A stretch of DNA of 64,000 bases, from NCBI RefSeq assembly GCF_005145045.1, contig NZ_CP039692.1, positions 947,501 through 1,011,500 of the forward strand, in the 5' to 3' direction. Of this stretch, positions 1 through 64,000 are shown piece after piece. Source of the stretch: Agrobacterium larrymoorei (GTDB lineage Bacteria > Pseudomonadota > Alphaproteobacteria > Rhizobiales > Rhizobiaceae). Made by a program: the position numbers and the translations under genes. Numbering within the stretch: the stretch's first letter is position 1; the number at the start of each line of letters is the position of its first letter. The notes under the pieces were generated by a model that saw nothing but the letters and a program-made list of their open reading frames with translations, had not been told where the DNA came from and ran no database searches.

Positions 1-2
1 TT

Positions 3-704
3 CAGGCGCAGCTAAAGCCAACGGATTCTCTTGAAGCCTTCTTCTCCGTGGAGGGGCCGGATGGAAAAGCAACGGAGAAATCCGAGCTGCTTTATGTGAA
101 TGCGAAATTTGGCGATAGCGAAACGCGCTTTTATCGCTTCCAGAATTCCGAAGACGGCAGTGTCGATTACTTCGATGGCCAAGGTAAGAGCATTCGTCAG
201 TTCCTGCTGCGCAATCCGGTTCCAAACGGACGCATGACGTCCGGCTTTGGCATGCGACGTCACCCCGTTCTGCGGTTCAGCCGCATGCATACCGGCACGG
301 ACTGGGCAGCACCCCGCGGAACGCCGATTATCGCGACAGGTAATGGCGTTGTTGAGAAGGCCGGATGGGCCTCCGGATATGGCAATCAGACGCTTATTCG
401 CCATGCCAACGGCTATGTCTCTTCTTACAACCACCAGAACGCCATTGCGAAAGGCGTGACGGAAGGCGCGCGTGTGACGCAGGGCCAAGTGATCGGCTAT
501 GTCGGGTCTACCGGTCTTTCGACGGGCGCGCATCTCCATTACGAATTGATCGTGAATGGTACGAAGGTTGACGCAATGAAGGTGCGTCTGCCGGGCGGAA
601 AGTCTCTGTCCGGCGAAGCGCTGGCGCGGTTCTCGGATGAGAAGCGCCGGATCGATACTCTCTTGAACATCGACGCCAAGGGCGAACAGGTCGCGAGCCG
701 CTAA
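3..704 (+). CDS. M23 (LytM) family metallopeptidase, C-terminal part
   Basis: The reading frame is already open at the first bases of the window, so the gene starts upstream and only about 233 C-terminal codons are visible. The visible part carries the LytM/M23 peptidase domain: NGRMTSGFGMRRHP, then the H...D zinc pair in RMHTGTDWAAPRGTPI, and the HLHYE motif near the end. Such enzymes cut peptidoglycan cross-bridges in the cell envelope, or activate amidases when catalytically dead; here the metal ligands look intact. The residues before the peptidase domain (sequences such as LLYVNAKFGDSETRFYRF) resemble the OapA/LytM-associated region of longer M23 proteins. The stop is 25 bp from the convergent cysA stop. 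Confidence 0.88.
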   Translation, partial: QAQLKPTDSLEAFFSVEGPDGKATEKSELLYVNAKFGDSETRFYRFQNSEDGSVDYFDGQGKSIRQFLLRNPVPNGRMTSGFGMRRHPVLRFSRMHTGTDWAAPRGTPIIATGNGVVEKAGWASGYGNQTLIRHANGYVSSYNHQNAIAKGVTEGARVTQGQVIGYVGSTGLSTGAHLHYELIVNGTKVDAMKVRLPGGKSLSGEALARFSDEKRRIDTLLNIDAKGEQVASR

Positions 705-729
705 GCGTTTCGCGTATCTGTCATCTCCT

Positions 730-1755
730 TTAAGAAGCCGGGAAAATCTTTGCGCGGCGTATAACGATGTGACCGTGATCGCCTGCCTCTACGGATGACT
801 CCGGTGGCACATCGAATTCAAGCAGATCGCCCTCTTTCGTCGTGGCGATGACCCTTCGCTCTCCTGCCCGATCAAGAACGCGCGTGACCTCTGCGGGAAT
901 ACCATCATGCAGATCCTCCCATTCCAGATCGGATGGGCGGGTATAAATCTCGACAGATCCGTCAGCCTGCCCATAGGCAAACGGTACCTCGGCATTTCCG
1001 ACATAGACCTTGCCGTTTCTCGCCACGCCGGAAACCTTGTTTGCATCACCGAGGAACTTCATGACGAACGCGCTATTGGGTTGACGGCAGACCTCCTTTG
1101 GAGTGCCCTGCTGCACGACCTCGCCCTGGTTTAAAATAACGACACGATCTGCAAGATCGAGAGCTTCTTCCTGATCGTGAGTAACGAAGATAGTGGTGAT
1201 GCCCAACTCATCATGGATTTCGCGCAGCCAGCGGCGCAGATCACGCCGAACATTTGCGTCGAGCGCTCCGAAGGGTTCGTCCAGCAACAGCACTTTGGGA
1301 TCGACAGAGAGGGCGCGAGCCAGCGCCACGCGCTGTCTCTGGCCACCTGAAATTTGCGCCGGAAATCGCTCGCCCAATCCTTCTAGCTTCACTAGCCGCA
1401 GCAGATCAGCGACACGCGTCTCTATTTCAGTCCTGCCCCGCTTCACCTTGGAAACCTTCATTCCGAAGGCGATGTTTTCCTTGAGCGTCATATGGGGAAA
1501 AAGCGCATAGTGCTGGAAGACGAAGCCGACCCCGCGATCGCGCACGGGAATATTGGTGGCGTCTTCATCGCCAAAATAAATATTGCCGCCGTCGGTATAT
1601 TCAAGCCCCGCGACCATGCGCAGGATGGTTGTTTTTCCAGAGCCTGACGGTCCCAGAAGGGCGAGAAGTTCACCGCTTTCAATGTCCAGCGAAAGATCGC
1701 GCACCGCGCGGAAGCTATCGAAGGTTTTCACCACGTTTTCGAGGCGGATTTTCAT
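730..1755 (-). CDS. cysA: Sulfate/thiosulfate ABC transporter ATPase CysA
   Basis: This is the nucleotide-binding subunit that powers sulfate or thiosulfate uptake at the inner membrane. It has 341 residues with Walker A (GPSGSGKTT, about 35-43), Q-loop (FVFQHYALFPHM), signature ISGGQRQR (about 135-141), Walker B VLLLDEP (about 155-161) and a C-terminal TOBE-like region of roughly 100 residues. The length and the order sbp-cysT-cysW-cysA fit the sulfate family rather than other CUT2-type importers. The ATG overlaps the cysW stop by 4 bp, so translation is probably coupled, and a GGAG lies about 9 nt upstream. It is the last gene of the minus-strand operon. Confidence 0.93.
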   Translation of the reverse strand: MKIRLENVVKTFDSFRAVRDLSLDIESGELLALLGPSGSGKTTILRMVAGLEYTDGGNIYFGDEDATNIPVRDRGVGFVFQHYALFPHMTLKENIAFGMKVSKVKRGRTEIETRVADLLRLVKLEGLGERFPAQISGGQRQRVALARALSVDPKVLLLDEPFGALDANVRRDLRRWLREIHDELGITTIFVTHDQEEALDLADRVVILNQGEVVQQGTPKEVCRQPNSAFVMKFLGDANKVSGVARNGKVYVGNAEVPFAYGQADGSVEIYTRPSDLEWEDLHDGIPAEVTRVLDRAGERRVIATTKEGDLLEFDVPPESSVEAGDHGHIVIRRAKIFPAS

Positions 1756-2645
1756 GGACTTGTCTCCGTGGTGAGAACGGTATCGGCACTGGTCTTCCTG
1801 CGACCGCGCCCGGCGCCGCGACGCTCCAGCGCAACTTTGGCAATGATGGTGATGACGGCGAGCGCCGCGAGGATCGAGGCGGAAGCGAACGCCCCGGCGG
1901 CTTGATAATCGTGATACAGAAGCTCGACATGCAAAGGCAACGTGTTCGTCTGGCCGCGAATATTGCCGGAAACGATGGACACCGCGCCGAATTCACCCAT
2001 GACACGGGCATTGCAGAGCACCACGCCGTAAAGCAATGCCCATTTGATGTTGGGCAAGGTGACGGAAAAGAATGTGCGCCAACCGGAAGCGCCGAGCGAT
2101 GTGGCGGCTTCTTCGAGATCGCGCCCCTGTGCCTGCATAAGGGGGATCAACTCGCGAGCGACGAAAGGCGCCGTGACGAACATGGACGCAATGACGATTC
2201 CCGGCAGAGCAAAAAGTATTTTTATCTCGTAGGCATCCAGCAGAGGACCGAAGAGACCCTGCAGGCCATAGACGAAAAGATAGGCGACACCCGCAACGAT
2301 TGGGGAGATGGAAAAGGGTATCTCGACAATGACCAGAAGGAAGCGTTTGCCCCAGAAGTCGAACTTCGTGATCGACCACGCCGCAGCAATGCCGAAAAGC
2401 GTATTGATCGGCACTGCGATCAGCGCCGTGATCACTGTCAGCATGATGGCGTGGCGCGTATCGGGATGGTTGATCGTTGCTGCGTAAGTCTTCCAGCCCT
2501 GCGAGAAGGCTTCGACCGCAATGATCAAAAGGGGTGCGACGACCAGAAACGCCCCGATGACGAGAACGAAGGCGATCAGGCTGCGACGAACCCACGGCGT
2601 ATCACCCACGCGCGGCGGTTTGCGATGTGCTGAAACTGCGCTCAT
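1752..2645 (-). CDS. cysW: Sulfate ABC transporter permease CysW
   Basis: Inner-membrane permease of 297 residues with about six hydrophobic segments and the inner-membrane EAA loop (EEAATSLGASGWRTFFSVTLP, near 160-180) that docks on CysA. It pairs with CysT to form the sulfate channel. The end is rich in Arg/Lys and Thr and is not conserved in appearance. The ATG has a good AAGGAG 8 nt upstream and starts 3 nt after the cysT stop, so cysT, cysW and cysA form one tight unit. CysW is distinguished from CysT by operon position and by sequences such as the NIRGQTNTLPLHVE segment. Confidence 0.92.
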   Translation of the reverse strand: MSAVSAHRKPPRVGDTPWVRRSLIAFVLVIGAFLVVAPLLIIAVEAFSQGWKTYAATINHPDTRHAIMLTVITALIAVPINTLFGIAAAWSITKFDFWGKRFLLVIVEIPFSISPIVAGVAYLFVYGLQGLFGPLLDAYEIKILFALPGIVIASMFVTAPFVARELIPLMQAQGRDLEEAATSLGASGWRTFFSVTLPNIKWALLYGVVLCNARVMGEFGAVSIVSGNIRGQTNTLPLHVELLYHDYQAAGAFASASILAALAVITIIAKVALERRGAGRGRRKTSADTVLTTETSP

Positions 2646-2648
2646 TCG

Positions 2649-3470
2649 TCAGCTCCTTACCGTATAACGCAAGGCACGAGCCTGAAGATAATTGGTGACC
2701 GCAAGCATGACGAAGGCGGTGATCAGCAGCACGGAGGCGATGGCGGCTGCGGCCTGATAATCATATTCCTCCAGACGGATGAAGATCAGCAGCGCGGTAA
2801 TCTCAGTTGAAAAGGGCTGGTTTCCGGCGATGAAAATGATCGCGCCGAATTCTCCCAGACTACGGGCGAAGGAGAGCGACAGGCCCGCAAGAAGTGCAGG
2901 CGTCAGGAGTGGGAGAATAACCTTGCGGAAGATTTCCAGATCGGACCCGCCCAGAGATTGCGCCGCCTCTTCCAAAGCGGGATCGAGATCCTCGAGCACA
3001 GGCTGGACCGTGCGAACGATGAAAGGCAGGCTGGTAAAGGCCATCGCGACCATAATGCCCAGCGGCGTATAAGCGACCTTGATGCCGAACTGCGCCAGCA
3101 CCGATCCGAACCAGCCATTTCCAGCAAAGAGAGCCGTCAGCGCGATACCGGCAACGGCAGTGGGCAGCGCAAACGGCAGGTCAACGATTGCATCGACGAC
3201 GCGCCAGCCAGGAAACCGGTAGCGCGTCAAAACCCAGGCAAGTGCCAGACCGAAAACGACATTGAAAACCGTCGCGGCTAAAGCGCAGAGAACGGTTACG
3301 CGGTAGCTGGCAACGGCGCGCGGAGAGGAAATGATCGACCAGTATTCCGCAGGGCCGAGGCTTGCCGCTTTGAAGACCAGTGCTGCAAGCGGCAGAACGA
3401 CGATGATGCCGACGTAAAGCAGGGTGACACCAAGCGAAAGCCTGAGCCCAGGCAAGACATTTCGTTTCAA
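2649..3470 (-). CDS. cysT: Sulfate ABC transporter permease CysT (CysU)
   Basis: Inner-membrane permease partner of CysW, with several hydrophobic helices and the EAA loop EEAAQSLGGSDLEIFRKVILP (roughly 175-195). An ATG at 3527 would add 19 residues (MPRSQVSDAACAQCFKGAG) that look unlike the family and have no ribosome binding site. I prefer the TTG at 3470, giving protein KRNVLPGLRLSLG..., because AAGGGGG sits 6 nt before it and 273 residues fits CysT proteins. It follows sbp after about 150 bp that contain a hairpin, which may lower permease expression relative to the binding protein. Confidence 0.85.
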   Translation of the reverse strand: MKRNVLPGLRLSLGVTLLYVGIIVVLPLAALVFKAASLGPAEYWSIISSPRAVASYRVTVLCALAATVFNVVFGLALAWVLTRYRFPGWRVVDAIVDLPFALPTAVAGIALTALFAGNGWFGSVLAQFGIKVAYTPLGIMVAMAFTSLPFIVRTVQPVLEDLDPALEEAAQSLGGSDLEIFRKVILPLLTPALLAGLSLSFARSLGEFGAIIFIAGNQPFSTEITALLIFIRLEEYDYQAAAAIASVLLITAFVMLAVTNYLQARALRYTVRS

Positions 3471-3583
3471 ACCCGCCCCCTTGAAGCATTGCGCGCATGC
3501 CGCGTCGCTGACTTGCGACCTCGGCATGCGCCAGAAAAAATGGAAGCACCGCTACCAATTTGGTCGCGCGCTCAAGACCGAAA

Positions 3584-3613
3584 ATCGACCCGGCGGAAAC
3601 CCTCCGGGTCGAT
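3584..3613 (-). terminator. Intercistronic hairpin between sbp and cysT
   Basis: A perfect 10-bp inverted repeat (ATCGACCCGG / CCGGGTCGAT) with a 10-nt loop lies 24 nt after the sbp stop. Reading the minus strand, the stem is followed by only a short T run (TTTTCGG). It is best read as a partial terminator or 3'-end stabiliser that makes more binding protein than permease, a common arrangement in ABC importer operons. Confidence 0.5.
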
Positions 3614-3637
3614 GAAATGGCTCTTCAGATGAAGCGA

Positions 3638-4624
3638 TTAGCGGTTGCCGTAAAGCGTATCAAGCTTGCCGCCGGATGCGAAATGCTCTTTTTGAATCTT
3701 GTCCCAGCCGCCGAAAACATCATTGACGTTGACGAGGCGAATTTCCGGGAATTGACCCTTGAACTCAGCGGCAATTTTCTGATCGTGAACGCGGTGGCCG
3801 AATTCCGCAGCGATTCGCTGACCTTCTTCCGTGTAAAGGAAGCCGAGATATGATTTTGCCAGTTCACGCGAACCGCGCTTGTCCACAACCTTGTCGACAA
3901 TGGCGACCGGGAATTCGGACAAAAGGCTGACGGAAGGGACCACGCCCTCGAACTTGTCCGTACCATATTGCTTGGCGATGCCGCGCGTTTCTGCTTCGAA
4001 CGTGATCAGCACATCGCCGATTTCACGCTCAACGAATGTCGTGGTCGCAGCGCGGCCTCCGGTATCGAAAACAGGAACGTTTGCGAAGATTTTCTTGATG
4101 AACTCATCCACCTTTGCCTCATCACCGTTGAACTTCTCCTTGGCGAAAGCGGCTGCCGCGAGATAGGTGTAGCGGGCATTGCCGGAGGTTTTCGGGTTCG
4201 GGAACACGATCTTCACATCGTCACGAACGAGATCGTCCCAATCCTTGATGTTCTTGGGGTTGCCCTTGCGAACGAGGAAAGACGGGAAGGAGTAGAAGGG
4301 CGAAGCGTCGTTGGGGAAATCCTTCTGCCAATCGGCGGAAACGAAGCCCTGCTTCACGAGGAAATCGATGTCCGTGACCTGATTGAACGTCACCACGTCG
4401 GCAGCCAGACCTTCAACGATGGCTCGCGCCTGCTTGGATGTGCCCGCATGCGACTGATCGATGGTGACGCCGGGATGAGCCTTGATGAAGGCTTCGTTTT
4501 CCGCTGCGAAGATTTCGCGTGCGACATCATAGGATGCGTTGAGAAGCGTCTTTGGCTCCTCTGCATGGCTGGCTGTTGAAATCAGTGCCGCGATTGCAGC
4601 GCCGATAAGTGCGATCCGTTTCAT
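3638..4624 (-). CDS. sbp: Periplasmic sulfate-binding protein
   Basis: Captures sulfate (or thiosulfate) in the periplasm for the CysTWA importer. From the chosen ATG it has 328 residues: a Sec signal peptide (MKRIALIGAAIAALISTASHA, cleavage near 21) followed by ASYDVAREIFAAENEAF, the typical start of Sbp/CysP proteins, and motifs QSHAGTSKQ and NPKTSGNARY that line the anion pocket. A longer in-frame start at 4699 exists, but AGGGGG 7 nt before 4624 and the signal peptide settle the start. It is the first gene of the operon sbp-cysT-cysW-cysA; no sulfur-regulator site was recognised upstream. Whether sulfate or thiosulfate is preferred cannot be read. Confidence 0.92.
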   Translation of the reverse strand: MKRIALIGAAIAALISTASHAEEPKTLLNASYDVAREIFAAENEAFIKAHPGVTIDQSHAGTSKQARAIVEGLAADVVTFNQVTDIDFLVKQGFVSADWQKDFPNDASPFYSFPSFLVRKGNPKNIKDWDDLVRDDVKIVFPNPKTSGNARYTYLAAAAFAKEKFNGDEAKVDEFIKKIFANVPVFDTGGRAATTTFVEREIGDVLITFEAETRGIAKQYGTDKFEGVVPSVSLLSEFPVAIVDKVVDKRGSRELAKSYLGFLYTEEGQRIAAEFGHRVHDQKIAAEFKGQFPEIRLVNVNDVFGGWDKIQKEHFASGGKLDTLYGNR

Positions 4625-4768
4625 ATTGCCCCCTGCAACTCCAATTGAGAGGGAAGATAGACAAGGAAGGATATGCGCGCGAGAAACCCTGCTCCTCACG
4701 CAAGCCGGTTCGGGGAAAGTTAAACTCCCAAATGCCCGCTTCTCGCAGTTATTTTCTGCGTGCCAGAA

Positions 4769-5836
4769 TCAAAGCCGATGATCCGGAAAAAGGGGCGCAG
4801 CGCTTGGCTTAAGGTAAGACGCAATATCGCTCTCAGTCACATCGGCCAGCGAAGACGGCTTCCACTGAGGATTGCGGTCCTTGTCCACAAGCGCCGCCCT
4901 TACTCCCTCGTAAAAATCGTGGCGCCGCAATATCTCGCATCCCGCCGCAAACTCACGCTCCAGACACTCCACCAGGCCGGAGCTATCGCGCCCCTTGCGC
5001 AACAGAAGAAGCGTCAGCTTCAGGCTGGTGGGGGATCGCATGTTCAGAAGGGCGAGGCTTTCGCGGGCGAAATCGTCATCGCGTTTTTCCAGTTCGGCGA
5101 TGATGTCTTCCACTTGATCGAAGCGGAAAGCCTCATTGATGAGCGCTTGATTGCGCTGCAGCACACTCTCGTCCGGCGCGGTCGCGAAATGCCTGATCAC
5201 CTGATCGACATTATCTTCATTTGAAACCTCTGAGAGGCCATCGATCAGTTTCGAAAGTTCTTGTGATGGGACGTGGTAATCTGCAAGCCCCGCATAGAGG
5301 GCATCGGCTGCACCGATTTCCTTTCCGGTCAAACCCAACCACGTTCCGGCCTCTCCGGGGGCCTTGGGCAAAAGCCAGGTCGCGCCGACATCGGGAAAAT
5401 ACCCGATGGCGGTTTCGGGCATGGCGAGCCGCGTCCGCTCCGTGACGATGCGATGGCTTCCATGGGCGGAGATGCCGACGCCGCCACCCATGACGATACC
5501 GTCCATCAGCGCGACGAACGGCTTGGAATAGTGCGAGATCAGGTAATTGAGCGGAAATTCATCGCGCCAGAACCGGGTGCGCTCCTCCTCCGATGCAGCG
5601 CGGGCGCTATAAATCTGGCGTACATCGCCCCCGGCGCAGAGACCGCGTTCGCCTTCCCCCAGAAGTATCACGCATTTTACGGCTGAATCCCGTTCGAAAC
5701 GCTCCAGCGCCGCTCTCATCTCGTGCACCATGGCAAGCGTCAGGCTGTTGATGGCTTTCGGTCTGTTGAGCCTGATGATGCCTGCCGCGCCGCGCCTCTC
5801 GGTGACGACATCCGTATCGGCAAAATTATTTTGCAT
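4769..5836 (-). CDS. 3-hydroxyisobutyryl-CoA hydrolase (enoyl-CoA hydratase/isomerase fold)
   Basis: Probably hydrolyses 3-hydroxyisobutyryl-CoA to 3-hydroxyisobutyrate in valine breakdown (cytosol). The 355-residue length, the crotonase-fold oxyanion motif GGDVRQIY (near 68-75) and the GGGVGISAHGSHRIVTERTRLAMPET region are typical of HIBCH rather than of shorter (about 260 residue) enoyl-CoA hydratases. The start has GGGAGGAG 6 nt upstream. It is transcribed alone: sbp follows about 145 bp downstream on the same strand, and a DUF2934 gene diverges upstream. Some proteins of this family act on other beta-hydroxyacyl-CoAs, so the substrate is inferred from family only. Confidence 0.85.
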   Translation of the reverse strand: MQNNFADTDVVTERRGAAGIIRLNRPKAINSLTLAMVHEMRAALERFERDSAVKCVILLGEGERGLCAGGDVRQIYSARAASEEERTRFWRDEFPLNYLISHYSKPFVALMDGIVMGGGVGISAHGSHRIVTERTRLAMPETAIGYFPDVGATWLLPKAPGEAGTWLGLTGKEIGAADALYAGLADYHVPSQELSKLIDGLSEVSNEDNVDQVIRHFATAPDESVLQRNQALINEAFRFDQVEDIIAELEKRDDDFARESLALLNMRSPTSLKLTLLLLRKGRDSSGLVECLEREFAAGCEILRRHDFYEGVRAALVDKDRNPQWKPSSLADVTESDIASYLKPSAAPLFPDHRL

Positions 5837-6113
5837 GAGGCTCCTCCCAAATCGTGTCTGCGCAGTTTGGAGATCGCGGCGGCATCACGCAACGTTTATC
5901 GAAAGGAATTGACGCAGATCATGACCCGCCTCGTTGAATAAGGTAAACAAACAACAACCATAGCGTTATTGCAATGCAGCAAATTCACTTGACCGTCCCT
6001 CGAATCGTGGCATCTAATACAAGAAAAAAGACCGCCGCTCATTCCTGTCCAGCGCTGCCGCCGGACCACGCAGAACGCCCTGACGGGCATCGACGTCACT
6101 ACAGGAGATAGAC

Positions 6114-6356
6114 ATGCAGGTTTCAGAATACGAGTGGATCAGTAAGCGGGCTTATACACTTTGGGAAAGCGAAGGGCATCCGCACGGGCGCGACGCCGAA
6201 CACTGGGAACAGGCGAAAAAAGAATTCGCGTTGATGGAAAATACCAAGGCTACCAAACCCGCACACCGCAAAAAGGGCGAAGTCAAAGTGGCCACCCTTG
6301 GAGAAGAAGCGGCAAAGCCGAAGACGCGGGCACGCAAGGTCGCAGGGGCCAAGTAA
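6114..6356 (+). CDS. DUF2934 small protein
   Basis: An 80-residue protein with the short N-terminal DUF2934 signature (ISKRAYTLWESEGHPHGRDAEHW), followed by a Lys/Ala-rich basic tail (KPKTRARKVAGAK). The family is widespread in rhizobia; its function is unknown to me. The basic tail suggests nucleic-acid contact, but that is inference. The start has AGGAG 8 nt upstream. It stands alone between divergent and convergent neighbours, with a 277-bp upstream region in which I see no EcfG-type promoter. Confidence 0.8.
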   Translation: MQVSEYEWISKRAYTLWESEGHPHGRDAEHWEQAKKEFALMENTKATKPAHRKKGEVKVATLGEEAAKPKTRARKVAGAK

Positions 6357-6382
6357 CCGGATAAAGCATCGAACGACACAAA

Positions 6383-6407
6383 CAAAAAAGCCCCGGCATG
6401 CGGGGCT
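6383..6407 (-). terminator. Rho-independent terminator after carboxyspermidine dehydrogenase
   Basis: Stem AGCCCCG (6389-6395) and CGGGGCT (6401-6407) with a 5-nt loop. On the minus strand the stem is followed by TTTTTTGTTT, 23 nt beyond the stop of the dehydrogenase gene. It can also stop the plus-strand DUF2934 transcript in part, but the T run is on the minus side. Confidence 0.85.
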
Positions 6408-6429
6408 TCAATGTGTCTCGAATGGCTGA

Positions 6430-7668
6430 TCAGAAGGTCAGCGCACGGTCGCCATTCTCATCCTTGATGCGGCTTGGAAGGCCGATTCTGTTCAGGATGT
6501 TGAGGAATGGCTGCGGCGGAAGCTCTTCCACATTCGCCATCTGCTTCACGTCCCACTCACCGGTGGCAATGAGCATGGCGGCGGCGACGGGCGGAACACC
6601 GGCAGTGTAGGAAATGCCCTGAGAGCCGACTTCTTCATAGGCTTCCTTGTGGTCAGCCACGTTGTAGATGAAGACTTCCTTTTCCTTGCCGTCCTTCGTG
6701 CCCTTGACGATATCGCCAATGCAGGTCTTGCCGACATAATCGGGCGCCAGCGAAGACGGATCGGGCAGCACGGCCTTGACCACCTTCAGCGGAACGACTT
6801 CCAGACCTTCTGCCGTCGTGACAGGCTTTTCGGAGAGCAGACCAAGATTGTTCAGCACGGTGAAAACATTGATGTAGTGATCACCGAAGCCCATCCAGAA
6901 ACGCACATCCGCACCGTCCATGTTCTTCGACAGCGAGTGCACTTCGTCGTGGCCGGTCATATAGGCCTTCTGCTTGCCGACGACCGGCAGATCGAATTCC
7001 TGACCGACTTCGAACATCTGGTTCGTCTGCCACTGGCCTTTCTGCCAGGAATAGACGACGCCGGTAAATTCGCGGAAGTTGATTTCCGGGTCGAAGTTGG
7101 TGGAGAACCAGCGGCCATGGCTACCGGCATTGATATCGACGATATCGACCGAGCTGACCTTGTCGAAATACTCATCCTTGGCAAGACGTGCATAGGCGTT
7201 TACCACGCCTGGGTCGAAGCCGACTCCGAGAATGGCGGTGACGCCCTTTTCCTTGCATTCCGCGGCGCGCTTCCACTCGTAGTTTCCGTACCAAGGCGGC
7301 GTTTCGCAGATTTTCGTGGGATCCTCGTGGATCGCCGTATCCATATAGGCAACACCCGTGTCCATGCAGGCCTGAAGAACGGACATATTGACGAAGGCAG
7401 AACCGACGTTGATGACGATCTGGACGCCGGTCTTTTCAATCAAGGCTTTCGTCGCCTCGATATCCATCGCGTCCAGCGCATGGGCTTCAAGTTTCACCTC
7501 GGTCTTGAGGCTCTTCTTTTCACGTACGGATTCGACAATCGTGCGGCACTTTTCAACGGTGCGTGACGCAATATGAATGTCTCCCAATACATCGCTATTC
7601 TGGGCGCACTTATGGGCTACGACCTGTGCTACGCCACCGGCGCCGATGATGAGAACGTTCTTCTTCAT
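6430..7668 (-). CDS. Carboxy(nor)spermidine dehydrogenase (saccharopine dehydrogenase family)
   Basis: Reductively condenses putrescine (or diaminopropane) with aspartate semialdehyde to carboxyspermidine (or carboxynorspermidine), using NAD(P)H in the cytosol. The 412-residue protein starts with a Rossmann motif (VLIIGAGGVAQVVAHKC, about 4-20) and carries the family segments VGFDPGVVNAYARLA and DINAGSHGRWFSTNFDPE. The decarboxylase gene lies just upstream on the same strand, so the pair forms the alternative spermidine pathway described in Agrobacterium and Vibrio. AGGAGG lies about 11 nt before the ATG. No speD or speE gene is seen in the window. The exact diamine substrate cannot be read from sequence. 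Confidence 0.9.
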   Translation of the reverse strand: MKKNVLIIGAGGVAQVVAHKCAQNSDVLGDIHIASRTVEKCRTIVESVREKKSLKTEVKLEAHALDAMDIEATKALIEKTGVQIVINVGSAFVNMSVLQACMDTGVAYMDTAIHEDPTKICETPPWYGNYEWKRAAECKEKGVTAILGVGFDPGVVNAYARLAKDEYFDKVSSVDIVDINAGSHGRWFSTNFDPEINFREFTGVVYSWQKGQWQTNQMFEVGQEFDLPVVGKQKAYMTGHDEVHSLSKNMDGADVRFWMGFGDHYINVFTVLNNLGLLSEKPVTTAEGLEVVPLKVVKAVLPDPSSLAPDYVGKTCIGDIVKGTKDGKEKEVFIYNVADHKEAYEEVGSQGISYTAGVPPVAAAMLIATGEWDVKQMANVEELPPQPFLNILNRIGLPSRIKDENGDRALTF

Positions 7669-7725
7669 TTCAGGTGATGCCTCCTTTTCCCCGCAGGGAT
7701 GGCTTGTTGAATGAGGGTTTTACAA

Positions 7726-7742
7726 GCGTTCCTTTGGAACGC
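7726..7742 (-). other. Intercistronic hairpin in the spermidine pair
   Basis: Perfect 7-bp stem GCGTTCC / GGAACGC with a 3-nt loop, 4 nt after the decarboxylase stop and about 58 nt before the dehydrogenase start. It has no clear T run, so it may be a weak attenuator or a 3'-end stabiliser. Confidence 0.4.
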
Positions 7743-7746
7743 GCTG

Positions 7747-8844
7747 TTACGACAGACTTTGCTGGTAGTCAGTAAAGTCGAACTCGCGAACGGTGCGAAT
7801 GCTCCCGTCCAATTCCTTGATGGCGATGGCCGGCATCTTGACGCCGTTGAACCAGTTTTTCTTGACCATCGTATAACCGGCTGCATCCTGGAAGGAGATG
7901 CGGTCGCCGATCTTCAGCTCGTCGCCGAATTTGAACTCGCCGAAAACATCGCCCGCGAGACAGGACTTGCCGCAGACCATGTACGGATGCTCACCTTCAT
8001 TGGGAGCAACCTTGGCGCTTTCGCGGTAGATCAACAGATCCAGCATATGGGCTTCGATGGAGCTATCGACAATGGCGAGGTTCTTGCCGTTGAACAGCGT
8101 GTCGAGAACCGTCACTTCCAGTGTCGTGCTCTTGGTGATCGAAGCTTCGCCCGGCTCCAGATAGACCTGTACGCTGTATTTGTCCGAAAACGCCCTGAGC
8201 CGATCGCAGAACTGGTCCAGCGGATAGTTTTCGCCGGTGAAGTGGATGCCGCCGCCGAGGCTCACCCATTCTGCGCGTGACAGAAGCGAACCGAACTTCT
8301 CTTCGATCTGCGTCAGCATGCGGTCGAACAGGCCGAAATCGCTGTTTTCGCAATTGTTGTGGATCATGAAGCCGGAGATAAGGTCCATGACCTTTTCCAC
8401 CTTGGCGACATCCCATTCGCCGAGACGGCTGAATGGACGCGCCGGGTCGGCCAGATCGAATGTGGAGGAACTGACCTGCGGGTTCAGGCGAAGGCCGCGC
8501 ACGATGCCGGAAGCCTTGTCGCCAAAGCGCTCCAGCTGGCTGATCGAGTTGAAGATGATCTTGTCCGCATGGGAGACGACTTCATCGATCTCGTAATCGG
8601 CATAGGCAACGGAATAGGCATGTGTTTCGCCGCCGAACTTCTCATGGCCGAGCCGCACTTCATAGAGAGAAGAAGAGGTGGTGCCATCCATGTACTGCGC
8701 CATGAAATCGAACACCGACCATGTGGCGAAACACTTCAGCGCCAGAAGGGCCTTGGCGCCGGATTTTTCGCGCACATAGGCAATCTTCTCCATGTTGCGG
8801 AGTAGCTTCGTTTTGTCGATCAAATAGTAAGGTGTCTGCAGCAT
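7747..8844 (-). CDS. nspC: Carboxy(nor)spermidine decarboxylase
   Basis: PLP enzyme of the alanine-racemase-fold (type III) decarboxylase family that removes CO2 from carboxyspermidine to give spermidine. It has 365 residues; the Schiff-base lysine is the K in KALLALKCFATW (about 37), the glycine-rich region is EWVSLGGGIHFTGENYPL, and the C-terminal CAGPVC-like position reads VCGKSCLAGDVFGEF, with the active-site cysteine. It is the first gene of a two-gene unit with the dehydrogenase. No convincing Shine-Dalgarno is seen before the ATG at 8844. It diverges from the DUF883 gene across a 200-bp region. Confidence 0.9.
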   Translation of the reverse strand: MLQTPYYLIDKTKLLRNMEKIAYVREKSGAKALLALKCFATWSVFDFMAQYMDGTTSSSLYEVRLGHEKFGGETHAYSVAYADYEIDEVVSHADKIIFNSISQLERFGDKASGIVRGLRLNPQVSSSTFDLADPARPFSRLGEWDVAKVEKVMDLISGFMIHNNCENSDFGLFDRMLTQIEEKFGSLLSRAEWVSLGGGIHFTGENYPLDQFCDRLRAFSDKYSVQVYLEPGEASITKSTTLEVTVLDTLFNGKNLAIVDSSIEAHMLDLLIYRESAKVAPNEGEHPYMVCGKSCLAGDVFGEFKFGDELKIGDRISFQDAAGYTMVKKNWFNGVKMPAIAIKELDGSIRTVREFDFTDYQQSLS

Positions 8845-8976
8845 CGGCCAATTACGTCGTTCGATTGATGGAGATCATGGGGATCATTTTCCCGGCCTTA
8901 TATGATGCTTGTGACAGGAAAACAAACCCGCAGCATGCAATTGCAAAGATTCTGGCCTTTCTTCGTTAATCGGCCG

Positions 8977-9001
8977 GGAACCAATCGAGTTGGGCAGCGT
9001 T
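8977..9001 (+). promoter_or_regulatory. EcfG (general stress sigma) promoter
   Basis: GGAAC (8977-8981), 16-nt spacer, CGTT (8998-9001): an exact match to the alphaproteobacterial GSR promoter consensus. It points at the DUF883 gene, whose ATG is 45 nt beyond the -10 element. Confidence 0.85.
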
Positions 9002-9045
9002 TGTTGGTCAGGCGCAATCTCGCATCAGCAAAAAAAGGATCCGAC

Positions 9046-9387
9046 ATGGCAAGCGTTCGTAACGTGGAAGACAAGGTACGTGAATCTCTCCAGAGCGGCG
9101 ATGCTGCCGATGTTGCAGCCCAGCTTTCGCAGCTGCGCGAAGACCTCGCAAATCTGGCGCATAGCGTAAAGGCACTTGGCGTCGGTGTTTCTTCCGAGGT
9201 AAAGGCACAGGCCGCTCGCGTGGCTGACGATGCGCTCAGCGCGTCCGAACAGACGGTTCAGAACGTCCGTGACGAAATCCAGACCATCAACGACAACCTC
9301 GTTTATCAGGTCCAGAAAAACCCGCTTCAGTCCCTCGGTGTTGCAGTTGCAGCAGGTTTCCTCATCGCTCTCGTCACCCGTCGTTAA
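9046..9387 (+). CDS. DUF883 (ElaB/YqjD-like) membrane-anchored stress protein
   Basis: A 113-residue protein starting MASVRNVEDKV, with a long amphipathic coiled-coil stretch (about 15-85) and a single C-terminal membrane anchor (LGVAVAAGFLIALVTRR) ending in the double Arg typical of ElaB/YqjD proteins. Members bind the inner membrane and some have been linked to ribosomes in stationary phase. A longer in-frame start at 8902 overlaps the EcfG promoter and is rejected; AAAGGA sits 8 nt before 9046. The gene is directly behind an exact EcfG promoter and 9 nt before the next gene, so both are expected to be stress induced. Confidence 0.88.
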   Translation: MASVRNVEDKVRESLQSGDAADVAAQLSQLREDLANLAHSVKALGVGVSSEVKAQAARVADDALSASEQTVQNVRDEIQTINDNLVYQVQKNPLQSLGVAVAAGFLIALVTRR

Positions 9388-9396
9388 GGCATAAAC

Positions 9397-9813
9397 ATGC
9401 TCCAGGCATTTCTGCTTTATCTGGGCGATACGCAGCGCGAAGGTACTTTCGTAACGCGTCGCATCAAGTCCGCGATCATTCTCAGAGTGCTGGCGGGCTT
9501 GTTCTTTTTGATAGCGGTCATTGCGGCTGGTATTGGTGGGTCTATCTACCTTGCCAAGGAACTGGGTGCCGGGCCTGCGGCTCTGGTGATTGCAGGTGTT
9601 GCATTCCTGCTGGGCGTGATCATGCTGATCATTCTGGCACTGGTTCGCAGGCCACGGGTCTATCGCGCTCCGGCTGTTTCGCCTCTTGCAGCAGCACCGC
9701 TTGCTGTTGAGGCAATGGCTGCCGGTGCGTTGGCCAAACGCCCTTTCGTGACACTTCTCGTTGCGGCTGCGCTCGGCTTCATCACCACCCGGACGACCAT
9801 CAGAAAGAAATAA
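9397..9813 (+). CDS. Small membrane protein (YqjE / phage-holin-like superfamily)
   Basis: A 138-residue protein with two adjacent hydrophobic segments (about 27-50 and 58-82), a Pro/Ala-rich linker and a third weak hydrophobic segment near the C-terminus (FVTLLVAAALGFITTRTT). In enterobacteria and many alphaproteobacteria a DUF883 gene is followed by a YqjE-type holin-like gene; the pairing here, with a 9-bp gap, supports that call. Its biochemical role is unknown. Expected to share the EcfG promoter at 8977. Confidence 0.72.
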   Translation: MLQAFLLYLGDTQREGTFVTRRIKSAIILRVLAGLFFLIAVIAAGIGGSIYLAKELGAGPAALVIAGVAFLLGVIMLIILALVRRPRVYRAPAVSPLAAAPLAVEAMAAGALAKRPFVTLLVAAALGFITTRTTIRKK

Positions 9814-9823
9814 CAAAACGTCC

Positions 9824-9860
9824 CGCGCACTTCCGGCACCGCTGGGAGTGCGCGTTTTTA
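9824..9860 (+). terminator. Terminator after the DUF883/holin-like pair
   Basis: Stem CGCGCACTTCC / GGGAGTGCGCG (one wobble) with a 13-nt loop, followed by TTTTTATT, starting 11 nt after the stop. Confidence 0.85.
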
Positions 9861-9957
9861 TTGAAAAGAATTAACCCCTCCACAAATTCCCACTGCCCTT
9901 CTGCGGACAAAATGTTACGCAGTCTTCCGACCCGTCTGTTTCATGAGAGGATGTTGG

Positions 9958-10941
9958 ATGCGGAAGAAAGTTCTTGTCGTTGGTGGTGCCGGATATATCG
10001 GTTCTCACACATGCCTGTTGCTCGCCGAACGGGGATATGAACCTGTCGTTTTCGACAATCTGACCAATGGTCACGAGGAATTCGTTCGCTGGGGGCCATT
10101 CGAGCAGGGCGATATTCGCGACCGCGCACGTCTGGATGAGGTCTTTGCAAAGCACAAGCCAGAAGCAGTCCTGCATTTTGCAGCGCTGATCGAGGTCGGG
10201 GAATCGGTCAAGAACCCGGTTGCTTTTTACGATAATAACGTCACGGGCGCGCTCACCCTGCTGTCGGCAACGATGGATGCGGGTGTGAAGGCCTTCGTCT
10301 TCTCCTCCACCTGTGCAACCTATGGCCTCCCAGAGCGCGTGCCGCTGGACGAGACCCATCCACAGGCGCCGATCAACCCCTATGGCCGCACGAAATGGAT
10401 TGTCGAACAGGCGTTGAAGGATTTCAGCACCTATAAGGATTTGAAGGCCGTTATGCTGCGCTATTTCAACGCAGCCGGAGCGGATTTCGAAGGCCGCATC
10501 GGCGAGTGGCACAAGCCGGAAACGCATGCCATTCCGCTTGCAATCGAAGCAGCGCTCGGGCGACGCCAGGGCTTCAAGGTTTTCGGCACCGATTACGACA
10601 CGCGCGACGGTACTTGCGTGCGCGACTACATCCACATCCTCGATCTCGCGGATGCGCATGTCCGCGCCGTCGATTACCTGCTGGATGGCGGCGAAACGGT
10701 CGAACTCAACCTCGGCACCGGCACGGGCACGACCGTCAAGGAACTTCTAAACACCATTTCCGATGTATCGGGTCGCCCCTTCCCCGTTGAATATGCGGAG
10801 CGTCGCGAAGGCGATTCCACGACACTGGTTGCGAATAATGACAAGGCCCGCGAAGTTCTGGGCTGGGAACCGAAATACACGCTGGAAGACATTATCCGTT
10901 CTGCGTGGCGCTGGCATTCTTCGCTCAACGCAGAAATCTAA
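9958..10941 (+). CDS. galE: UDP-glucose 4-epimerase (GalE/ExoB)
   Basis: Interconverts UDP-glucose and UDP-galactose, supplying galactose for exopolysaccharide and LPS. From the ATG at 9958 it has 327 residues with the NAD Rossmann motif GGAGYIGSH (about 9-17), the SSTCATYG segment with the catalytic Ser/Thr, and the YxxxK pair in NPYGRTKW. An upstream ATG at 9943 adds five residues; AGAGG 7 nt before 9958 favours the shorter form. In rhizobia this enzyme is called ExoB and is needed for succinoglycan. It stands alone, bounded by terminators. Confidence 0.93.
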   Translation: MRKKVLVVGGAGYIGSHTCLLLAERGYEPVVFDNLTNGHEEFVRWGPFEQGDIRDRARLDEVFAKHKPEAVLHFAALIEVGESVKNPVAFYDNNVTGALTLLSATMDAGVKAFVFSSTCATYGLPERVPLDETHPQAPINPYGRTKWIVEQALKDFSTYKDLKAVMLRYFNAAGADFEGRIGEWHKPETHAIPLAIEAALGRRQGFKVFGTDYDTRDGTCVRDYIHILDLADAHVRAVDYLLDGGETVELNLGTGTGTTVKELLNTISDVSGRPFPVEYAERREGDSTTLVANNDKAREVLGWEPKYTLEDIIRSAWRWHSSLNAEI

Positions 10942-10953
10942 ACTGACGAAGAT

Positions 10954-10989
10954 ATAAAAAAACACCGGTCCGAAAGGACCGGTGTTTCT
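10954..10989. terminator. Bidirectional terminator between galE and the PRC-barrel gene
   Basis: Perfect 11-bp stem (10961-10971 with 10976-10986) capped by a GAAA tetraloop. On the minus strand it is followed by TTTTTATATC, which suits the PRC-barrel gene; on the plus strand it is followed by TTTC and lies 20 nt after galE. Confidence 0.88.
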
Positions 10990-11038
10990 GAGAAACTGGC
11001 ATCATGCCAGCCTCTCGGGCTCCTCTCCCGTAACAGGA

Positions 11039-11605
11039 TCAGGGCTTGGTGGCAGAAGTCGTCGTGCCATCCGTTGCTGTCGGGGCAGGGTTGGCCGCCG
11101 TCTTTTCCTTCATGGTCACGAACTCGGGCGCTGCCTTGAGCGAATCGGCGGTCTCCGTCGTCGTCAGGCGAATCGAGCCATCGTCCGTGCTGCGGGTCAT
11201 CGTGATCTTGTCCATTGGGACAGCCACGTCCTTGGCACCCATGCCGAGGAAGCCGCCGACTCCGACAACAGCAGCGACGATGCCGCCATTTTCTTCAAGG
11301 ATTAGGTTGGTCACGTTACCAATGCTTTCATTCGCAGATGTGTAAACTGCACTACCAATGTAGTCGTTTGCGCTGATCTGGTTTGCAGCCTGTTCCGTCA
11401 GGTAGGAACCGGAAGCAGCACCTGCGTCAGCAGATGTGTTTGGCGCAGCGGGGGTCATTGGTTCGGCATTCGGCGTTGCTGGTGCCGTCTGACCCGGAGC
11501 CGCCGGAGCGGGCTGCGTTGTGGTGTCCTGGGCGATGGCTAGCGGTGCGAACGCTGTTGAACCCATGAGGGCGGCCGTCGCGATAAGGGTCAATGTCTTT
11601 TTCAT
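11039..11605 (-). CDS. Secreted PRC-barrel domain protein
   Basis: A 188-residue exported protein: Sec signal peptide (MKKTLTLIATAALMGSTAFAPLAIA), a Pro/Thr/Ala-rich linker (about 27-65), then a PRC-barrel domain (ANDYIGSAVYTSANESIGNVTNLILEENGGIVAAVVGVGGFLG). PRC-barrel proteins of this exported type are common in rhizobia; their ligand is unknown. AAGGAAGG 8 nt upstream supports 11605 over the ATG at 11629. An exact EcfG-type promoter lies 82 nt upstream, so it is likely part of the general stress regulon. Confidence 0.85.
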   Translation of the reverse strand: MKKTLTLIATAALMGSTAFAPLAIAQDTTTQPAPAAPGQTAPATPNAEPMTPAAPNTSADAGAASGSYLTEQAANQISANDYIGSAVYTSANESIGNVTNLILEENGGIVAAVVGVGGFLGMGAKDVAVPMDKITMTRSTDDGSIRLTTTETADSLKAAPEFVTMKEKTAANPAPTATDGTTTSATKP

Positions 11606-11686
11606 GTCGTACCTTCCTTTCATCGTCATTATTAAACTGGCTGGAGACCGTTCATCGGTTCCTCCCTTCAGCCTGTTCGATGGGCA

Positions 11687-11712
11687 AACGGCACGAGCTG
11701 GAAATTAGTTCC
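11687..11712 (-). promoter_or_regulatory. EcfG promoter for the PRC-barrel gene
   Basis: On the minus strand: GGAAC (11712-11708), 17-nt spacer, CGTT (11690-11687), exact at all nine consensus positions. It fires toward the PRC-barrel gene, whose start is 82 nt downstream. Confidence 0.8.
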
Positions 11713-11869
11713 GACATTTTTGTCGCATTTCAACAAGTGGTGAAATACGAAAAAATTCCGATAGATCTCTCGCATATTGCTAAAAGATGAGCGCAAACGG
11801 CATTGTGCGCGGGCAAGAGACGCGTATTATCATACCTGAATTTCAGCCCATGCTGACACTGGCAGATCT

Positions 11870-13573
11870 ATGCGGGACGCGACGATTTCCAAGTTTCGAA
11901 AATCTCTGGCCAACTTTTTTCCTACCGCCTCCCTGGGCGCATATCTCGTCATCATGACAACGGTCGTCACGCTGCCGCTAATTATATTCGCAGGCTATCT
12001 GATGCTTCGGCTGGAGGCGGATGAGCGGGAGGACCTGAAGCGTGAAGCCGTTGAAGACGCACGCGCAATTAGCCTCAATATAGAACGCCGCCTTCAGGAA
12101 ATGTCCACGACGCTCAACCTTCTGTCGCAGTTCCCGGAGTTGGAAAATGGCGATCTGGAAGTGTTTCACAAGCGCGTCAGCGAGAGCCTTCAGAAACGCG
12201 GTCTATACGTCATCGTCGCGACGAAAGACGGAAGACAGAGGCTGAACAGCCGCGTTCCTTATGGCCAGCCACTGGCATCCGTTCCAGCGCAGGCTGACAT
12301 AGGCGCAGCGACCGAGGCGAACCGCATTGCGGTTTCGAATATCTTCTTCGGCGTCACCAGCAAGGAGTGGGTGTTCAACGTCACACTTCCGTTACCGCGC
12401 CAGCTTTCTGCTGCGGGGGACGCGTTGATCGTCACTCAGGGCGCAAAGGAACTCTCGCGCCTGATATCGACTGACGCCATTCCCAATGGATGGTCGGCGG
12501 CGGTTCTGGACAACAGCGGTCACGTCGTCGTTTCCAGCGATCTGGAGCGCACAAAACCGGGCGATATCTATGAGTCGCCTGAGACAACCGCCCGCATGTC
12601 GTCCTTTAGCGGAAGCTTCATCGATGAACATAATGAAATCCATGCCTATGCCCAGCTTCCGGGCTGGTCATGGAAGGCAGTGGTTTGGGGGCCCGTAGAC
12701 CGAAGTGAATCCGCCCTCACCAGCACATGGCGGCACATGATCATCGGCAGCTTCATCCTCGTGCTTGTCGCGGTGCTGGGTGCCTATGTCGTCGGGCGCC
12801 AGCTGCGCCGTTCCGTCCATGAACTGGCGGGTGTGGCGGAACGCATCGGCGAAGGCGAAATCGTTTCACCGATCCAGACCAACGTCACCGAGCTCAATCA
12901 GGTGGCCATAGCCCTCTCCAATGCGTCCTTCGATCGGAGCCAGGCGGAAGATCGCAACCAACTCATCCTGCATGAACTGGTGCATCGCTCCAAGAATATG
13001 CTGACCCTCGTGCAGGCAATGATGCGCCAGCTTGCGAGGGAGAACACGACCGTCGCCGATTTCCAGAAGGAAGTGGACCACAGGCTGCGCGGCCTTGCCA
13101 TGTCCATCTCCGCCCTTTCGGACGTTCAGTGGGAAGGCCTGCCGATCCACAGGCTGATCAGAACGCATATGGACGTTTTCGGTCGGACGGCCGAGCAAGT
13201 GGATATAGAGGGCGAAGATTTCATACTCTCACCGGATGCGGCACAGAATTTCGGACTGATCCTGCACGAACTCAGCACGAACTCCATAAAATATGGAGCA
13301 TTGTCGGATCCGGCAGGCCGTGTCCATATTCGCTGGAGCAGTAAAAAATCCGGCGATCACGAGTTGTTGAATATGGAATGGGTGGAAAGCGGCGGTCCGG
13401 TAACGACTGCGCCCACGCGTCGCGGGTTCGGATCGACCATCATAAAACGCCACGCCGAAAGCGCCTTTTCTGCAAATATTTCAATCGATTATGCGCAGAC
13501 AGGCTTTATGTGGAGCATGTCTGCGCCGCTGCGGCATTTCCTCAAGAGACACGCTGTCAATCCCACGCAATAA
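11870..13573 (+). CDS. Membrane HWE-family sensor histidine kinase
   Basis: A 567-residue sensor: transmembrane helix 1 (about 26-46), a periplasmic dCache-like domain (about 47-285), transmembrane helix 2 (about 289-309), a HAMP-like segment, then an HWE/HisKA_2 kinase. The phospho-acceptor box is LHELVHRSKNMLTLVQ (His near 372), the N-box is ILHELSTNSIKYGAL, and the G-box is RGFGSTII. HWE kinases of this kind phosphorylate PhyR in alphaproteobacterial GSR, and the phyR gene is 1.3 kb away, so a role in PhyR control is a good inference. The start codon is taken as the first in frame; no strong ribosome binding site is visible. Confidence 0.85.
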   Translation: MRDATISKFRKSLANFFPTASLGAYLVIMTTVVTLPLIIFAGYLMLRLEADEREDLKREAVEDARAISLNIERRLQEMSTTLNLLSQFPELENGDLEVFHKRVSESLQKRGLYVIVATKDGRQRLNSRVPYGQPLASVPAQADIGAATEANRIAVSNIFFGVTSKEWVFNVTLPLPRQLSAAGDALIVTQGAKELSRLISTDAIPNGWSAAVLDNSGHVVVSSDLERTKPGDIYESPETTARMSSFSGSFIDEHNEIHAYAQLPGWSWKAVVWGPVDRSESALTSTWRHMIIGSFILVLVAVLGAYVVGRQLRRSVHELAGVAERIGEGEIVSPIQTNVTELNQVAIALSNASFDRSQAEDRNQLILHELVHRSKNMLTLVQAMMRQLARENTTVADFQKEVDHRLRGLAMSISALSDVQWEGLPIHRLIRTHMDVFGRTAEQVDIEGEDFILSPDAAQNFGLILHELSTNSIKYGALSDPAGRVHIRWSSKKSGDHELLNMEWVESGGPVTTAPTRRGFGSTIIKRHAESAFSANISIDYAQTGFMWSMSAPLRHFLKRHAVNPTQ

Positions 13574-13591
13574 AAAACTGCAACGAAGTGT

Positions 13592-13616
13592 GGAACCGAG
13601 TGTCAGGACGTGCGTT
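13592..13616 (+). promoter_or_regulatory. EcfG promoter of an sRNA
   Basis: GGAAC (13592-13596), 16-nt spacer, CGTT (13613-13616), exact. It lies 19 nt after the kinase stop and no protein gene follows on this strand. About 80 nt later there is a strong terminator, which defines a short RNA. Confidence 0.8.
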
Positions 13617-13622
13617 CTTCCA

Positions 13623-13730
13623 CCATGCCAAGCCATTCCCCCGTCCCCGCCTGCGGCTTGGCGATGCAGGTTTTGCCCCTGAAAACCTGCCATGAATAGC
13701 ACGGCTCTGCCCAGAGCCGTGCTTTTTCTA
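13623..13730 (+). ncRNA. Predicted EcfG-dependent sRNA with C-rich loops (GsrN-like by design)
   Basis: Bounded by an exact EcfG promoter and a rho-independent terminator, giving about 105 nt. Three stems are visible: GCCAAGCC/GGCTTGGC (13627-13634 with 13655-13662) around a 20-nt loop holding CCCCC and CCCC; GCAGGTTTT/AAAACCTGC (13666-13674 with 13682-13690) with loop GCCCCTG; and the terminator stem AGCACGGCTCT/AGAGCCGTGCT (13698-13723) with loop GCCC and a T run. All loops are C-rich, as expected for an RNA that pairs with G-rich ribosome binding sites. In Caulobacter the sigma-T-controlled sRNA GsrN has the same logic. The start point is inferred from the promoter. No ORF of note is inside. 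Confidence 0.72.
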
Positions 13731-13757
13731 TTTCTGGCAAGTGTTTAGGACGAATTC

Positions 13758-13785
13758 AGAGCGTTCCCTGTTAAATGGAAGCTCT
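13758..13785. repeat. Short RIME-like terminal repeat
   Basis: The segment beginning AGAGCGTTCCCTGTTAAATG forms an imperfect hairpin (AGAGC/GCTCT plus TTCC/GGAA). It matches, with about two differences over 24 bases, the outer end of the long inverted repeat at 59986-60148. It abuts the stop codon of the next kinase gene. Confidence 0.55.
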
Positions 13786-14778
13786 CTAAGCAGCCACCGG
13801 CGCGGGGAAACGCAGGAAGTAACTCACCTCATCGCCTGAAACCTTGTAGTTTGCTTCGCCGCCAAGGGCCGCGGGCACGACCTTTTCCAGAACAACGCTG
13901 CCGAAATTTCCACGGCGGTCATCGTCCGAGGAAGACGACGCGACGTCACGCCCCAGAGGCTCACTCCAGCGCACTTCATAAAAGTCGCTGTCTTTCTGAC
14001 ATTCGAGCGTGATTGGCAGATGGTTGCCGAGATTGGCGCTATGGCTGACCGTGTTGACCACAAGCTCATGAAACGCCAGACCGACATAAAGTGCGCCGTT
14101 TGGATTGAGCAGAAGGTTTTCGCCCTTCATCTGAATGAGATGAGGGTATTCCGGCAAATAAAGATCGGCCTGCTGCTTGAGCAGATCGAAGATTTCCGCC
14201 CCGCGCCAGTCTGAATCGGTGATGAGATCCTGAGATTGCGCAAGCGCGTGCAGCCTGCCGCGAAACTTCCGCAGGAAATCCTCTTTGGTGAAGCTGAAGC
14301 GAGCGGTCTGGGCAGAAAGACTCTGAATGATGGCCAGCAGGTTCTTGGAGCGGTGGCTCACTTCGCGCAGGAGCGAGCGAAGCAACTGCTCGCGCCGCCG
14401 CTCGACCGTTACCTCGCGGATCGTGGTTTTCAGCACCCGTTGGCCAGACATGTTGACGGTGGAATAGACGTGGAACTGGAAGACCCGGTCCTTGCCCGCC
14501 GTTACCTCCAGCATGCCACGGCTGCCCGCCGCCGTCAGGTCCTTCTTCAGTTCAGAAAGCCTGAGCGCCAGATCCTTGCCGAAAATATTCTGATCGTTCG
14601 GATCCTCTTCCGAGTGCTGCGGCAGAGCCCAGACATCCGGCAGATTGGCGATGAAGATATATTCCCGGTCGCGATCCTGCAGCATGACAGTCTCGCCGGA
14701 ATCAAGCAGGGCCAGCACGAGCGAGTCGTGCAGTTCACCCTCATTTCGATCCGTATTATGCCACGCGAGCCGATGCAA
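13786..14778 (-). CDS. Cytosolic HWE-family histidine kinase with PAS-like sensor
   Basis: A 330-residue soluble kinase. Residues about 20-125 look like a PAS domain (MLQDRDREYIFIANLPDVWAL ... RVFQFHVYSTVNMSGQRVLKTTIREVT); the H-box is LREVSHRSKNLLAIIQ (His near 142); the N-box reads FHELVVNTVSHSANL (Asn near 242) rather than the usual HELATNAAKYGAL, and the G-box is GNFGSVVLEKVVP. The start is a TTG at 14778 with AGGAG 8 nt upstream; no in-frame ATG is better placed. It is convergent with the sRNA and follows phyR on the same strand. It is very likely a GSR kinase acting on PhyR. Confidence 0.83.
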   Translation of the reverse strand: MHRLAWHNTDRNEGELHDSLVLALLDSGETVMLQDRDREYIFIANLPDVWALPQHSEEDPNDQNIFGKDLALRLSELKKDLTAAGSRGMLEVTAGKDRVFQFHVYSTVNMSGQRVLKTTIREVTVERRREQLLRSLLREVSHRSKNLLAIIQSLSAQTARFSFTKEDFLRKFRGRLHALAQSQDLITDSDWRGAEIFDLLKQQADLYLPEYPHLIQMKGENLLLNPNGALYVGLAFHELVVNTVSHSANLGNHLPITLECQKDSDFYEVRWSEPLGRDVASSSSDDDRRGNFGSVVLEKVVPAALGGEANYKVSGDEVSYFLRFPAPVAA

Positions 14779-14842
14779 TATAGTCTCCTAGCGGGAAACG
14801 GCGAGATGCACAGGGATGCTCACACCGAACAATCCCCTGCCG

Positions 14843-14867
14843 AACGCCCGGCGAGAACCCGAGTTGC
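14843..14867 (-). promoter_or_regulatory. Possible degenerate EcfG promoter for the second HWE kinase
   Basis: On the minus strand GCAAC (one mismatch to GGAAC), 16-nt spacer, CGTT. It lies between phyR and the kinase, 65 nt before the TTG start. One mismatch makes this a weak call. Confidence 0.3.
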
Positions 14868-14892
14868 TGGACATTTCAACATTCAGCATGTG

Positions 14893-15687
14893 TTACGCGG
14901 CAACACGTGAACTTTCATTGAAGAAAAGAGCCTGACTGATGAGGGCCTTCACCATATCCGGGTTGAAGGGCTTGGTTACAAGGAAGGTCGGCTCCGGGCG
15001 TTCGCCCGTCAGAAGTCTTTCCGGGAACGCAGTGATGAAGATGACAGGCAGTGACGTCATCTGAAGGATATCCTTCATGGCGTCGAGACCGGAGCTTCCG
15101 TCTGCAAGCTGAATATCCGCAAGAATCATCTTTGGCTGCGTGCGGTGGAACAGCTCGAGCGCTTCCTTGTGCGTGCGGGCGATACCGGTCACGTTGTGAC
15201 CGAGGTCGGTAACCATCTGCTCGATATCCATCGCGATCAGAGGTTCGTCCTCGATGATCATGATATCGGTTGCCACCTGGCGCGCAATCTCAGATGCTGC
15301 TTCGTCGATGAGCTTGCCGATTTCGCTTTCCGGCACGCGCAGAATTTCAGCCGCTTCGGAAGGAGAAAATTCCTCGACCGTGGTCAGAAGGAAGGCCTGT
15401 CTCGGCACCGCAGGAACGGCGGAAAGGTTTGCGGACGCGCGCTTTTCCCAGCCGGAAAGGTTCTCGTCGCTCTTAATATTGATGGTGACGGAACTAAAGA
15501 TGGAGACAAACAATTGGTAAAGCGAGACGCGATCGCTGCTTGTCTGCGGGAAAATGCTGACATCTGCGATCAAGGCTTCCAGGCTGGCAGCCACATAAGC
15601 GTCACCGGTGGATTGAGAGCCGCAAACAGCACGCGCGAACCTGCGAAGATATGGCAGGTGCGGTGCAATGCGAGTGGAAACGGACAT
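14893..15687 (-). CDS. phyR: PhyR, anti-anti-sigma response regulator of the general stress response
   Basis: PhyR sequesters NepR when phosphorylated and so frees the sigma factor EcfG. The 264-residue protein has an ECF-sigma-like N-terminal half (about 1-135; region 4-like FSPSEAAEILRVPESEIGKLIDEA) and a C-terminal receiver domain with acidic pair E146/D147, phospho-acceptor D191 (ILADIQLADGSSG), T219 and K239. GGGGAG lies 8 nt upstream of the ATG. It is divergent from nepR-ecfG, and an exact EcfG promoter sits 48 nt before its start, giving positive feedback. Confidence 0.96.
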   Translation of the reverse strand: MSVSTRIAPHLPYLRRFARAVCGSQSTGDAYVAASLEALIADVSIFPQTSSDRVSLYQLFVSIFSSVTINIKSDENLSGWEKRASANLSAVPAVPRQAFLLTTVEEFSPSEAAEILRVPESEIGKLIDEAASEIARQVATDIMIIEDEPLIAMDIEQMVTDLGHNVTGIARTHKEALELFHRTQPKMILADIQLADGSSGLDAMKDILQMTSLPVIFITAFPERLLTGERPEPTFLVTKPFNPDMVKALISQALFFNESSRVAA

Positions 15688-15734
15688 GGAATTCTCCCCT
15701 GTTCATGCGGTTTGCAGCGCAAACCTGCGGGATT

Positions 15735-15759
15735 AACGTACACTCGGAAAAAAAGTTCC
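15735..15759 (-). promoter_or_regulatory. EcfG promoter of phyR
   Basis: Minus strand GGAAC (15759-15755), 16-nt spacer, CGTT (15738-15735), exact. Autoregulation of phyR by EcfG is known in this class. Confidence 0.88.
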
Positions 15760-15767
15760 GCGCGGGC

Positions 15768-15792
15768 GGAACGTTTTTTTTGATTGCGCATT
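15768..15792 (+). promoter_or_regulatory. Probable EcfG promoter of nepR-ecfG (imperfect -10)
   Basis: Plus strand GGAAC (15768-15772), 16-nt spacer, CATT (three of four bases of CGTT). Its -35 box faces the phyR -35 box in the palindrome GTTCCGC-GCGG-GCGGAAC (15755-15772), flanked by A and T tracts. Confidence 0.5.
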
Positions 15793-15824
15793 ATTGATAG
15801 GTCACAAAAGGAATACCCGAACTC

Positions 15825-16025
15825 ATGAGCATGTTTCAATCGGATCAGGATCCATCTGATAACGGGGCGGGGCCGACTGTCCCTGATTCCGGTCGGGCAG
15901 TTATTACCCGCAAACTTAGAGAACTTTACGACGCCGTTCAGGATGAAGGTATCCCGGACAAGTTTCTCGACCTACTCGAAAAGCTTGACGAGGCTGAAAG
16001 CAAATCGAAAGCTTCGGGTGGATAA
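15825..16025 (+). CDS. nepR: NepR anti-sigma factor
   Basis: A 66-residue protein with the NepR core ITRKLRELYDAVQDEGIPDKFLDLLEKLDEAE (about 27-59), two helices that clamp the sigma factor EcfG and are captured by PhyR after phosphorylation. The Asp/Gly-rich N-terminus is expected to be disordered. AAAGGA lies upstream; a second ATG at 15831 is possible. The stop overlaps the ecfG start (TAATG), so the two proteins are translationally coupled. Confidence 0.95.
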   Translation: MSMFQSDQDPSDNGAGPTVPDSGRAVITRKLRELYDAVQDEGIPDKFLDLLEKLDEAESKSKASGG

Positions 16026-16591
16026 TGACAAAAGACGTGGAAACAAACGGCCACAATTTCAAACGTGAAATGTTGGCGGCGCTGCCAAACCTGCGCGCAT
16101 TCGCCATTTCTCTCATCCGCTCGCGCGACCGCGCAGACGATCTCGTCCAAGACACGATCATGAAGGCATGGGCAAAGCAGGAAAGCTACCAGCCTGGCAC
16201 CAACATGCGCGCATGGCTGGTAACGATCCTTCGCAACGAGTTCTACAGCCAGATCCGTAAATCGGGCCGCGAAGTTCAGGATACGGACGGCGCTTACACC
16301 TCGAGACTATCGGTGCCGCCGGAGCAGCACGGTTCTGTCGATCTTCAGGACTTCCGTCAGGCTCTCGACAAGCTGCCGGACGACCAGCGTGAAGCGATCC
16401 TTCTCATCGGCGCCTCCGGCTTTGCCTATGAGGAAGCCGCCGAGATTTGCGGATGCCCTGTCGGAACGATCAAGAGCCGCGTCAGCCGCGCTCGACTTCG
16501 CCTTCAGGAACTGCTTGGTATCGAAGACGAGAACGAATTCGGACCGGATGCACAGACAACCGCCGTGACTGCCGCAGCCTCGCTGCGCTAA
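16025..16591 (+). CDS. ecfG: EcfG-family RNA polymerase sigma factor of the general stress response
   Basis: An ECF15-type sigma factor of 188 residues: region 2 (LRAFAISLIRSRDRADDLVQDTIMKAWAK, about 20-48, then NMRAWLVTILRNEFYSQIRK) and region 4 (LPDDQREAILLIGASGFAYEEAAEICGCPVGTIKSRVSRARLRL, about 118-162). It directs polymerase to GGAAC-N16/17-CGTT promoters, four exact copies of which lie in the preceding 8 kb. Held inactive by NepR, released by PhyR-P. A strong terminator follows. Confidence 0.95.
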   Translation: MTKDVETNGHNFKREMLAALPNLRAFAISLIRSRDRADDLVQDTIMKAWAKQESYQPGTNMRAWLVTILRNEFYSQIRKSGREVQDTDGAYTSRLSVPPEQHGSVDLQDFRQALDKLPDDQREAILLIGASGFAYEEAAEICGCPVGTIKSRVSRARLRLQELLGIEDENEFGPDAQTTAVTAAASLR

Positions 16592-16612
16592 GCACGCACT
16601 AAATATGTAATG

Positions 16613-16646
16613 AAGGCGGCGCTCATGCTCATGACGCCGCCTTTTT
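16613..16646 (+). terminator. Terminator after ecfG
   Basis: Perfect 9-bp stem AAGGCGGCG / CGCCGCCTT with an inner TCATG/CATGA stem, then TTTTTC. It overlaps the last base of the convergent putR gene. Confidence 0.9.
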
Positions 16647-17116
16647 CATATGCCGGTATCCTTAACCGACTCCATCACGACAAAGGTGGATGTGTTCGAT
16701 ACGGACGGCAGGCTCGATATCTTCTCGCCCAAGACACGCCGGTATTTCCTGATGTCGGTGGTGCGCACTTTCAGAAGATAATCGAAAGCACCCGCTATCA
16801 TATGGCACTCCTCCACCTCCTTGATCTTGCGAACCGCCGCATTGAACTCGTCCAAGGCCTTCTCACGCGTGTCCGAAAGTTTCACCTCCGTAAAAGCGAT
16901 GTGCTCGAGCCCGAGCTTGGCTGGATTAAGTGTCGCGCGAAACCCGAGAATATAGCCCTCATCGACCAGACGCTTGAGCCGCGTCTGGCACGGCGTCTTG
17001 GAAAGACCGACCTGCTTCGACAATTGCAGCACGGACATTCTGCCATCCTCGCTGAGAGCCTCCATTATTCGCATATCGAAGTGATCCAGTTCGCCTGCGT
17101 CCTGGGCTTTTGCCAT
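16646..17116 (-). CDS. putR: PutR, Lrp/AsnC-family activator of putA
   Basis: A 156-residue Lrp/AsnC regulator: an N-terminal HTH (MRIMEALSEDGRMSVLQLSKQVGLSKTPCQTRLKRL, about 15-50) and a C-terminal RAM ligand-binding domain (about 70-150). It is divergent from putA across 160 bp. In Agrobacterium and Rhodobacter a protein of this type (PutR) switches on putA in response to proline, which fits the absence of a DNA-binding domain in this PutA. It probably also controls itself. Confidence 0.88.
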   Translation of the reverse strand: MAKAQDAGELDHFDMRIMEALSEDGRMSVLQLSKQVGLSKTPCQTRLKRLVDEGYILGFRATLNPAKLGLEHIAFTEVKLSDTREKALDEFNAAVRKIKEVEECHMIAGAFDYLLKVRTTDIRKYRRVLGEKISSLPSVSNTSTFVVMESVKDTGI

Positions 17117-17151
17117 ATGGATTGATCCAATCTCGCATTAATTAAAGTTCG

Positions 17152-17184
17152 TATGGCCTGTTTTATTGCTAAAATAAGACCATA
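17152..17184. promoter_or_regulatory. Candidate PutR operator
   Basis: An imperfect A/T-rich palindrome, TATGG...TTTTATT-GC-TAAAATAAGACCATA, 33 bp long, in the putR-putA intergenic region. The AT-rich centre and flanking TATGG/CCATA arms resemble Lrp-type sites. Inference from position and symmetry. Confidence 0.45.
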
Positions 17185-17276
17185 TCAATTTCAAATGCGA
17201 TGATATTCTACAGGCAGATGTGGAGGAGGCGAATGGCCTTCCCGCAGACCCATTCACTTCAATCGAGGACCGACCG

Positions 17277-20200
17277 ATGGCGGACAATGCTTCCACCGTT
17301 GCACTGAAGCAGGCAGCTCAGCCGAGCGAGATTTTCGACCTATTTGCGCCACCGGTCCGCACGCAAAGCCCATTGCGACAGGCAATCACTGCTGCATATC
17401 GCCGGTCTGAGCCCGAATGCCTTGCGCCGCTTCTGGAAGCAGCGAGTGTTTCCGAACAGGAAGCAGACACCATTCGGGCAACTGCGCGCAAGCTGATAGA
17501 GGCGCTTCGCGCCAAGGCAAAGGGAACCGGCGTCGAGGGGCTTGTGCAGGAATATTCGCTTTCCAGCCAGGAAGGCGTGGCGCTGATGTGTCTGGCCGAA
17601 GCGCTGCTGCGCATTCCCGATACCGCAACGCGTGACGCGCTGATCCGAGACAAGATTGCGACCGGCGACTGGAAATCGCATCTCGGCGGTGGCCGCTCGC
17701 TCTTCGTCAATGCCGCCACATGGGGTCTCGTCATCACCGGAAAGCTGACATCGACGGTCAACGACCGGGGTTTATCAGCCGCCCTCACCAAGCTCATTTC
17801 CCGCGCGGGCGAACCGGTCATCCGCCGTGGCGTCGATATGGCGATGCGCATGATGGGCGAGCAATTCGTCACTGGCCAGACCATTCAGGAAGCCATCAAC
17901 CGCTCTAAGCCCTTCGAAGCGAAGGGCTTTCAATATTCCTACGATATGCTGGGCGAAGCAGCCACGACTGCGAAGGATGCCGAGCGCTATTACCGCGACT
18001 ACGAGCAGGCTATCCACGCCATCGGCAAGGCTTCCGCGGGACGCGGTGTCTATGGCGGCCCCGGCATCTCCATCAAGCTTTCGGCGCTACATCCGCGTTA
18101 CTCCCGCTCGCAGGCGCAGCGTGTCATGGCTGAGCTTCTGCCGCGCGTGAAGTCCCTGATGCTGCGGGCCAAAAGCTACGACATCGGCCTCAACATCGAC
18201 GCGGAAGAGGCAGATCGTCTGGAACTCTCGCTCGATCTGCTGGAATCCCTTGCGCTGGATTCCGAACTAGGCAACTGGGAAGGCCTCGGCTTCGTCGTTC
18301 AGGCCTATGGCCGCCGCTGCCCGTTCGTTCTGGATTACATCATCGATCTCGCCCGCCGCGCCAACCGTCGCATCATGGTGCGTCTGGTAAAAGGCGCTTA
18401 TTGGGATGCCGAGATCAAGCGTGCGCAGCTGGATGGGCTGGAGGACTTTCCGGTCTTCACCCGCAAGGTCCATACCGACGTGTCCTACATTGCCTGCGCC
18501 CGCAAGCTGCTTGACGCCCGCGACGTGATCTTCCCGCAATTTGCCACACATAACGCCCAGTCGCTGGCAACGATCTACCATATGGCGGGACCGGAATTCA
18601 AAATCGGGGACTATGAGTTCCAGTGCCTGCACGGCATGGGAGAACCGCTCTATAGCGAAGTCGTGGGCAGGCAGAATCTTGACCGCCCCTGCCGCTTCTA
18701 TGCACCGGTGGGCACACACGAAACGCTGCTCGCCTATCTCGTCCGCCGCCTGCTGGAAAACGGCGCGAACTCCTCTTTCGTCAACCGTATTGCCGATCCA
18801 AACGTGCCGGTGGATTCGCTGCTGGAAGACCCGGTTGCCGTCGTAAAGGCGATGCCCGTACCGGGCGCGCAGCATGACAAGATTGCCAAGCCCGAAGCGC
18901 TTTATGGCGCAAGGCCAAATTCCGCGGGGTTGGATCTCGCCAACGAGACAACACTTTCGGAATTGAGCGACGCGCTTTTAAACAGCGTCGGGACGGAATG
19001 GACTGCCACAGCACCGAGTGCATCAGGCGAGACACGTCCAGTCACCAACCCCGGCGATCGCCACGACATCGTAGGTTATGTAACAGAGCCGACCGAGGGT
19101 GACGTTCAAAGAGCGGTCGAGACCGCGACGGCATCGGCATGGCCGCAGACCAGCGTCGAAACGCGCGCCTATTGTCTGGAAAAAGCTGCCGATCTGATGC
19201 AGGCAAGATTGCCGACATTGCTCGGCCTGATCATGCGCGAGGCGGGCAAGTCTGCTCCCAATGCCATCGCGGAGGTTCGCGAAGCCATCGATTTCCTTCG
19301 TTACTACGCGGCGGAAGCTCGCAGCACATTTGGCCTGCTGCAACAGCCGCTTGGCCCCGTCGTCTGCATCAGCCCGTGGAATTTTCCGCTTGCTATCTTC
19401 ATCGGTCAGGTGGCCGCGGCACTGGTTGCGGGCAACCCCGTGCTGGCAAAGCCTGCGGAAGAAACGCCGCTCATTGCGGCAGAAGGCATACGGATTCTGC
19501 ACGAGGCAGGTGTGCCAGCCGATGCCGTGCAGCTTTTGCCGGGTGCCGGACAGACGGGCGCACAACTTGTGTCTGCACCACAGACGGCAGCCGTCATGTT
19601 TACCGGCTCTACCGAAGTCGCGCGCCTGATCCAGAAGCAACTGTCCGAACGCCTCACCAGCGATGGCCGAACGATCCCCCTCATTGCAGAAACCGGCGGC
19701 CAGAATGCGATGATCGTCGATTCCTCCGCACTTGCCGAACAGGTGGTGGCGGATGTCATTGCATCCGCTTTCGATAGTGCGGGCCAGCGCTGCTCTGCAC
19801 TGCGTGTCCTTTGCCTTCAGGATGATGTGGCTGATAGAACGCTGACGATGCTGAAGGGCGCGCTGCACGAGTTGCGCATCGGCAGAACCGATAGGCTTTC
19901 GGTGGATGTCGGTCCGGTCATCACCGCAGAGGCGAAGGAAAACATCGAAAAGCACATCGAAGCGATGCGCGGCCTTGGCAACAGGATCGAGCAGATTTCT
20001 CTTACCGGTGAAACCGACGAGGGCACATTCGTACCGCCAACCATCATCGAGCTGAGATCGCTTGCCGATCTCGAACGCGAAGTTTTCGGCCCCGTGCTGC
20101 ATGTCATCCGCTTCAAGCGCGAGAAGCTGGACCAGTTGATAGATGATATCAACGCCACGGGTTACGGCCTGACATTCGGCCTGCACACCCGTCTGGATGC

Positions 20201-20960
20201 TACGATTGCGCATGTGCTTTCGCGTGTGAAGGCGGGCAATCTCTACGTCAACCGCAACATCATCGGCGCGGTTGTTGGCGTTCAGCCCTTTGGCGGACGC
20301 GGCCTTTCCGGCACCGGCCCGAAGGCAGGTGGTCCTCTCTATCTTGGCCGCCTCACCCGCATAGCCCCGGCTGTGGAGCGCAGCGGGCAGGAGAAGGATC
20401 AGGCAACTGCCGAGCTTGCCGGGTGGCTGGATGGTAAGGACGAAACGCAGGCCGCAGAAGTGGCCCGGACTTCCGCCCAACTCTCCGGCCTTGGTTTCGA
20501 AGCCGAGCTTGCCGGTCCGGTTGGGGAGCGTAACGTCTATGCCCTCCACCCGCGCGGCACGGTTCTGCTGGTTCCCACCTCCGTTCAGGGTCTCTACCGC
20601 CAGCTCGCGGCAGCCCTTGCGACCGGCAACAGCGTCGTTATCGACCAGCAAAGCGAGCTTGAGGCCGCGTTGGCTGGCATCCCGACATCCGTTGCAAACC
20701 GCGTGACATGGTCCAGCGACTGGAATGCTTCCGGCCCCTTTGCGGGCGCGCTGGTGGAAGGAGACGCGGAGAGAATTCGCACCGTCAACCGCCGTATCGC
20801 GGAGTTGCAGGGACCGCTTGTTCTCGTTCAGGCCGCAACACCGGAAGAGCTTCAGGGCGTTGCACAACCCTACAATCTGAACTGGCTGCTTGAAGAAGTA
20901 TCCGTCAGCGTCAACACCACGGCGGCAGGCGGCAATGCCAGCCTGATGTCCATCGGGTAA
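17277..20960 (+). CDS. putA: Bifunctional proline dehydrogenase / P5C dehydrogenase PutA
   Basis: Oxidises proline to glutamate in two steps, with FAD then NAD, with channelled P5C/glutamate semialdehyde. From the ATG at 17277 (GAGGA 7 nt upstream) it has 1227 residues: alpha domain and proline dehydrogenase barrel (about 60-540, including YLVRRLLENGANSSFVNRI), aldehyde dehydrogenase domain (about 570-1040; ISPWNFPLAIF, ETGGQNAMIVD and catalytic Cys in SAGQRCSALRVL), and a C-terminal ALDH-like domain to the end. There is no N-terminal ribbon-helix-helix, so it is not self-regulating; PutR takes that role. A GTG start at 17220 would add 19 residues. Confidence 0.95.
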   Translation: MADNASTVALKQAAQPSEIFDLFAPPVRTQSPLRQAITAAYRRSEPECLAPLLEAASVSEQEADTIRATARKLIEALRAKAKGTGVEGLVQEYSLSSQEGVALMCLAEALLRIPDTATRDALIRDKIATGDWKSHLGGGRSLFVNAATWGLVITGKLTSTVNDRGLSAALTKLISRAGEPVIRRGVDMAMRMMGEQFVTGQTIQEAINRSKPFEAKGFQYSYDMLGEAATTAKDAERYYRDYEQAIHAIGKASAGRGVYGGPGISIKLSALHPRYSRSQAQRVMAELLPRVKSLMLRAKSYDIGLNIDAEEADRLELSLDLLESLALDSELGNWEGLGFVVQAYGRRCPFVLDYIIDLARRANRRIMVRLVKGAYWDAEIKRAQLDGLEDFPVFTRKVHTDVSYIACARKLLDARDVIFPQFATHNAQSLATIYHMAGPEFKIGDYEFQCLHGMGEPLYSEVVGRQNLDRPCRFYAPVGTHETLLAYLVRRLLENGANSSFVNRIADPNVPVDSLLEDPVAVVKAMPVPGAQHDKIAKPEALYGARPNSAGLDLANETTLSELSDALLNSVGTEWTATAPSASGETRPVTNPGDRHDIVGYVTEPTEGDVQRAVETATASAWPQTSVETRAYCLEKAADLMQARLPTLLGLIMREAGKSAPNAIAEVREAIDFLRYYAAEARSTFGLLQQPLGPVVCISPWNFPLAIFIGQVAAALVAGNPVLAKPAEETPLIAAEGIRILHEAGVPADAVQLLPGAGQTGAQLVSAPQTAAVMFTGSTEVARLIQKQLSERLTSDGRTIPLIAETGGQNAMIVDSSALAEQVVADVIASAFDSAGQRCSALRVLCLQDDVADRTLTMLKGALHELRIGRTDRLSVDVGPVITAEAKENIEKHIEAMRGLGNRIEQISLTGETDEGTFVPPTIIELRSLADLEREVFGPVLHVIRFKREKLDQLIDDINATGYGLTFGLHTRLDATIAHVLSRVKAGNLYVNRNIIGAVVGVQPFGGRGLSGTGPKAGGPLYLGRLTRIAPAVERSGQEKDQATAELAGWLDGKDETQAAEVARTSAQLSGLGFEAELAGPVGERNVYALHPRGTVLLVPTSVQGLYRQLAAALATGNSVVIDQQSELEAALAGIPTSVANRVTWSSDWNASGPFAGALVEGDAERIRTVNRRIAELQGPLVLVQAATPEELQGVAQPYNLNWLLEEVSVSVNTTAAGGNASLMSIG

Positions 20961-20961
20961 A

Positions 20962-20995
20962 ACAAAAACGCCGGTGAGGCTGACGCCTCAACGGC
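20962..20995 (-). terminator. Terminator of the polyamine-type ABC operon
   Basis: Stem GCCG-TGAGGC / GCCTCA-CGGC (one mismatch, 20970-20995) with loop TGAC. On the minus strand it is followed by GTTTTTGTTTT. The stop codon of the nitrilase gene lies inside the stem, and putA ends 10 nt away on the other side. Confidence 0.78.
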
Positions 20996-21779
20996 TTGAA
21001 CCGAGATCCCGCAGATAGCTATTGTCAGCCCGCGAGGGGGCGTAGGCTGCGGGATCGATTTCCGCAAAAAGCAGCGCTTCGCCATCGGCAGGCGCTTTTG
21101 CCAGGAAAGAACCATCAGGCGCGACGATGGCCGATTGACCGGCATAGTCGAAAGCGCCGTCGCTGCCGTTATGGTTGACGTAAGCGACGAAAACCTGATT
21201 TTCGAAGGCGCGGGAACGGATCATTACGTTGGCGATGAATTCTCCAGACGCGCCTTTGGGTAAAGCTGTCGGAACGACAACCAGGTCCGCGCCTCCCAGC
21301 GCCAGACGGCGCACATTTTCCGGGAACTCCACATCGTAGCAGATGAGCAGCCCGAAACGCAGGCCCATAAACTCGATCATGACGCTTCTAGGCCTTTCTG
21401 GCTGGAAATGCTTCTTCTCATAATCCCCGTAGAGATGGGACTTACGATAGACAGCGCTACGCCCTTCCGCATCCACGAAAATCGCGCTGTTGAAGACCTG
21501 CTCGCCATCCCGCTCCGCAAAGCCAGCGACAATCGCTATCTCATGCTCTTTCGCAACGGCCTTCAATTGCGCCTCGACATTCCCATTCGCAGGGCAGGCA
21601 AGATGAGCGAAATCGTCTCCCGCACCATATCCGGTAACCGCCAGTTCCGGGGCAATGAGCAATTTCGCGCCTTGACGCGATGCTTCCGCCGCAGCCTTTT
21701 CGATCCGGCTCAGATTGGCATCGCAATCTGCCACCCTGCAACTCATCTGAAGCGCCGCAATCTTCATGATGTCATTCAC
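20988..21779 (-). CDS. Nitrilase-superfamily carbon-nitrogen hydrolase
   Basis: A 263-residue member of the nitrilase superfamily with the Glu-Lys-Cys triad: E in LLIAPELAVTGYG (about 44), K in YRKSHLYGDYEKKHF (about 113) and C in LLICYDVEFPENVRRLAL (about 147). Such enzymes hydrolyse amides, N-carbamoyl amines or omega-amides. Last gene of an operon with a spermidine/putrescine-type ABC importer and an agmatinase, so an amide derived from a guanidino compound or a polyamine is the likely substrate; this is inference. A GTG overlaps the upstream TGA (GTGA); an ATG four codons later (21767) is an equal candidate. Confidence 0.82.
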   Translation of the reverse strand: MNDIMKIAALQMSCRVADCDANLSRIEKAAAEASRQGAKLLIAPELAVTGYGAGDDFAHLACPANGNVEAQLKAVAKEHEIAIVAGFAERDGEQVFNSAIFVDAEGRSAVYRKSHLYGDYEKKHFQPERPRSVMIEFMGLRFGLLICYDVEFPENVRRLALGGADLVVVPTALPKGASGEFIANVMIRSRAFENQVFVAYVNHNGSDGAFDYAGQSAIVAPDGSFLAKAPADGEALLFAEIDPAAYAPSRADNSYLRDLGSSR

Positions 21780-22576
21780 TTATCGTTCGAGGACATGGCA
21801 CCAAGCAGCTTCGGCAGATCGCCGAAGCGCGCGACAAGTCCGAAGACGACCGCGGCAATCGTCAGGAACAGTACCGTGACGGAGGCCATTGTCGGTGTGT
21901 AACCGTAGCGCAGGGCATTGAAAATCTTGATCGGCAGCGTTTCCATGGTGAAGCCGACCGTCATATAGGCGACGATGTATTCGTTCAGCGACAGCACGAA
22001 GGCGAAGGCGTAACCCGAAACCAGATAGGGCAGGATCAGCGGAAGAACGATGGTCCGAAATACCCTCCTGTCATCCGCGCCCATGGTGGAAGCGGCTTCC
22101 ACCAGAGAGCGGTCGATAGAGGAAAAGCCCAGCGAAATCGTCACCAGCGGCAGCGTCACGAAGAAGATTGCGTGGCTGATGACAGCAGTCCATGGCTGGC
22201 CATAAAATCCGGTTGTCGCCCAGAAGGTCAGAAGCCCCAATGCGGTGATGACAGGCGGCAGGGTGAAAGGCGCGATGCCGAGAAGCTGGAAGATGTTGGC
22301 CCATGGGGCCACCCGGCGCCACAGAAACCAGGCCAGTGGCAAGGCAATCAGAAGCGCCAGCAACGCCGATGTTGCGGCGAGCGTGATAGACGCGATCAGC
22401 GCATTTCGCCATTCGACATTGGTGAATATCTCACCATACCAGGAGAGCGAAAAGCCCTGCGGCGGAAAAGCGAGCGTCTGCTTCTGATTGACCGAGACGC
22501 CTGCGACGACGACGAGTGGCATGGCCAGAAACAGGCCGATGAGGAAAAAATAAAGCCGCTTCAGGAAGACGCTCAT
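21776..22576 (-). CDS. ABC transporter permease (PotC-like)
   Basis: A 266-residue inner-membrane permease with six hydrophobic segments and the EAA loop VEAASTMGADDRRVFRTIVLP (about 165-185). It belongs to the spermidine/putrescine (PotBC) branch. Start overlaps the upstream permease gene stop by 4 bp. Forms a heterodimer with the product of the next gene. Confidence 0.88.
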   Translation of the reverse strand: MSVFLKRLYFFLIGLFLAMPLVVVAGVSVNQKQTLAFPPQGFSLSWYGEIFTNVEWRNALIASITLAATSALLALLIALPLAWFLWRRVAPWANIFQLLGIAPFTLPPVITALGLLTFWATTGFYGQPWTAVISHAIFFVTLPLVTISLGFSSIDRSLVEAASTMGADDRRVFRTIVLPLILPYLVSGYAFAFVLSLNEYIVAYMTVGFTMETLPIKIFNALRYGYTPTMASVTVLFLTIAAVVFGLVARFGDLPKLLGAMSSNDK

Positions 22577-23427
22577 GCCGCTTCTCCTCTTTTCCCGGCA
22601 TAAACCGTCAGTCCCACCAGCGCCAGCGTGACGAGTACGAGAAACACCGCCATCGCCGCCGCAAACGGCATGTTGGACTGGTAGATCGCCTGATCGGTGA
22701 TCAGTACGGAAAGCGTCCAGTGTTGCGGACGCCCGAGTAGCTGGGGCAAAAGATAAGAGCCGAGTGCGAAGATGAAGACCATGATCAGCGTTGCGACGAT
22801 GGTGCTTTTCATCGCTGGAACAACGACGGTAAAGAAGGCTTTGACGGGCGAGGCGCCAAGTGTGCGTGCAGCCTCCGTCAAGGTCGGATCAAGCCGCACC
22901 ATGGCGGGGTAAAGCACCAGAACAGTGTACGGCAGCGCTTGATAGACGAGGCCCGTCAGCACCGCCCCAAAGCTTGGCGTCAGCGCCTTTGCCTGATCCA
23001 TCAGGCCGATGGCAACGAAGAGGTTGGTGATACCGGCAGTGCGCGAAAAAAGCGTTGACCACGCAAAGCCGATCATCACTTCCGAGAGCGACAGGACGGA
23101 CAGCAACGCTACCAGCCACAGCACCTGCACCTTGCGGGCGGATCGCGACAGGAGATGCGTGAAAGGTACTGCAATGACCACGCAGCAAAGCGCAACCAGC
23201 ATTGCGAGCATCAGCGAAAAACCGAGGACACGGCCAAAGAAGAGGCTAAGAAACCGGGCGTAATTATCGAAGACGAAAGCAGGCTCGTAAAAAGCACCCT
23301 GCAAACGCTGGAAAAACGAAACCGAGATCATTGTGCCGAAAGGCACGACGAAAAAGACGATCAGCATCAAGGCGGGAAAGACCAGCGGGCCGTAATCGGC
23401 CAGTCTTTGCGGAGCTTCGCGCCTCAT
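22573..23427 (-). CDS. ABC transporter permease (PotB-like)
   Basis: A 284-residue permease with six membrane spans and the EAA loop TEAARTLGASPVKAFFTVVVP (about 180-200). Paired with the PotC-like permease and overlapping its neighbours by 4 bp on both sides, so the five transporter genes are tightly coupled. Confidence 0.88.
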   Translation of the reverse strand: MRREAPQRLADYGPLVFPALMLIVFFVVPFGTMISVSFFQRLQGAFYEPAFVFDNYARFLSLFFGRVLGFSLMLAMLVALCCVVIAVPFTHLLSRSARKVQVLWLVALLSVLSLSEVMIGFAWSTLFSRTAGITNLFVAIGLMDQAKALTPSFGAVLTGLVYQALPYTVLVLYPAMVRLDPTLTEAARTLGASPVKAFFTVVVPAMKSTIVATLIMVFIFALGSYLLPQLLGRPQHWTLSVLITDQAIYQSNMPFAAAMAVFLVLVTLALVGLTVYAGKRGEAA

Positions 23428-24461
23428 GACTTCAGCACCACGCAGACATCCGCGCCAAGCTTGACGCCGATGCTCTGCCCGACAGTCACATCGGGGCGGA
23501 CATTTGGCGTGGAAACGGCCACGATCTGCTTGCCCGCAGCTTCGACGAAGGTCTCGATGGTGCCGCCAAGATCACGCACGAATGTCACCGTGCCGGTGAT
23601 CGCACTATCGCCGGGCGCCGTAAGGTGCACGTCTTCCGGGCGAATGGATATGATGCCCTTCGAAAGGCCAGACGGAACGGCAAGCCCTTCAACCGTCTCC
23701 CCAAGCGCAGATGCGCGACCGGTGCTGTCTGCCGAAAACTCGATTAGGTTGGTCATGCCGATGAAATCAGCAACGAAGGTATCGGCGGGCTTGCGATAGA
23801 CATCCACTGGCGCTGCCGCCTGACGAATTTCGCCGCCGCTCATCACAACGACGGTATCCGCCATGGTCATGGCTTCGCGCTGGTCGTGCGTTACGACGAT
23901 GGTGGTGATGCCGAGACGCTGCTGCAATTGCCTGAGCTCGACCTGCATGGCCTCGCGCAGCTTCGCATCGAGCGCGGACAATGGCTCATCCAGCAGAAAG
24001 AGCTTTGGCGAAATCGTCAGGGCGCGGGCAATCGCAACACGCTGACGCTGGCCGCCGGAAAGCTTGGAGACCGGCCGGTCGGCGTAACCCGAGAGATGGA
24101 TCATGGACAGCAACTCGTCCACCCGCTTTTTCTGTTCCTCTTTCGAGGCCCCGCGAATACGCAGCGGATAGGCGATGTTTTCGCCGACGGTCAGATGCGG
24201 GAAAAGCGCCAGCGACTGGAAGACCATACCAAGCTCGCGCTTGTGGGTGGGAACTGCCGTAATGTCCTTGCCGTCCAGCAGGATATTGCCGCTCGTTGGC
24301 AGATCCAGCCCCGCAATCATCCGCATCAATGTCGTCTTGCCGCAGCCGGAAGGCCCGAGCAGGCACACGAATGTACCGTGCGGCACCGTGAGGTCCACAC
24401 CATTGACGGCGGTGAAATTACCGAATTGCTTGACGATGTTGTTGAGGGCGAGGCCGGACAT
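23424..24461 (-). CDS. ABC transporter ATPase (PotA-like)
   Basis: A 345-residue importer ATPase: Walker A GPSGCGKTTLMRM (about 36-44), signature KLSGGQRQRVAIARAL (about 134), Walker B LFLLDEPLSALDAK (about 156), and a TOBE domain after about 235. The ATG at 24461 has GGGAAG 7 nt upstream; a TTG one codon earlier is possible. It energises the PotBC-like permeases. Family assignment to polyamine-type importers rests on the sequence and on the neighbouring agmatinase gene. Confidence 0.9.
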   Translation of the reverse strand: MSGLALNNIVKQFGNFTAVNGVDLTVPHGTFVCLLGPSGCGKTTLMRMIAGLDLPTSGNILLDGKDITAVPTHKRELGMVFQSLALFPHLTVGENIAYPLRIRGASKEEQKKRVDELLSMIHLSGYADRPVSKLSGGQRQRVAIARALTISPKLFLLDEPLSALDAKLREAMQVELRQLQQRLGITTIVVTHDQREAMTMADTVVVMSGGEIRQAAAPVDVYRKPADTFVADFIGMTNLIEFSADSTGRASALGETVEGLAVPSGLSKGIISIRPEDVHLTAPGDSAITGTVTFVRDLGGTIETFVEAAGKQIVAVSTPNVRPDVTVGQSIGVKLGADVCVVLKS

Positions 24462-24525
24462 CAATGCTTCCCGTTCTTGTCGGCTGGCCCATTGAAGGGC
24501 CAGCTTCTTATTATCTGTCGGCAGA

Positions 24526-25614
24526 TCAGCCGGCGATCATCTCTGTCCATTTCTGGTTCAGCCAGTCGGATTTCGTCTGGTAGAGATCGTAGCGCGGAAT
24601 GACCGGATCGATATCCGAAGACACGGCGGCAAATTCCTCCGCCGTCAAATCCGTCAGTTCGCGCTTGACGGTTGGCGACGTGCCGACCTTGCGGGACAGA
24701 ACGGCCTGAATCTCCGGCTTGCTCATGTAATCGATGAAGACATGCGCTTCTTCGGTCTTCTTCGAAGCACGCGACAGCACCCACGAGCCCGCATCCTGAA
24801 TGCCGCCTTCTTTCGGGAAGGTGGAGCGAACCGGCTGGCCTTGCGAAGCGGCAAGACCGGTCACGTCGTGATAATACTGACCCATCGGGATTTCACCGGA
24901 CTTCAGCGCCTGCTCGAACTGCGCCTCATCGCGATACCACAGGCTGACATTCGGCTTGACCTCGGCAAGTTTCTCGAAGGCCTTCAAAAGCCCTTCTTCC
25001 GTATCGAGAACCTTGGTGCCGCCAAGAAACGTCTTTGCCGTCACCTCCAGCAGGAAGGAGTTGGAGACGAGAGCGAGAAGACCGATCTTATCCTGGTTTG
25101 CCGGATCCCAAAGTGCCGTCCAGGAGGTCGGTGCTTCCTTGTAGACATCGGTATTCGTAACCAGCGTGATGTACCAGGACACCGCGCCGATGCCGGAAAC
25201 GCGGCCATCCGGATATTTGTTGACGAAGCGCTCGATGAGGCCGGAAGAATTCGGAATTTTCGCAAGGTCGAGCGGCGCCCAGAGCTCAGTCGCCTGACCC
25301 TTCAGAACCGCGACCTGAGACATCATGGAAACGTCCGCCGGGGCCTGACCGGCCTTTGCCGCCTGCTCCAGCTGCACAAGCCAAGCTTCGCCTGTCGGTT
25401 CCGCCACGGATTCCACGGCAATGCCCGTGGCCTTGGTGAATTCGGGGAAAATGTTTTTGTCGAAGCTATCCTTGAAGTAGCCTCCGTAAACACCAACCTT
25501 CAGCGACTTGTCCTGCGCGCGCAGCACCGCTGGCATGGCAAGCATGGAGGCACCGGCAAGACCCGCTCCCAGAACCGTGCGCCGGCTAAGCGGCAGCTTC
25601 GAAAATTCCGACAT
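24526..25614 (-). CDS. Periplasmic binding protein of a polyamine-type ABC importer
   Basis: A 362-residue type II periplasmic binding protein (PotD/PotF-like) with a twin-arginine signal (LSRRTVLGAGLAGASMLAMPAVLRAQ, about 9-34). The mature part has the PotD-like motifs VGVYGGYFKDSFDKNIFPEFTKATGI and EVKPNVSLWYRDEAQFEQALKSGEI. AAGGAG 8 nt before the ATG. It is followed by the ATPase after 64 bp. The bound solute cannot be read; agmatine, guanidinobutyrate or a diamine are consistent with the operon. Confidence 0.88.
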   Translation of the reverse strand: MSEFSKLPLSRRTVLGAGLAGASMLAMPAVLRAQDKSLKVGVYGGYFKDSFDKNIFPEFTKATGIAVESVAEPTGEAWLVQLEQAAKAGQAPADVSMMSQVAVLKGQATELWAPLDLAKIPNSSGLIERFVNKYPDGRVSGIGAVSWYITLVTNTDVYKEAPTSWTALWDPANQDKIGLLALVSNSFLLEVTAKTFLGGTKVLDTEEGLLKAFEKLAEVKPNVSLWYRDEAQFEQALKSGEIPMGQYYHDVTGLAASQGQPVRSTFPKEGGIQDAGSWVLSRASKKTEEAHVFIDYMSKPEIQAVLSRKVGTSPTVKRELTDLTAEEFAAVSSDIDPVIPRYDLYQTKSDWLNQKWTEMIAG

Positions 25615-25693
25615 GATTTTTCTCCTTATTATGGACCGTGCTGACGCACGGCCTGTTCCCGTTGTTTCTGTTGGTCTTTATCTTACGTCAATA

Positions 25694-26746
25694 TCATCGC
25701 TTCACGGAAGGGCTGAACACCATCAAGCTCAAAATCTCGAACAGCATCTGCGCCCCGGCATGGGCGGTATTGGTGGTCGAATCATATTGCGGAGCCACTT
25801 CCACGACATCGCCGCCGACGATGTTCATGCCCTTCAGACCGCGGATGAGTTCAAGAACCTCCCGTGTCGTCAGCCCGCCGATTTCCGGCGTGCCCGTGCC
25901 CGGCGCAAAGCTCGGGTCGAGGCTGTCGATATCGAAAGTGAGGTAGGTCGGACCGTCGCCGATGATCGCCTTCGCCTTCTCGATGATTGCCGGGATGCCG
26001 AGACCGGTGACTTCCTCGGCATGGATCACCGTCATGCCGGACTCGTAGGAAAATTCCCACAGATATTCGGAGGAGCCGCGAATGCCGATCTGGATCGTGC
26101 GTGTCGGATCGAGCACGCCATCCAGCACCGCGTTGCGGAACGGTCCTCCATGGTGGAATTTGGTCAGATCATACGCGCCGCCGGTATCGCAATGGGCGTC
26201 GATATGGATCATGCCGACCGGCTGCTTCTTGCCCACCGCCTTCAAAATGGGATGCGTGATGGAGTGATCACCCCCGACTGAAAGCGGCAGCACACCGGCA
26301 TCCACGATTTGCTGCACCCGCTTTTCGATGTCGTCATGGCTGAGTTCGAGGCGATAGCGGCTGCGGAACGGCACATCGCCGACATCGGCCACGCGCAGAT
26401 CATGCACCGGCGCGCAGCCGAGAACGTGATTATATGGACCGATGCGCTCTATAGACCGCAATGCGCGCGGCCCGAAGCGGGAGCCTGGGCGGTTGGTCAC
26501 GCCAAGGTCCATCGGCACGCCGAGAATTGCCACTTGGAGATTACCGAAATCCGGCTCCTCGGCATCCACCGGCATGTAAGGCGCGGTCAGAAATGTCGGC
26601 ACGCCCGCATAGGGCGCGAGCCGCGTTCCGTTCTTCGAGAAAATCTTGTCCGCCACCTTGCGAAATGCCGGATCGAAAAGCTCGCCACCATGGCTTTCTG
26701 CGTATTTCGCCCGCAGCTCCTGCAGCTTTTTCTCGTCAAAAGTCAT
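25694..26746 (-). CDS. speB: Agmatinase-family ureohydrolase
   Basis: A manganese ureohydrolase of 350 residues. Metal-binding motifs are VGGDHSITHPIL (about 158), HIDAHCDTGGAYD (about 180-188) and TFDIDSLDPSFAPGTGTPEIGG (about 270-290). It releases urea from a guanidino compound: agmatine to putrescine is the family default, but guanidinobutyrase and guanidinopropionase share these motifs. First gene of the minus-strand operon with the polyamine-type ABC importer and the nitrilase-type hydrolase, and divergent from a LysR gene. GGGAGC precedes the ATG. Confidence 0.85.
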   Translation of the reverse strand: MTFDEKKLQELRAKYAESHGGELFDPAFRKVADKIFSKNGTRLAPYAGVPTFLTAPYMPVDAEEPDFGNLQVAILGVPMDLGVTNRPGSRFGPRALRSIERIGPYNHVLGCAPVHDLRVADVGDVPFRSRYRLELSHDDIEKRVQQIVDAGVLPLSVGGDHSITHPILKAVGKKQPVGMIHIDAHCDTGGAYDLTKFHHGGPFRNAVLDGVLDPTRTIQIGIRGSSEYLWEFSYESGMTVIHAEEVTGLGIPAIIEKAKAIIGDGPTYLTFDIDSLDPSFAPGTGTPEIGGLTTREVLELIRGLKGMNIVGGDVVEVAPQYDSTTNTAHAGAQMLFEILSLMVFSPSVKR

Positions 26747-26828
26747 GATCGCTCCCTGTCCATAACAAGCTGGTCATTTTAGCACCGGCAACATCTGCAT
26801 GTTTTTTTTGCCCGCCGCGAACCCGCCT

Positions 26829-26906
26829 ATGTTTTAAACATTTCAGCGCATCCCTGTTGAAAATGCAATTCACGTTGTTATAGCAGTTATTGTGAGATTT
26901 TCTCAC
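26829..26906. promoter_or_regulatory. Two palindromes in the speB-lysR intergenic region
   Basis: ATGTTT-T-AAACAT (26829-26841) and GTGAGA-TTT-TCTCAC (26892-26906) are both exact palindromes. The second ends 13 nt before the LysR start. Their position between divergent genes suggests binding sites for the LysR protein or the operon promoter. Confidence 0.45.
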
Positions 26907-26919
26907 GGAAGCTATCAAT

Positions 26920-27876
26920 ATGTCTGGACGTCTACCGCCGCTAAATCCTCTACGCGCCTTCGAGGCAACAGCCCGAAGGGGCTCCGTTTCAGCGGCTGCG
27001 CGTGAGTTGAACGTCACCCATGGCGCGATAAGCCACCAGATCAAGGCATTGGAAGAATCTCTCGGTGCCGTGCTGTTCGAGCGCGGTAGCAGACGGTTGA
27101 AGCTTACAGCACAGGGAGCGTTGCTGCTGCCTGTCGTAACACAGGCCTTCGGCAGCATTGCAGCAGCAACAGCGCTGATGGCGCGGCCCGCGACCAGCGG
27201 CAAGCTTACGATTTCCTGCGTTGCCGGTCTTTTGTCTTTCTGGATTTTGCCCCGGCTCAACAGCTTTGCGGAGCGTTTTCCCGACATCAATGTCACACTG
27301 CTTGCAAGCAATGATCCTTCGGCCCTGAACGACGCGAATATCGATATCTGCATTCTTTACGGTGACGGGAAGTGGCCGGATGTGTGGAGCAGCCTCTGGA
27401 GCGAAATCCATCTCTTCCCGGTGGCAAGCCCGAGCCTTCTCAACACGCGCCCCCTTCGCTCCATCCGCGATCTTCAGGATCACGTCCTTTTTCACGGAGA
27501 TAGCGGGCGGGAATGGAATACCTGGCTGACGGCAGCGGATGCTTCGGCCATCCAGATACGGCGTCAGCACTTCATGAGCGATGCACGCCTTTCCACCGAG
27601 GCGGCTTTGCATGGGCAGGGCATTGCTTTGGGTGACACGATCACGGCTGGAGGTCATATCGCCAAGGGCGACCTCATCGTTCCCTTCGACCTCAGCGTCC
27701 CTGCGGGCCAGGGTTTCCACGTGGCGTGCCGCCCGGAAGTCCGGGAAGCACCCATCGTCAGCGTCTTCATCGACTGGCTGTTTTCCTCGCTCGATCCGGG
27801 CAATCTTCCCGAACCGAAAACCTCCGCGCATACGATACTGCGCTCTCGCCAGAGCCGAGCGTCTACCGATATGTGA
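26920..27876 (+). CDS. LysR-family regulator (GcvA-like) next to the agmatinase operon
   Basis: A 318-residue regulator: N-terminal winged HTH (LNPLRAFEATARRGSVSAAARELNVTHGAISHQIKALEESLG, about 8-50) and a substrate-binding co-inducer domain (about 95-300). Divergent from the agmatinase gene, so its target is most likely that operon, and the inducer a guanidino compound or polyamine. GGAAG precedes the ATG by 9 nt. A terminator for the convergent ALDH follows. Confidence 0.85.
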   Translation: MSGRLPPLNPLRAFEATARRGSVSAAARELNVTHGAISHQIKALEESLGAVLFERGSRRLKLTAQGALLLPVVTQAFGSIAAATALMARPATSGKLTISCVAGLLSFWILPRLNSFAERFPDINVTLLASNDPSALNDANIDICILYGDGKWPDVWSSLWSEIHLFPVASPSLLNTRPLRSIRDLQDHVLFHGDSGREWNTWLTAADASAIQIRRQHFMSDARLSTEAALHGQGIALGDTITAGGHIAKGDLIVPFDLSVPAGQGFHVACRPEVREAPIVSVFIDWLFSSLDPGNLPEPKTSAHTILRSRQSRASTDM

Positions 27877-27877
27877 G

Positions 27878-27904
27878 AAAAGCTCCGCCGAGTTTCGGCG
27901 GAGC
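27878..27904 (-). terminator. Terminator after the ALDH7-type dehydrogenase
   Basis: Perfect 10-bp stem GCTCCGCCGA / TCGGCGGAGC (27882-27904) with a 3-nt loop; on the minus strand it is followed by TTTTCTC. It lies 8 nt after the stop codon of the dehydrogenase. Confidence 0.82.
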
Positions 27905-27911
27905 CTTAGGA

Positions 27912-29444
27912 TCAATCGATATCGAAGGAAACACCCTGCGCCAAAGGCAGTGCCTTGGAGTAGTTCACGGTGTTGGTCGCGCGGCGCATATAGGCCTTCC
28001 AGGAATCCGAGCCGGATTCACGACCGCCGCCGGTTTCCTTCTCGCCGCCGAACGCGCCGCCGATTTCGGCACCGGAGGTGCCGATATTGACGTTGGCGAT
28101 GCCGCAATCCGAACCATCGGCTGCAAGAAAGCGCTCAGCCTCCTGAAGATCGCGGGTAAAGATGGAGGACGATAGGCCCGCAGCTACGGCATTATGGTCC
28201 GCAATCGCCTGATCGAAGTCGCTATACTTCATCACATAGAGGATGGGCGCAAAGGTTTCCTCAAGCACAGGACCGGCCTGCTTCGGCATTTCCACGATGG
28301 CTGGCTTCACGTAATAGCCGTTCGCCGCACCCGTATCGACACGCTCGCCACCGGCAACGACGCCGCCGTGGTTCTTGGCTTCGCCGAGCGCCTTCTGCAT
28401 GCCGTCGAAAGCGGCCTTATCCACCAGAGGACCGACAAGCGCCGAGCTTTCCAGCGGATTGCCGACGGACACGGAGGCATATGCCTTCTTCAGGCGCGGC
28501 ACGAGCTCATCATAAACGCTCTCATGCACGAAGAGGCGGCGCAGCGTCGTGCAACGCTGACCGGCAGTGCCCATGGCACCGAAAGCGATTGCTCTCAAAG
28601 CCATGTCGAGATCGGCAGAAGGGCAGACGATACCGGCATTGTTGCCGCCCAGTTCGAGGATGGCACGGGCAAAACGCTTGGCAAGCCGCGGGCCGACATC
28701 GCGGCCCATCCGAGTCGAGCCGGTGGCCGAAACCAGTGGCACTTTTGGATGGTCCACCAGCGCTTCGCCAACGGTGCGGTCCCCGATGATGAGCTGGCTG
28801 AGGCCTTCCGGCGCATCGCCGAAGCGGGCTGCGGCACGCTCGAAGATGCCCTGTACGGCAAGCGCCGTCAGCGGTGTCTTCTCGGACGGCTTCCAGACAA
28901 CGGAATTGCCGCAGACGATGGCGAGTGCTGCGTTCCACGACCAGACGGCAACGGGGAAGTTGAACGCCGAGATGACCCCGACGACACCCAGCGGATGCCA
29001 GGTTTCCATCATGCGATGGCCGGGGCGCTCGGTCGCAATGGTCAGACCGTATAGCTGGCGCGAAAGACCGACTGCGAAATCGCAGATGTCGATCATTTCC
29101 TGCACTTCGCCCAGACCCTCGGACGGAATCTTTCCGGCTTCGAGAGACACGAGGCGACCCAGATCGGTCTTGAAGGCACGCAGTTCTTCACCGAGAAGGC
29201 GGATCAACTCGCCACGGCGCGGCGCTGGCACCAGCCGCCATGTGCGGAAGGCTGCATCGGCTTTCTCTACGATTGCGGCAACCTCCCCAACCGAAACGGT
29301 CTTGAGGCTTGCGACCTGTTCACCCGTCACCGGGCTGAAGGACGCCATGCTGCCACCCTGATAAAGCTCGGACGAAACGCCCATCTTGGCAAGAAGCGCT
29401 GCGGCTTCCTTGACGACATCGACTTTGGCTGATGTTGCGGTCAT
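27912..29444 (-). CDS. ALDH7-type aldehyde dehydrogenase (alpha-aminoadipate semialdehyde dehydrogenase-like)
   Basis: A 510-residue NAD-dependent aldehyde dehydrogenase resembling ALDH7/AmaB, which oxidises alpha-aminoadipate semialdehyde in lysine breakdown. Seen are the NAD-binding region SAFNFPVAVWSWNAALA, the LELGGNNAGIV segment with the catalytic Glu, and the catalytic Cys in GTAGQRCTTLRRLFV (about 288). The C-terminal INIGTSGAEIGGAFGGEKETGGGRESGSDSWKAYMRR-like region fits ALDH7. The ATG at 29444 has GGGAG 7 nt upstream; a longer frame to 29483 is rejected. It is divergent from a LysR gene, which likely controls it. Substrate by family analogy only. Confidence 0.85.
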   Translation of the reverse strand: MTATSAKVDVVKEAAALLAKMGVSSELYQGGSMASFSPVTGEQVASLKTVSVGEVAAIVEKADAAFRTWRLVPAPRRGELIRLLGEELRAFKTDLGRLVSLEAGKIPSEGLGEVQEMIDICDFAVGLSRQLYGLTIATERPGHRMMETWHPLGVVGVISAFNFPVAVWSWNAALAIVCGNSVVWKPSEKTPLTALAVQGIFERAAARFGDAPEGLSQLIIGDRTVGEALVDHPKVPLVSATGSTRMGRDVGPRLAKRFARAILELGGNNAGIVCPSADLDMALRAIAFGAMGTAGQRCTTLRRLFVHESVYDELVPRLKKAYASVSVGNPLESSALVGPLVDKAAFDGMQKALGEAKNHGGVVAGGERVDTGAANGYYVKPAIVEMPKQAGPVLEETFAPILYVMKYSDFDQAIADHNAVAAGLSSSIFTRDLQEAERFLAADGSDCGIANVNIGTSGAEIGGAFGGEKETGGGRESGSDSWKAYMRRATNTVNYSKALPLAQGVSFDID

Positions 29445-29637
29445 GTACGGCTCCCTTGAGGCGTCGCGCCTTTGCACAAGCAAATCGAAAGGCGGCTTGG
29501 ATCATCTAAGCGAAGGGCTCGTTGACGCCTTGTCCAACGGCCAAGGAAACCACCCATTTCATTCTCGTTCAGGATCATATACGGGTAGAAGCGCCCAATT
29601 CAAATGAGTAAAGCGGTTGGGTTGATGCGGGGCAGGA

Positions 29638-30540
29638 ATGGATACGCGCAGACGGCTGGTTCCGGATATCGTCACATTACAGGCATTCGAATGCGCAGCG
29701 CGGCATGGCAACTTTACCCGCGCGGCGGAGGAGCTGAACCTGACACAAAGCGCGGTCAGCCGCCAGATCAGCGATCTGGAAGCGCAGACCGGCATGCTGC
29801 TTTTCGAGCGTATTCGGCGGCGTGTGGTGCTGTCCGATGCAGGCCGAAAGTTTCTCCCCGACGTGCAGAAGCTGTTGCAACAATCCGAGCAGTTGATGGT
29901 GCGGGCGGTGACCGCCGGTACCTCCAACGCAGCGCTCTCCATTGCGACGCTCCCGACTTTCGGAAGCCGCTGGCTCACCCCGCGCCTGCACAAATTCATG
30001 GCCATTCACCCGGAAACGGTCCTGACCGTCGGCTCGCGCTCGCATCCCTTCGATTTCGATGACGAAGGTTTCGATATTGCAATCCATTACGGCCAGCCGG
30101 TCTGGGCGCATGGAACCTGCACCTTCCTCTGCAACGAAGTCATCGTGCCGGTCGCCAGCCCTTCGACGCTGAAAATTCATCATCCGCAGAGCTTTCACGA
30201 CCTGTTGCAGAAGCCCCTGCTCCACGTCACCACCCGTCCCAAGCTGTGGACGGACTGGTTCGAGATGAGCGGCATTTCTTCCGATGGCGCCTATCGCGGC
30301 AGCCGTTTCGACCAGTTTTCCATGCTGATCGAAGCCACGATCAGCGGCATGGGCTTTGCCCTTCTGCCGAAATATCTGATCGAAGCCGAGCTGAAGTCCG
30401 GACAGCTGGTCGTCGTCTTCGATGTCCCGCTACAGACGGACAAGAGCTATCACATCGCGCTGCCGGAAGGGCGTCAGGACAATGTGCTGGCGCGCGCCTT
30501 CCAGACCTGGCTGCTGGATCAGGTCGGCAAGCCGCTCTAA
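29638..30540 (+). CDS. LysR-family regulator divergent from the ALDH7 gene
   Basis: A 300-residue LysR regulator (HTH in IVTLQAFECAARHGNFTRAAEELNLTQSAVSRQISDLEAQTG, about 10-52; effector domain about 95-290). The ATG has GGCAGGA just before it. Divergence from the aldehyde dehydrogenase across about 190 bp suggests that gene is its target, perhaps sensing lysine or an intermediate; inference. Confidence 0.83.
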   Translation: MDTRRRLVPDIVTLQAFECAARHGNFTRAAEELNLTQSAVSRQISDLEAQTGMLLFERIRRRVVLSDAGRKFLPDVQKLLQQSEQLMVRAVTAGTSNAALSIATLPTFGSRWLTPRLHKFMAIHPETVLTVGSRSHPFDFDDEGFDIAIHYGQPVWAHGTCTFLCNEVIVPVASPSTLKIHHPQSFHDLLQKPLLHVTTRPKLWTDWFEMSGISSDGAYRGSRFDQFSMLIEATISGMGFALLPKYLIEAELKSGQLVVVFDVPLQTDKSYHIALPEGRQDNVLARAFQTWLLDQVGKPL

Positions 30541-30545
30541 AAGGA

Positions 30546-31760
30546 TCAGGCCAGTTCCGGGTCGATGGTGAAAAGCTCGTGGGCTCTTGCAAAACCTCGC
30601 AAGGCATAGCGGCCTATCGAGACCATAAGGTTACGCATTTCAGCAGGACACATCGCCGCGAAATCCTTCGACATGACGGTGTCCCGGTCGACCGATCCGC
30701 ATAGTCCCTCAATGCGGCTGACCATGTTGACTGCGGGGCCGACGACGGTGAAATCCAGCCGGTTGCGGCTGCCTATATTGCCATAAAAAACTTCGCCGAC
30801 GTGGAGCCCGAGATAAACATCGGTGGTGGGAAGCCCCTCGAGCCGGCGACGATTATTGAGAACGGAAAGGTTGGTACGCATGGTCATCTCGGCTGCAAGT
30901 GCTGCTGCACAATCATCGCGCTGGTCGCCGCTGCGAAAAATCGCCAGCACCCCGTCCCCGATCAGCTTCAAGACACTGCCACCGTGGGCATGAACGGCAT
31001 CGATGACCAGACCGGCATAATCATTGAGAAATGGAATGATCTGGTCCGGTTCCGCCCGGTCCGAGATGCCGGTGAAATCCCGCAGGTCGGAAAACCACAA
31101 AACGGCATCGATCCTCTCCACCTCACCGCGCGTAATCGTGCCGCTCATTACTTTGCGGCCCGCATCGCGACCGAGATAGACATCGGTGATGGTGCCGATG
31201 ATCCGCATGCAGCAGGCCGTTTTTACCGCCAGAGCCAGCGTAGGAAGCAGCATGCGCAGCGCTGCCAGTTCGTCGTCATGAAAGCCCTCCGGGTGGCGGG
31301 TCAGCCACCGGGAATAAAAGGCACTCATCTCGCCGATGCTGCCGCGCTCGGTAAAGCGGTGGATGGCGGCGATGTAATCGGTGTGGCCCGCATTCCGCAG
31401 CTCATCCAGCTTGTAGAAATTCGCCTCTTCATTGAGGTGGAGACGGCGGCGGATTTCCTGCGCATTTTCACGTATCAGATGGAAAAAGACAGAACTTTCC
31501 CAGTCTTCGCGCGCCGTTCCCTCATCGGTAAAATCATAAACGCTGGAAGACTTGAATTCGTCGCGACTGTCCCACTGGAAGGCGTGCCCCTCGAAATCGG
31601 GATGCAGCGTGTCCATGAGGATGAGCGCAGAGGAAATCGAAACGCCGATGGCGTTGCATTTTTCGCAGAAGCCAGAAAGCAGATCCTCCTCCGGCGTGCC
31701 CTCATAACCCTGCTGCGAGAGCCAGAACGCAATTTCCTGAAGGCGGCTTTGCTCGATCAT
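30546..31760 (-). CDS. Class III adenylate/guanylate cyclase
   Basis: A 404-residue soluble protein. The C-terminal cyclase domain (about 215-390) has the metal-binding Asp residues in AVLWFSDLRDFTGISD and LKLIGDGVLAIF, and the transition-state Asn-Arg motif in VVGPAVNMVSRIE (Asn and Arg about 4 apart). It makes cAMP (or cGMP) from the nucleoside triphosphate. The N-terminal 200 residues carry no domain I recognise, but are typical of the large set of rhizobial cyclases, with a long helical stretch. AAGGA 8 nt upstream of the ATG. Convergent with the LysR gene and divergent from ugd. Confidence 0.85.
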   Translation of the reverse strand: MIEQSRLQEIAFWLSQQGYEGTPEEDLLSGFCEKCNAIGVSISSALILMDTLHPDFEGHAFQWDSRDEFKSSSVYDFTDEGTAREDWESSVFFHLIRENAQEIRRRLHLNEEANFYKLDELRNAGHTDYIAAIHRFTERGSIGEMSAFYSRWLTRHPEGFHDDELAALRMLLPTLALAVKTACCMRIIGTITDVYLGRDAGRKVMSGTITRGEVERIDAVLWFSDLRDFTGISDRAEPDQIIPFLNDYAGLVIDAVHAHGGSVLKLIGDGVLAIFRSGDQRDDCAAALAAEMTMRTNLSVLNNRRRLEGLPTTDVYLGLHVGEVFYGNIGSRNRLDFTVVGPAVNMVSRIEGLCGSVDRDTVMSKDFAAMCPAEMRNLMVSIGRYALRGFARAHELFTIDPELA

Positions 31761-31983
31761 GAACGGATCCTTGGGCGATGATGGGGCGGGGTTAATTGAG
31801 CTATAAATGAATGAACACTCAGGAGGTGGCGTAGGCTCCGTTCGTTCACAACAAAATATCGAAATCGTCGTTGAAAACCGTCTGTGCGCTTGGACATGTC
31901 ACAGAAGGCAGTTAAACACCTATCCGATTGAATTTTGAAGCGGTTGATGATTTCCCGCCGTCTGCACACCGAAAGGTTCACGA

Positions 31984-33291
31984 ATGCGCATTGTTATGAT
32001 CGGGTCTGGTTATGTCGGCTTGGTGTCTGGCGCCTGCTTTGCTGATTTTGGGCATGATGTGATCTGCGTCGACAAAATGCCGGAAAAGATCGAGGCGCTG
32101 AAAAACGGCCAGATTCCGATTTTCGAACCGGGTCTCGATGCCATCGTTGCCAGTAATGCCAAGGCGGGTCGCCTGAGCTTCACCACCGAATTGAAAAGCG
32201 CCGTTGCCGATGCGGATGTCGTCTTCATCGCCGTCGGCACGCCGTCGCGCCGTGGCGATGGCCATGCCGATCTCGGCTATGTCTATGCCGCTGCGCGCGA
32301 GATTGCAGCCGCCATCACCGGCTTTACCGTCATCGTCACCAAGTCCACCGTTCCGGTCGGCACCGGCGACGAGGTTGAGCGCATCATCCGCGAGGAAAAT
32401 CCTTCCGCTGATTTTGCGGTCGTGTCCAACCCCGAATTCCTGCGCGAAGGTGCAGCCATCGACGACTTCAAGCGTCCTGACCGCATCGTCGTCGGTCTTT
32501 CGGACGAACGCGCCCGCCCGGTGATGACGGAAGTCTACCGTCCGCTCTATCTCAACCAGTCGCCGCTGCTCTTTACCACGCGCCGCACATCCGAGCTGAT
32601 CAAATATGCTGCCAACGCTTTCCTTGCGATGAAGATCACCTTCATCAACGAGATGGCGGATCTGTGCGAAAAGGTCGGCGCGGACGTTCAGGATGTCTCG
32701 CGCGGCATCGGCCTCGATGGCCGTATCGGGTCGAAGTTCCTGCATGCGGGCCCCGGTTACGGCGGCTCCTGCTTCCCCAAGGACACGCTGGCTCTTGCCA
32801 AGACGGCGCAGGATTATGACAGCCCCGTTCGCCTGATCGAGACGACGATTGCCATCAACGACAACCGCAAGCGCGCCATGGGCCGCAAGGTCATCGCAGC
32901 CGTGGGCGGCGATATTCGCGGCAAGAAGGTTGCGGTTCTCGGTCTTACTTTCAAGCCCAACACCGACGACATGCGCGACAGCCCGGCAATCGCCGTGATC
33001 CAGACTCTACAGGATGCAGGTGCGAAGGTAACCGGCTACGATCCGGAAGGCATGGCGAATGCCAAACATCTGATCGAGGGCATCGAATATGCTGAAGGGC
33101 CTTACGAAGCAGCACTGGATGCGGATGCGCTGGTGATCGTGACCGAGTGGAACCAGTTCCGCGCGCTCGATCTAAACCGCCTCAAGTCCACCATGAAAAG
33201 CCCGGTTCTTGTCGATCTGCGCAACATCTACCGTGCCGACGAGGTGACCGCTCACGGCTTCTCCTATTCCAGCATCGGTCGCGCGGAATAA
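31984..33291 (+). CDS. ugd: UDP-glucose 6-dehydrogenase
   Basis: Oxidises UDP-glucose to UDP-glucuronate with NAD. The 435-residue protein starts with the Rossmann motif MIGSGYVGLVSGACF (about 5-19) and has the catalytic cysteine in GPGYGGSCFPKDTLAL (about 262), and the central domain segment AANAFLAMKITFINEMADLCE. It is 21 bp upstream of lpsL, so the two form an operon that makes UDP-glucuronate and then UDP-galacturonate for cell-surface polysaccharides. AAAGG precedes the ATG. Confidence 0.95.
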   Translation: MRIVMIGSGYVGLVSGACFADFGHDVICVDKMPEKIEALKNGQIPIFEPGLDAIVASNAKAGRLSFTTELKSAVADADVVFIAVGTPSRRGDGHADLGYVYAAAREIAAAITGFTVIVTKSTVPVGTGDEVERIIREENPSADFAVVSNPEFLREGAAIDDFKRPDRIVVGLSDERARPVMTEVYRPLYLNQSPLLFTTRRTSELIKYAANAFLAMKITFINEMADLCEKVGADVQDVSRGIGLDGRIGSKFLHAGPGYGGSCFPKDTLALAKTAQDYDSPVRLIETTIAINDNRKRAMGRKVIAAVGGDIRGKKVAVLGLTFKPNTDDMRDSPAIAVIQTLQDAGAKVTGYDPEGMANAKHLIEGIEYAEGPYEAALDADALVIVTEWNQFRALDLNRLKSTMKSPVLVDLRNIYRADEVTAHGFSYSSIGRAE

Positions 33292-33312
33292 GCACAGGAA
33301 GGCATCTCTGAC

Positions 33313-34329
33313 ATGCGTTATCTGATCACCGGCACGGCGGGTTTCATCGGCTTCCATCTGGCAAAACGTCTGCTGGACGATGGCCACTTTGTCGTCGGCT
33401 TCGATGGTATGACGCAATATTACGATGTTGCCCTGAAGGAAAAGCGCCACGCGATCCTCTCCCGCTCCAACGGCTTCAAGGCCTCCATCGGCATGCTGGA
33501 AGATGCGGACGCGCTGAACCGCGCCGCCGATCTGGCCGAGCCGGAGGTGATCATACACCTCGCAGCACAGGCAGGCGTGCGTTACAGCATCGAGTGCCCG
33601 AAGGACTACGTGAATTCCAACCTGATGGGCTCCTGGAACATACTGGAACTGGCGAAAACGCTTCAGCCCAAGCATCTTCTGCTGGCCTCCACGTCCTCCA
33701 TCTATGGTTCGAACGAGAAGGTTCCGTTCGCGGAAAGCGACCGCGCGGACGAGCCGATGACGATTTATGCCGCGACCAAGAAGTCGATGGAGCTGATGGC
33801 GCACAGCTATGCCCATCTGCACAAGGTGCCGACGACCGCGTTCCGCTTCTTCACCGTCTATGGTCCATGGGGCAGGCCGGATATGGCGCTGTTCAAATTT
33901 GTCGATGCGATCTTGAAGGGTCAGCCGATCGACATTTACGGTGAAGGCAAGATGAGCCGAGATTTCACCTATATCGACGATCTCGTGGAGGGTATCATTC
34001 GCCTCAGCCACATCGCGCCTTCGGAAGACAACCGCGTGACCGAAGACGGTGTTACGGATACGCTGTCCAGACATGCGCCATTTCGTGTCGTCAATATCGG
34101 CGGCGGACAACCGGTGGAACTGATGCGCTTCGTGGAAACGGTCGAGACCGTGCTTGGTCAAAAAGCCATCCACAACATGCTGCCCATGCAGCAGGGAGAC
34201 GTGCCGCGCACCTATGCGTCACCAGATCTTTTGCGCGCCTTGACAGGCTATGCGCCGGAAACGCCCGTCGAAACGGGCGTCACCGCTTTCGTGGACTGGT
34301 ATCGCAACTGGCGGGCTGAGAAGGCGTAA
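33313..34329 (+). CDS. lpsL: UDP-glucuronate 4-epimerase (LpsL-type)
   Basis: Converts UDP-glucuronate to UDP-galacturonate, used in rhizobial LPS core and lipid A. A 338-residue SDR-extended epimerase: [13 protein letters not shown] (about 7-19), STSSIYG, the YxxxK pair in [16 protein letters not shown] (about 155-159) and [25 protein letters not shown] precedes the ATG. It ends 4 bp from the convergent stop of the unknown small gene. Confidence 0.92.
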
Positions 34330-34333
34330 GCCT

Positions 34334-34645
34334 TTAGCTTTCCGCCTCTGCGCCTTCATCATTGCGTAGCAATCCCGCAATGGCTGCGCAGTTTGGATCG
34401 CTCGTATCGAGAAGCTGCACAGGCGAGGTCCAGCCGAGCGAGAAGCCAGCGGCAGTCGCGATAGCCCAGCCCGGCTGTTCACCCGCACGCTTCAACAATT
34501 GCGGTGCCTGACTTGCGATACACTGCTGCGACTGCTGAATGATTTGAGTGGATGCATTCGCCCTGTCCAGATGCTCGCGCACCTGCGCCTGAAGCGGATC
34601 GACAACGAAAAGCGTGATGAACCACGCGGCTATATCTGAAAGCAT
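34334..34645 (-). CDS. Unknown 103-residue protein with a structured leader
   Basis: A small protein beginning MLSDIAAWFITLFVVDPLQ, with an amphipathic/hydrophobic N-terminal segment (about 3-20) that may anchor or export it, then a Gln-rich helix (about 20-50), and a C-terminal half with a Cys pair (about 42 and 85, QQCIASQAP and DPNCAAIAG). I do not recognise a family. The hydrophobic start can be a signal peptide without a clear cleavage site. SD AGAGG is 7 nt before the ATG and is itself paired in the leader (34646-34721). Convergent with lpsL; transcribed on the same strand as btuFCD, downstream. Confidence 0.7.
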   Translation of the reverse strand: MLSDIAAWFITLFVVDPLQAQVREHLDRANASTQIIQQSQQCIASQAPQLLKRAGEQPGWAIATAAGFSLGWTSPVQLLDTSDPNCAAIAGLLRNDEGAEAES

Positions 34646-34721
34646 GAGAAAACCTCTGCACCATCGGCGTCATGTCGGAAACGGTCCGACATCGTGAAAG
34701 CGCCGGGACTTTCACCAGAGG
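34646..34721 (-). promoter_or_regulatory. Structured 5' leader that pairs the ribosome binding site (candidate riboswitch or thermosensor)
   Basis: On the minus strand: P1 CCTCTG (34721-34716) with CAGAGG (34658-34653), which contains the SD; P2 GTGAAAG / CTTTCAC (34715-34709 with 34700-34694), 8-nt loop TCCCGGCG; P3 ATGTCGG / CCGACAT (34692-34686 with 34678-34672), 7-nt loop. The P2 loop CGGCG can pair with CGCCG (34669-34665), making a pseudoknot. All three stems are perfect. The ATG follows 7 nt after P1, so folding would block translation. I do not recognise a known riboswitch class. Confidence 0.6.
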
Positions 34722-34757
34722 GGCCCGGACCAGCGGGTCGAGAAAGATGTAGGAGAA

Positions 34758-34784
34758 GGGTCGCCTTCTTCAAGAAGACGACCC
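34758..34784 (-). terminator. Weak terminator or hairpin after btuD
   Basis: Stem GGGTCG / CGACCC with an inner TTCTTC / GAAGA stem, lying 18 nt after the btuD stop. The minus-strand tail (TTCTCC) has few T residues, so read-through into the small unknown gene is likely. Confidence 0.4.
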
Positions 34785-34801
34785 GAAAATTTCGTGGCGG
34801 C

Positions 34802-35578
34802 TCACACCGTCTCAAGCGATGGCGCGCGATAGCGGATGTGGCAGGCGTCCTCCCCGTGGCGCTCGACATCGACATCGACGCCGAAGACATCCATGATCAG
34901 CTGGCGCGTGAAGACATCGCATGGTTTGCCCAGAGCAACGAGTTCGCCCGATTTCATGACCGCGATGCGGTCACAGAACATGGCCGCATGGTTGAGATCA
35001 TGCAGGGCTGCGGCAACGGTCAGCTTCTGCTTGCGCACCAGATGCAGAAGCGCAATCTGGTGGCCGATATCGAGATGGTTGGTCGGCTCGTCAAGCAGCA
35101 GAATTCTGGGCTGCTGGGCGAGGGCGCGTGCAATATGCAGACGCTGGCGCTCCCCGCCGGAAAGCGTATGCCACATGCGCTTGCCAAAACCTTCCATATC
35201 CACATCAGCCAATGCCTGATCTACGATTGCATCGTCATGGGCAGACCATGGAGAGAGGGCACCGAGATGAGGGATGCGTCCTAGCTCTACCGCCTGACGC
35301 GCATTGATCCGCTCCTGCGTTTCCGCCTGCTGTTCCACCAGCGCGATGTGGCGCGCAATGTCGCGTCGCTGGAGCAGGTCCATAGGCGTTCCATCCAGCG
35401 ACACCTCACCCGCGCGCGGCTTTCTGAGGCCGGAGAGAATGGACATCAGGCTGGTCTTGCCAGACCCGTTCGGGCCGACGATGCCAAGAAACTCACCCTC
35501 GGACAGATCGAGGCTGACATTTCTGACGATTTCCACGCCTCCTGCCGACCAGCTGAGATTTTTTGCTGAAAGCATCAC
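34802..35578 (-). CDS. btuD: Cobalamin (FecE/BtuD-like) ABC transporter ATPase
   Basis: A 258-residue ATPase of the iron-siderophore/B12 family: Walker A GPNGSGKTSLM (about 35-42), signature TLSGGERQRLHIARAL (about 137), Walker B ILLLDEPTNHLD (about 159-167). The B12 assignment rests on the cobalamin riboswitch upstream of the operon. It overlaps the permease stop by 4 bp. Last gene of the btuF-btuC-btuD unit. An iron-chelate transporter under B12 control is the alternative. Confidence 0.85.
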   Translation of the reverse strand: MMLSAKNLSWSAGGVEIVRNVSLDLSEGEFLGIVGPNGSGKTSLMSILSGLRKPRAGEVSLDGTPMDLLQRRDIARHIALVEQQAETQERINARQAVELGRIPHLGALSPWSAHDDAIVDQALADVDMEGFGKRMWHTLSGGERQRLHIARALAQQPRILLLDEPTNHLDIGHQIALLHLVRKQKLTVAAALHDLNHAAMFCDRIAVMKSGELVALGKPCDVFTRQLIMDVFGVDVDVERHGEDACHIRYRAPSLETV

Positions 35579-36594
35579 GCCGCCCTCCGCCGCTGGGAGA
35601 GGATGAGCGCGAAAGCAGGGGCGCCAAACAGCGCGGTTATGACCCCGATGGGCAGCACCTGCCCCGCAATAATCGTGCGCGAAAGAATGTCCGCCGCAAT
35701 CATGAAGATGGCGCCGATGATCGCAGCAGCGGGAAGCAAACGCCCGTGGCGAACACCGACGACGAGGCGCGCGGCGTGCGGAATGACCAGACCGATAAAG
35801 CCGATGGACCCGACGATGCTGACCATGACAGCTGTCATCAGCGCCGAGATACCCGTCAGCACCACATAGACGCGCCGGACCGGAATGCCGAGCGACGCGG
35901 CGGATTCAGCGCCGAAGGTGAAGGCGTCCAAAGCGCGGGCATGCCAGAGACAGACGACAAGGCCAAGGATCGCAACCGGCAGCGCCAGCGAGACATCCGG
36001 CCAGCGGACGCCGGAAAGATTGCCGAGCAGCCAGAACATGATACCGCGTGCCTGTTCCGCATTGGCCGACTTGGTGACGATGAAGGACGTCAGCGCGTTG
36101 AACAGCTGCGACCCCGCAACGCCTGCCAGAATGATCGCGCTATTGCCGCTTCCGGCCCGCAGCGCCAGCAATGTGACGAGGGCGAAGGCAACAAGTGCGC
36201 CCAGAAAAGCACCGAGCGGCATGGTAAGCATGCCCGCGCCGAAACCAAGAATGGCAACACCGACTGCGCCCGTCGAAGCTCCAGCGGAAATGCCCAGAAT
36301 ATAAGGATCTGCCAGCGGATTGCGCAGCAGCGATTGCAGCACGACGCCAGAAAGCGCCAGGGCCGCCCCGCAACAGGCGGCAACCACGGCCCGGCTTAAC
36401 CGGTAGTTCCAGACGATACCCTCATCGATGGCGTCCAGCGGATAACCCGCATGCCACAGGCGGTTGGCCACCGTTTTGGCGACGACATCCATGGGAATGG
36501 ATGTCTCGCCAATCGATGCGCCAAGCCACAGCGCCAGCAAGAGGCACCCGGCCGCAATGGCGGCGGCACGGGCATAGATTAAAGGAACCGACAT
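35575..36594 (-). CDS. btuC: Cobalamin-type (FecCD/BtuC) ABC permease
   Basis: A 339-residue permease with about ten hydrophobic helices; FecCD motifs NPLADPYILGISAGASTGA (about 92-110) and GFIGLVIPHAARLVVGVRHGRLLP (about 268-290). Works as a homodimer with BtuD. The ATG is 4 bp beyond the btuF stop. Confidence 0.88.
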   Translation of the reverse strand: MSVPLIYARAAAIAAGCLLLALWLGASIGETSIPMDVVAKTVANRLWHAGYPLDAIDEGIVWNYRLSRAVVAACCGAALALSGVVLQSLLRNPLADPYILGISAGASTGAVGVAILGFGAGMLTMPLGAFLGALVAFALVTLLALRAGSGNSAIILAGVAGSQLFNALTSFIVTKSANAEQARGIMFWLLGNLSGVRWPDVSLALPVAILGLVVCLWHARALDAFTFGAESAASLGIPVRRVYVVLTGISALMTAVMVSIVGSIGFIGLVIPHAARLVVGVRHGRLLPAAAIIGAIFMIAADILSRTIIAGQVLPIGVITALFGAPAFALILSQRRRAA

Positions 36595-36598
36595 CGGC

Positions 36599-37624
36599 TT
36601 ACTTCGTCAGGCCGAGCTGAACGACCTGATCCGCCAGCACTTCGATGCCTTCGATCGTGCGGATCGTCGGATTCATGGCCTGCGCATCCATCACCACGAT
36701 GTGGTTCTGTTTGACGGCGGGCATCAGGCTAGCAACTGGATCCTCTTTCAGAAATTTCTGTTTCACGGCAGCGTCGTCAGCCGGATAGCGGCGACGGTCC
36801 ATTTTGCCAGCAACGATGATGGTCGGCTGCGACTTCGCAATGGTTTCCCAGCCCACGGTCGGCCATTCCTCATCGCTGTCGATGACGTTTTTGATACCAA
36901 GCGCCGACATGATGTAGCCCGGCGCACCATTCTTGCCCGCGACATAGGGATCGATATCCAGTTCGGCGCTGGAGAACCAGAAGACGGCGGACAGCTTGCC
37001 ATCGACCGAGGCAATCTTTTGCCTTGCTGCTTCTTCGCGGGATTTCAGATCGGCAATCAGCTTCTCGCCGCGATCCTGCACATTGAAGATTTGCGCAAGT
37101 TCGGAGATTTCCTGATAGATCTGGTCCATCGTAAATACGGAGTGACGCACGCCATCACCACCGCCGGAATTGTCCTTGCCCGTGCAATCCGAAGGGGACG
37201 TATAGACCGGAATGCCAAGTTCCTCAAACTGCTCCGGCTTGGCCACCACGCCTTCCGAACCGACATGCCACTGGAACTGCGCAGTTACCAGATCGGGCTT
37301 CTCGGCAAGCACGCTTTCGAAGCTCGGATCATTATCCGCCAATCGCGTTACCTTGGCATTGGCCTCCTCATAGCCTTTGATGACCGGGCCGATCCAGACG
37401 GCGGTTCCCACCACCTTGTCTGCCAGCCCGAGCATATAGAGGATTTCCGTCGTGCTCTGGCCGATGGAGACCGTGCGCTCTGGAGCGTGGGTAAAGGTTA
37501 CGTCCCTTCCACAATTCTTCAGCGTCAATGGATAGCTGGTTTCCGCAGCCTGCGCGGATGTAGCTGCCATCGAAAGTGCAGCCATGGCTGCTGCAAAGAT
37601 GGCGCGGCTTAAGTTAATTGTCAT
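36599..37624 (-). CDS. btuF: Periplasmic binding protein (BtuF/FecB-like)
   Basis: A 341-residue type III periplasmic binding protein with a Sec signal (MTINLSRAIFAAAMAALSMAATSAQA, cut near 26) and FecB-like motifs: ERTVSIGQSTTEILYMLGLADKVVGTAVW and LADNDPSFESVLAEKPDLV. The gene is first in the btu operon and follows a cobalamin riboswitch and about 170 nt of leader. GGGGA lies about 11 nt before the ATG. Ligand assigned by riboswitch; a B12 precursor such as cobinamide is equally possible. Confidence 0.85.
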   Translation of the reverse strand: MTINLSRAIFAAAMAALSMAATSAQAAETSYPLTLKNCGRDVTFTHAPERTVSIGQSTTEILYMLGLADKVVGTAVWIGPVIKGYEEANAKVTRLADNDPSFESVLAEKPDLVTAQFQWHVGSEGVVAKPEQFEELGIPVYTSPSDCTGKDNSGGGDGVRHSVFTMDQIYQEISELAQIFNVQDRGEKLIADLKSREEAARQKIASVDGKLSAVFWFSSAELDIDPYVAGKNGAPGYIMSALGIKNVIDSDEEWPTVGWETIAKSQPTIIVAGKMDRRRYPADDAAVKQKFLKEDPVASLMPAVKQNHIVVMDAQAMNPTIRTIEGIEVLADQVVQLGLTK

Positions 37625-37657
37625 GTTCCGATAGTCCCCGAAATCGCCAGCTGCGCG

Positions 37658-37783
37658 TTACAGCGCAAAGCCGTCATGTGAAGGTGAATGAACATCCATT
37701 CCGCAGCCACACGCGAAGGACCGTTTTGAAACCGGAAAAAGAGCAGATTGAATATGGCGCCGGGTGGCGCAAACAACGATCAT
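37658..37783 (-). CDS. Possible 41-residue leader ORF between the cobalamin riboswitch and btuF
   Basis: An ORF below usual size limits. ATG at 37783 has AGGAG 6 nt upstream, and the protein, starting MIVVCATRRH, is Cys- and His-rich near its end (CGCGMDVHSPSHD). The SD sits in the octamer CAGGAGAC, which is also the 3' core of the riboswitch (37848-37841), so the ORF may be the element that the switch controls. It stops 34 nt before btuF. No homologue is known to me; it may be chance. Confidence 0.4.
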   Translation of the reverse strand: MIVVCATRRHIQSALFPVSKRSFACGCGMDVHSPSHDGFAL

Positions 37784-37832
37784 GACGTCTCCTGTTCAGG
37801 GCATCCCCGCCCGTGACATTGGAATGAACTCT

Positions 37833-38022
37833 CGACGGCAGGTCTCCTGGCTCACGGATGATCGTCTTGCCCGCCTTCCCACGATTATTCGCAGTGGCCT
37901 GACGCAAGTATGCGTCACGAGTGCTCGACAATCCGCTTACAGTTGCGGGGGCAGCCACGGCATTGAAGCAATGCCTCTCACCGTGTTCCCTATTATTCCT
38001 TGCGATCTCTCGCTTGGAACCG
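37833..38022 (-). promoter_or_regulatory. Cobalamin riboswitch
   Basis: On the minus strand the segment shows the conserved order of cobalamin riboswitches: GGTTCC near the 5' end, a GGGAAC...GGTGAGAGGC region, the B12 box GCCCCCGCAACTGTAAGCGG (about 37932-37951), then GCCACTG, GGGAAGGCGG and the 3' core GAGCCAGGAGACCTGCC (about 37837-37853). It is about 190 nt long and lies 208 nt before btuF. B12 binding is expected to shut off the operon. Confidence 0.93.
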
Positions 38023-38117
38023 TCGCGGACCAGATAGAACTATTTGGCTTCCGCCGTCAAGCACCGATTTGTAATGTTATTACATATCAAACACAATAAA
38101 CTTATCATTCTGAAAAT

Positions 38118-38147
38118 AAAGAAAATGGCCGGAGAATCCGGCCATTT
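38118..38147 (-). terminator. Terminator after gcd
   Basis: Perfect 10-bp stem AAATGGCCGG / CCGGCCATTT with a 5-nt loop; on the minus strand it is followed by TCTTTATTTTC. It lies 31 nt after the gcd stop. Confidence 0.85.
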
Positions 38148-38177
38148 CTGAAATATTCAAATGAACGTCGTCAGCGT

Positions 38178-40517
38178 TCAAGGAAGCTTGTAGGCAATCA
38201 CGTAATCGCCCGGCTTCGTGCCGACGGACCCGTGCCCGCCAGCGACTATGACGACATATTGTTTTCCGTCATCGAGCGCATAGGTCATGGGCGTTGCTTG
38301 CCCACCTGCCGGCAGTCTGGCCTCCCAAAGCTGCTTGCCGCTCGTCAGATCATAGGCACGAAGGTAATCGTCTACTGCCGCGCCAAGGAAGGCCACGCCG
38401 CCCTTGGTGATCATCGGGCCGCCGATCCCGGGAACACCGACCTTGAAGGGAAGCGGTAGCGGTGTCATGTCGCGGACCGTGCCGTTCTTATGCTTGTAGG
38501 CAATCTTGCCGGTTCTGAGATCGGCACCCGCCACATAGCCCCATGGCGGCGCCTGGCATGGAATGCCGATGGGGCTGAGGAACGGACCCATCAATACGCC
38601 GTATGGCGCGCCGTCGTTACGGTTCAGACCCTGCTCGCTACCCTTTTCATCCTGTCCCTTCTGGGGAATTTGGGCGCGTGGAACGAGCTGCGAGGTGAAG
38701 GCCAGATAGGTCGGCATGCCGAACATGACCTGACGTTCAGGATCTACCGCAACGCTACCCCAGTTGAAGGTACCGAAGTTACCCGGGTAAACGAGAGTGC
38801 CATTCAGCGATGGCGGCGTGTAACGGCCTTTATAGTTCAGTTGATGGAACTTGATGCGGCAAGCCAGCTGGTCGAACATGGAGACGCCCCACATGTTCTT
38901 TTCCTGAAGCGGCTCCGGCTTGAAGCTCAAGGCAGAGGTCGGCTGCGTCGGCGCGCTGAAGTCTTCAGGGATGGCGCCACTTGGAGCAGGCTCTTCCGTC
39001 ACGGCCAGGATAGGATCGCCGTTCCGCCGGTCCAGCACATAGATATCGCCCTGCTTCGTCGGGCCAACGAGTGCCGGCACGGTCTGGCCATCCGGCTTGG
39101 TGATGTCCAGCAGGACAGGCTGTGCCGGTACGTCCATATCCCAAAGGTCGTGATGGACGAATTGCTTCACCCAGCGATCCTGCCCGGTATTCACATCCAG
39201 AGCTACGATGGACGAGGAATATTTCTCTACATTCTCGCTCCGACCCATGCCGAGCTGGTCAGGAACTTGATTTCCCAGAGGGATGTAGACGAGCCCAAGC
39301 GCTTCATCGACACTAAAAACGGACCAGCTGTTGGGAGAGTTGGTCGTATAGGTCTGACCCGGCTGAAGCGGTTGGGTCTGGGTAGGGTTTCCGGAATCCC
39401 AGTTCCACAGCAGTTCGCCGCTGTTCACATCGAAGGCGCGGATGACACCGGACTGTTCCTGGGTGGAGTAGTTGTCATTGACGGCACCGCCGATAATGAT
39501 CTTGTTGCCGACGATGGCTGGCGGAGAGGTGGAGTAGTAATAGCCAGCAGGATTGTACTGCATGCCGACTTCGAGATGCAGCGTCCCCTGATCCGCGAAA
39601 GAGGTGCAGACCTGACCCGTTCCGGCGTCGAGCGCAATCAGACGTGCGTCGGAGGTTGGAAGATAGACGCGGGCAGCGCATTGCGAACCCGCCTGGGCGG
39701 TGGGCTCGGCGTAATAGGTAACACCGCGGCATGTCTGGTGCTGACGGTCGGGATTGAGACCCACATTCGGATCGTATTTCCACTTTTCCTTGCCAGTCGC
39801 CGCATCCACGGCGATAGCCCAGTTATGCGGCGTGCAGAGGTACAGCGTGTTACCGACCTTCAGCGGCGTGACCTGATAGGTCGTCTCGCCCACATCTTGC
39901 GGCAGCTTCACGTCGCCGGTCTGATAGCGCCATGCCTCTTTCAGCTCACCGACATTTTCAGTGTTGATCTGCGTCAGCGGAGAATAGCGCTGGCCGTAAG
40001 ACGTGCGGCCATATTGGTGCCATTCATTATCCGGCACCGGGTTGCCATAGGATGGGGAATTGTTGACTATCTCGGTGGGTAGATTGCCCTCCTGATCATG
40101 CGGGTCCTGCGTCATTGCGAAGGCTGCGACACCGATGGACGCAATGACGACTGCCAGAAGCGGAACGGCGTTCGCGCCATACCGGATGCCGGTGGGGCTG
40201 ACGAAGCCGAGGGGCTTTCTGATCCATGGCATCAACAACCAGATACCGATGACGATGATCAGGCCACCGCGTGGCCCAAGCTGCCACCAGTCGAAACCCA
40301 CTTCCCAGACAGCCCAGCCAAGCGTGGCGAGCACGAACAGCGCATAGAAATGCAGCGCTGCCTTGTTTCTCTTGAAAAGAAGAATTGCGGTGACGACGAA
40401 AGCGAGACCCGCAAGAACATAATAAAAGCTTCCACCCAGCATGACGAGCTGAGAGCCAAAGCCAAAAATCGCCAGTCCGATCAACGTCAGGACGACGGCG
40501 GTAAACGTAATTGCCAT
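38178..40517 (-). CDS. gcd: Membrane-bound PQQ-dependent glucose dehydrogenase
   Basis: Oxidises glucose to gluconate in the periplasm and passes electrons to ubiquinone. From the ATG at 40517 it has 779 residues: five hydrophobic helices in the first 150 residues, then a PQQ beta-propeller (NEWHQYGRTSYGQRYSPLTQINTENVGELKEAWRYQTGDV near 165-205; WDMDVPAQPVLLDI; FNWGSVAVDPERQVMFGMPTYLAF; and the closing GHGSVGTKPGDYVIAYKLP). No PQQ biosynthesis genes are in the window, so the cofactor must come from elsewhere in the genome or the medium. A longer frame to 40550 is rejected because GGGGG sits 8 nt before 40517. Confidence 0.93.
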   Translation of the reverse strand: MAITFTAVVLTLIGLAIFGFGSQLVMLGGSFYYVLAGLAFVVTAILLFKRNKAALHFYALFVLATLGWAVWEVGFDWWQLGPRGGLIIVIGIWLLMPWIRKPLGFVSPTGIRYGANAVPLLAVVIASIGVAAFAMTQDPHDQEGNLPTEIVNNSPSYGNPVPDNEWHQYGRTSYGQRYSPLTQINTENVGELKEAWRYQTGDVKLPQDVGETTYQVTPLKVGNTLYLCTPHNWAIAVDAATGKEKWKYDPNVGLNPDRQHQTCRGVTYYAEPTAQAGSQCAARVYLPTSDARLIALDAGTGQVCTSFADQGTLHLEVGMQYNPAGYYYSTSPPAIVGNKIIIGGAVNDNYSTQEQSGVIRAFDVNSGELLWNWDSGNPTQTQPLQPGQTYTTNSPNSWSVFSVDEALGLVYIPLGNQVPDQLGMGRSENVEKYSSSIVALDVNTGQDRWVKQFVHHDLWDMDVPAQPVLLDITKPDGQTVPALVGPTKQGDIYVLDRRNGDPILAVTEEPAPSGAIPEDFSAPTQPTSALSFKPEPLQEKNMWGVSMFDQLACRIKFHQLNYKGRYTPPSLNGTLVYPGNFGTFNWGSVAVDPERQVMFGMPTYLAFTSQLVPRAQIPQKGQDEKGSEQGLNRNDGAPYGVLMGPFLSPIGIPCQAPPWGYVAGADLRTGKIAYKHKNGTVRDMTPLPLPFKVGVPGIGGPMITKGGVAFLGAAVDDYLRAYDLTSGKQLWEARLPAGGQATPMTYALDDGKQYVVIVAGGHGSVGTKPGDYVIAYKLP

Positions 40518-40623
40518 AATGAGGCCCCCGATGGATTCCCGACCGAACAAACAGCCTTGGCCTCAAAAAAGTTCCAAAAAAAACGTATTTTAGCGATCTG
40601 CGGCGGTATGCGGGCACCGGTAT

Positions 40624-40650
40624 GGAGGCAGCCTGACAGGGGCTGCCTCC
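40624..40650 (+). other. 10-bp perfect hairpin between terC and gcd
   Basis: Stem GGAGGCAGCC / GGCTGCCTCC with a 7-nt loop. The T run (GGTATTTTTA) lies on the plus strand, although both neighbouring genes are on the minus strand. It may still end terC transcripts poorly, or be part of an unrecognised plus-strand RNA. Confidence 0.4.
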
Positions 40651-40660
40651 GGTATTTTTA

Positions 40661-42220
40661 TCAGGCCGCATCCTGTGTCTGGCGAATACGAACCTTGTCG
40701 ATGTTGCGGCCATCGAGCGCCACCACCTCGAAAATCAGCGCGCCATAGGCGACCGTCGCGCCCTCTTCCGGAAGATGGCCGAGACGCCAGAGAATGAGAC
40801 CGGCCAGCGTCGAATAGCGGTCCGCATCGTCCACGAGATCGATTTCCAGAAGCTTGGAGATGTGGCGTATGTCGATCCAGCCATCCACCAGAAGCGAGCC
40901 ATCCTCCGCGCGCTCGACGGTCAGCTTCTCGTCATTGTCATCGGTAAATTCTCCGGCGATGGCTTCCAGCAGATCCGTAGGCGTCACGATGCCTTCCAGT
41001 GAGCCGTACTCGTCCAGAACGATGGCCACCTGTACAGGTGACTGACGCAATTGCTCCAGAAGGCGCAGCGCGTTGACACTTTCATGCACCACGAGCGGCT
41101 GGCGCAGCGACCGGTCGAAATCGAATTTTCCTGTCTCGAGAAAATCGCGCAGCAAATCCTTTGCGAGTGCGACGCCCAGGAATTCATCGAGATTGTCGCG
41201 CGCGATGAGGAAGCGGGAGCGCCCGGTTTCAAGAACCTTGCGCTGCAATTCCTCATGGCTGTCTTCGATATCCAGCCAGTCGATGTCGAGCCGCGGCGTC
41301 ATCAGCGAGCGGGCCGAACGATCCGCAAGTGACAATACGCTTTCGATCATTTCGTGTTCTGCTGGCGTGAAGAGCTCGCTTTCTGAGGCGCGCTCGGCAA
41401 TCACATCGGCAGTATCCCCTAGCGATGTTTCGCTTTTACGGCGACCGAGCAGCGAGAGGACGGCATTTGCCGTGCGCTCCCGCAAATCCCCTGTCGACAT
41501 GAATTTTTCACGGTTGCGCCGGCCGATCTGGTTGAAAGCTTCGATCAGAACGGAGAAGCCGATGGCCGCATAGAGATAGCCCTTCGGAATATGGAAGCCC
41601 AGACCTTCGACGATCAGGCTGAAGCCGATCATCATCAGGAAGCCGAGGCAGAGGATGACGACGGTCGGATGCTTGGAGACGAAGGCCATAAGCGGCTTGG
41701 AGGCAAGCAGCATGACGCCAACCGCAACGATAACGGCGATCATCATGACCGAGAGATGCTGCACCATGCCGACAGCGGTGATCACGCTATCCAGCGAGAA
41801 GACGGCATCGAGAACGACGATCTGTACCAGAACCTGCCAGAAGACCGCATGTTCGATGCGGCCTTCCTTATGCTCGCCATGGCCTTCCAGTCGCTCGTGC
41901 AACTCCATTGTGCCCTTGAAAAGCAGGAAGAAGCCGCCGAAGAGCAGGATGAGATCGCGACCGGAAATTTCGAGACCGAGGACCGTAAACAGCGGCGCCG
42001 TCAGCGTGACGATCCACGCGACCGAGGCCAGCAGCACGAGACGCATGCCGAGCGCGAGGCTGAGACCGATCAGGCGGGCCTTTTCACGCTGATGCTCCGG
42101 CAGCTTGTCTGCCAGAATGGCTATAAAAACGAGATTGTCGATACCGAGCACGATCTCGAGAACGATAAGGGTGGCGAGGCCCGCCCAAGCGGCCGGGTCT
42201 GTCATCCATTCAAATATCAT
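40661..42220 (-). CDS. TerC-family membrane protein fused to CBS and CorC/HlyC domains
   Basis: A 519-residue protein: an N-terminal TerC domain with about seven transmembrane helices (about 10-225, including [21 protein letters not shown] and [17 protein letters not shown], the acidic metal-binding motifs), two CBS domains (about 300-430), and a C-terminal CorC_HlyC domain (about 435-510). YoaE/YegH-type proteins of this make-up are thought to move metal ions such as Mn2+ during export of proteins. The ATG at 42220 has no clear SD. It is preceded by a leader with a terminator (42276-42306). Confidence 0.9.
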
Positions 42221-42275
42221 GGTGGATCAATGGCGCACCGCTTCGGGTGGCCGCTCCTTCTGTTCTGGATTGGGA

Positions 42276-42306
42276 AAACAAAAAAACCGCCCATTGCAAT
42301 GGGCGG
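42276..42306 (-). terminator. Intrinsic terminator 56 nt upstream of the terC start
   Basis: A perfect 20-bp palindrome CCGCCCATTG/CAATGGGCGG (42287-42306), followed on the minus strand by TTTTTTTGTTTT. The asparaginase gene already has its own terminator 230 nt upstream, so this one stops either the terC leader or a short RNA starting within 42307-42538. Confidence 0.75.
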
Positions 42307-42387
42307 CGGCAAAAAGGACGCACAATGGACGACGGCTGACCCGGTTTTCGGCGGGTCGCTTTGGTCATCAGCATTTCAGAGCTTATC

Positions 42388-42434
42388 GTCCGAACCGTAA
42401 TCATCTCGGCAGTCTTCGAGATGACGGAACGGAC
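42388..42434 (-). other. Long interrupted hairpin in the terC leader region
   Basis: GTCCG-AA-CCGT-AAT-CATCTCG / CGAGATG-ACGG-AA-CGGAC: 16 base pairs with two internal interruptions. It lies 82 nt upstream of the terminator at 42306. With the GACCCG/CGGGTC hairpin (near 42330-42352), it suggests a structured transcript. Does not match the yybP-ykoY Mn2+ riboswitch by eye. Confidence 0.4.
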
Positions 42435-42530
42435 ATGCGCAATCGGGTGTCCATGGCTGGACCATTAGCAGAAGCACACCTTCAATGCCAGAGGCTTCGC
42501 GCTGTGGTTTATCAGGAGCGTGAAATTGGC

Positions 42531-42559
42531 GGAAGTAAAGCCTGAAACACGTTCAGGCT
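42531..42559 (-). terminator. Terminator after the asparaginase gene
   Basis: Perfect 8-bp stem AGCCTGAA / TTCAGGCT (42539-42559) with a 5-nt loop, followed on the minus strand by TTACTTCC. It begins 8 nt after the stop codon. Confidence 0.6.
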
Positions 42560-42566
42560 GTATCCA

Positions 42567-43529
42567 TCAGAGCGCAAAGTCGTTGAAGGCGCGCTCGATC
42601 TCTTCGCGGCCAGCTGAAGACGCAATCAGCGACGCAAGCAGGATTCGCGCCTGACCGGGCCTCAGCGTGCGGGAATGCACGGCACCGACCTCGCCCATAT
42701 CATGCCCGCCGCCGCCGCCGCCATAACCCGCGACAAGACGACCGACTGGAACGCGGCTGGAAACGACGACGGGAACGCCTTTTTCCGCACAGCGCTTCAC
42801 CGCCTGCACGACGCGTGCATTCGCATTGCCCGAACCGAGGGCGGAAAGCACGATACCTTTCGCACCCGCATCAAGGCTTGCGTCGATATGGGTGGCTTCG
42901 CAGCCCGGATGGATGGCGACGATATCGACGCGAATGGCATCAACGGCAGCTGACATTTCAGGGCTTGCGGCAATGGCGGCAGGGCCTGCTAGTTCGAACG
43001 CATCCCGCTCATCTGCGGAGCGCTTGTAAAGGCCCCAGACCGGCAGAAGCTTTCCGCCGAAACAGAGAAGAACGCCCTTTTCAGCATTGTCTTCATTGGC
43101 GGCAGCGGCAATGGCGGCGCTGAGATTTTCAGGGCCATCCGCTTGCGGATTGTCTGCGGTAAATTGCGCACCGGTGAAAACGACCGGCTTTTCCAGCCTG
43201 TGCTGAAGATGGACGAGAAGAGACGTTTCTTCCATTGCGTCCGTGCCATGCAGCACGACGACGCCGGAGATTTCAGGATCGGCCAACTCTGACGCAACCG
43301 CGTTGCTGATCGTCTGCATGTCGGAAATCGTCAGACTGGACGAATCCTTCGCCATCAGTTCCACGGGCTTCAGCGCGATGTGATCCGCTGAAAGACCGGA
43401 CAGCAGGTTTTCGCCCGTCAGCGATGGCTTGGCTGCACCGCTTTCATCACGAATGCTGGCAATGGTTCCGCCGGTGGCAATGACTGCCACCAGCTTATCG
43501 GCTTTATCGATATGATCTGCCTGGTTCAC
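42567..43529 (-). CDS. ansA: L-asparaginase
   Basis: Hydrolyses asparagine to aspartate and ammonia in the cytosol. A 320-residue bacterial-type asparaginase with the two threonine motifs ATGGTIASI (about 18-26) and [12 protein letters not shown] (about 92-103). There is no signal peptide. The protein has an unusual GGGGGG run ([15 protein letters not shown]). Its start overlaps the permease stop by 4 bp, so permease and asparaginase are coupled. Aspartase lies on the divergent side, completing the pathway to fumarate. Confidence 0.9.
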
Positions 43530-44995
43530 TGCTGGCCCCGCGCACCAGTGTCATTCAACATCTGGGCTTTCGACAGCTCCTGAATTCGACCGCGCATCAG
43601 ATACCACCCCCCAACAAGAGTCGGTGCGATGATGATAAGCGATCCAACGGTCCAAGTGCCCGCCGGATAATCGAATGCCATCAGCACCAGAACACCAAAA
43701 AGGAAGACAAGCGTAAGGATGCCCGTGTAAGGCGCGCCGATCATGCTGAATTCCGGACGCTGCATCTTCCCCTGCCGGGACAGATGCCACAGCTTGAGCT
43801 GGCATAACACGATGACGCCCCATGCGCAAATGATACCCAGTGCGGCGAGATTGAGTGCGATTTCAAATGCTTCCGCCGGAACGATGGCGTTGAGAATGAC
43901 GCCGAGCACGGTAACGACTGCCGTCACCGCAATACCGCCATATGGCACGCCTGCCTTGTTCATCTTGGCAAGCGCTGCCGGAGCAGAACCCGAAACCGCC
44001 ATGGAATGCAGGATGCGGCCTGTCGAATAAAGACCGGCATTCAGCGACGAAAGCACCGCCGTCAGAACGACGAGGTTCATGACGATATCCGCACCTTCGA
44101 TACCAATGGAGCCGAAGAAGGTCACGAACGGGCTCTCGCCAGCCTTATAGGCCGTGTAAGGCAGAAGCAGCGTCAGCAGCAGAACCGAACCGACATAGAA
44201 AACCAGCAGGCGGAAAACCACGGTGCGGATTGCGCCAGGGATGACCTTGCGCGGGTCTTCAGTTTCGCCAGCAGTCGTTCCGATCAATTCGATGGACGCA
44301 TAGGCAAACAGAACACCCTGAATGATGATGAAGGCTGGCAGGATGCCATTGGGGAAGAAACCACCATTATCGGAAATCAGGCTGAAGCCGGTAACATGGC
44401 CTTCGATCGGCGTGCCGAAAATGACGAAGTAAACACCGACGATGAGGAAGGTGAACAGCGCCACGACCTTGATCAGGCTGAACCAGAACTCAAGTTCACC
44501 GAACACCTTGACCGACAGCATGTTCATGCCAAGCACGATAATGAGCGCGCTAAGTGCAAAGACCCACTGGTCGATGCCCTGCATCCACGGCACATATTGC
44601 TTGAAGAAATTCATGTAGAGGGCGACGGCGGTCACATCCGCAACCGATGTCATGGCCCAGTTCATCCAGTACATCCAGCCTACGGCAAAGGCCATCTTCT
44701 CGCCGTAGAATTCACGGGCGTAGGAAACGAAAGAACCGGATGTCGGGCGATGCATGATCAGCTCGCCAAGTGCGCGAAGCACGAGGAAAGCGAAGAATCC
44801 GCAGAGCGCGTAAACGAAAATGAGCGCTGGTCCGGCAACGGCAAGACGCCCGCCTGCGCCAAGGAAAAGCCCGGTGCCGATGGCGCCGCCAATGGCGATC
44901 ATCTGAATTTGCCGTGGCTTGAGCGCCTTGTGATAGCCAAGGTCTTCCTGAATTTCGACCTGACGTTCTCTATTTGCTTGATTTACATTATCCAC
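43526..44995 (-). CDS. ansP: Amino acid permease (AnsP-like, APC superfamily)
   Basis: A 489-residue permease with twelve hydrophobic helices, opening with [27 protein letters not shown], the APC signature. It probably imports asparagine, given the cotranscribed asparaginase. The GTG at 44995 has GGAGGAG 7 nt upstream; an ATG at 45028 would add 11 residues and has a poor SD. Divergent from aspA. The name by analogy with ansP of Rhizobium etli. Confidence 0.85.
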
Positions 44996-45132
44996 TGGTG
45001 TCGCTCCTCCCTCAGAGCTATTTTCCATCAGTTTGATCCGTCAGCCATCGATTGAGGCTTGACGGCAATATTGATCTTTCGGCTTGGAAGCCATCAATTT
45101 CAGGGGCTAAATGTGCCCCGCTGTAATGCTGT

Positions 45133-45238
45133 ATGACAGATTTTTCGACCCATTAATGATCCTCCAAGGCCGCGTCAACCCTCATCCCCACCATTGACCT
45201 ATCCGTTCGCGCAAGATATCACAAGCAAAATCTGTCAT
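45133..45238. promoter_or_regulatory. Inverted 12-bp repeats in the ansP-aspA intergenic region
   Basis: ATGACAGATTTT (45133-45144) and its exact inverse AAAATCTGTCAT (45227-45238), 82 bp apart, one near each divergent promoter. A likely binding site for the GntR-family protein encoded beyond aspA. The aspA start at 45237 would overlap the repeat, which argues for the downstream start. Confidence 0.55.
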
Positions 45239-45278
45239 GCAGCTTTACAGATTTTATGTGATCGACTTGGAGGAAGAA

Positions 45279-46709
45279 GTGATCGATATGCGTCAGGAAA
45301 AAGATTTACTGGGCCCGAAGGACATTCCGGTTGAGGCTTATTGGGGGGTTCACACCGCGCGCGCAGCGGAGAATTTTCAGATAACCGGAACGACGATCAG
45401 CCGTTTTCCCTATCTCATCCGTGGGCTGACCTTCGTGAAGGAAGCGGCGGCACGCGCCAATCATGAACTTGGCCTGATCGATCAGCTCAAGCTCGACGCC
45501 ATCATTCAGGCTTGCCGGGAAATTCGCGACGGCGCACTGCATGACCAGTTCATCGTAGACGTTATTCAAGGCGGTGCGGGCACATCCACCAACATGAATG
45601 CGAATGAGGTGATCGCCAACCGAGCGCTGGAAATTCTTGGGCACATCAAGGGTGATTACAAGCACCTGCACCCCAACGACCACGTCAATCTTAGCCAGTC
45701 CACCAACGATGCCTATCCGACCGCCATCAACGTCGCACTGATCGAATCCATCGATGAGCTCGCAGCCTCGATGCTCGTACTTCAGGATGCCTTCGAGCGG
45801 AAGGCGCGGGAGTTCGACGGCATTCTAAAAGTGGGACGCACGCAGTTGCAGGACGCCGTGCCCATGACGCTCGGTCAGGAATTCCGCACCTTCGCCGTAA
45901 TGCTGGGAGAGGATCGCTCCCGGCTGATCGAATCCGCTGCCCTCATACACGAGATCAATCTCGGCGCGACCGCCATCGGCACCGGCTTGAACGCGCCCGC
46001 CGGTTATGCCGCACTGGCCTGCAAGCATCTGGTTCAACTGACAGGAAGACCGCTGGTCACCGCCAGCGACCTGATCGAAGCAACGCAGGATCCGGGTGCC
46101 TTCGTGCATCTTTCCGGCGTGCTGAAGCGGGTCGCCGTCAAGCTTTCCAAGACGTGCAACGATCTGCGTCTGCTATCGTCCGGGCCGCGCGCGGGCATCG
46201 GAGAGATCAATCTGCCACCGGTTCAGGCGGGCTCCAGTATCATGCCGGGCAAGGTCAATCCGGTCATTCCCGAAGTGGTCAACCAGGTCGCTTTTGCCGT
46301 CATCGGTAACGATATCACCGTGACCATGGCGGCAGAGGGTGGGCAGCTTCAGCTGAATGCCTTCGAGCCGATCATCGTCAAGGCGTTGTCGGAAAGCATT
46401 GCGCAGCTTAGCGCCGCCTGCCGCACGCTTGCTGAACGCTGCGTCGATGGCATTACCGCCAATATCGATATCATGGCCAGACGCCTGGAAGAATCCATCG
46501 GCATTGCGACGGCACTCAATCCATTGATCGGCTATTATGCCGCAACGGAAGTGGCACGCGAGGCATTGGCCAGCGGCCGAACGGTGCCGCAGGTGGTTCT
46601 TGAAAAGGGCTATATGAGCGCGGAGCAGCTAATCGAAGCGCTGAGGCCGGAATTGCTGGCGAATATTTCGGCACCCATACCGCCGAGCGTGGCCAAACCA
46701 GCCGCATAA
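45279..46709 (+). CDS. aspA: Aspartate ammonia-lyase (aspartase)
   Basis: Splits aspartate into fumarate and ammonia. A roughly 476-residue member of the fumarase/aspartase family with the signature GSSIMPGKVNPVIPE (about 320) and the TSTNMNANEVIANRALE segment. The GTG at 45279 has GGAGGA just upstream; ATG at 45288 is also possible. The ATG at 45237 is rejected as it lies within an operator repeat. With ansA and ansP it converts asparagine to fumarate. Confidence 0.92.
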   Translation: MIDMRQEKDLLGPKDIPVEAYWGVHTARAAENFQITGTTISRFPYLIRGLTFVKEAAARANHELGLIDQLKLDAIIQACREIRDGALHDQFIVDVIQGGAGTSTNMNANEVIANRALEILGHIKGDYKHLHPNDHVNLSQSTNDAYPTAINVALIESIDELAASMLVLQDAFERKAREFDGILKVGRTQLQDAVPMTLGQEFRTFAVMLGEDRSRLIESAALIHEINLGATAIGTGLNAPAGYAALACKHLVQLTGRPLVTASDLIEATQDPGAFVHLSGVLKRVAVKLSKTCNDLRLLSSGPRAGIGEINLPPVQAGSSIMPGKVNPVIPEVVNQVAFAVIGNDITVTMAAEGGQLQLNAFEPIIVKALSESIAQLSAACRTLAERCVDGITANIDIMARRLEESIGIATALNPLIGYYAATEVAREALASGRTVPQVVLEKGYMSAEQLIEALRPELLANISAPIPPSVAKPAA

Positions 46710-46755
46710 TTAAATTGGGAACTCTGTCGGAGGGTACATCACTCTCCGGCGGAGA

Positions 46756-47469
46756 TCACGCCGACTTGGTATCGTCACCCATAATGGCCGTGACAACCTG
46801 CTTCACCTTGCCGAGATGGGCTTCCATGGCGTTGCGCGCCGCCTCATCCGATCCGGCGGCAATCGCCTCCGCGATCACCCGATGCTCGACATTCGATGCA
46901 ACACGCCGATGCGCCATCAGATTGAGCAACTCCGATTGCTGGCTGACCGATTCGCGCGCATCCGCCACGACTTTGGCAAACAGCGAATTGCCGGATGCCT
47001 GCGCGATGGCGCTGTGAAATTCCGAATCCAGACGCACCCATTTGTGGGGATCTTGCTGCGCATCCATTGCATCGCAGAGCTTCAAAATATGCGCCAACTG
47101 CGCATCCGTCTTGCGAAGTGCTGCCCAACCGGCTGCGGGCACTTCGATGAAGGGACGTGCCTCCATCAGATCCCGGGCGGAATAGCCGCCGTAACGCAGT
47201 TCATTGCGCGGAGAATCTGTCAGAACGAATGTGCCACTGCCCGTGCGCGTCTGCGTCATGCCCAGCGTCTGTAGCGACCGCAGCGCCTCCCGAACGATGG
47301 GTCGGCTGACACCATAACGCCCTGCCAGATGCGTCTCGGAAGGCAAACGCGTGCCCACCGTCAACCGTCCTGAAACGATGGCTGACCGCAAATCCTCAAA
47401 TACCGATTCCGCCGCATTCTTACGGCTCACCGGGTTCGCCTCGTATATCCAATCCGCCCCTGCACTCAT
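46756..47469 (-). CDS. GntR/FadR-family regulator (FCD domain)
   Basis: A 237-residue regulator: N-terminal GntR winged HTH (VFEDLRSAIVSGRLTVGTRLPSETHLAGRYGVSRPIVREALRSLQTLGM, about 23-72) and an all-helical FCD ligand domain (about 100-225). Convergent with aspA. The ATG at 47469 has GGAAAGG 8 nt upstream. It likely controls the ansPA and aspA genes via the inverted repeats at 45133 and 45227; in R. etli the counterpart is AnsR. Assignment by context. Confidence 0.82.
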   Translation of the reverse strand: MSAGADWIYEANPVSRKNAAESVFEDLRSAIVSGRLTVGTRLPSETHLAGRYGVSRPIVREALRSLQTLGMTQTRTGSGTFVLTDSPRNELRYGGYSARDLMEARPFIEVPAAGWAALRKTDAQLAHILKLCDAMDAQQDPHKWVRLDSEFHSAIAQASGNSLFAKVVADARESVSQQSELLNLMAHRRVASNVEHRVIAEAIAAGSDEAARNAMEAHLGKVKQVVTAIMGDDTKSA

Positions 47470-47630
47470 ATTATCAACCTTTCCAAACATAGGATATTTG
47501 TCAAGGAGGTCCGCACCGGGAAAGCGTGGACGGCAACAATAAAGAAGCCCACAAAACCATCAATAAGCCTAAACTTTAGTCATGATGAAAAAGATTGCAT
47601 TTATTTGTGCGCTGCGTCATTGATGCTGGC

Positions 47631-48218
47631 ATGACGCTGCGCGACCTTACTATTCTTGTCATCGATGAAAACGCCATTCGCGCCTCGATTATCGAGGAGG
47701 GATTGCGCGAGGCGGGGCATATGCGCGTGACCGTCATTCACGAGGTCAACGGCGTTGCGCGCACCATCGAAACATTGCAGCCGGACGTGATCGTCATCGA
47801 TCTCGAAAACCCGAACCGGGACATGATGGAGCACCTGTTCCAGCTGACCCGCACCGTCAGCCGTCCGATTGCCATGTTCGTGGATCGCTCCGATACCGCC
47901 TCCATCGAGGCCGCTGTTGAAGCGGGCGTTTCGGCTTACATAGTGGATGGGCTGAAAAAGGAGCGAGTGAAGCCGATCCTCGATATGGCCGTCAGCCGCT
48001 TCAATGCCTTCAGCCGCCTGCAAAGGGAATTGGCGGAAGCGAAATCGGCCCTTGAAGAGCGCAAGGTCATCGAGCGTGCCAAGGGAATTTTGATGAAGAT
48101 GCGAGGCCTTTCCGAAGAGGAAGCCTTTGCCCTGCTGCGCCAAACCGCAATGAACGAGAAGAAGAAGCTGTCCGAGATCGCGCAAAGCGTGGTCACGGCT
48201 GCCGGATTGCTGATGTAA
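47631..48218 (+). CDS. nasT: NasT, ANTAR-domain antiterminator
   Basis: A 195-residue protein: a receiver-like domain (about 5-120, LTILVIDENAIRASIIEEGL, phospho-acceptor region PDVIVIDLENPNR) and a C-terminal ANTAR RNA-binding domain (ALEERKVIERAKGILMKMRGLSEEEAFALLRQTAMNEKKKLSEIAQSVV). NasT binds two-hairpin leader RNAs and lets polymerase read through a terminator; it is held by NasS until nitrate is present. The leader before nrtA (49711-49818) shows such a target. The start is uncertain; 47595 would add 12 residues. Confidence 0.9.
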   Translation: MTLRDLTILVIDENAIRASIIEEGLREAGHMRVTVIHEVNGVARTIETLQPDVIVIDLENPNRDMMEHLFQLTRTVSRPIAMFVDRSDTASIEAAVEAGVSAYIVDGLKKERVKPILDMAVSRFNAFSRLQRELAEAKSALEERKVIERAKGILMKMRGLSEEEAFALLRQTAMNEKKKLSEIAQSVVTAAGLLM

Positions 48219-48248
48219 CCGGCAGACACTGGACAAGGAGCGAATGCC

Positions 48249-49511
48249 ATGACGGTAATTGATGATCTCAAGGCCAACCAATCCGGCCTCGCCGCGCCAG
48301 CCTTGAGCGGCAATGACCGGCAGCGGACGCTGCGGGCAGGCTTCATTCCGCTGGTGGATGCATCCGTCCTGATCGCCGCCGCTGAATTCGGCTTTGCAGA
48401 GAAGGAAGGGCTGAAGCTCGATCTGGTAAAGGATGTTTCTTGGGCCAATGTCCGTGACCGGCTTGCCTTCCGCCAGTTCGATATCGCCCACATGCTGTCT
48501 CCAATGCCTGTCGCCTCCATGCTCGGCCTCGGCTCCAATCCATCCCCTACGATCACACCCTTTTCGCTTGGTCGTGGCGGCAATGCCATCACGCTTTCCA
48601 CGCGCCTGTTCGAGCGAATGCAGACGCTGACAGGCCTTTCTGCCACGGCTGGCGCGCTCGAAAATGCGCAGAGCTTGAAGCGCGTGCTGGATGACATGCG
48701 GGCAAGAGGCGAAGCCGCGCTTACGCTTGGCATGACCTACCCCTTCTCCTCTCACAATTACGAGTTCCGCTACTGGCTGGCCGCTGGCGGTATTCACCCG
48801 GATAAGGATGTGAAGCTGGTCGTCGTGCCTCCGCCCTTGACTTCCGATGCACTGGCCGCAGGCGCTATCGATGGCTTCTGCGTCGGCGCGCCATGGAACA
48901 TGATTGCCTGCGAGCGCGGTGTCGGCAAGATCGTAGCGGCAAAGCAGGACATCTGGCCCTCCGCACCGGAAAAAGTTATCGGCATGCGGCCGGATTGGGC
49001 GGATACGCAGCAGGAAAGCGTAGCGCGATTGCTGGTAGCGCTGGATGCCGCCGCCCGCTGGTGCGACAGGCCAGAAAACCGTGACGACCTGAGCGCCGCG
49101 CTCGCCGATCCCCGCTACATTGGCGCTCCCCAAGATATTATCCGCCGCGTCCTCGGCGGTGAATTCAGCATCGACAGCCTCGGCAACCGCCGGGTCATCG
49201 ACAACTATTTCCAGTTCCACGATCGAAACGCCAACTACCCTCGCCCCGGTCAGGCGCTGTGGATATACAGCCAGATGATCCGCTGGGGGCAGACGACCTT
49301 TTCGCAGGACGGCGTGACAGCAGCTTCATCCGCCTACCGGCCCGATATCTATCGCACTGCCCTCGGCACCGCATCTGCGCCGGATATGGAGAGCGCAAGC
49401 GAGCCGTTCATGGACGGAATCTCCTTCGATCCAGCCAATATCGAAGCCTATGTCGAACGCTTTCCCGTCAGGAATCTACCGTCCGAAGGCGTGGAAAACG
49501 GCGATAGCTGA
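48249..49511 (+). CDS. nasS: NasS, cytosolic nitrate sensor
   Basis: A 420-residue protein of the NrtA/CmpA nitrate-binding family but with no signal peptide, which fits the NasS sensor. Motifs RAGFIPLVDASVLIAAAEFGFAEKEGL, DIAHMLSPMPVASMLG and LAAGAIDGFCVGAPWN line the pocket. Apo-NasS binds NasT; nitrate releases it. AAGGAG is 8 nt upstream of the ATG. The gene is 30 bp after nasT. Confidence 0.92.
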   Translation: MTVIDDLKANQSGLAAPALSGNDRQRTLRAGFIPLVDASVLIAAAEFGFAEKEGLKLDLVKDVSWANVRDRLAFRQFDIAHMLSPMPVASMLGLGSNPSPTITPFSLGRGGNAITLSTRLFERMQTLTGLSATAGALENAQSLKRVLDDMRARGEAALTLGMTYPFSSHNYEFRYWLAAGGIHPDKDVKLVVVPPPLTSDALAAGAIDGFCVGAPWNMIACERGVGKIVAAKQDIWPSAPEKVIGMRPDWADTQQESVARLLVALDAAARWCDRPENRDDLSAALADPRYIGAPQDIIRRVLGGEFSIDSLGNRRVIDNYFQFHDRNANYPRPGQALWIYSQMIRWGQTTFSQDGVTAASSAYRPDIYRTALGTASAPDMESASEPFMDGISFDPANIEAYVERFPVRNLPSEGVENGDS

Positions 49512-49518
49512 TACGCAT

Positions 49519-49541
49519 GCTGCGCAAAATTGAAGCGCAGC
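49519..49541. other. Inverted repeat after nasS
   Basis: GCTGCGC / GCGCAGC, exact, separated by 9 nt, starting 7 nt after the nasS stop. It may be a hairpin (nasS transcript end; no T run follows) or a regulator site for the sigma-54 promoter downstream. Does not match the usual NtrC consensus. Confidence 0.4.
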
Positions 49542-49656
49542 CATAAATCCAGAGCTTAAATTATAATCCAAAATTCTTCGGCTCAAAAAACAAGCACTAC
49601 TGTAGCCATCATTAATTTCCACACAATTACAGAACTTTACCGCCTAAAATCAAAAC

Positions 49657-49672
49657 TGGCACGGTGCTTGCA
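49657..49672 (+). promoter_or_regulatory. Sigma-54 (RpoN) promoter of the nitrate operon
   Basis: TGGCAC (49657-49662), 5-nt spacer, TTGCA (49668-49672), an exact match to the -24/-12 consensus. Transcription would start near 49683, just before the ANTAR-type leader. Fits nitrogen-limited control by NtrC. Confidence 0.85.
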
Positions 49673-49710
49673 TTTCATAATTCGCTCGGGTCAACGGCGA
49701 TCAAAGCAGC

Positions 49711-49818
49711 AGGGCGCGCGATAAGCGCCTTCATACGACACAGACGTCGCAAGGTTTGCAGCCCGGAACTCTCCTCCCGTTCCGATGGCAGCAACACCGA
49801 GCGGCGTTTTTTTATTTT
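49711..49818 (+). promoter_or_regulatory. NasT (ANTAR) antitermination leader of nrtABC-nirBD-nasA
   Basis: First hairpin AGGGCGC / GCGCCTT (49711-49731, 7-nt loop); second hairpin CGAC-ACAGAC-GTCG (49736-49749), whose hexaloop has A at position 1 and G at position 4, the ANTAR target rule. Then a terminator: CGTCGC (49745-49750) pairs with GCGGCG (49801-49806) around an inner CGGAAC / GTTCCG stem, and is followed by TTTTTTTATTTT. The terminator's 5' arm overlaps the second hairpin, so the two folds exclude each other. Confidence 0.8.
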
Positions 49819-49875
49819 CGGCCTTCGCACAAGGACACGCCACCCAAGAGGCGGCCAAAAAAGGGGAACAAGCGC

Positions 49876-51174
49876 ATGAAAAAAATGCTTTCCAGTTCGA
49901 TCAGCCGCCGCGCGATCCTGAAGACTTCTGCCACTGCGGCGCTCATCACCGCCGTTCGCACCGCGTTCCCATCCGGCGCCTTTGCTGCGACATCCGAGCC
50001 GGAAGTCAAAGGCGCGAAGCTCGGCTTTATCGCCCTCACCGACGCGGCTCCGTTGATCGTCGCTTCTGAAAAAGGCCTCTTCGCCAAGCACGGCATGCCG
50101 GATGTCGAAGTTCTCAAGCAGGCATCCTGGGGCGCGACGCGCGACAATCTGGTTCTCGGCGGCGCTGCCAACGGTATCGATGGCGCGCATATTTTGACGC
50201 CAATGCCGTACCTCATCCACACCGGCAAAGTGACGCAAAACAATGTGCCGGTGCCGATGGCAATACTTGCGCGCCTGAATCTCGACAGCCAGGGCATTTC
50301 CGTTGCCAAGGAATATGCCGATACCGGCGTTCAGCTGGATGCCTCCAGGCTAAAGGCAGCTTTCGAAAAGAAGAAGGCCGAAGGCAAGGAAATCAAGGCG
50401 GCCATGACCTTCCCCGGTGGCACGCATGATCTGTGGATTCGCTACTGGCTGGCCGCTGGCGGCATCGATCCGGACAAGGATGTCTCCACCATCGTCGTTC
50501 CGCCGCCGCAGATGGTTGCCAATATGAAGGTCGGCAACATGGACGTCTTCTGTGTGGGCGAGCCGTGGAACGAGCAGCTCGTCAATCAGGGCATCGGCTT
50601 CACCGCCTGTACCACCGGCGAGCTTTGGAAGGGCCACCCGGAAAAGGCGCTCGGCATGCGCGCCGACTGGATCGAGAAGAACCCGAATGCCGCCAAGGCA
50701 ATCCTCATGGCCGTGATGGAAGCGCAGCAATGGTGCGACAGCATGGACAACAAGGAGGAAATGTCCGCGATCCTCGGCAAGCGCCAATGGTTCAACGTTC
50801 CGCCGAAGGATGTGCTGGGCCGCCTAAAGGGCGACATCAATTACGGTAATGGCCGCGTTGCCCACGGCACCGATCTCCAGATGAAGTTCTGGAAGGACGG
50901 CGCATCCTATCCGTTCCAGAGCCATGACAGCTGGTTCCTTGCCGAAAACATCCGCTGGGGCAAGCTGCCTGCTACCACCGACATCAAAACATTGGTCGGT
51001 CAGGTGAACCGCGAAGACCTGTGGCGCGCAGCGGCAAAAGACCTCGGCGTGGCGGCAGCGGATATTCCAGCTTCGCCATCGCGCGGCAAGGAAACCTTCT
51101 TTGACGGAAAGGTCTTCGACCCGGAAAACCCATCCGCCTATCTCGAAAGCCTCAGCATCAAGGCCGCCTCCTGA
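49876..51174 (+). CDS. nrtA: Periplasmic nitrate-binding protein NrtA
   Basis: A 432-residue exported nitrate/nitrite binding protein with a Tat-type signal (MKKMLSSSISRRAILKTSATAALITA), followed by KLGFIALTDAAPLIVASEKGLFAKHG and DGAHILTPMPYLIHTG. Differs from NasS by its signal. AAGGGGAA 6-7 nt before the ATG. An in-frame extension to 49756 falls inside the terminator leader and is rejected. Confidence 0.93.
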   Translation: MKKMLSSSISRRAILKTSATAALITAVRTAFPSGAFAATSEPEVKGAKLGFIALTDAAPLIVASEKGLFAKHGMPDVEVLKQASWGATRDNLVLGGAANGIDGAHILTPMPYLIHTGKVTQNNVPVPMAILARLNLDSQGISVAKEYADTGVQLDASRLKAAFEKKKAEGKEIKAAMTFPGGTHDLWIRYWLAAGGIDPDKDVSTIVVPPPQMVANMKVGNMDVFCVGEPWNEQLVNQGIGFTACTTGELWKGHPEKALGMRADWIEKNPNAAKAILMAVMEAQQWCDSMDNKEEMSAILGKRQWFNVPPKDVLGRLKGDINYGNGRVAHGTDLQMKFWKDGASYPFQSHDSWFLAENIRWGKLPATTDIKTLVGQVNREDLWRAAAKDLGVAAADIPASPSRGKETFFDGKVFDPENPSAYLESLSIKAAS

Positions 51175-51249
51175 GCCGCTTTGGCCCCTCGATGAGAGGG
51201 GCCCAAAAGCGCTTGAGAAAAACAAATGACCGGAAACAGGACTTAAACA

Positions 51250-52146
51250 ATGACCGCAACAGCCCGCAAGACAGACAGTACGGCCATGACCGCCGCCCTC
51301 TCGAAAGGCGGTACCGTCATTGCCATTCAACGCCGCCCTGCCCCGGCTTTGCCCTTGAAGAAGATCGGCCTTGCGGTGGCACGCAATGTCATCCCGCCGC
51401 TGGTCGTGCTGGTGGCGATGCTAGGCGTCTGGCAGTTGCTCTGTTCCAGCCCCGGCGCAACGCTGCCGCCGCCAAGCCAGGTGTTTCAGGAAAGCTATGA
51501 CCTGATCGCCTATCCGTTCTTCGTCTACGGCTCGCAGGATATCGGCCTTGGCTGGCGCGTTCTGGTGTCGCTGGAGCGCGTGGCTTACGGCTTCGGCCTC
51601 GCAGCGGTCGCAGGTGTCATCATGGGTGCGATCATCGGCCAGTCCGTCTGGGCCATGCGCGGTCTCGACCCGATCTTTCAGGTGCTGCGCACCGTGCCGC
51701 CGCTGGCATGGCTGCCGCTTTCGCTAGCCGCTTTTCAGGATAGCAATCCATCCGCGATTTTCGTGATCTTCATCACCTCCATCTGGCCGGTCATCATCAA
51801 CACTGCCGTTGGCGTGCGCAACATTCCGCAGGATTACCGCAACGTGGCGCAGGTGCTGCGACTGAACCAGCTGGAATTCTTCTACAAGATCATGCTGCCA
51901 TCGGCTGCACCCTACATCTTCACCGGCCTTCGCATCGGCGTCGGCCTGTCGTGGCTCGCAATTGTCGCGGCTGAGATGCTGACGGGTGGCGTCGGCATCG
52001 GCTTCTTCATCTGGGATGCGTGGAATTCATCGCGCCTGCCCGACATCATCGTCGCACTCGCTTACATCGGCGTCGTCGGCTTCGTGCTGGACAAGCTGGT
52101 CGCGGCACTCGGCAAAATCATCACTCGCGGCGCAGCAGCGAACTAA
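51250..52146 (+). CDS. nrtB: Nitrate ABC transporter permease NrtB
   Basis: A 298-residue permease of the nitrate/taurine/sulfonate type with about six spans (first about 45-65) and the EAA loop [33 protein letters not shown] (about 197-225). Works with NrtA and NrtC. An AGGA 8 nt before the ATG. The last 20 residues lie 11 nt before nrtC. Confidence 0.92.
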
Positions 52147-52157
52147 GGGAGAGCATA

Positions 52158-52955
52158 ATGAGCGCTTATCTCAAGCTCGATCATATCGACAAATATTTCG
52201 ACAAGGGCGGCAGCCGCGCCGAGGTGCTGAAGGGCATCAACCTCACCATCGACAAGGGCGAATTCGTCTCCGTCATCGGCCATTCCGGCTGTGGCAAGTC
52301 CACCATGCTGAACCTCGTAGCGGGGCTGACCAAGGTTTCTTCCGGCGTCGTTCTGCTGGAAAACCGCGAGGTGAACGAGCCCGGCCCCGAGCGCGCGGTC
52401 GTGTTCCAGAACCACAGCCTGCTTCCGTGGCTGACGGTTTATGAAAACGTCAATATCGGCGTCGAGAAGGTTTTCCGCTACACCAAGTCCAAGGCCGAGC
52501 GGCATGACTGGGTGATGCGCAATCTCGACCTCGTGCAGATGGGACATGCCAAGGACAAGAAGCCGTCCGAAATTTCCGGTGGCATGAAGCAGCGTGTCGG
52601 CATTGCCCGGGCGCTTGCCATGGAACCGAAAATCCTGCTGCTGGACGAACCCTTCGGCGCGCTGGATGCCCTGACCCGCGCCCATCTGCAGGATGCGGTG
52701 ATGGAAATCCACGCCCGTCTCGGCAACACCATGATCATGATCACGCATGATGTGGATGAGGCGGTGCTGCTCTCCGACCGCATCGTGATGATGACCAACG
52801 GTCCCGCCGCTCACATCGGCGAAATTCTCGATGTGCCGCTCACGCGCCCACGCAACCGCATCGAGCTTGCCTCCGACCGAACCTACCTCAAATGCCGCGA
52901 AGCCTTGCTGAAGTTCCTCTACGAACGTCACCGCTTCGTCGAAGCTGCGGAGTAA
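52158..52955 (+). CDS. nrtC: Nitrate ABC transporter ATPase NrtC/NrtD
   Basis: A 265-residue ATPase: Walker [14 protein letters not shown] (about 44-52), signature [16 protein letters not shown] (about 139), Walker [13 protein letters not shown] (about 160). Lacks the NrtA-like C-terminal domain of cyanobacterial NrtC, so it is more like NrtD. The GGGAGAG 7 nt before 52158 fixes the start; the longer frame overlaps nrtB. Confidence 0.9.
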
Positions 52956-52960
52956 ACACC

Positions 52961-55411
52961 ATGGCACAAAAACTCGTCATTATCGGCAATGGCATGGCGC
53001 CGGGCCGCATGCTGGAAGAACTTTTCGAAAAGGCACCCGGCCAGTTCGATGTCACCATTTTCAACGCCGAACCGCGCGTCAATTACGACCGCATCATGCT
53101 CTCGCCGGTTCTCTCCGGTGAGAAGACCTATGAAGACATCATCATCCACGGAGATGGCTGGTACATCAACCATGGCATCACGCTCTATAAGGGCCACCGC
53201 ATCGTCAACATCGACCGCGATGCCAAGACGGTAACGTCCGATCAGGGCGTGACGGAAGGCTATGACAAGCTGGTCATTGCAACCGGTTCCGTGCCGTTCA
53301 TCATTCCGGTTCCCGGAAAAGACCTGCCCGGCGTCATCACCTACCGCGATCTGGATGATGTGGACGCGATGCTGCTGGCGGCGCAATCCCGCGAAAAGGC
53401 CATCGTCATCGGCGGCGGCCTGCTGGGGCTGGAAGCCGCAGCCGGTCTTGCCATGCGCGGCATGGATGTGACCGTTCTGCATGTCATGCCGACCCTGATG
53501 GAGCGCCAGCTCGATCCTGCCGCCGGTTATCTGCTGCAAAAGGCAATGGAAGATCGCGGCATCAAGATCATCACCAAGGCAAACACCAAGCAGATCATCG
53601 GCACCCATAAGGTCGAAGGCATCGAACTGGATGATGGCCGCATCATTCCGGCAACGCTGGTGGTGATGGCTGTCGGTATTCGCCCAAGTGCAGGGCTGGC
53701 GAAAGAGGCCGGTCTTGCCGTCAACCGCGGTATCGTCGTGGATGCGGGCATGCAAACATCGGACGGCGATATTCTCTCTGTCGGTGAATGCGCCGAGGTG
53801 GACGGAATGGTCTACGGCCTCGTCGCACCGCTTTACGAAATGGCCCGCATCGCCGCTTCGCATCTGGCAGGTGATACCTCACCAGCCTTCGTCCATGCGG
53901 ACACGCCGACCAAGCTCAAGGTCACCGGCATCAACCTCTTCTCCATCGGTGACTTTGCCGATGGCGATGACCGCGAAGAAATCGTGCTGCGTGATGCCAC
54001 CGCAGGCATCTACAAGCGCGTCATCCTGAAAGAAAACAGGATTATCGGTGCCGTTCTTTATGGCGAAACCTCGGATGGACCGTGGTTCAACGACCTGAAG
54101 AAAAAAGCGACCGACATCTCGGAAATGCGCGAAACCCTTATTTTCGGCCAGGCCTATCAGGGAGGGTCTCCGCTGGACCCTATGGCGGCCGTTGCAGCCT
54201 TGCCGGATGATGCGGAAATCTGCGGCTGCAACGGCGTTTGCAAGGGAAAAATCACCTCCACCATCACCGGCAAAGGCCTGACCTCTCTGGATGATGTGCG
54301 CGCCCACACAAAGGCCTCGGCCTCCTGCGGCAACTGCACCGGCCTTGTCGAGCAGTTGATGACGCTGACGCTTGGCGATAGCTACAATCCAACCGCCGTT
54401 CAGCCCATGTGCAAATGCACCGATCTCGGCCATGACGATGTGCGCCGTCTGATCAAGGCCAAGGGGCTGAAGACCATCCCCGCCGTCATGCAGGAACTGG
54501 AATGGAAGACCTCCTGCGGCTGCGCCAAATGTCGCCCGGCGCTGAACTATTACCTCGTCTGCGACTGGCCGGATGAATATGCCGACGATTACCAGTCCCG
54601 CTACATCAACGAGCGCGTTCACGCCAACATCCAGAAGGATGGCACCTATTCCGTCGTGCCGCGCATGTGGGGTGGTGTGACCAATGCAGGCGAATTGCGC
54701 GCCATTGCCGATGTTGTCGACAAGTTCGAAATCCCTTTGGTGAAGGTGACAGGCGGCCAGCGCATCGACCTTCTCGGCATCGAGAAAGAAGACCTGCCCG
54801 CCGTCTGGGCCGATCTCGGCAAGGCCGGTTTCATCTCCGGTCAGGCCTACGCCAAAGGTCTGCGCACCGTCAAAACCTGCGTCGGCCAGCAATGGTGCCG
54901 CTTCGGCACGCAGGACAGCACCGGTCTCGGCATCCGCATCGAAAAATTCATGTGGGGTTCGTGGACGCCGGCCAAGCTGAAGCTCGCCGTTTCCGGCTGT
55001 CCGCGCAACTGCGCCGAAGCGACCTGCAAGGATATTGGGGTGATCTGCGTGGATTCAGGCTTCGAAATCCACTTCGCAGGTGCCGCCGGTCTGGATATCA
55101 AGGGCACGGAAATTCTTGGTCTCGTGAAGACAGAGGACGAGGCGCTGGAGCATATCGTGGCGCTGACGCAGATGTATCGCGAGCAGGCCCGCTATCTCGA
55201 GCGCATCTACAAATGGGCCAAGCGCATCGGTTACGAAGAGGTCCGCCGCCAGATCATGGACGATGCCGAAAAACGCAAGGGCTATTACGAGCGCTTCGTC
55301 TTCAGCCAGAAATTCGCGCAGGTCGACCCATGGTCGGAGCGCGTGTCTGGCGAGCACAAGCACGAGTTCAAGCCCATGGCGACCATCGGTTTCAATCAAG
55401 CCGCAGAGTGA
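52961..55411 (+). CDS. nirB: NADH-dependent nitrite reductase large subunit NirB
   Basis: Reduces nitrite to ammonium in the cytosol. An 816-residue protein from the ATG at 52961, 5 nt after nrtC: N-terminal FAD/NAD pyridine nucleotide-disulfide domain (VIIGNGMAPGRMLEELFE), a [2Fe-2S] BFD-like domain (CGCNGVCKGKI and SCGNCTG, about 421-457), and a siroheme/[4Fe-4S] domain with the cysteines of TCVGQQWCRFGTQDS (about 639-645) and SGCPRNCAEATCKDIG (about 679-683). A second BFD-type cluster (CGCAKCRPALNYYL) is also seen near 527. Confidence 0.95.
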   Translation: MAQKLVIIGNGMAPGRMLEELFEKAPGQFDVTIFNAEPRVNYDRIMLSPVLSGEKTYEDIIIHGDGWYINHGITLYKGHRIVNIDRDAKTVTSDQGVTEGYDKLVIATGSVPFIIPVPGKDLPGVITYRDLDDVDAMLLAAQSREKAIVIGGGLLGLEAAAGLAMRGMDVTVLHVMPTLMERQLDPAAGYLLQKAMEDRGIKIITKANTKQIIGTHKVEGIELDDGRIIPATLVVMAVGIRPSAGLAKEAGLAVNRGIVVDAGMQTSDGDILSVGECAEVDGMVYGLVAPLYEMARIAASHLAGDTSPAFVHADTPTKLKVTGINLFSIGDFADGDDREEIVLRDATAGIYKRVILKENRIIGAVLYGETSDGPWFNDLKKKATDISEMRETLIFGQAYQGGSPLDPMAAVAALPDDAEICGCNGVCKGKITSTITGKGLTSLDDVRAHTKASASCGNCTGLVEQLMTLTLGDSYNPTAVQPMCKCTDLGHDDVRRLIKAKGLKTIPAVMQELEWKTSCGCAKCRPALNYYLVCDWPDEYADDYQSRYINERVHANIQKDGTYSVVPRMWGGVTNAGELRAIADVVDKFEIPLVKVTGGQRIDLLGIEKEDLPAVWADLGKAGFISGQAYAKGLRTVKTCVGQQWCRFGTQDSTGLGIRIEKFMWGSWTPAKLKLAVSGCPRNCAEATCKDIGVICVDSGFEIHFAGAAGLDIKGTEILGLVKTEDEALEHIVALTQMYREQARYLERIYKWAKRIGYEEVRRQIMDDAEKRKGYYERFVFSQKFAQVDPWSERVSGEHKHEFKPMATIGFNQAAE

Positions 55412-55444
55412 CCGAAAGCCGAAAGGCCATCGGCGCGGAGCGCC

Positions 55445-55479
55445 GGGTGGGGCGAAATGGAGGAGATTTCGCCCCACCC
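55445..55479 (+). other. 14-bp perfect hairpin with an SD-like loop between nirB and nirD
   Basis: GGGTGGGGCGAAAT / ATTTCGCCCCACCC, with loop GGAGGAG, 33 nt after the nirB stop. There is no T run on either side, so it is not a plain terminator. It may set mRNA stability or processing, and its loop could meet the CCTCCTCCC sRNA encoded at 60.2 kb. Confidence 0.6.
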
Positions 55480-55510
55480 AAAAGTTTCAAACGGACACAG
55501 GATGACGACA

Positions 55511-55840
55511 ATGAATTGGGTCGAAATCGGCAATATCACCGACATTCCGCTGCGCGGCGCACGCTGCGTGAAGACGCCCATGGGCAAGATCGCAGTGTTT
55601 CGCACGGCTGAAAATGAGGTCTACGCCATCGAAGACCACTGCCCGCACAAAGGCGGGCCGTTGAGCCAAGGCATCGTGCACGGCGCATCCGTCACCTGCC
55701 CGCTGCACAATTGGGTGATTTCGCTGGAAACCGGCAAGGCGCAGGGCGCGGATGAGGGCGCTGTGCGGACAATTCCCGTTCGCAACACGTATGGCAGTCT
55801 CTCTATCGCCATCGAAAGCCTGATGATCGCAGCGGAGTAA
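55511..55840 (+). CDS. nirD: Nitrite reductase small subunit NirD
   Basis: A 109-residue Rieske-type protein: the cluster motifs are DHCPHKGGPLSQ and TCPLHNWVISLETG, in the NirD arrangement. Partners NirB. The ATG at 55511 has AGGA about 9 nt before it; ATG at 55502 would add three residues. It lies 99 nt after nirB, behind the hairpin. Confidence 0.92.
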   Translation: MNWVEIGNITDIPLRGARCVKTPMGKIAVFRTAENEVYAIEDHCPHKGGPLSQGIVHGASVTCPLHNWVISLETGKAQGADEGAVRTIPVRNTYGSLSIAIESLMIAAE

Positions 55841-55842
55841 GC

Positions 55843-58500
55843 ATGGCGAACGAGGTCAAGACAACCTGTCCCTATTGCGGCGTCGGCTGCGGCGTCATCG
55901 CGAAAATCGATGATAACGGCAGCGTTTCGGTAAAAGGTGACCCAGATCACCCCGCCAATTTCGGGCGGCTCTGTTCCAAGGGCTCAGCACTGGCCGAAAC
56001 CATCGATCTGGACGGAAGGCTTCTTTATCCGCAGGTAAACGGTTCCCGCGTCGAGTGGGATGAAGCGCTTGACCTCGTGGCCTCGAAATTCTCGCAAGCC
56101 ATTGCCGAATATGGCCCGGACTCCGTCGCCTTCTATGTTTCCGGGCAGTTGCTGACGGAGGACTATTACCTCGCCAACAAGCTGATGAAGGGCTTCATCG
56201 GTTCAGCCAATATCGACACCAATTCCCGCCTCTGCATGTCGTCTTCTGTTGCTGGGCACCGCCGCGCCTTCGGCTCGGATACAGTACCCGGACTTTATGA
56301 GGACCTATTTCTGGCCGACCTCGTCATCCTCACCGGCTCCAACCTCGCATGGTGCCATCCGGTCATCTATCAGCGGCTTGCAGCGGCAAAGGCTGAACGA
56401 CCGGAAATGCAGGTGGTGGTCATCGACCCGCGCCGCACCATGACCTGCGATATCGCCGATATGCATCTCGCGATCCGCCCAGATGGAGACGTCGCGCTCT
56501 TTACTGGCCTGCTTGCCCATCTTGCCAATAGCCTGGCTCTCGACCGGGCCTATATCGAAAACCATACGAGCGGCTTCGAACTTGCGGTCCAGTCTGCCAC
56601 GGACACAAGTTTAGCGAAGATTGCAGAAGCCACGGGATTGAGCCTTGCCGAACTCACCCGGTTTTACGAGCTTTTCGAGCGCACGGAACGCGTCGTCACC
56701 TGCTACAGCCAGGGCGTAAACCAGTCTTCCAGCGGCACGGACAAGGTCAACGCCATCATCAATTGCCATCTCGCGACTGGCCGCATCGGCAAGCCAGGTG
56801 CCGGTCCCTTCTCGCTCACGGGTCAGCCCAATGCCATGGGCGGACGTGAAGTCGGTGGGCTGGCGAATATGCTTGCCGCCCATATGGCGATTGAAAGCGA
56901 GGAGGATCGCGACCGCGTACAGCGGTTCTGGCAAGCGCCGACCATCGCGAAAAAGCCGGGCTTGAAAGCCGTCGATCTTTTCAAAGCCGCGGCCGACGGT
57001 CGGATCAAAGCATTGTGGATCATGGCGACCAACCCGGTGGTCTCCATGCCGGATGCCGAGGCAGTGGAAGCGGCGCTGAAGGCCTGTCCCTTCGTCGTCG
57101 TCTCCGATATCATGGCCACAACAGATACTGCACGTCACGCCCATGTTCTCCTCCCATCGGTAGGCTGGGGAGAAAAGGATGGAACGGTAACAAATTCAGA
57201 GCGCCGAATTTCTCGCCAGCGCGGCTATCTCCCGGCTCCCGGAGAAGCCGCCGCCGACTGGTGGCAATTCGCCGAAATCGGCAAAAGAATGGGCTTCGTC
57301 GATGCCTTCACCTATTCCGGCCCGCATGAGATTTTTGCCGAACACGCTTCTCTTTCCGCTTTCGAAAATGATGGAACGCGGGATTTCGACATCGGCGCCT
57401 ATGCGGATGTGGCGCAGACGCCCTACAACGAAATGGTCCCATTCAACTGGCCTCAGCCCTCTGGCGAACCCCGCGACACCACCCGTTTCTTCGCCGACGG
57501 ACGTTTCTTCCATGCGGATGGCAAAGCGCGTTTCATTGCAACAGCCCTCCCCAAAACATCTCGCACAAGCCCCGGCTTCCCGATGGCGCTAAACACCGGT
57601 CGCATTCGCGACCAGTGGCACACGATGACGCGCACAGGCAAAAGCGCCCGTCTGTCCTCGCATGTGGCCGAGCCTTTCGTCGAACTTCACCCGCGCGATG
57701 CGATGGAGGCGGGGATCAGACACGCCGATCTGGTGGAGGTGGAAAGCCCCTTGGGTAAAGTCATCCTTCGCGCGCTGGTCACTGACCGGCAGGCGCGCGG
57801 CAGCGTCTTTGCACCCATGCACTGGAATGACCAGTTCGCCGCGAATGCCCGCATCGACCGGCTCGTTCCTTCGGTTACCGACCCGTTTTCCGGCCAGCCA
57901 GCCTCAAAAAATGTCGGCGTCAGCGCGAGACGTTTCAACGCCAAGGCCTATGCTTTCGCGGTCAGCGCTCAAGTGCCGCAGACACCGGATTGCGCCTATT
58001 GGGCGCTGGCAAAAGGTGACGGTGGCTACCGGCTGGAACTTGCATTCGACGAAACCCCGGAAAACTGGATCGATTGGGCGCGCGCACTCTTTGGAGCTCC
58101 TCCAGACATCGAACCACTGGGTTACGCCGATACGCGCTCCGGCGATGTTCGGCTTGCCTTTTTCGATGGTGACAGATTGCTCGGCGCGCTTTTCATTGCA
58201 TCCAGCCCCGTGGCCGTTGCCAGAAACTGGGCCATTTCGCAGCTTTCCGTCGAACACGCGGATTTGCGAACCCGCTATGCTCTCGTGGCCGGACGTCCCG
58301 GCGCGGATAAGCCGGACCCGGGCGCAACGGTCTGCTCCTGCTTCAGTGTCGGCATCAACCAGATCACGGCGGCCATCCGTGACGGGTGCCACACGGTGGA
58401 GGCGGTGGGAAAATGCCTGAATGCCGGAACGAATTGCGGTTCCTGTCGCGCAGAAATCCGCGCCATCATCGACGGCTGTCTCAAGACTGCGGCAGAATAG
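55843..58500 (+). CDS. nasA: Assimilatory nitrate reductase catalytic subunit
   Basis: Reduces nitrate to nitrite in the cytosol. An 885-residue molybdopterin protein: an N-terminal [4Fe-4S] site (TTCPYCGVGCGVIAK, about 8-20), the Mo-bis-MGD core (SGQLLTEDYYLANKLMKG; SRLCMSSSVAGHRRAFGSD with a Cys ligand near 128), and a C-terminal BFD-like [2Fe-2S] domain (CSCFSVGINQITAAI, then CLNAGTNCGSCRAEI; Cys near 829, 831, 864, 867). It starts 2 nt after nirD, coupled. Electrons probably come from NADH or ferredoxin via the added BFD domain. Confidence 0.93.
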   Translation: MANEVKTTCPYCGVGCGVIAKIDDNGSVSVKGDPDHPANFGRLCSKGSALAETIDLDGRLLYPQVNGSRVEWDEALDLVASKFSQAIAEYGPDSVAFYVSGQLLTEDYYLANKLMKGFIGSANIDTNSRLCMSSSVAGHRRAFGSDTVPGLYEDLFLADLVILTGSNLAWCHPVIYQRLAAAKAERPEMQVVVIDPRRTMTCDIADMHLAIRPDGDVALFTGLLAHLANSLALDRAYIENHTSGFELAVQSATDTSLAKIAEATGLSLAELTRFYELFERTERVVTCYSQGVNQSSSGTDKVNAIINCHLATGRIGKPGAGPFSLTGQPNAMGGREVGGLANMLAAHMAIESEEDRDRVQRFWQAPTIAKKPGLKAVDLFKAAADGRIKALWIMATNPVVSMPDAEAVEAALKACPFVVVSDIMATTDTARHAHVLLPSVGWGEKDGTVTNSERRISRQRGYLPAPGEAAADWWQFAEIGKRMGFVDAFTYSGPHEIFAEHASLSAFENDGTRDFDIGAYADVAQTPYNEMVPFNWPQPSGEPRDTTRFFADGRFFHADGKARFIATALPKTSRTSPGFPMALNTGRIRDQWHTMTRTGKSARLSSHVAEPFVELHPRDAMEAGIRHADLVEVESPLGKVILRALVTDRQARGSVFAPMHWNDQFAANARIDRLVPSVTDPFSGQPASKNVGVSARRFNAKAYAFAVSAQVPQTPDCAYWALAKGDGGYRLELAFDETPENWIDWARALFGAPPDIEPLGYADTRSGDVRLAFFDGDRLLGALFIASSPVAVARNWAISQLSVEHADLRTRYALVAGRPGADKPDPGATVCSCFSVGINQITAAIRDGCHTVEAVGKCLNAGTNCGSCRAEIRAIIDGCLKTAAE

Positions 58501-58667
58501 GCTTTTACGTTTCATGCTTTGCATCCGAACCGAACAATCCGATTATCACGTCGTATCGGGTTCATAAATCGACTTGCCTCCCAATCATAATATGAATTTA
58601 ATGTGAGCTATTATCAGTTAGCCGCGTCTAAACTGGCGTGGATGCTGAACACGTAAAGGGAAGAGAC

Positions 58668-59957
58668 GTGAAAATAGCGATTGTTGGGTGCGGATCCCGC
58701 CACAAGATGTTCCGCGATTCCGTGACGGAAGATTATCCGGACAAGCATGAAATCGTTGCGCTTTGCGACAGCAACGCCCACCGCTTGGGAGAAGCGGCGC
58801 GGGCAATTTCCAAGCCGGGCACCAATGGTGTCGCCACTTATCTGGCAGAAAATTTCGACCAGCTGATCGAGGAGCAGCGCCCGGATACTGTCGTGGTAGC
58901 GACACCGGATTTTCTTCACTCGGAATACATCGTACGAGCGTTCGAAGCCGGTTGTGACGTCATCTGCGAGAAGCCACTGACCATCGATCTTTCCAGACTG
59001 AAGCAGATTGTCGATGCTCAGGCCCGCACGGGCCGCAAGGTCATGGTCACGTTCAATTACCGTTATTCCCCCGCCCGCACGCAGATCAAGGAAATGCTGG
59101 CCTCCGGCGTGATAGGCACCATAACCGCCGTCGATTTTCGCTGGCATCTGGATCGCGTCCATGGTGCGGATTACTTTCGCCGCTGGCACCGCCAGAAAGA
59201 AAATTCAGGCGGCCTTCTGGTGCACAAATCCACGCATCATTTCGATCTTCTCAACTGGTGGCTCGCCTCCGCCCCGACAGATGTCTATGCCTCAGGCAAG
59301 CGCGCCTTCTATCGCCCGGAGACGGCGGTTGAACTGGGGCTGGCCGAGCACGGCCCACGTTGCGCAGACTGTCCGGTGGCGGAGAGATGCGCGTTTCGTC
59401 TCGATCTTTCCGCCGATGAACAGCTCCGTGCGCTTTATCTGGACGCGGAAGATGAGGACGGCTATTTCCGCGACCGCTGCGTCTTCGATGCGGAGATCGG
59501 CATCGAAGACACGATGCAGGCCCATATTCGCTACGCCTCCGGCGCAACGGCCAATTACACCCTGACCGCCTATTCCCCATGGGAAGGTCTGGAAATTCGC
59601 TTTCAGGGCACGAAAGGCGAGATCACCCACAAGCACATCGAAGTCCACGGCGTATTCGGCGGCGTTCGCGACCATGCGGATGAGGAAGCGATTACGACGG
59701 AGCTTCATCTCGCAGGCGAGGTTCCGCGAATGATCGACGTCGCGCGCGGAAAAGGCAGCCATGGCGGCGCTGACCCCGTTATGCTGGGTTACATTTTCGA
59801 CCCGGATTCAATGGAGCCGGACCGTTACAACCGTGCATCCGACCACGTCTCCGGCGCATGGTCCATCCTCACCGGCATCGCGGCCAATGCTTCCATCGAA
59901 ACAGGTTCGGCGGTGAATATTCAGACCATGTTGAGATCGCGAGACATCAGGATTTAA
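58668..59957 (+). CDS. Gfo/Idh/MocA-family oxidoreductase with a four-cysteine insert
   Basis: A 429-residue NAD(P)-dependent oxidoreductase: Rossmann motif KIAIVGCGSRHKMF, the EKP motif CEKPLTIDL (about 101), and the lactate-like C-terminal domain. GGGAAGAG before a GTG at 58668 fixes the start; an ATG at 58638 would add ten residues. An insert carries RCADCPVAERC with a further Cys in RDRCVFD (about 232, 235, 241 and 271), which may bind a metal or Fe-S. Sugar or inositol substrate cannot be read. A 167-bp gap separates it from nasA. Confidence 0.8.
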   Translation: MKIAIVGCGSRHKMFRDSVTEDYPDKHEIVALCDSNAHRLGEAARAISKPGTNGVATYLAENFDQLIEEQRPDTVVVATPDFLHSEYIVRAFEAGCDVICEKPLTIDLSRLKQIVDAQARTGRKVMVTFNYRYSPARTQIKEMLASGVIGTITAVDFRWHLDRVHGADYFRRWHRQKENSGGLLVHKSTHHFDLLNWWLASAPTDVYASGKRAFYRPETAVELGLAEHGPRCADCPVAERCAFRLDLSADEQLRALYLDAEDEDGYFRDRCVFDAEIGIEDTMQAHIRYASGATANYTLTAYSPWEGLEIRFQGTKGEITHKHIEVHGVFGGVRDHADEEAITTELHLAGEVPRMIDVARGKGSHGGADPVMLGYIFDPDSMEPDRYNRASDHVSGAWSILTGIAANASIETGSAVNIQTMLRSRDIRI

Positions 59958-59985
59958 TCGGACGCGCTGACAGTCAGCGATAGCT

Positions 59986-60148
59986 AGAGCGCTTCCTTGT
60001 TAAAGGGAAACAATTATGTTGGTTCAAACGGCTCACCTGCTTGTGCGGGCGGCGCGTGTCGCAGCCATAGCATACGGCCAAGCCGTCCGTGCAAGCAGGT
60101 GAGCCGTTTCAACCAACAGAATGTTTCCATTTAACAAGGAAACGCTCT
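59986..60148. repeat. Long imperfect inverted repeat (RIME-like element)
   Basis: About 58-nt arms (59986-60046 and 60089-60148) that share the outer motif AGAGCG-TTCCTTGTTAAA and the inner motif GGTT-AAACGGCTCACCTGCTTG, around a central 40 nt. Arms differ at several places. Rhizobiaceae genomes carry many such intergenic mosaic elements. A related end is at 13758-13785. Confidence 0.75.
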
Positions 60149-60218
60149 AACAGGCGCGAGACTTAATCTCGCGTCACGCCGCTTCTGCAAAATCATGTCG
60201 GGGAAAAACAAGGTCGCT

Positions 60219-60345
60219 AAAAAGGAAAAAGCCTGCCGCGGGAGGAGGTGCGGCAGGCTTTAAACTTGATCGACAACTGGGAGGAGGAGTGTTGCCGATC
60301 CACATCTCGCGACGCTGGGAGGAGGAGTGCGTCGCTTCGATGATT
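60219..60345 (-). ncRNA. sRNA with three CCTCCTCCC loops (cuckoo / alpha-r14-type)
   Basis: On the minus strand three hairpins follow one another: GCGACGC / GCGTCGC (60335-60329 with 60315-60309) and GATCG-CAAC / GTTG-CGATC (60300-60291 with 60277-60268), both with the same 13-nt loop ACTCCTCCTCCCA, then the terminator hairpin GCCTGCCGC / GCGGCAGGC (60258-60250 with 60239-60231), loop ACCTCCTCCC, followed by TTTTTCCTTTTT. These loops are anti-Shine-Dalgarno, as in the cuckoo (alpha-r14) family of Rhizobiales and in CcsR RNAs of Rhodobacter. The 5' end is not fixed; a TTGCTG-N17-TGTTAA sequence upstream places it near 60370. Confidence 0.85.
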
Positions 60346-60461
60346 TGAATATAGCGATCCTGACGATTTTTAACAGAGCAACTCTCGCAATGCAGCAATG
60401 CAGATTTGCATAGCTTGAAAGAGACTGCCCTGTTTTTCAGCACTCGCGCATTATCGGCGAC

Positions 60462-61211
60462 TCAAACGTCGCGATGTACCTGAAAGCCTGCAAAGGACTG
60501 GTTCACCGGCATCATCTCGATGCTATTGATATTCACGTGCTTCGGCTGCGACACGACCCAGTGAATGGTGTTGGCAATGTCTTCCGGAACGATTGGGTTG
60601 ACGCCTTTGTAGAGATTGTCGGATGCATTCTGATCGCCGCCGGTGCGAACGACGGTAAACTCCGTTTCGCACATGCCCGGTTCGATCGAGGTAATGCGAA
60701 CGCCTTTTCCGTGCAGATCTGCCCGCAAGCCCAGCGAGAACTGATGGAGAAACGCCTTCGTGCCAGCATAGACATTGCCGCCTGCATAGGGCCAATGTGC
60801 CGCAACAGACGAGAGATTGACGACGATACCGCGACGCTCGATGAGCGTTGGAAGCAGATGATGCGTGATGTTCAACAGGCCGGTAATGTTGGTGTTGACC
60901 ATGGTGTGCCAGTCGCTCAGCGGCACATCGGGTGCGGGCTTGGTGCCAAGCGCAAGGCCTGCATTGTTAACCAGCACATCGATATTCCTGAATTCCGCAG
61001 GAAGCGCCGCGAAAGCCGCACGCATGCCGGTTTCATCGGTGATATCGAACACCATGCCGTGGAAGGATGCACCGAGCTCCTCTTTTAAAGCGTCCAGACG
61101 CTCCGCACGCCGACCCGTGCCAATCACCTTCCAGCCATGGCTTGCGAAAAGCTTCGCGGTGGAAAATCCAAAGCCGGATGTGGCGCCCGTGATGAGAATC
61201 GTACCTGTCAT
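60462..61211 (-). CDS. Short-chain dehydrogenase (serine 3-dehydrogenase / YdfG-like)
   Basis: A 249-residue classical SDR: ILITGATSGFGFSTAKLF (about 4-21), NNAGLALG (about 81), the catalytic Ser, Tyr and Lys in VVNLSSVAAHWPYAGGNVYAGTKAFLHQF. It resembles NADP-dependent serine dehydrogenase of Agrobacterium and YdfG (3-hydroxy acid dehydrogenase). It ends about 115 nt before the sRNA region on the same strand. Confidence 0.85.
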   Translation of the reverse strand: MTGTILITGATSGFGFSTAKLFASHGWKVIGTGRRAERLDALKEELGASFHGMVFDITDETGMRAAFAALPAEFRNIDVLVNNAGLALGTKPAPDVPLSDWHTMVNTNITGLLNITHHLLPTLIERRGIVVNLSSVAAHWPYAGGNVYAGTKAFLHQFSLGLRADLHGKGVRITSIEPGMCETEFTVVRTGGDQNASDNLYKGVNPIVPEDIANTIHWVVSQPKHVNINSIEMMPVNQSFAGFQVHRDV

Positions 61212-61238
61212 GTCAAATGCTCCGCTCGTATTTCATGT

Positions 61239-61808
61239 TCAAAGAAGCTTTGCCGCGGCCAAGACCAGGCATTCCCTGAATGCCGTGAGGACCGTATATA
61301 GGTCCTGTGGCTGCGCATCGCCAACCACGACACTGCCGCCGCGGCGAAGAATGCCACCATGCAGCATCAGATTGTCGACCATGTCGAAATTTTCCACGGA
61401 AAGCCCATCTGGACCGCGATAACGACCATCCTCGCCCAGGGTGACTGCGCCCACATAATGGTCGCGGATGCGCGAAAAGTGGTTCGCGGCGATATTGGTA
61501 TAGGCAAAAACGGGCTTGCCTAGCGCGCACATAAAGCCAAGTTCGTAGCTCGTGCCGGTATCGGCAGCTATTCCCCGGAAAGGCGTCAGATTGGCAATAA
61601 CCGCGTCTGCCTCCAGCATCATCTGCTCATCGATGGCGTTGATGTTGCAGCCATGGCCCACCTTGGTATCTGCCGGCGGAATTTGCAAATCCCCCGGAGA
61701 GAGCGGGATGAAACCGGCTTCACGAGCGAGTAAGGCCTTGGCATCGAGCATTTCACGGGCGTTCGGGAGAAAAACTTCCGGTCCGGCGAGATAAATTTTC
61801 TTTGTCAT
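61239..61808 (-). CDS. Nucleoside 2-deoxyribosyltransferase family protein
   Basis: A 189-residue protein of the nucleoside deoxyribosyltransferase fold: KKIYLAGPEVFLPNAREML (about 3-21), INAIDEQMMLEADAVIANLTPFRG (about 52-75, with the catalytic Asp/Glu region) and DTGTSYELGFMCALGKPVFAYTN (with Glu). The family moves deoxyribose between bases or hydrolyses nucleotides; the true substrate is unknown. The ATG at 61808 has no strong SD. It lies 27 bp before the SDR gene, probably cotranscribed. Confidence 0.8.
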   Translation of the reverse strand: MTKKIYLAGPEVFLPNAREMLDAKALLAREAGFIPLSPGDLQIPPADTKVGHGCNINAIDEQMMLEADAVIANLTPFRGIAADTGTSYELGFMCALGKPVFAYTNIAANHFSRIRDHYVGAVTLGEDGRYRGPDGLSVENFDMVDNLMLHGGILRRGGSVVVGDAQPQDLYTVLTAFRECLVLAAAKLL

Positions 61809-61960
61809 GAATAATTGGCATTCGGTTAAGAGAATTTCGTGTCCGCCAACGTAGACCGTCATTATCGCGCAAGGCAAGGCCACAGCGTGGCGAAAGCGGT
61901 ATCGCCGGAAGAGACTTTGCGCTATAGCCGGGGAAGTAAAACGCGTAACCGGAGTACCCG

Positions 61961-62587
61961 ATGGCTGCCAAGATCCGTTATCACGAAGGCGATATTTCCG
62001 CGAGCGATGCCGCTCGCTACACGGGCGCCATCGCGGTCGATACGGAGACATTGGGGCTGGTGCCGCGGCGCGACAGGCTTTGCGTGGTCCAGCTTTCTCC
62101 CGGTGACGGGACAGCCGATGTCGTGCGCATCGCAGCCGGTCAGAAGGCAGCGCCGAACCTGACCGCCATGTTAGAGGACCCGGCGCGAGAGAAGATTTTC
62201 CACTATGGGCGCTTCGATATCGCCGTCCTGTTTTACACTTTCGGCGTTACCACCACGCCCGTCTTCTGCACCAAGATCGCCTCGCGGCTGTGCCGCACCT
62301 ATACGGATCGCCACGGGCTGAAGGACAATTTGAAGGAGATGCTGGAAATCGATATCTCCAAGGCGCAGCAATCTTCCGACTGGGCGGCGGAAACGCTTTC
62401 GCAGGCGCAATTGGAATATGCGGCGTCCGACGTTCTGCATCTACACGCGTTGCGCGACAAGCTTACCCAGCGCCTGATCCGCGATGGTCGCTACGATCAC
62501 GCGACAGCCTGTTTCGCCTTCCTTCCCACCCGCTCGAAGCTTGATCTTCTTGGCTGGGAAGATACGGATATTTTTGCTCATAGCTAA
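61961..62587 (+). CDS. Ribonuclease D-like 3'-5' exonuclease
   Basis: A 208-residue DEDD exonuclease: AIAVDTETLGLVPRRDRLCVVQLS (D-E, about 23-46), KIFHYGRFDIAVLF (Asp, about 85) and LEYAASDVLHLHALRDKL (Tyr/Asp, about 148-152), in the order of RNase D. Lacks the HRDC domains of full RNase D, as in the short alphaproteobacterial forms that trim structured RNA or nanoRNA. Confidence 0.85.
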   Translation: MAAKIRYHEGDISASDAARYTGAIAVDTETLGLVPRRDRLCVVQLSPGDGTADVVRIAAGQKAAPNLTAMLEDPAREKIFHYGRFDIAVLFYTFGVTTTPVFCTKIASRLCRTYTDRHGLKDNLKEMLEIDISKAQQSSDWAAETLSQAQLEYAASDVLHLHALRDKLTQRLIRDGRYDHATACFAFLPTRSKLDLLGWEDTDIFAHS

Positions 62588-62626
62588 ATTGAGAAGTGCT
62601 GCCAGACGCGGAACATGTTTAACAGC

Positions 62627-62646
62627 CCGCTAAACATGGTTAGCGG
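62627..62646. other. Hairpin in the 264-bp gap after the RNase D-like gene
   Basis: CCGCTAA / TTAGCGG with a 6-nt loop. There is no T run. The rest of the gap (62588-62851) shows no gene or clear motif. Confidence 0.35.
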
Positions 62647-62851
62647 TGCGTTAATCTTTAGCCGCCATTCTTGTTGTCGATGATTCTATTGTCGCTGCTG
62701 CCTTGTTGCTTGCAGCCACGATCATCCGCCGCATGAGCGGACGAAATAGCACCTGTGTCGTCATGGGCTCTACCTGAGGAACGTGAGCCATTTCAAACCC
62801 GATGAAGCGCTGAGATGTGAGCAGCACGCACCGGGTGAAAGGGATCGTTTC

Positions 62852-64000
62852 ATGCTGCCGCCTGTCACTGCCGTCTCAGCGGGGGATTTCTCCTTTTCGG
62901 CTGCGGCTCCGCGTTCGGAGCCGACGAACACTGCCGTCACTGTGCCGAGCCTCCCTCAAGTCACACAGGATACATCTGCCTCCTCTCCCGCGGCTGTGGC
63001 GCGTGCCCTATCCGGCGAGCTGCAACTTCAGCAGGGCGGCACGATTTTGGCCGAGACGCTCGGCAAGCTGTTGAACATCGCGCGTATGGATGGCGAAACC
63101 GCAGACGCCTATGTGGGCCGCCTTGTGGCAACCATGCAGGCGCTGCCCGCCGACCAGTTGGCCTCACTTGAAAAGCAGCTCGGCTCACTTCTCAAGGGGA
63201 TGACGGTTTCAATTCTGATAGAGGCGCTGAAAAATGCCTCCGGGCCGGATGCCGCCAGACTGGCCGCGCTGTTTGAAATCGCGCGCGCCACACAAACCGG
63301 CGATGGCGCGAAACCAGCCCTGCCCGCCTATTTGCAGGACATCCAGCCGGATGAGCCAGCCCTCATTTTCCGCCCCGCCACCGCAGGTCAACCGCAGGCA
63401 CCAGCATCAAGCCCACTGAGCGTTGCACCAGCTGCCCAGCAAGTTGAGCAAGCACAAGGCAATAGTGTTGCGGCAGCAGCAAAACCGCCCATTACGCCGA
63501 TTGAGGGTGAAACACACAAGCCAAGCCCGCAGCTGACAACATCGGCAGCTCAACCGAATACCACCGCTCAAAACCTCGCAAAGCCACTTGCACCTGCGCT
63601 CCCCGTACAGACGACGAGCTTACCGGAAAAAATGCCGCTGCCGGCTGGCAGTCCAGCTGGTTCCGGCGTGTACAAAGCCGCTGAACCAGCCGCACCTGTA
63701 CCGACTGCTCCAATTGCGGCGCAGGCAAAGCCAGCTGTCATTGTTCAAAACACCGCATTGCCCGCAGCTGAGATCGATGAGGCCAATCCCATTGCAGCGA
63801 AGCTCATCGCGGCGGGCGCGCCACTGGCTGCGGCGAACGCCTTTATCACCGCCGAGCAGTTTCGCGGTGCAAGCCCGCAGGACATGGAAAAGCTGTTGCT
63901 GGCCGTTCTGCTTGGCAAGCTGCCGCAAAGCGCAGAGACGCCGCCTACCGCTTCCCCATTGACATCACAGCTTCCGCAACCGGAACCCCATGCCGAGCAG
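62852..64000 (+). CDS. Large Ala/Pro-rich protein, 5' part (truncated by the window end)
   Basis: An open frame of 383 codons with no stop before the window edge. ATG at 62852 has AAAGGGA 7-8 nt upstream. Residues about 1-150 look folded and helical (ELQLQQGGTILAETLGKLLNIARMDGE; GRLVATMQALPADQLASLEKQLGSLLKGM); about 165-300 are Ala/Pro/Thr/Gln-rich and low complexity; a folded patch returns near 305-350 (EIDEANPIAAKLIAAGAPLAAANAFITAEQF). FliK-like flagellar hook-length proteins have such architecture, but the diagnostic C-terminal domain is not in view. Confidence 0.75.
   Translation, partial: MLPPVTAVSAGDFSFSAAAPRSEPTNTAVTVPSLPQVTQDTSASSPAAVARALSGELQLQQGGTILAETLGKLLNIARMDGETADAYVGRLVATMQALPADQLASLEKQLGSLLKGMTVSILIEALKNASGPDAARLAALFEIARATQTGDGAKPALPAYLQDIQPDEPALIFRPATAGQPQAPASSPLSVAPAAQQVEQAQGNSVAAAAKPPITPIEGETHKPSPQLTTSAAQPNTTAQNLAKPLAPALPVQTTSLPEKMPLPAGSPAGSGVYKAAEPAAPVPTAPIAAQAKPAVIVQNTALPAAEIDEANPIAAKLIAAGAPLAAANAFITAEQFRGASPQDMEKLLLAVLLGKLPQSAETPPTASPLTSQLPQPEPHAEQ

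Follow-up and report, generated by a model that had tools for sequence, protein, structure and literature searches.

A predicted small RNA with C-rich loops beside the general stress response genes of Agrobacterium

The general stress locus

The window is the whole stretch of DNA that we have analysed, 64,000 nt from Agrobacterium larrymoorei (contig NZ_CP039692.1, positions 947,501 to 1,011,500). Near phyR, nepR and a sigma factor gene it has a promoter of the EcfG type, which is followed by three hairpins. The features of this locus are listed below, numbered from the first letter of the window.

11870–13573, + strand: HWE histidine kinase gene (Pfam PF07536), which ends 19 nt before the promoter
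13592–13616, + strand: EcfG-type promoter, with GGAAC at 13592–13596, a 16-nt spacer and CGTT at 13613–13616 (exact GGAAC-N16-CGTT match)
about 13623–13727, + strand: predicted small RNA of about 105 nt, with its start placed from the promoter and its end from the T-run
13627–13662, + strand: hairpin 1, whose C-rich loop of 20 nt (13635–13654) is AUUCCCCCGUCCCCGCCUGC
13666–13690, + strand: hairpin 2, with the loop GCCCCUG at 13675–13681
13698–13727, + strand: intrinsic terminator, with 11 pairs, a 4-nt GCCC loop and a T-run
13786–14778, − strand: HWE histidine kinase gene (PF07536), convergent with the RNA gene
14893–15687, − strand: phyR (PF22029, PF22233, PF00072)
15825–16025, + strand: nepR (PF18557)
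16025–16591, + strand: ecfG-type sigma factor gene (Pfam Sigma70_r2 and r4_2), adjoining nepR and phyR

The initial annotation of this DNA had placed the RNA inside the general stress locus. The Pfam matches agree with it: an HWE kinase, PhyR, NepR and the sigma factor are all found downstream. Judging from gene order, the kinase gene at 13786–14778 occupies the place that Jans 2013 gives to tcrY. The exact GGAAC-N16-CGTT promoter that had been described is indeed present on the forward strand at 13592–13616. The whole window contains four GGAAC-N16/17-CGTT sites, while 1.03 are expected, and none of 100 shuffles reaches four.

Other promoters of the EcfG type are found nearby. Two of them lie back to back between phyR and nepR: one at 15735–15759 (−), GGAAC-N16-CGTT, is directed towards phyR, the other at 15768–15792 (+), GGAAC-N16-CATT, towards nepR-ecfG. 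Another one, at 8977–9001 (+), precedes a gene ending in a DUF883-like glycine zipper, and one at 11687–11712 (−) precedes the gene of a PRC-barrel protein. The genes behind these last two promoters are likely to be further members of the stress regulon.

Fold of the predicted RNA

The segment 13623–13730 folds with −48.1 kcal/mol (z = −6.37), a value which none of 200 shuffles equals. The fold has three stems with loops AUUCCCCCGUCCCCGCCUGC, GCCCCUG and GCCC, in agreement with the three stems predicted in the initial annotation for a product of about 105 nt. The strong rho-independent terminator described after the promoter is also found, with 11 pairs, a 4-nt loop and a T-run. A scan for terminators gave five matches in 5 kb and 5.1 in shuffles, and this count is by itself not evidence; the terminator at 13698 has the longest stem among the matches listed by the scan. 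Taken together, the stretch 13592–13727 looks like a genuine small-RNA gene beside stress-response genes.

Conservation within the genus

A BLASTn match to the RNA was found in 36 of 37 genomes of the same genus, the own genome included; none of 24 genomes from other families of the order matched the RNA region. In the 37th genome (G014) the covariance model detected a diverged copy, L290, whose terminator has been replaced. By BLASTn and covariance model together the RNA is present in all 37 genomes. We have aligned 38 copies, 37 from the stress locus and one paralogue (L291). All of them have GGAAC, and in all of them GGAAC-N16-NRTT precedes the start of the covariance model, at 31 nt in 35 copies and at 30 nt in three. 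The spacing of the promoter is thus constant over the 38 copies, and the sequence of the spacer and the flanks is variable.

A covariance search for the stems in related genomes had been suggested; within the genus the stems show covariation. At the positions of the structure 99.2% of the alignment cells of the 38 copies are paired. Compensatory changes on both sides are found in 12 of the 30 pairs, in an alignment fitted to the model, as compared with 3.1 in shuffles; none of 500 shuffles reaches this number. The covariation score is 0.145, against 0.089 in shuffles (0 of 500), and there are 19 further pair types, against 16.2 (8 of 500). In an unfitted MAFFT alignment of 27 copies, both partners have changed in 8 of 30 pairs. 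In the fitted alignment, five of the eight pairs of hairpin 2 are of this kind.

The loops show a different degree of conservation. Loop 1 has CCCCGTCCCC in 37 of the 38 copies and loop 2 has CCCC in 36, whereas CCC is found in the terminator loop of 7 copies. The observation that every loop is C-rich holds for the copy in the window; as a conserved design it applies to loops 1 and 2. The paralogue is a shorter second copy away from the stress locus in genome G028 (contig C3, RNA at 1501–1579). Hairpin 2 is missing from it, but the EcfG promoter, the terminator and hairpin 1, C-rich loop included, are retained; this suggests that loop 1 is the core of the RNA.

G014 is peculiar in another respect. 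A telomere resolvase (PF16684), an enzyme linked with Agrobacterium, is found in 36 of the 37 genomes of the genus, with G014 as the exception. Since both the diverged RNA copy and the lack of a telomere resolvase match are found in G014 alone, this genome probably branches deep within the genus. In contigs C6 and C7 of genome G005 the telomere resolvase domain is matched nine times, in several cases by fragments.

Could the hairpins simply be the 3′ untranslated end and the terminator of the upstream HWE kinase gene, with a promoter match due to chance? On the same strand, the promoter follows the kinase gene at a distance of 19 nt, and a kinase lies upstream of the RNA in 19 of the 20 same-genus loci read at length. 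However, in locus L213 the upstream kinase is absent while RNA and promoter are retained, the paralogue has kept promoter and hairpin 1 elsewhere and without a kinase, and the promoter is retained in all 38 copies. We have therefore rejected this reading, which is very improbable, and the kinase gene 11870–13573 is not needed for the RNA gene. A gene for a small protein has still less to recommend it and can practically be discarded. In the window's copy an ATG at 13625 opens 24 codons with a stop at the foot of the terminator, but an ATG at this place is found in 1 of the 38 copies, and the single-base length changes in loop 1 shift the frame; on both grounds it was rejected.

Related loci in other genera

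In other genera the covariance model of the window's RNA found no convincing relative in searches of the family and of the order. Since these scored 12 or 15 candidates per genome out of some hundreds to thousands, their silence carries little weight. They returned genomes of the same genus alone (4 of 247 and, in a second draw, the own genome). A match in genome G393 (L035) turned out on reading to be an unrelated terminator.

We have also made a census of 60 phyR loci from other Rhizobiaceae (59 genomes, 54 genera), which were chosen down the score list with some skipped. The rule required GGAAC-N15-17-[CT][GA]TT and then at least two runs of four C within 105 nt. It is matched beyond phyR, on the strand opposite to phyR, in 21 of the 60 loci (18 of the 54 genera); this number is partly post hoc, since the rule was written after a first look at the loci. 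The controls use the same rule: they give one match on the other strand of the same region, none with the reversed motif and none on the other side of phyR, while 50 rounds of dinucleotide shuffling give a mean of 0.48 and a maximum of 3. A further three loci (L073, L092 and L122) were picked out visually or by means of a relaxed motif, which makes a total of 24. The relaxed promoter scan, applied to 38 loci without match, gave six matches: L092 and L122 look right, the other four were dropped. By these rules no such RNA was found in the other 36 of the 60 phyR loci, where it may be absent, located elsewhere or differently built.

The window's RNA and 24 RNAs from other genera were folded. In these 25 RNAs 91% of the C runs of at least 4 nt are unpaired, compared with 64% in shuffles. 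There is no clear excess in three of the 25 (L066, L074 and L097), and for the window's RNA taken alone 5 of 59 shuffles do equally well.

Search for targets

The katG leaders of 14 same-genus genomes, compared by eye, have no G-tract common to all, and katG is not supported as a target; in the duplex energies computed for these leaders the whole RNA could unfold and pair, and they carry no weight. An early part of nepR reads GGGGCGGGG in the window, and the energies of the loop-1 duplex range from −23.6 in the window to about −10 over the same-genus loci. This G-tract is not shared by 20 other loci of the genus, and nepR was also rejected.

Six genomes contain 52 near-complete complements of loop 1, fewer than the 145 of the reversed control; for loop 2 the complements outnumber the control (47 vs 21), about six of them being the RNA gene itself. 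Eighteen contexts of such complements were read and contain no conserved sense site. The one loop-1 site common to three of the genomes whose contexts were read is antisense to the start of a gene. A near-complement of loop 2 is present in the own genome a few bases before an ATG (L265).

Proposed mode of action

We consider it probable that the stretch codes for a small RNA which acts in trans as part of the general stress response of Alphaproteobacteria and whose C-rich loops pair with mRNAs. In the established pathway, stress leads to phosphorylated PhyR, which takes NepR off EcfG. The freed EcfG would transcribe the RNA from the promoter at 13592–13616, as the sequence of this copy predicts, and transcription would stop at 13723–13727. 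The RNA would then expose two single-stranded C-rich stretches, CCCCGUCCCC in loop 1 and CCCCUGA in loop 2. By analogy with GsrN and katG these loops may base-pair with mRNAs at G-rich stretches, which probably lie near ribosome-binding sites, and Hfq is probably involved. Such pairing would change the translation or the stability of the mRNA. The present analysis provides the promoter motif, the terminator, the conserved fold, the nearly invariant loop cores, the locus and the conservation. Other systems provide, by analogy, the EcfG dependence of ReC64 in Rhizobium and the pairing of a C-rich loop of GsrN in Caulobacter.

The same loops might instead hold a protein or another RNA, as a decoy or sponge. 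Two separate C-rich loops do resemble repeated binding sites, and the search for a conserved mRNA target (katG, nepR and the loop complements in six genomes) found none. We regard this as unlikely: the exact sequence of loop 1 is kept across the genus, which is more than a mere C-rich site needs, and GsrN and other RNAs with C-rich loops work by pairing, according to the text available of Tien 2018 (PMC5869019). The convergence of the RNA gene with the kinase gene on the other strand (13786–14778), which is found in the window and in the Rhizobium loci checked, would fit a local regulator acting on this kinase through convergent transcription or read-through. There is little chance that this is so, as about 56 nt separate the end of the RNA from the stop of the kinase, with no overlap unless there is read-through, the paralogue has no kinase match in its 3 kb, and the sequence of the loops would be irrelevant to such a role.

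Beyond the trans-acting RNA of this genus, the stress loci of Rhizobiaceae might contain one ancient and fast-changing family of small RNAs. Selection would hold only the EcfG promoter, the place and the two C-rich loops, while the stems, the flanks of the loops and the terminator would be replaced between genera. Loop 1 would be its functional core, given the reduced paralogue in G028 and the near-identical loop 1 of group g71 (L067 and L068), which is CCCCCCGTCCCCCGCC as compared with CCCCCGTCCCCGCC in the window, set in an unlike stem. We put this forward as a tentative idea, somewhat less probable than its opposite. If it is true, the RNA would serve to recognise G-rich start regions in general, and would add a post-transcriptional branch to the general stress response in the whole family. 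A family which keeps its loops and drops its stems would have most of its relatives missed by sequence searches, including those with a covariance model from one genus. For the general stress response of Rhizobiaceae, transcriptional control is well understood, the action of the small RNAs less so. The RNA described here offers a short conserved stretch and loop cores which predict a pairing rule, with 21 to 24 further loci for comparison.

Comparison with known small RNAs

In Rfam 15 the stress-locus RNA has no match at the gathering score, RF02344 included, and neither have eight related loci. A permissive scan of 13500–13800 gave L20_leader with 19.8 bits (gathering 58.7) and ncS025 with 17.6 bits (gathering 46), which we judge to be due to chance. 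In other parts of the window Rfam detects a cobalamin riboswitch (RF00174, 118 bits) at 37820–38039 (−), a terC RNA element (RF03067, 60.9 bits) at 34677–34736 (−) and an alpha-r14 small RNA (RF02344, 113.7 bits) at 60224–60345 (−). The alpha-r14 RNAs, which are also small RNAs of rhizobia, have unpaired C-rich motifs of the anti-Shine-Dalgarno type. In this they resemble the stress-locus RNA, but the latter does not match RF02344.

Small RNAs under control of a general stress sigma factor have been reported in related bacteria. In Sinorhizobium meliloti RpoE2 motifs are described in front of 23 small RNAs. Bsr6 of Brucella abortus, compared here by description only, is similar in that it depends on the general stress sigma factor RpoE1, whose motif is present in its promoter; the part of the report available to us mentions that no role was found in a mouse model (PMC12772402).

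GsrN of Caulobacter crescentus, which we know from its published description, is likewise controlled by the general stress sigma factor and has a C-rich loop in its 5′ hairpin. An exposed C-rich loop in the 5′ hairpin is also found in the window's RNA, from its fold and the 38 copies. The initial annotation suggested a functional counterpart of GsrN: the EcfG-type promoter, the non-coding RNA with a terminator, the conserved C-rich loops and the locus favour it, but the link with katG of Caulobacter is unsupported here, the katG leaders having no shared G-tract. The comparison with GsrN is right for Rhizobiaceae and is already in print, as seen in the accessible text of Tien 2018 (PMC5869019). 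GsrN-like RNAs with an exposed C-rich 5′ loop near the stress locus are predicted there in R. etli, S. meliloti, B. abortus, Agrobacterium radiobacter, Rhodopseudomonas and Bradyrhizobium, and they share with the window's RNA the neighbouring stress locus, the EcfG site and the exposed loop. In that same text, relatives of GsrN itself are found by BLASTn in Caulobacteraceae only, and the A. radiobacter case comes from BLASTn with the R. etli RNA; it is presumably an RNA of the Rhizobium type. A search of the literature from 2018 on GsrN, Rhizobium and the general stress response returned Tien 2018 alone. The literature searches yielded no publication about the Agrobacterium RNA itself, and the passages available of two surveys of Agrobacterium RNAs, candidate tables aside, do not mention the locus.

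One of the closest known RNAs is ReC64 of R. etli. It lies downstream of phyR-tcrY and is conserved in strain 3841, its start determined by 5′ RACE is at the place predicted by the EcfG motif, and its reporter expression is lost without ecfG1; the portion of Jans 2013 at hand leaves its role undetermined (PMC3892343). It was seen on a Northern blot together with an additional larger band (Vercruysse 2010, PMC2881028, in the text available). A 2014 study of R. etli, also accessible in part, reports that ReC64 is raised in salt shock and assigns its promoters to SigA and RpoH.

The pattern of the g53 type (L072, L081 and L074) matched 63 stretches in named genomes, mostly Rhizobium, R. johnstonii 3841 and R. 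phaseoli among them. The promoter pattern is present in 55 of the 63; the remaining eight have AGTT at the −10 place. In the named Rhizobium loci the kinase adjoins the RNA in 9 of 9 and is convergent with it, and PhyR is within the stretch in 8 of 9. We conclude that the Rhizobium RNAs which were fetched (strain 3841, R. phaseoli and others, R. etli CFN42 not being among them) are ReC64. Its reported length is 88 nt; in L171, counted from the inferred start, hairpin 2 ends after 86 nt and the T-run is reached after 124 nt.

The sequences of R. johnstonii 3841 and R. phaseoli resemble the window's RNA in lying beside phyR and a histidine kinase, in their EcfG promoter, and in having two hairpins with C-rich loops as well as a terminator. 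The window's RNA lies, as ReC64 does, beyond the phyR-kinase pair and opposite to phyR, with its C-rich loops in hairpins 1 and 2. In contrast, the stems and most of the loop sequence are unlike. Homology to ReC64 in sequence or structure was looked for by profile and found no support: the Rhizobium model R2 fails on the window's RNA, R1 fails on three loci of the Rhizobium type, and the two models miss each other's RNAs. The only links, and weak ones, are L068 (g71) and L115 (g72), with weak to fair scores of 18.9 and 22.8 bits in the window's model and 23.3 and 34.5 bits in R2. In L115 the stretch 4775–4893 (+) at the phyR locus is RNA-like and is scored by both covariance models, with no match to the promoter rule; it is a possible bridge between the window's group and that of Rhizobium. 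A common descent of the window's RNA and ReC64 is likely, as far as the sequences can tell. The kind of RNA is already known from ReC64 and Tien 2018; what is new is a sequence-distinct group without Rfam match, together with the census. Covariation, paralogue and wide census are absent from the available text of Tien 2018, and the fresh part lies in the census and in a pattern where the loops are kept over the stems.
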